Numbered from the stretch's first letter, positions 1-6,697 are shown. The stretch: 6,697 nucleotides of DNA from Candidatus Sumerlaeota bacterium (GCA_007136585.1 SLGR01000095.1:1-6697); one strand, 5' to 3'. Program-made: numbers and translations. Notes: generated by a model not told the origin, from the sequence alone.

Positions 1-1
1 A

Positions 2-70
2 GAAAAGCATAAAGCGGGCAGAGTTATTCCTGCGGCATATCTTATAGTATTTCGGAAAACCAGCGCCTGA
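2..70 (+). CDS. Possible C-terminal tail of an upstream gene (partial, unidentified)
   Basis: An open frame enters from the left edge and ends at TGA 68-70, giving 22 residues that finish in AAYLIVFRKTSA. A hydrophobic beta-strand-like run followed by basic residues resembles the last strand of many Rossmann-fold methyltransferases, but this is too short to identify. A second frame (bases 3-47, stop TAG) is equally open, so the choice of frame rests only on the more protein-like composition. The upstream sequence is needed to decide. Confidence 0.3.
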   Translation, partial: EKHKAGRVIPAAYLIVFRKTSA

Positions 71-82
71 TCTTCCTGTCTT

Positions 83-111
83 TTGTATTATAACGCAAAT
101 ATTATTATAGT
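83..111 (+). promoter_or_regulatory. Weak candidate promoter upstream of the ExeA-like ATPase
   Basis: An AT-rich stretch at 81-112 contains several overlapping -10-like hexamers (TATTAT at 100 and 103, TATAGT at 106-111). TTGTAT at 83-88 lies 17 bases before TATAGT but matches the -35 consensus only in its first half. A transcript starting near 118 would carry a leader of about 75 bases. The rest of 71-192 shows no gene and no clear hairpin. Confidence 0.25.
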
Positions 112-192
112 TATCCGTGGTATCATTGCGGTAAGTTAAATGAGAGTTGGCGGCAGAGTTCTGGAAATACCGGCGTACTGAAATGAATAAAA

Positions 193-993
193 ATGTATAA
201 AAAATACTGGGAGTTCTCTGATAAGCCTTTTCAGAACACCCCCGACCCGAAATACTTATACCGTTCGGAGCAGCACGAGGAGGCCCTGGCGCGTATGCTG
301 TATGTTGTAAGGGAACATATGGGGTGTGTTGTTTTGAGCGGGGTCTTCGGGTGCGGAAAGACCCTTCTTCTTAATACCCTGGAGGAGGAGCTTGCCGGGA
401 CCCGGTACCGGGTGGCCAGGCTCAATAACCCCCAGCTGGACTCTTCGGGTATTCTCCAGTCCCTTTTATACAGGCTGGGGGTAAAAGGAAGGCTCCCCTC
501 GTCAAAAGCAGGGGTCTTGAACAGGCTGGACAGGATAATAGAGGATAACTTCAGGGACGGCAGGGAAACCATAGTTATGGTGGACGAGGCTCACGTTATT
601 GAAGAGCTGGAAGTTTTTGAGGAACTCCGTATGATGCTTAACTGGCAGAAGAACGACAGGCCGCTTGTCACCCTTATTCTATGCGGCCAGCCTGAGCTTT
701 ACGATAAGGTTTCAAATATAAAACAGCTGGCCCAGAGGGTCAGTATAAAGGCCTCCCTGGCGCCTTTTGCTAAGGAGGATACGAAAAGGTATATAAACCA
801 CAGGCTTAAGGTGGCGGGGAGGGAGCTTCCGGCTTTTTCAGAGCAGGCCTATAACGAGATATTTGCCGCATCCGGGGGTATTCCCAGAAGGATAAACTCC
901 ATCTGCGACCTGAGCCTTCTTTCGGGGTATATGAAGGGGAGGCGGTATGTCGGAGAAGAGCTTGTGCGTGATGCCGCAGGTGACCTTATATGA
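193..993 (+). CDS. ExeA/GspA-like AAA+ ATPase, short soluble form
   Basis: This is a predicted cytoplasmic P-loop ATPase of 266 residues. The N-terminus (YWEFSDKPFQNTPDPKYLY, residues 5-23) is the signature opening of the ExeA/GspA family. Walker A is GVFGCGKT (50-57) and Walker B is IVMVDEAH (127-134). A sensor-1-like strand ending in GQPEL is at 165-169, an arginine-finger candidate R182 lies in QRVSIKASLAPF, and a sensor-2 motif GGIPRRIN is at 228-235. Full-length ExeA is roughly twice as long and adds a transmembrane helix and a periplasmic peptidoglycan-binding domain. Neither is present here, so the protein resembles the compact relatives found near type II secretion, type IV pilus and exosortase/exopolysaccharide loci. 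An in-frame TGA at 184-186 lies just before the ATG, so the start cannot be further upstream. No Shine-Dalgarno sequence is visible. The product assignment is firm at family level, but the partner system is unknown. It ends 48 bases before mpgS, on the same strand. Confidence 0.9.
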   Translation: MYKKYWEFSDKPFQNTPDPKYLYRSEQHEEALARMLYVVREHMGCVVLSGVFGCGKTLLLNTLEEELAGTRYRVARLNNPQLDSSGILQSLLYRLGVKGRLPSSKAGVLNRLDRIIEDNFRDGRETIVMVDEAHVIEELEVFEELRMMLNWQKNDRPLVTLILCGQPELYDKVSNIKQLAQRVSIKASLAPFAKEDTKRYINHRLKVAGRELPAFSEQAYNEIFAASGGIPRRINSICDLSLLSGYMKGRRYVGEELVRDAAGDLI

Positions 994-1023
994 GGATGTC
1001 TTTGTTGCCATCTGCGGGATATT

Positions 1024-1033
1024 TATATATAAA
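1024..1033 (+). promoter_or_regulatory. Candidate -10 element just upstream of mpgS
   Basis: TATATATAAA at 1024-1033 offers TATATA (1024-1029) or TATAAA (1028-1033, five of six matches to the -10 consensus). A poor -35 candidate, TTGTTG, lies at 1002-1007, 16 bases before the first of these. The element ends only 8-12 bases before the mpgS ATG at 1042, which would put the RNA start almost on the start codon. It sits in the 48-base gap after the ATPase gene, so mpgS-mpgP may have its own promoter. Confidence 0.4.
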
Positions 1034-1041
1034 GATTTACT

Positions 1042-2235
1042 ATGATTATAGAAATACCGGGTGAATTAGAGAGGTTCGGGGGGAATATAATATACGAGCT
1101 CCAGAGGGTGCTTCTCCTGGATTCGGGGCTGAGGAAGAAGGCTCCCGACCTGGATTCCTCCGCATACCCTTACTACAATATCTCGTACGAGGAATCGTAC
1201 GCTATAGAGTCAAAAATGAGTATTGTGGTTCCGGTAAAGGATGTGCCCCTTAAGCTTCTTGAGGGGGTGCTCTTTGCTATCCCCCATCACTGCCACGTGA
1301 TCGTTGTCTCAAACAGCTCAAAGGTCCCCGCAGACAGGTTTGTTATGGAGAAAAAACTGGTGGACAATATAAGGAAGTTCACCAGAAGGCCGATATCCAT
1401 TGTTTACCAGAAGGATAAGAAACTCTCCGGGGCGCTTAAAGACGCCGGTTACAGCAGCGTGCTGGACTCTAAGGGCATCATAAAGAGCGGTAAGGGGGAG
1501 GGGATGATCCTTGCTATGGCTCTGGCGAAGGCCGCGGGGAAGAAGTATATCGGGTTCATTGACGCCGATAATTATTTCCCGGGGTCGGTTCACGAGTATG
1601 TCAAGGAGTACGCCGCCGGGTTTTCAATAAGCGAGTCACGGTTCACAATGGTCAGGATAGCCTGGTACAGCAAGCCGGAGATATCAAAGGATAACCTTTT
1701 CTTTACCAAGCAGGGGCGCTCCTCGGTGGTAACAAATAAGTTCCTGAATAAGATAATAAGTTACTATACGGGGTTTGAGACCGAGATAGTAAGGACCGGA
1801 AACGCCGGGGAGCACGCCCTCTCTACAGAGCTTGCTATGGTCCTGGGGTATTCTTCCGGGTATTCCATAGAGTCCTACCATTATATAAACCTGTTGGAAA
1901 ACTTCGGCGGCCTGGATACCATACCCTATAAGAAGGTCATGAATGATTTCATAGAGATATTCCAGATCAATTCGCGCAACCCGCATTTTCACCAGAAAAA
2001 AGGCAGCCGGCATATAAGGAATATGATAAAGGATTCCCTCAAGGTTATGTACCACTCGTCTGTATGTCCTGAGCCCATCCGGGAGGAGATAATACAGGAT
2101 CTTACGGCGCGCGAGGCCCTCAAGGAAGGGGAGGAGCTTGAGAAGGGAATCTACTATCCGCCCCTTGCGAGCCTGGATTTCGATAAGTTCAAAGACAGCC
2201 TTCCCGGACCCCTTACAGAGACTCTCTTACCCTGA
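1042..2235 (+). CDS. mpgS: Mannosyl-3-phosphoglycerate synthase (GT55)
   Basis: It transfers mannose from GDP-mannose to 3-phosphoglycerate, giving mannosyl-3-phosphoglycerate (EC 2.4.1.217), the first step of the two-step route to the compatible solute mannosylglycerate. It should be a cytoplasmic retaining GT-A enzyme. At 397 residues it has the usual family length. The N-terminus (IEIPGELERFGG, 3-14) is family-typical. The nucleotide-binding strand IVVPVKD is at 61-67, VVSNSS at 88-93, and the GKGEGM loop at 150-155. The metal-binding DAD is D174-A175-D176 within FIDADNYFPG. The MPGS-specific blocks RTGNAGEHALS (251-261) and NPHFHQKKGSRHI (313-325) are intact, as is the YYPP near the C-terminus. 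From memory these blocks match the Thermus thermophilus enzyme closely. An in-frame TAA at 1030-1032 fixes the ATG at 1042. There is no Shine-Dalgarno sequence. It is followed in the same frame by TGA, TAG and the mpgP ATG. The genes that make GDP-mannose are not in this window. Confidence 0.96.
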   Translation: MIIEIPGELERFGGNIIYELQRVLLLDSGLRKKAPDLDSSAYPYYNISYEESYAIESKMSIVVPVKDVPLKLLEGVLFAIPHHCHVIVVSNSSKVPADRFVMEKKLVDNIRKFTRRPISIVYQKDKKLSGALKDAGYSSVLDSKGIIKSGKGEGMILAMALAKAAGKKYIGFIDADNYFPGSVHEYVKEYAAGFSISESRFTMVRIAWYSKPEISKDNLFFTKQGRSSVVTNKFLNKIISYYTGFETEIVRTGNAGEHALSTELAMVLGYSSGYSIESYHYINLLENFGGLDTIPYKKVMNDFIEIFQINSRNPHFHQKKGSRHIRNMIKDSLKVMYHSSVCPEPIREEIIQDLTAREALKEGEELEKGIYYPPLASLDFDKFKDSLPGPLTETLLP

Positions 2236-2238
2236 TAG

Positions 2239-3024
2239 ATGCAGGTTGTCTTTACCGACCTTGACGGAACCCTTATAGATTTTCACGATTACTCTTACGA
2301 TAAATCCGAAGCGGCTCTTCGCAGGCTTAAGGAAAACAGTATCCCCGTTATATTCAATACCGGGAAAACCCCCGCGGAGAATTTTTATTACCGGGAAAAG
2401 CTGGGCATAGCCGATCCATTTATAACAGAGAACGGCTCGGCGATATACATACCCGAGGGGTATTTTGATTTTGAGTTTGATTACAGCCTCAGGAAGGACG
2501 GGTTTCTGGTAATAGAGCTTGGGGCCGGATACGGGCGGATTATATCGGCCCTTAATTCAATAAACTCGGCAGAGGGGTGGAGTATAAGGGGGCGTTCCGC
2601 AATGTCTGTGGATGAGGTCGCAAGGGATGCCGGTATGCCGGCGGAGCTTGCCCGCCTTGCCAGGATGAGAGAGTACAGCGAGAGTTTCAGGTTCGGAGGC
2701 GATACAGGAAATCTCAGCGAAGCCGCGGCGGGGTTTTCAATGAAAATAATCCACGGGGGTAAATACCTCAACCTTGTAGGGGAAGGAGCGGATAAGGGAA
2801 GGGCCGCACTGAGGCTCCTGGAGCTTTACAGAAAGATATACCCTGGAATAAGATCCGTTGGGATAGGGGACAGCAGCAACGATATACCTCTTCTTGAGGC
2901 TGTTGACCTCCCGGTTCTTGTGAGCACAGAGCGGGTCCTGCTTCCCGGCGCCCGTCTTACCGGGGCGGAAGGGCCGGAAGGGTTCTCAGAGGCCGTAGAG
3001 AGGTTTATTCTCCCCGGTTCCTGA
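2239..3024 (+). CDS. mpgP: Mannosyl-3-phosphoglycerate phosphatase (HAD superfamily)
   Basis: It removes the phosphate from mannosyl-3-phosphoglycerate to release mannosylglycerate (EC 3.1.3.70), completing the two-step pathway. The 261-residue length is typical. HAD motif I is FTDLDGT (5-11), with nucleophile D7 and acid/base D9. Motif II is NTGKT (40-44), with T41 as the likely phosphate contact. Motif III lysine is K186 in GADKG, and motif IV is GIGDSSNDIPLLE (208-220), with D211 and D215 as Mg2+ ligands. Family-specific cap features are ITENGSAIYIP (62-72), REYSESF (144-150) and the HGGKYLNLVG segment (172-181). The generic Cof-type sugar phosphatase alternative is made unlikely by these and by the position directly after mpgS. 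Its ATG lies three bases after the mpgS stop, in the same frame and with no ribosome binding site of its own visible, so translation is probably coupled to mpgS. The last 20 bases overlap the end of mgs on the other strand. Confidence 0.95.
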   Translation: MQVVFTDLDGTLIDFHDYSYDKSEAALRRLKENSIPVIFNTGKTPAENFYYREKLGIADPFITENGSAIYIPEGYFDFEFDYSLRKDGFLVIELGAGYGRIISALNSINSAEGWSIRGRSAMSVDEVARDAGMPAELARLARMREYSESFRFGGDTGNLSEAAAGFSMKIIHGGKYLNLVGEGADKGRAALRLLELYRKIYPGIRSVGIGDSSNDIPLLEAVDLPVLVSTERVLLPGARLTGAEGPEGFSEAVERFILPGS

Positions 3025-4189
3025 GATCTTCCAGAGTCTCGACCTTCTTGCTGACCCTGGCATAACCGTCTATCATCCTGTATAGGTGTCTGAAAGAGTA
3101 GCTGTACCCCTTAAGAGCCACGTTGGTGGTGTACCAGAGAACCCTTGATACCCAGAGTTTGAAAAGGAGTTTTCTCCAGTCGGGGCATCCGGGATCAAAA
3201 TTTTCAAGGAGCGTCCTGTAGGAAGTGTACCAGTTGGCGTCATCCATAAAATCAAAGACGATCCTCTCAGTGTTCTCTCTCATTTTTTTTCCTATTTCAG
3301 GCGGGAAGAGGTCCAGGAGGCTTTTCTGCTTTTCGTTCCAGTCCTCCGAGAGGAGGCAGAGTGTTTTCTGTATATCAAACCCCAGCTTGTTCTCAACCCT
3401 GTTTGAGACCCCCGAGGCGTGTTCTATCCTATGTTTTATATGACTGATGCCGGTTCCGCCCTGGAGGTAGTATATCACTGAGAAACACTCGTAAAGCATT
3501 GATTCCAGCGCGTCAAGACCCGGGTAGAGCGCATGGTCCTTCCCCGAGCTCATATAGGTCTCGTACATAGAGAACCCGTTTTCCACCATTTTGTAGGTAT
3601 AGATTGTATCTATACCCCAGTCGGACTGGGCCAGTACATCCGGGTCTTTTATGAGCGTTTCCGCGACCTTTCTTTCCATAAGAAGCTCCCCGCCGAGCGG
3701 CTGCTCTATGAAGGGAAGCTGGGTATCGGGATAGAGGAGCGAGAACCCGGTCTTTGTTATCATCCAGGTTATCATCGCATCGGTCCTGGCCCTGGGAAAG
3801 TAGTGCCTGACAACGTCAAACCCCATATTGGCCGCTTTCTCCGATTCCAGGACCCACTCTTTTGAGAAGTTCTTGATATCGGCGTCATAGAAGTGTATTC
3901 TTTTAAAACCGGTCTCTTCTATGAAATACTTCAAGGCGGTATTCATCCCGTCGCCTTTTCCGGGCCTTTTGCTTCCGAGCCTCTCCTGGACGAGGAAAGT
4001 AACCTTTGAGTCTTTCAGCGCGGGGTCCCCTTTAACCGCCTCAAGGGACTGGGTGTAACACTCGTTCTCTCTGGCCCCTACGCAGAGCACCTCGCCCACC
4101 TCGGGGATATCCGCCGCGGCTCTTATATTATTTACAAATACCTCAACGTTCTCTTCCTTGAACGGAAACGACACTAAACTTTTACTCAT
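3005..4189 (-). CDS. mgs: Mannosylglycerate synthase, single-step (GT78)
   Basis: It condenses GDP-mannose with D-glycerate directly to mannosylglycerate (EC 2.4.1.269), with no phosphorylated intermediate. The 394-residue protein aligns along its whole length, by recall, with the Rhodothermus marinus enzyme of known structure. The N-terminal FPFKEE (8-13), QERLGSKRPGKGDGMNTAL (68-86), IHFYDAD (98-104), VRHYFPRARTDAMITWMIT (127-145), IEQPLGGELLM (161-171) and SDWGIDT (189-195) are near-identical. The expected functional residues are present: E13, K78, the metal-binding D102-A-D104, R133, W191, H219 as a third metal ligand, and Y222. The C-terminal helical domain is complete (NFMDE-like FDFMDDANW 312-320, LLFKLWVSRVLWYT 341-354). 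The start is supported by a near-perfect Shine-Dalgarno sequence and by the match to the R. marinus N-terminus. It is the second gene of a minus-strand pair with the glycerate kinase and overlaps mpgP tail to tail. R. marinus Mgs tolerates other GDP-sugars and acceptors such as lactate or glycolate, so specificity here is inferred. Confidence 0.96.
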   Translation of the reverse strand: MSKSLVSFPFKEENVEVFVNNIRAAADIPEVGEVLCVGARENECYTQSLEAVKGDPALKDSKVTFLVQERLGSKRPGKGDGMNTALKYFIEETGFKRIHFYDADIKNFSKEWVLESEKAANMGFDVVRHYFPRARTDAMITWMITKTGFSLLYPDTQLPFIEQPLGGELLMERKVAETLIKDPDVLAQSDWGIDTIYTYKMVENGFSMYETYMSSGKDHALYPGLDALESMLYECFSVIYYLQGGTGISHIKHRIEHASGVSNRVENKLGFDIQKTLCLLSEDWNEKQKSLLDLFPPEIGKKMRENTERIVFDFMDDANWYTSYRTLLENFDPGCPDWRKLLFKLWVSRVLWYTTNVALKGYSYSFRHLYRMIDGYARVSKKVETLEDLRNRGE

Positions 4190-4193
4190 CTCA

Positions 4194-4199
4194 CCTCCT
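4194..4199 (-). promoter_or_regulatory. Strong Shine-Dalgarno site for mgs
   Basis: Read on the minus strand, the bases before the mgs ATG are CAGGAGGTGAG. AGGAGGTGA is a full match to the anti-Shine-Dalgarno region, and the core AGGAGG ends four bases before the ATG. It fixes the start at 4189 and predicts strong translation. None of the plus-strand genes in the window has a comparable site. Confidence 0.85.
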
Positions 4200-4223
4200 G
4201 GGGTCGGACTATAACTTTATAAC

Positions 4224-5060
4224 TTATTGCCGGCATTTTACATCCTTTATCCTTCTCTCTGCGTCGATCTCCACCACTATATCCGCGGTCTCAGGCAAAG
4301 TTTCCGCTATATGCTGCACCCAGCGCTGGTAATGGTCCACAAAATCCCTCACCTGGCTCTCTGTCATCGCTTCTTTACCCTCGGCCCTGAGCTCTTTTTC
4401 CTGCTGCAGGCGGTGGCGGTAGACGTCATCAAAATCCTCTGTATATATCATAATCAGCAGCTCAATATATTTCCAGAGCCGGGAGTAATCTGTTTTCAGC
4501 CTTGAGTTTATGTACTCTGCAGTTTCGGAGTCCGGGTCAAGGCGGGATTCAATCCGGTTAACGGGACTTTTTATCTTATTATCATTAACAGGGGCTTCGC
4601 AGAGGTTCCACCCTTCAAAGATTATAAAATCCGGGCGTCCCTTAAATATCTGCCAGTCCTTCTTCGGGGCCCGGTCTCCCTTGCCTCCCTTGAGCCACTT
4701 ATTAAACCGTGGTATACGGGTTACGGTCTCCTCTTTTGCTCCGGAAAGGTTTCTTATTACCTCCGCGGCAAGGCGGGTGTCGTGGGTTCCGGGGCCCCGC
4801 ACGTCAAGGAGTTTTCTTTTCCGGGCCTCTTTCTCCCGTTTATCGTAACTCCAGTAGAAGTCGTCTATGGAAAAGGAGACCGTTCTTTTTCCGGCTTTCT
4901 CAAGGTTTTCTTTTATCCTGGAGGCAAGTGTGGTTTTCCCCGATCCGGGATGTCCGTTTATCCCTATAACAGGCGAGGGGGTTCTGGCGGTCCTGAGAAT
5001 CCACCTGGAAAATGTTTCTGCCGAATCCCTGAGTTCCCTGCCTTTGAGCTCTTTGAACAA
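4224..5060 (-). CDS. D-glycerate 3-kinase, GLYK-type P-loop kinase
   Basis: It is predicted to phosphorylate D-glycerate to 3-phosphoglycerate with ATP (EC 2.7.1.31). It belongs to the P-loop family of plant GLYK and related bacterial and fungal kinases, not to the GarK/GlxK families. Over 278 residues it shows Walker A GHPGSGKT (36-43), SIDDFY (64-69), LLDVRGPGTHDTRL (84-97), the basic PRFNKWLKGGKGDR segment (117-130), IIFEGWNLC (146-154), and the late HRLQQEKELRAEG...MTESQVRDFVDHY block (216-244). All are GLYK hallmarks. A uridine kinase or phosphoribulokinase is the remote alternative. The start is TTG at 5060: no ATG or GTG lies nearby, an AAAGGA motif sits six bases upstream, and a good promoter precedes it. 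It is the first gene of a pair, 34 bases before mgs. The product 3-phosphoglycerate is the MpgS acceptor and the substrate D-glycerate is the Mgs acceptor, so the enzyme links the two mannosylglycerate routes or salvages glycerate when the solute is broken down. That role is inferred from context. Confidence 0.88.
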   Translation of the reverse strand: MFKELKGRELRDSAETFSRWILRTARTPSPVIGINGHPGSGKTTLASRIKENLEKAGKRTVSFSIDDFYWSYDKREKEARKRKLLDVRGPGTHDTRLAAEVIRNLSGAKEETVTRIPRFNKWLKGGKGDRAPKKDWQIFKGRPDFIIFEGWNLCEAPVNDNKIKSPVNRIESRLDPDSETAEYINSRLKTDYSRLWKYIELLIMIYTEDFDDVYRHRLQQEKELRAEGKEAMTESQVRDFVDHYQRWVQHIAETLPETADIVVEIDAERRIKDVKCRQ

Positions 5061-5066
5061 ATGATA

Positions 5067-5072
5067 TCCTTT
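5067..5072 (-). promoter_or_regulatory. Ribosome binding site for the TTG-started glycerate kinase
   Basis: On the minus strand AAAGGA is followed by six bases (TATCAT) and then TTG at 5060. The spacing is good, and this supports TTG as the true start in the absence of any nearby ATG or GTG in frame. Confidence 0.6.
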
Positions 5073-5084
5073 CTTCCCGTGGAG

Positions 5085-5096
5085 TAATTATAATTA
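5085..5096. repeat. Perfect 12-bp AT palindrome over the kinase-mgs -10 box
   Basis: TAATTATAATTA equals its own reverse complement and is also a direct repeat of TAATTA. It covers the minus-strand -10 element and carries a TATAAT on both strands (plus 5089-5094, minus 5092-5087). It could serve as an operator for a dimeric regulator, as a bidirectional -10 element, or simply reflect AT richness at a promoter. Confidence 0.5.
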
Positions 5097-5115
5097 ATTG
5101 TTGCGGAGATGTGAA
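5087..5115 (-). promoter_or_regulatory. Sigma70-like promoter of the glycerate kinase-mgs operon
   Basis: On the minus strand TTCACA (5115-5110, five of six matches to -35) is followed after exactly 17 bases by a perfect TATAAT (5092-5087). RNA would start near 5080, giving a leader of about 20 bases that contains the AAAGGA ribosome binding site. The -10 box lies inside a perfect 12-base palindrome. This is the best-formed promoter in the window. Confidence 0.65.
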
Positions 5116-5133
5116 GCCGGGAGTTTGAATTTC

Positions 5134-5163
5134 TTGACTTGAGAGAGGGATATTTAATATCAT
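5134..5163 (+). promoter_or_regulatory. Candidate promoter of the aminotransferase gene
   Basis: TTGACT (5134-5139, five of six matches to -35) is followed after 18 bases by TATCAT (5158-5163, five of six). TAATAT at 5155-5160 is an alternative -10 with a 15-base spacer. Transcription from here would leave a leader of roughly 85 bases before the ATG at 5257. It is divergent from the kinase-mgs promoter, with the two -35 boxes only 18 bases apart. Confidence 0.45.
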
Positions 5164-5256
5164 CTTTCTGATTCAGATCTTTTTGGGAACTTCGCTCCCG
5201 CATAAGAAACCCGGGGCGGGTCAGGGTTTAACAGGACTAGAAATGGAAAATAAACA

Positions 5257-6396
5257 ATGATACCTATATCCGCGACCAGGTTCTCTCCATTAAAGCTTAT
5301 GAACAACCCGGAGGTTCTTCCGGGCGTGCTAAAGATATATACCGGGTTTGAAAACTGTTTTCTTTTTCGGGGAGGGACGGAGGCTCTCTTTGTTCTTTTC
5401 AGGGCTTTAAGAAAGATCTCCGGAAGAGAGACCGTGATAATACCCGCCTATACGGCCGACGCCGTTTATATAGCGGCAAAGCAGGCCGGCTGCCGTCTGA
5501 AGTGCTGCGATATGTCCCTTGAGAGCTTTAATATGGATTTGGGGGCGTTAAAAGAACTTATTGACGATGACACCCTGGCTGTAACAGGGGTGCACCTTTT
5601 CGGCATCCCCGAGGATATGGCAGGGATACGCTCACTTATAGAAGGTAAAAACATATACCTTATCGACGATTTCTGTCAGGCCCTTGGAAGCGGTATTGGA
5701 GTACGGCCGGCGGGGAGTTTCGGGGATGCTTCGGTTTTATCCTTCGGAAAGGGGAAGAACCTTACCGCGGGCGGGGGAGGGGCTCTTTTTACGGGCAGCG
5801 GAGCTTTATCAGGGGCCGCGGGTGAGATATACGGGAGTCTGCCCACGGCGCCGGTAAAAGAGGAGCTGGAGGGGCTTATGAGGATAATCGGGCTTTCCTT
5901 ATTCTCCAGGCCTTCTTTTTACGGGTCGGTTCGCGGATTATTATCTTCTTACAGGCAGGTTCCGGTCCCCGAATCGGTGGTTCCCGGGGTTATGCCTATG
6001 ATACAGCGGAGACTGGGGGCCGGGCTCATAGGCCAGGCCGAGGAAATTTTCAGTTACAGGCGGGATAGGGGAATGCTTCTGCATAACCTTCTTTCAGGTA
6101 TGGAAGGGTTGATCCTTCCGGATATAAGCGGGAAAGATGTTGTCTGGAACAGGTTTCCGGTTCTTCTTAAGGACCGAGCCAGGCGGGAGAGACTCCGGAG
6201 GGCTCTTTTGAGCAAAGGCATAGAAACCAATTTTTATTACGGGCGTCCGTTTTATTTTGATGAGTTTCAGGGCGGGGAAGGGGTCCCCGCAAATGCTATT
6301 TACTTCAGCAGACACCTTCTGACCCTTCCAAGTAATATTTTTCTCTCTGAAAAGAAAATAGAAACAATAATTTCTGTTTTCAAAAGTATATTGTGA
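5257..6396 (+). CDS. DegT/DnrJ/EryC1/StrS-family PLP-dependent aminotransferase
   Basis: This is a predicted cytoplasmic fold-type I aminotransferase of 379 residues; most of the family transfers an amino group to nucleotide-linked keto-sugars. FRGGTEALF (37-45) binds the PLP phosphate. IIPAYTADAV (61-70) matches the family's PxYT region. YLIDDFCQALGS (134-145) supplies D138 for the pyridine nitrogen and Q141. SFGKGKNLTAGGGGAL (162-177) supplies the aldimine lysine, K167. The C-terminal NRFPVLL (298-304) and GIETNFYYGRPFYFDEF (321-337) are the usual substrate-region landmarks. All catalytic residues are present, so activity is expected, but the substrate cannot be read from sequence. The ATG has only weak GGAAA-like ribosome binding. 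A four-base ATGA overlap joins it to a mini-ORF. It is divergent from the glycerate kinase and 24 bases before a radical SAM gene, which suggests a separate pathway, perhaps surface glycan or modified-peptide synthesis. Confidence 0.88.
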   Translation: MIPISATRFSPLKLMNNPEVLPGVLKIYTGFENCFLFRGGTEALFVLFRALRKISGRETVIIPAYTADAVYIAAKQAGCRLKCCDMSLESFNMDLGALKELIDDDTLAVTGVHLFGIPEDMAGIRSLIEGKNIYLIDDFCQALGSGIGVRPAGSFGDASVLSFGKGKNLTAGGGGALFTGSGALSGAAGEIYGSLPTAPVKEELEGLMRIIGLSLFSRPSFYGSVRGLLSSYRQVPVPESVVPGVMPMIQRRLGAGLIGQAEEIFSYRRDRGMLLHNLLSGMEGLILPDISGKDVVWNRFPVLLKDRARRERLRRALLSKGIETNFYYGRPFYFDEFQGGEGVPANAIYFSRHLLTLPSNIFLSEKKIETIISVFKSIL

Positions 6397-6408
6397 AAAA
6401 GTTAATAA

Positions 6409-6414
6409 TATAAT
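6409..6414 (+). promoter_or_regulatory. Perfect -10 box six bases before the radical SAM start codon
   Basis: A consensus TATAAT ends exactly six bases before the ATG at 6421. With normal -10 to +1 spacing the RNA would begin at or within a base or two of the ATG, that is, a leaderless message. No good -35 is found at 16-18 bases upstream; TTGTGA at 6391-6396 is too close. The gap contains no Shine-Dalgarno sequence. Confidence 0.45.
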
Positions 6415-6420
6415 TTAAGT

Positions 6421-6697
6421 ATGTTTCCGCTCAGAAACTTAAAAAGAAACCTACAGAAACTCTTCAGGCAGCCTTTTTACGGTATAAGGGTATTTTTAAG
6501 GCGGGTGAAAGCCGATTTTTTTTACAGAACACGGGGCGGAGCGGCCCCGTTTCCCGAATCCGTAACACTTTTTCTAACCTACAGGTGCAACCTGAGGTGC
6601 AGGATGTGCGGGCAGTGGGGGGATAAGGGGGTCACTAAAAAAAACGGTACCCTTACCGGGGATATGGGGTTTTCCGAGGCTGAAAAGGTCATAGAAG
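6421..6697 (+). CDS. Radical SAM protein, N-terminal part (runs off the window)
   Basis: The visible 92 residues begin with a basic, amphipathic-looking stretch (MFPLRNLKRNLQKLFRQPFY). They then enter a radical SAM core strand, SVTLFLTYRCNLRCRMC (47-63), with the CX3CX2C cluster motif at C56, C60 and C63. These three cysteines bind the [4Fe-4S] cluster that cleaves S-adenosylmethionine. The sequence CGQWGD right after the motif is common in radical SAM proteins that act on peptides, lipids or sugars. There is no B12-binding domain before the core, so it is not the usual N-terminal cobalamin type. Any SPASM or other C-terminal domain lies outside the window, so the substrate is unknown. It follows the aminotransferase by 24 bases on the same strand and may be co-transcribed or start from its own -10 box. 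Confidence 0.88.
   Translation, partial: MFPLRNLKRNLQKLFRQPFYGIRVFLRRVKADFFYRTRGGAAPFPESVTLFLTYRCNLRCRMCGQWGDKGVTKKNGTLTGDMGFSEAEKVIE

Follow-up and report, generated by a model that had tools for sequence, protein, structure and literature searches.

Two unrelated enzymes for the synthesis of mannosylglycerate (MG) and a glycerate kinase are encoded together in one compact locus. The locus is real and recurrent; its enzymes are known and their arrangement is new. A glycerate kinase immediately adjoins the gene for the one-step synthase (GT78) in three separate GT78 clades, and the kinases belong to three unrelated classes. The model that we favour, whose chances as a whole we put at about even, is that of a two-route MG locus in which the kinase (GLYK) would phosphorylate free D-glycerate, the acceptor of the one-step synthase (MGS), to 3-phosphoglycerate (3-PG).

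The window, that is, the whole stretch of DNA analysed, is the complete 6697-bp contig C190 of a draft MAG (G000; 1.88 Mb, 257 contigs, 88% complete). The locus contains the following features:

1042..2235, plus strand: MPGS, mannosyl-3-phosphoglycerate synthase (GT55), 397 aa
2239..3024, plus strand: MPGP, mannosyl-3-phosphoglycerate phosphatase (HAD-IIB), 261 aa, starting 3 nt past the MPGS stop
3005..4189, minus strand: MGS, mannosylglycerate synthase (GT78), 394 aa
4190..4223, minus strand: GLYK-MGS junction, 34 nt, with an AGGAGG ribosome-binding site for MGS and most of a presumed dispersed repeat
4224..5060, minus strand: GLYK, D-glycerate 3-kinase (class III glycerate kinase), 278 aa, TTG start
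5087..5115, minus strand: candidate sigma-70-like promoter of the GLYK-MGS operon, TTCACA-17-TATAAT (11/12), about 27 bp upstream of GLYK

The open reading frames agreed with the coordinates and orientations given to the four genes in the initial annotation. MGS and MPGP are convergent, and their 3' ends overlap by 20 nt. GLYK is the upstream gene of the predicted GLYK-MGS operon. The candidate promoter is a consensus match only, and the region holds 9 such matches versus 4.4 expected. Between GLYK and MGS there is a 30-bp sequence (window 4199-4228, GGTCGGACTATAACTTTATAACTTAT core) with near-identical copies elsewhere in the genome, in contigs C33, C154 and C181. Because it occurs in several contigs, and because GLYK and MGS overlap instead in a second genus (G001, see below), this sequence is apparently a short dispersed repeat that was inserted into the operon.

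The module is flanked by genes for an AAA ATPase and a DegT aminotransferase. The former (193-993, upstream of MPGS on the same strand) resembles the XrtA/PEP-CTERM-associated ATPase, with a TIGR03015 score of 217 bits under the cut-off of 324.5. The last 121 bases of the window (6577-6697) are the first 121 of contig C251 (L016 1-121), which is probably the neighbouring contig in the assembly graph. C251 extends the radical SAM gene of the window and then encodes, by eye, GT4-like, WbqC-like and PCMT-like proteins.

The four proteins were assigned from family models, solved structures and conserved residues. MPGS matched PF09488 (476.6 bits) and TIGR02460 (469.6 versus a cut-off of 351.2) in Pfam/NCBIfam, and its nearest solved structure was 2zu7 (4e-105). 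D174, D176, R205, N254, E257, H258, H315 and H317, which include the DAD motif, were invariant among 12 aligned homologues. These features point to the conversion of GDP-mannose and 3-PG to mannosyl-3-phosphoglycerate. MPGP scored 216.7 bits with the subfamily model TIGR01486, over its cut-off of 164.75, and 218.5 with the narrower equivalog TIGR02461, under its cut-off of 244.35. Its assignment is therefore based on TIGR01486, on the PDB homologues (1wzc, 9e-38; 1wzc and 3ztw, about 1e-37) and on the neighbouring MPGS. The HAD catalytic motifs DxDGT (DLDGT), K-T (GKT) and GDSxND (GDSSND) were retained. MGS matched PF21969 (GT domain, 318.4 bits) and PF21967 (C-terminal domain, 108.4 bits), and its nearest solved structures were 2y4j/2bo4 (5e-125), which we take to be MGS of Rhodothermus marinus. 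D102, D104, R133, T141, D194 and H219 were invariant in 38 aligned homologues and are presumably the active-site residues of the R. marinus enzyme, as known from its published structure. MGS is predicted to form MG from GDP-mannose and D-glycerate in one step.

GLYK is distant from the characterised enzymes, and its AlphaFold model, which was built on two sequences only, was poor (pLDDT 39.6). Its structure matches were the D-glycerate 3-kinases 7xpc (3e-29) and 6ckg (1e-21) and the yeast protein 1odf (4e-21), and the first PDB match that is not a glycerate kinase was far weaker (1e-3). The motifs GxPGxGKTT, SIDDFYW, PRFNKW, GxGDRAP and EGWN are common to the window and G001. The predicted product from D-glycerate is 3-PG, which is also formed by the class III kinases of Arabidopsis and yeast (PMC2063504, PMC4378991). 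GLYK might instead phosphorylate a substrate other than glycerate, in which case the neighbourhood would mean little. The top Pfam match was PF00485, similarity in Pfam is seen at this level only, and the PF00485 superfamily is diverse (PMC2063504). However, D-glycerate 3-kinases and the yeast homologue make up the top three PDB matches, the next match being far weaker, and two other unrelated glycerate kinase families occupy the same place beside GT78. We consider a non-glycerate substrate very unlikely.

The same module was detected in 'Elusimicrobia bacterium T1Sed10_83R1' (G001), a member of the same family (PWEK01) but of a different genus; the name T1Sed10 refers to a set of metagenome reads from a soda lake. 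At 6922-10917 of contig C31, inside 65.8 kb of sequence, the four genes have identical order and orientation, GLYK-MGS facing MPGP-MPGS. The flanks are different: MgtE-like genes (read from the sequences) and DUF4168 proteins on one side, and a metallo-beta-lactamase-fold protein and a radical SAM protein on the other. As the window consists of one short contig from a fragmented MAG, chance or an assembly artefact could have united unrelated osmolyte genes in it. The same arrangement with unrelated flanks in another genus contradicts this explanation, which we regard as extremely unlikely, and indicates a real module. The objection of a misjoin is thereby answered, and the proposal in the initial annotation that both routes and a glycerate kinase form one compact module is borne out.

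Identity between the window and G001 was 79% for MPGS, 73% for MGS, 53% for GLYK and 51% for MPGP. Synonymous sites were saturated (pS 0.78-0.84) and pN was low (0.13-0.34), which suggests purifying selection on each of the four genes. Together with the retained motif residues, the saturated synonymous sites rule out decay of the module genes and confirm the earlier view that the family motifs are intact. Among the 16 genomes of the phylum that were searched, GT55, a strong GT78 and GLYK occurred together in G000 and G001 and were absent elsewhere; one other genome gave a weak, partial GT78 match. A strong GT55 was found in 3 of 386 relatives (mostly one per family), two of them being G000 and G001. 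About 7 kb from the module, G001 also encodes a GH65 phosphorylase-like protein with two CBS domains (L014 18138-19997), which could act on a related glycoside.

A motif-limited GT78 scan of genome contigs gave 33 GT78 loci in 32 genomes, 10 of which also contain GT55. We grouped these 10 genomes into five lineages. GT55, MPGP and GT78 lie side by side in three of the five, in three different layouts:

Window family: GT55/MPGP and GT78 convergent; class III kinase
Desulfohalobiaceae (L030, L031): GT55/MPGP and GT78 divergent; class I kinase
Acidimicrobiaceae (L033): GT55/MPGP and GT78 co-directional; no kinase found within the fetched stretch

The locus is not unique: it recurs in a second genus, and Desulfohalobiaceae have a parallel arrangement with an unrelated kinase. 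The stretches fetched around GT55 in the WOR-3 group contained no GT78, and no plasmid-borne GT78 was found. The dual mannosylglycerate pathways of R. marinus were reportedly described by Martins in 1999 and Borges in 2004. As in the window, one cell has GT78 MGS together with GT55 MPGS and MPGP. This coexistence, to which the initial annotation had pointed, was confirmed for Rhodothermus, but the two routes are far apart (about 0.87-0.89 Mb): GT55 and GT78 are separated by about 865 and 891 kb in complete chromosomes of the genus. Rhodothermus further differs in that its class II kinase lies elsewhere and a PF22422 hydrolase gene adjoins MPGS.

Some neighbouring genes were also recorded at the GT78 loci. 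In Desulfohalobiaceae, a myo-inositol-1-phosphate synthase gene follows MPGP in L030 (2326-3429) and L031 (2420-3544), which may mean that the locus also serves a second organic solute pathway, and L031 has an Hsp20 gene downstream of ManC. The Bipolaricaulota-type loci L018, L020, L022, L023, L024 and L029 have in common a MalFGK-like ABC transporter upstream and a convergent gene for a protein in which a GntR domain is joined to a solute-binding-protein domain (Pfam confirmation for L020 only). The GT78 proteins of L020 and L022, from Bipolaricaulota- and Caldisericota-labelled MAGs, are near-identical (end branches 0.02 and 0.01), which probably reflects recent transfer or the mislabelling of a bin.

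In a comparison that rests on draft MAGs, the motif-limited scan and 34 GT78 genomes, the class III kinase is upstream of MGS in the window and G001. A class I kinase (PF02595, 471-473 bits) directly follows MGS in L030 and L031 and is itself followed by ManC. In L019, L021 and L028, which are from actinobacterial MAGs without GT55, a class II kinase (PF13660 plus MOFRL) directly follows MGS. The MGS and kinase genes overlap by 4 nt in G001, L019, L021, L028 and L031 and by 23 nt in L030, and the gap in the window is 34 nt. The GT55-only loci that were fetched and examined had no kinase nearby.

One of the three kinase classes was present in 31 of the 34 GT78 genomes, never two, and none was found in three. 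Class I was detected in 8 genomes and class II in 21, and class III is confined to the window family. The kinase adjoins GT78 in a minority of these genomes only. Class I or II kinases were also found in 9 of 14 control genomes, and the classes are mutually exclusive as a general rule (PMC2063504). Since kinases are common and their classes generally exclusive, presence means little and adjacency alone carries weight. By a rough estimate, a lone kinase would adjoin GT78 by chance in about 0.03 of the 34 genomes, versus 7 genomes in three lineages observed. Searches of G000 and G001 detected neither class I nor class II kinases, and GLYK therefore seems to be their sole glycerate kinase.

The class II pairs without GT55, and the lack of a kinase near the examined GT55-only loci, suggested that the kinase follows MGS and not the pair of routes. 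This result does not support, as stated, the proposal of the initial annotation that the kinase links the acceptors of both routes and could thereby let the cell switch between them according to stress (salt or heat) or carbon state. The salt/heat switch would be carried over from Rhodothermus by analogy. In favour of such joining, the product of class III kinases, 3-PG, is the acceptor of MPGS (PMC4378991), and the two lineages that combine a kinase, GT78 and GT55 at one locus use unrelated kinases, their common GT55 clade being rejected by the AU test (p = 0.0001). However, the class II kinases adjoin GT78 where GT55 is missing, the product of both class I glycerate kinases of E. coli is 2-PG, and Acidimicrobiaceae L033 has both routes adjacent with no kinase found nearby. 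Bridging or switching is possible, yet it is other than the simplest reading, and we hold it to be unlikely as the reason for the kinase.

The trees bear on whether these loci arose separately. In the GT78 tree, the three kinase-bearing groups are in separate starred clades and three state changes are needed; a single clade of the window and Desulfohalobiaceae was not rejected (AU p 0.167). In the GT55 tree, the window joins Rhodothermus (99/97), and a clade of the window and Desulfohalobiaceae was rejected (p = 0.0001). Taken with the trees, the different layouts and non-homologous kinases make separate assembly the better reading. In a further reading, unrelated lineages would have converged on an acceptor-partition module that unites MGS, MPGS/MPGP and unrelated kinases at one locus, and a single D-glycerate/3-PG node would set both the route to the solute and the fate of surplus glycerate. 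We consider this reading doubtful.

The favoured two-route model builds on the observed genes, their intactness, the conservation of the module and the recurrent association of GT78 with glycerate kinases of unrelated families. MPGS and MPGP would make MG out of GDP-mannose and 3-PG, and MGS would convert GDP-mannose and free D-glycerate to MG in one step. GLYK, probably co-transcribed with MGS, would recapture free D-glycerate that MGS leaves unused or that arises from MG turnover. The 3-PG formed would enter central metabolism and could also be the acceptor of the adjacent MPGS, so D-glycerate could reach MG through either route in the window. A kinase accompanies MGS whether or not GT55 is present, and its role is therefore most likely tied to free D-glycerate. 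Enzyme activities, co-transcription and D-glycerate handling are the predicted parts of this model.

The kinase might also have no role in synthesis and only return D-glycerate from post-stress MG breakdown to glycolysis. It does accompany an enzyme that handles free glycerate, and glucosylglycerate phosphorylase genes often have a glycerate kinase beside them (PMC7178133), which is a precedent for the two-route model as well. However, a search for MG hydrolase of the known type (PF22422) found none in G000, G001 and two Desulfohalobiaceae genomes (G110, G111). In the Rhodothermus-genus loci L126, L127 and L128, a PF22422 (MGH1-like) gene, which is likely a mannosylglycerate hydrolase gene beside the synthesis genes, lies about 0.35 kb from MPGS on the opposite strand, whereas the kinase sits elsewhere. 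We consider pure salvage fairly unlikely. The hydrolase result also weakens the turnover part of the two-route model, since turnover would need another enzyme.

We found no description of such a two-route locus with a kinase in the papers searched, among which mannosylglycerate and glycerate kinase were brought together only in an unrelated Lactiplantibacillus survey. Related systems are known. Clusters of glucosylglycerate phosphorylase, glycerate kinase, GpgS and GpgP likewise have a kinase beside glycosylglycerate genes, but they concern another solute and contain a GH13_18 phosphorylase and GpgS/GpgP, whereas the partner in the window is the one-step synthase GT78 (PMC7178133). The bifunctional MgsD of Dehalococcoides likewise combines a GT55-type synthase and a HAD phosphatase for MG, but it is one fused protein, described with no mention of GT78, and the window has two adjacent genes (PMC8490865). 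Plant and yeast class III kinases belong to the same sequence family as GLYK, with 3-PG as the predicted product; members of the class are on record from plants, fungi, cyanobacteria and a few gammaproteobacteria (PMC2063504), whereas GLYK is found in an osmolyte operon of an Elusimicrobia-labelled lineage.

Since Rhodothermus it has been asked why a cell should retain two unrelated enzymes for one solute, and both are kept in the compact locus described here. Both routes are extended well past the thermophiles in which they have been studied. The pattern suggests that the one-step route needs an adjacent glycerate kinase, which can be supplied by any of three unrelated families, and the role of free D-glycerate in mannosylglycerate metabolism becomes directly testable.
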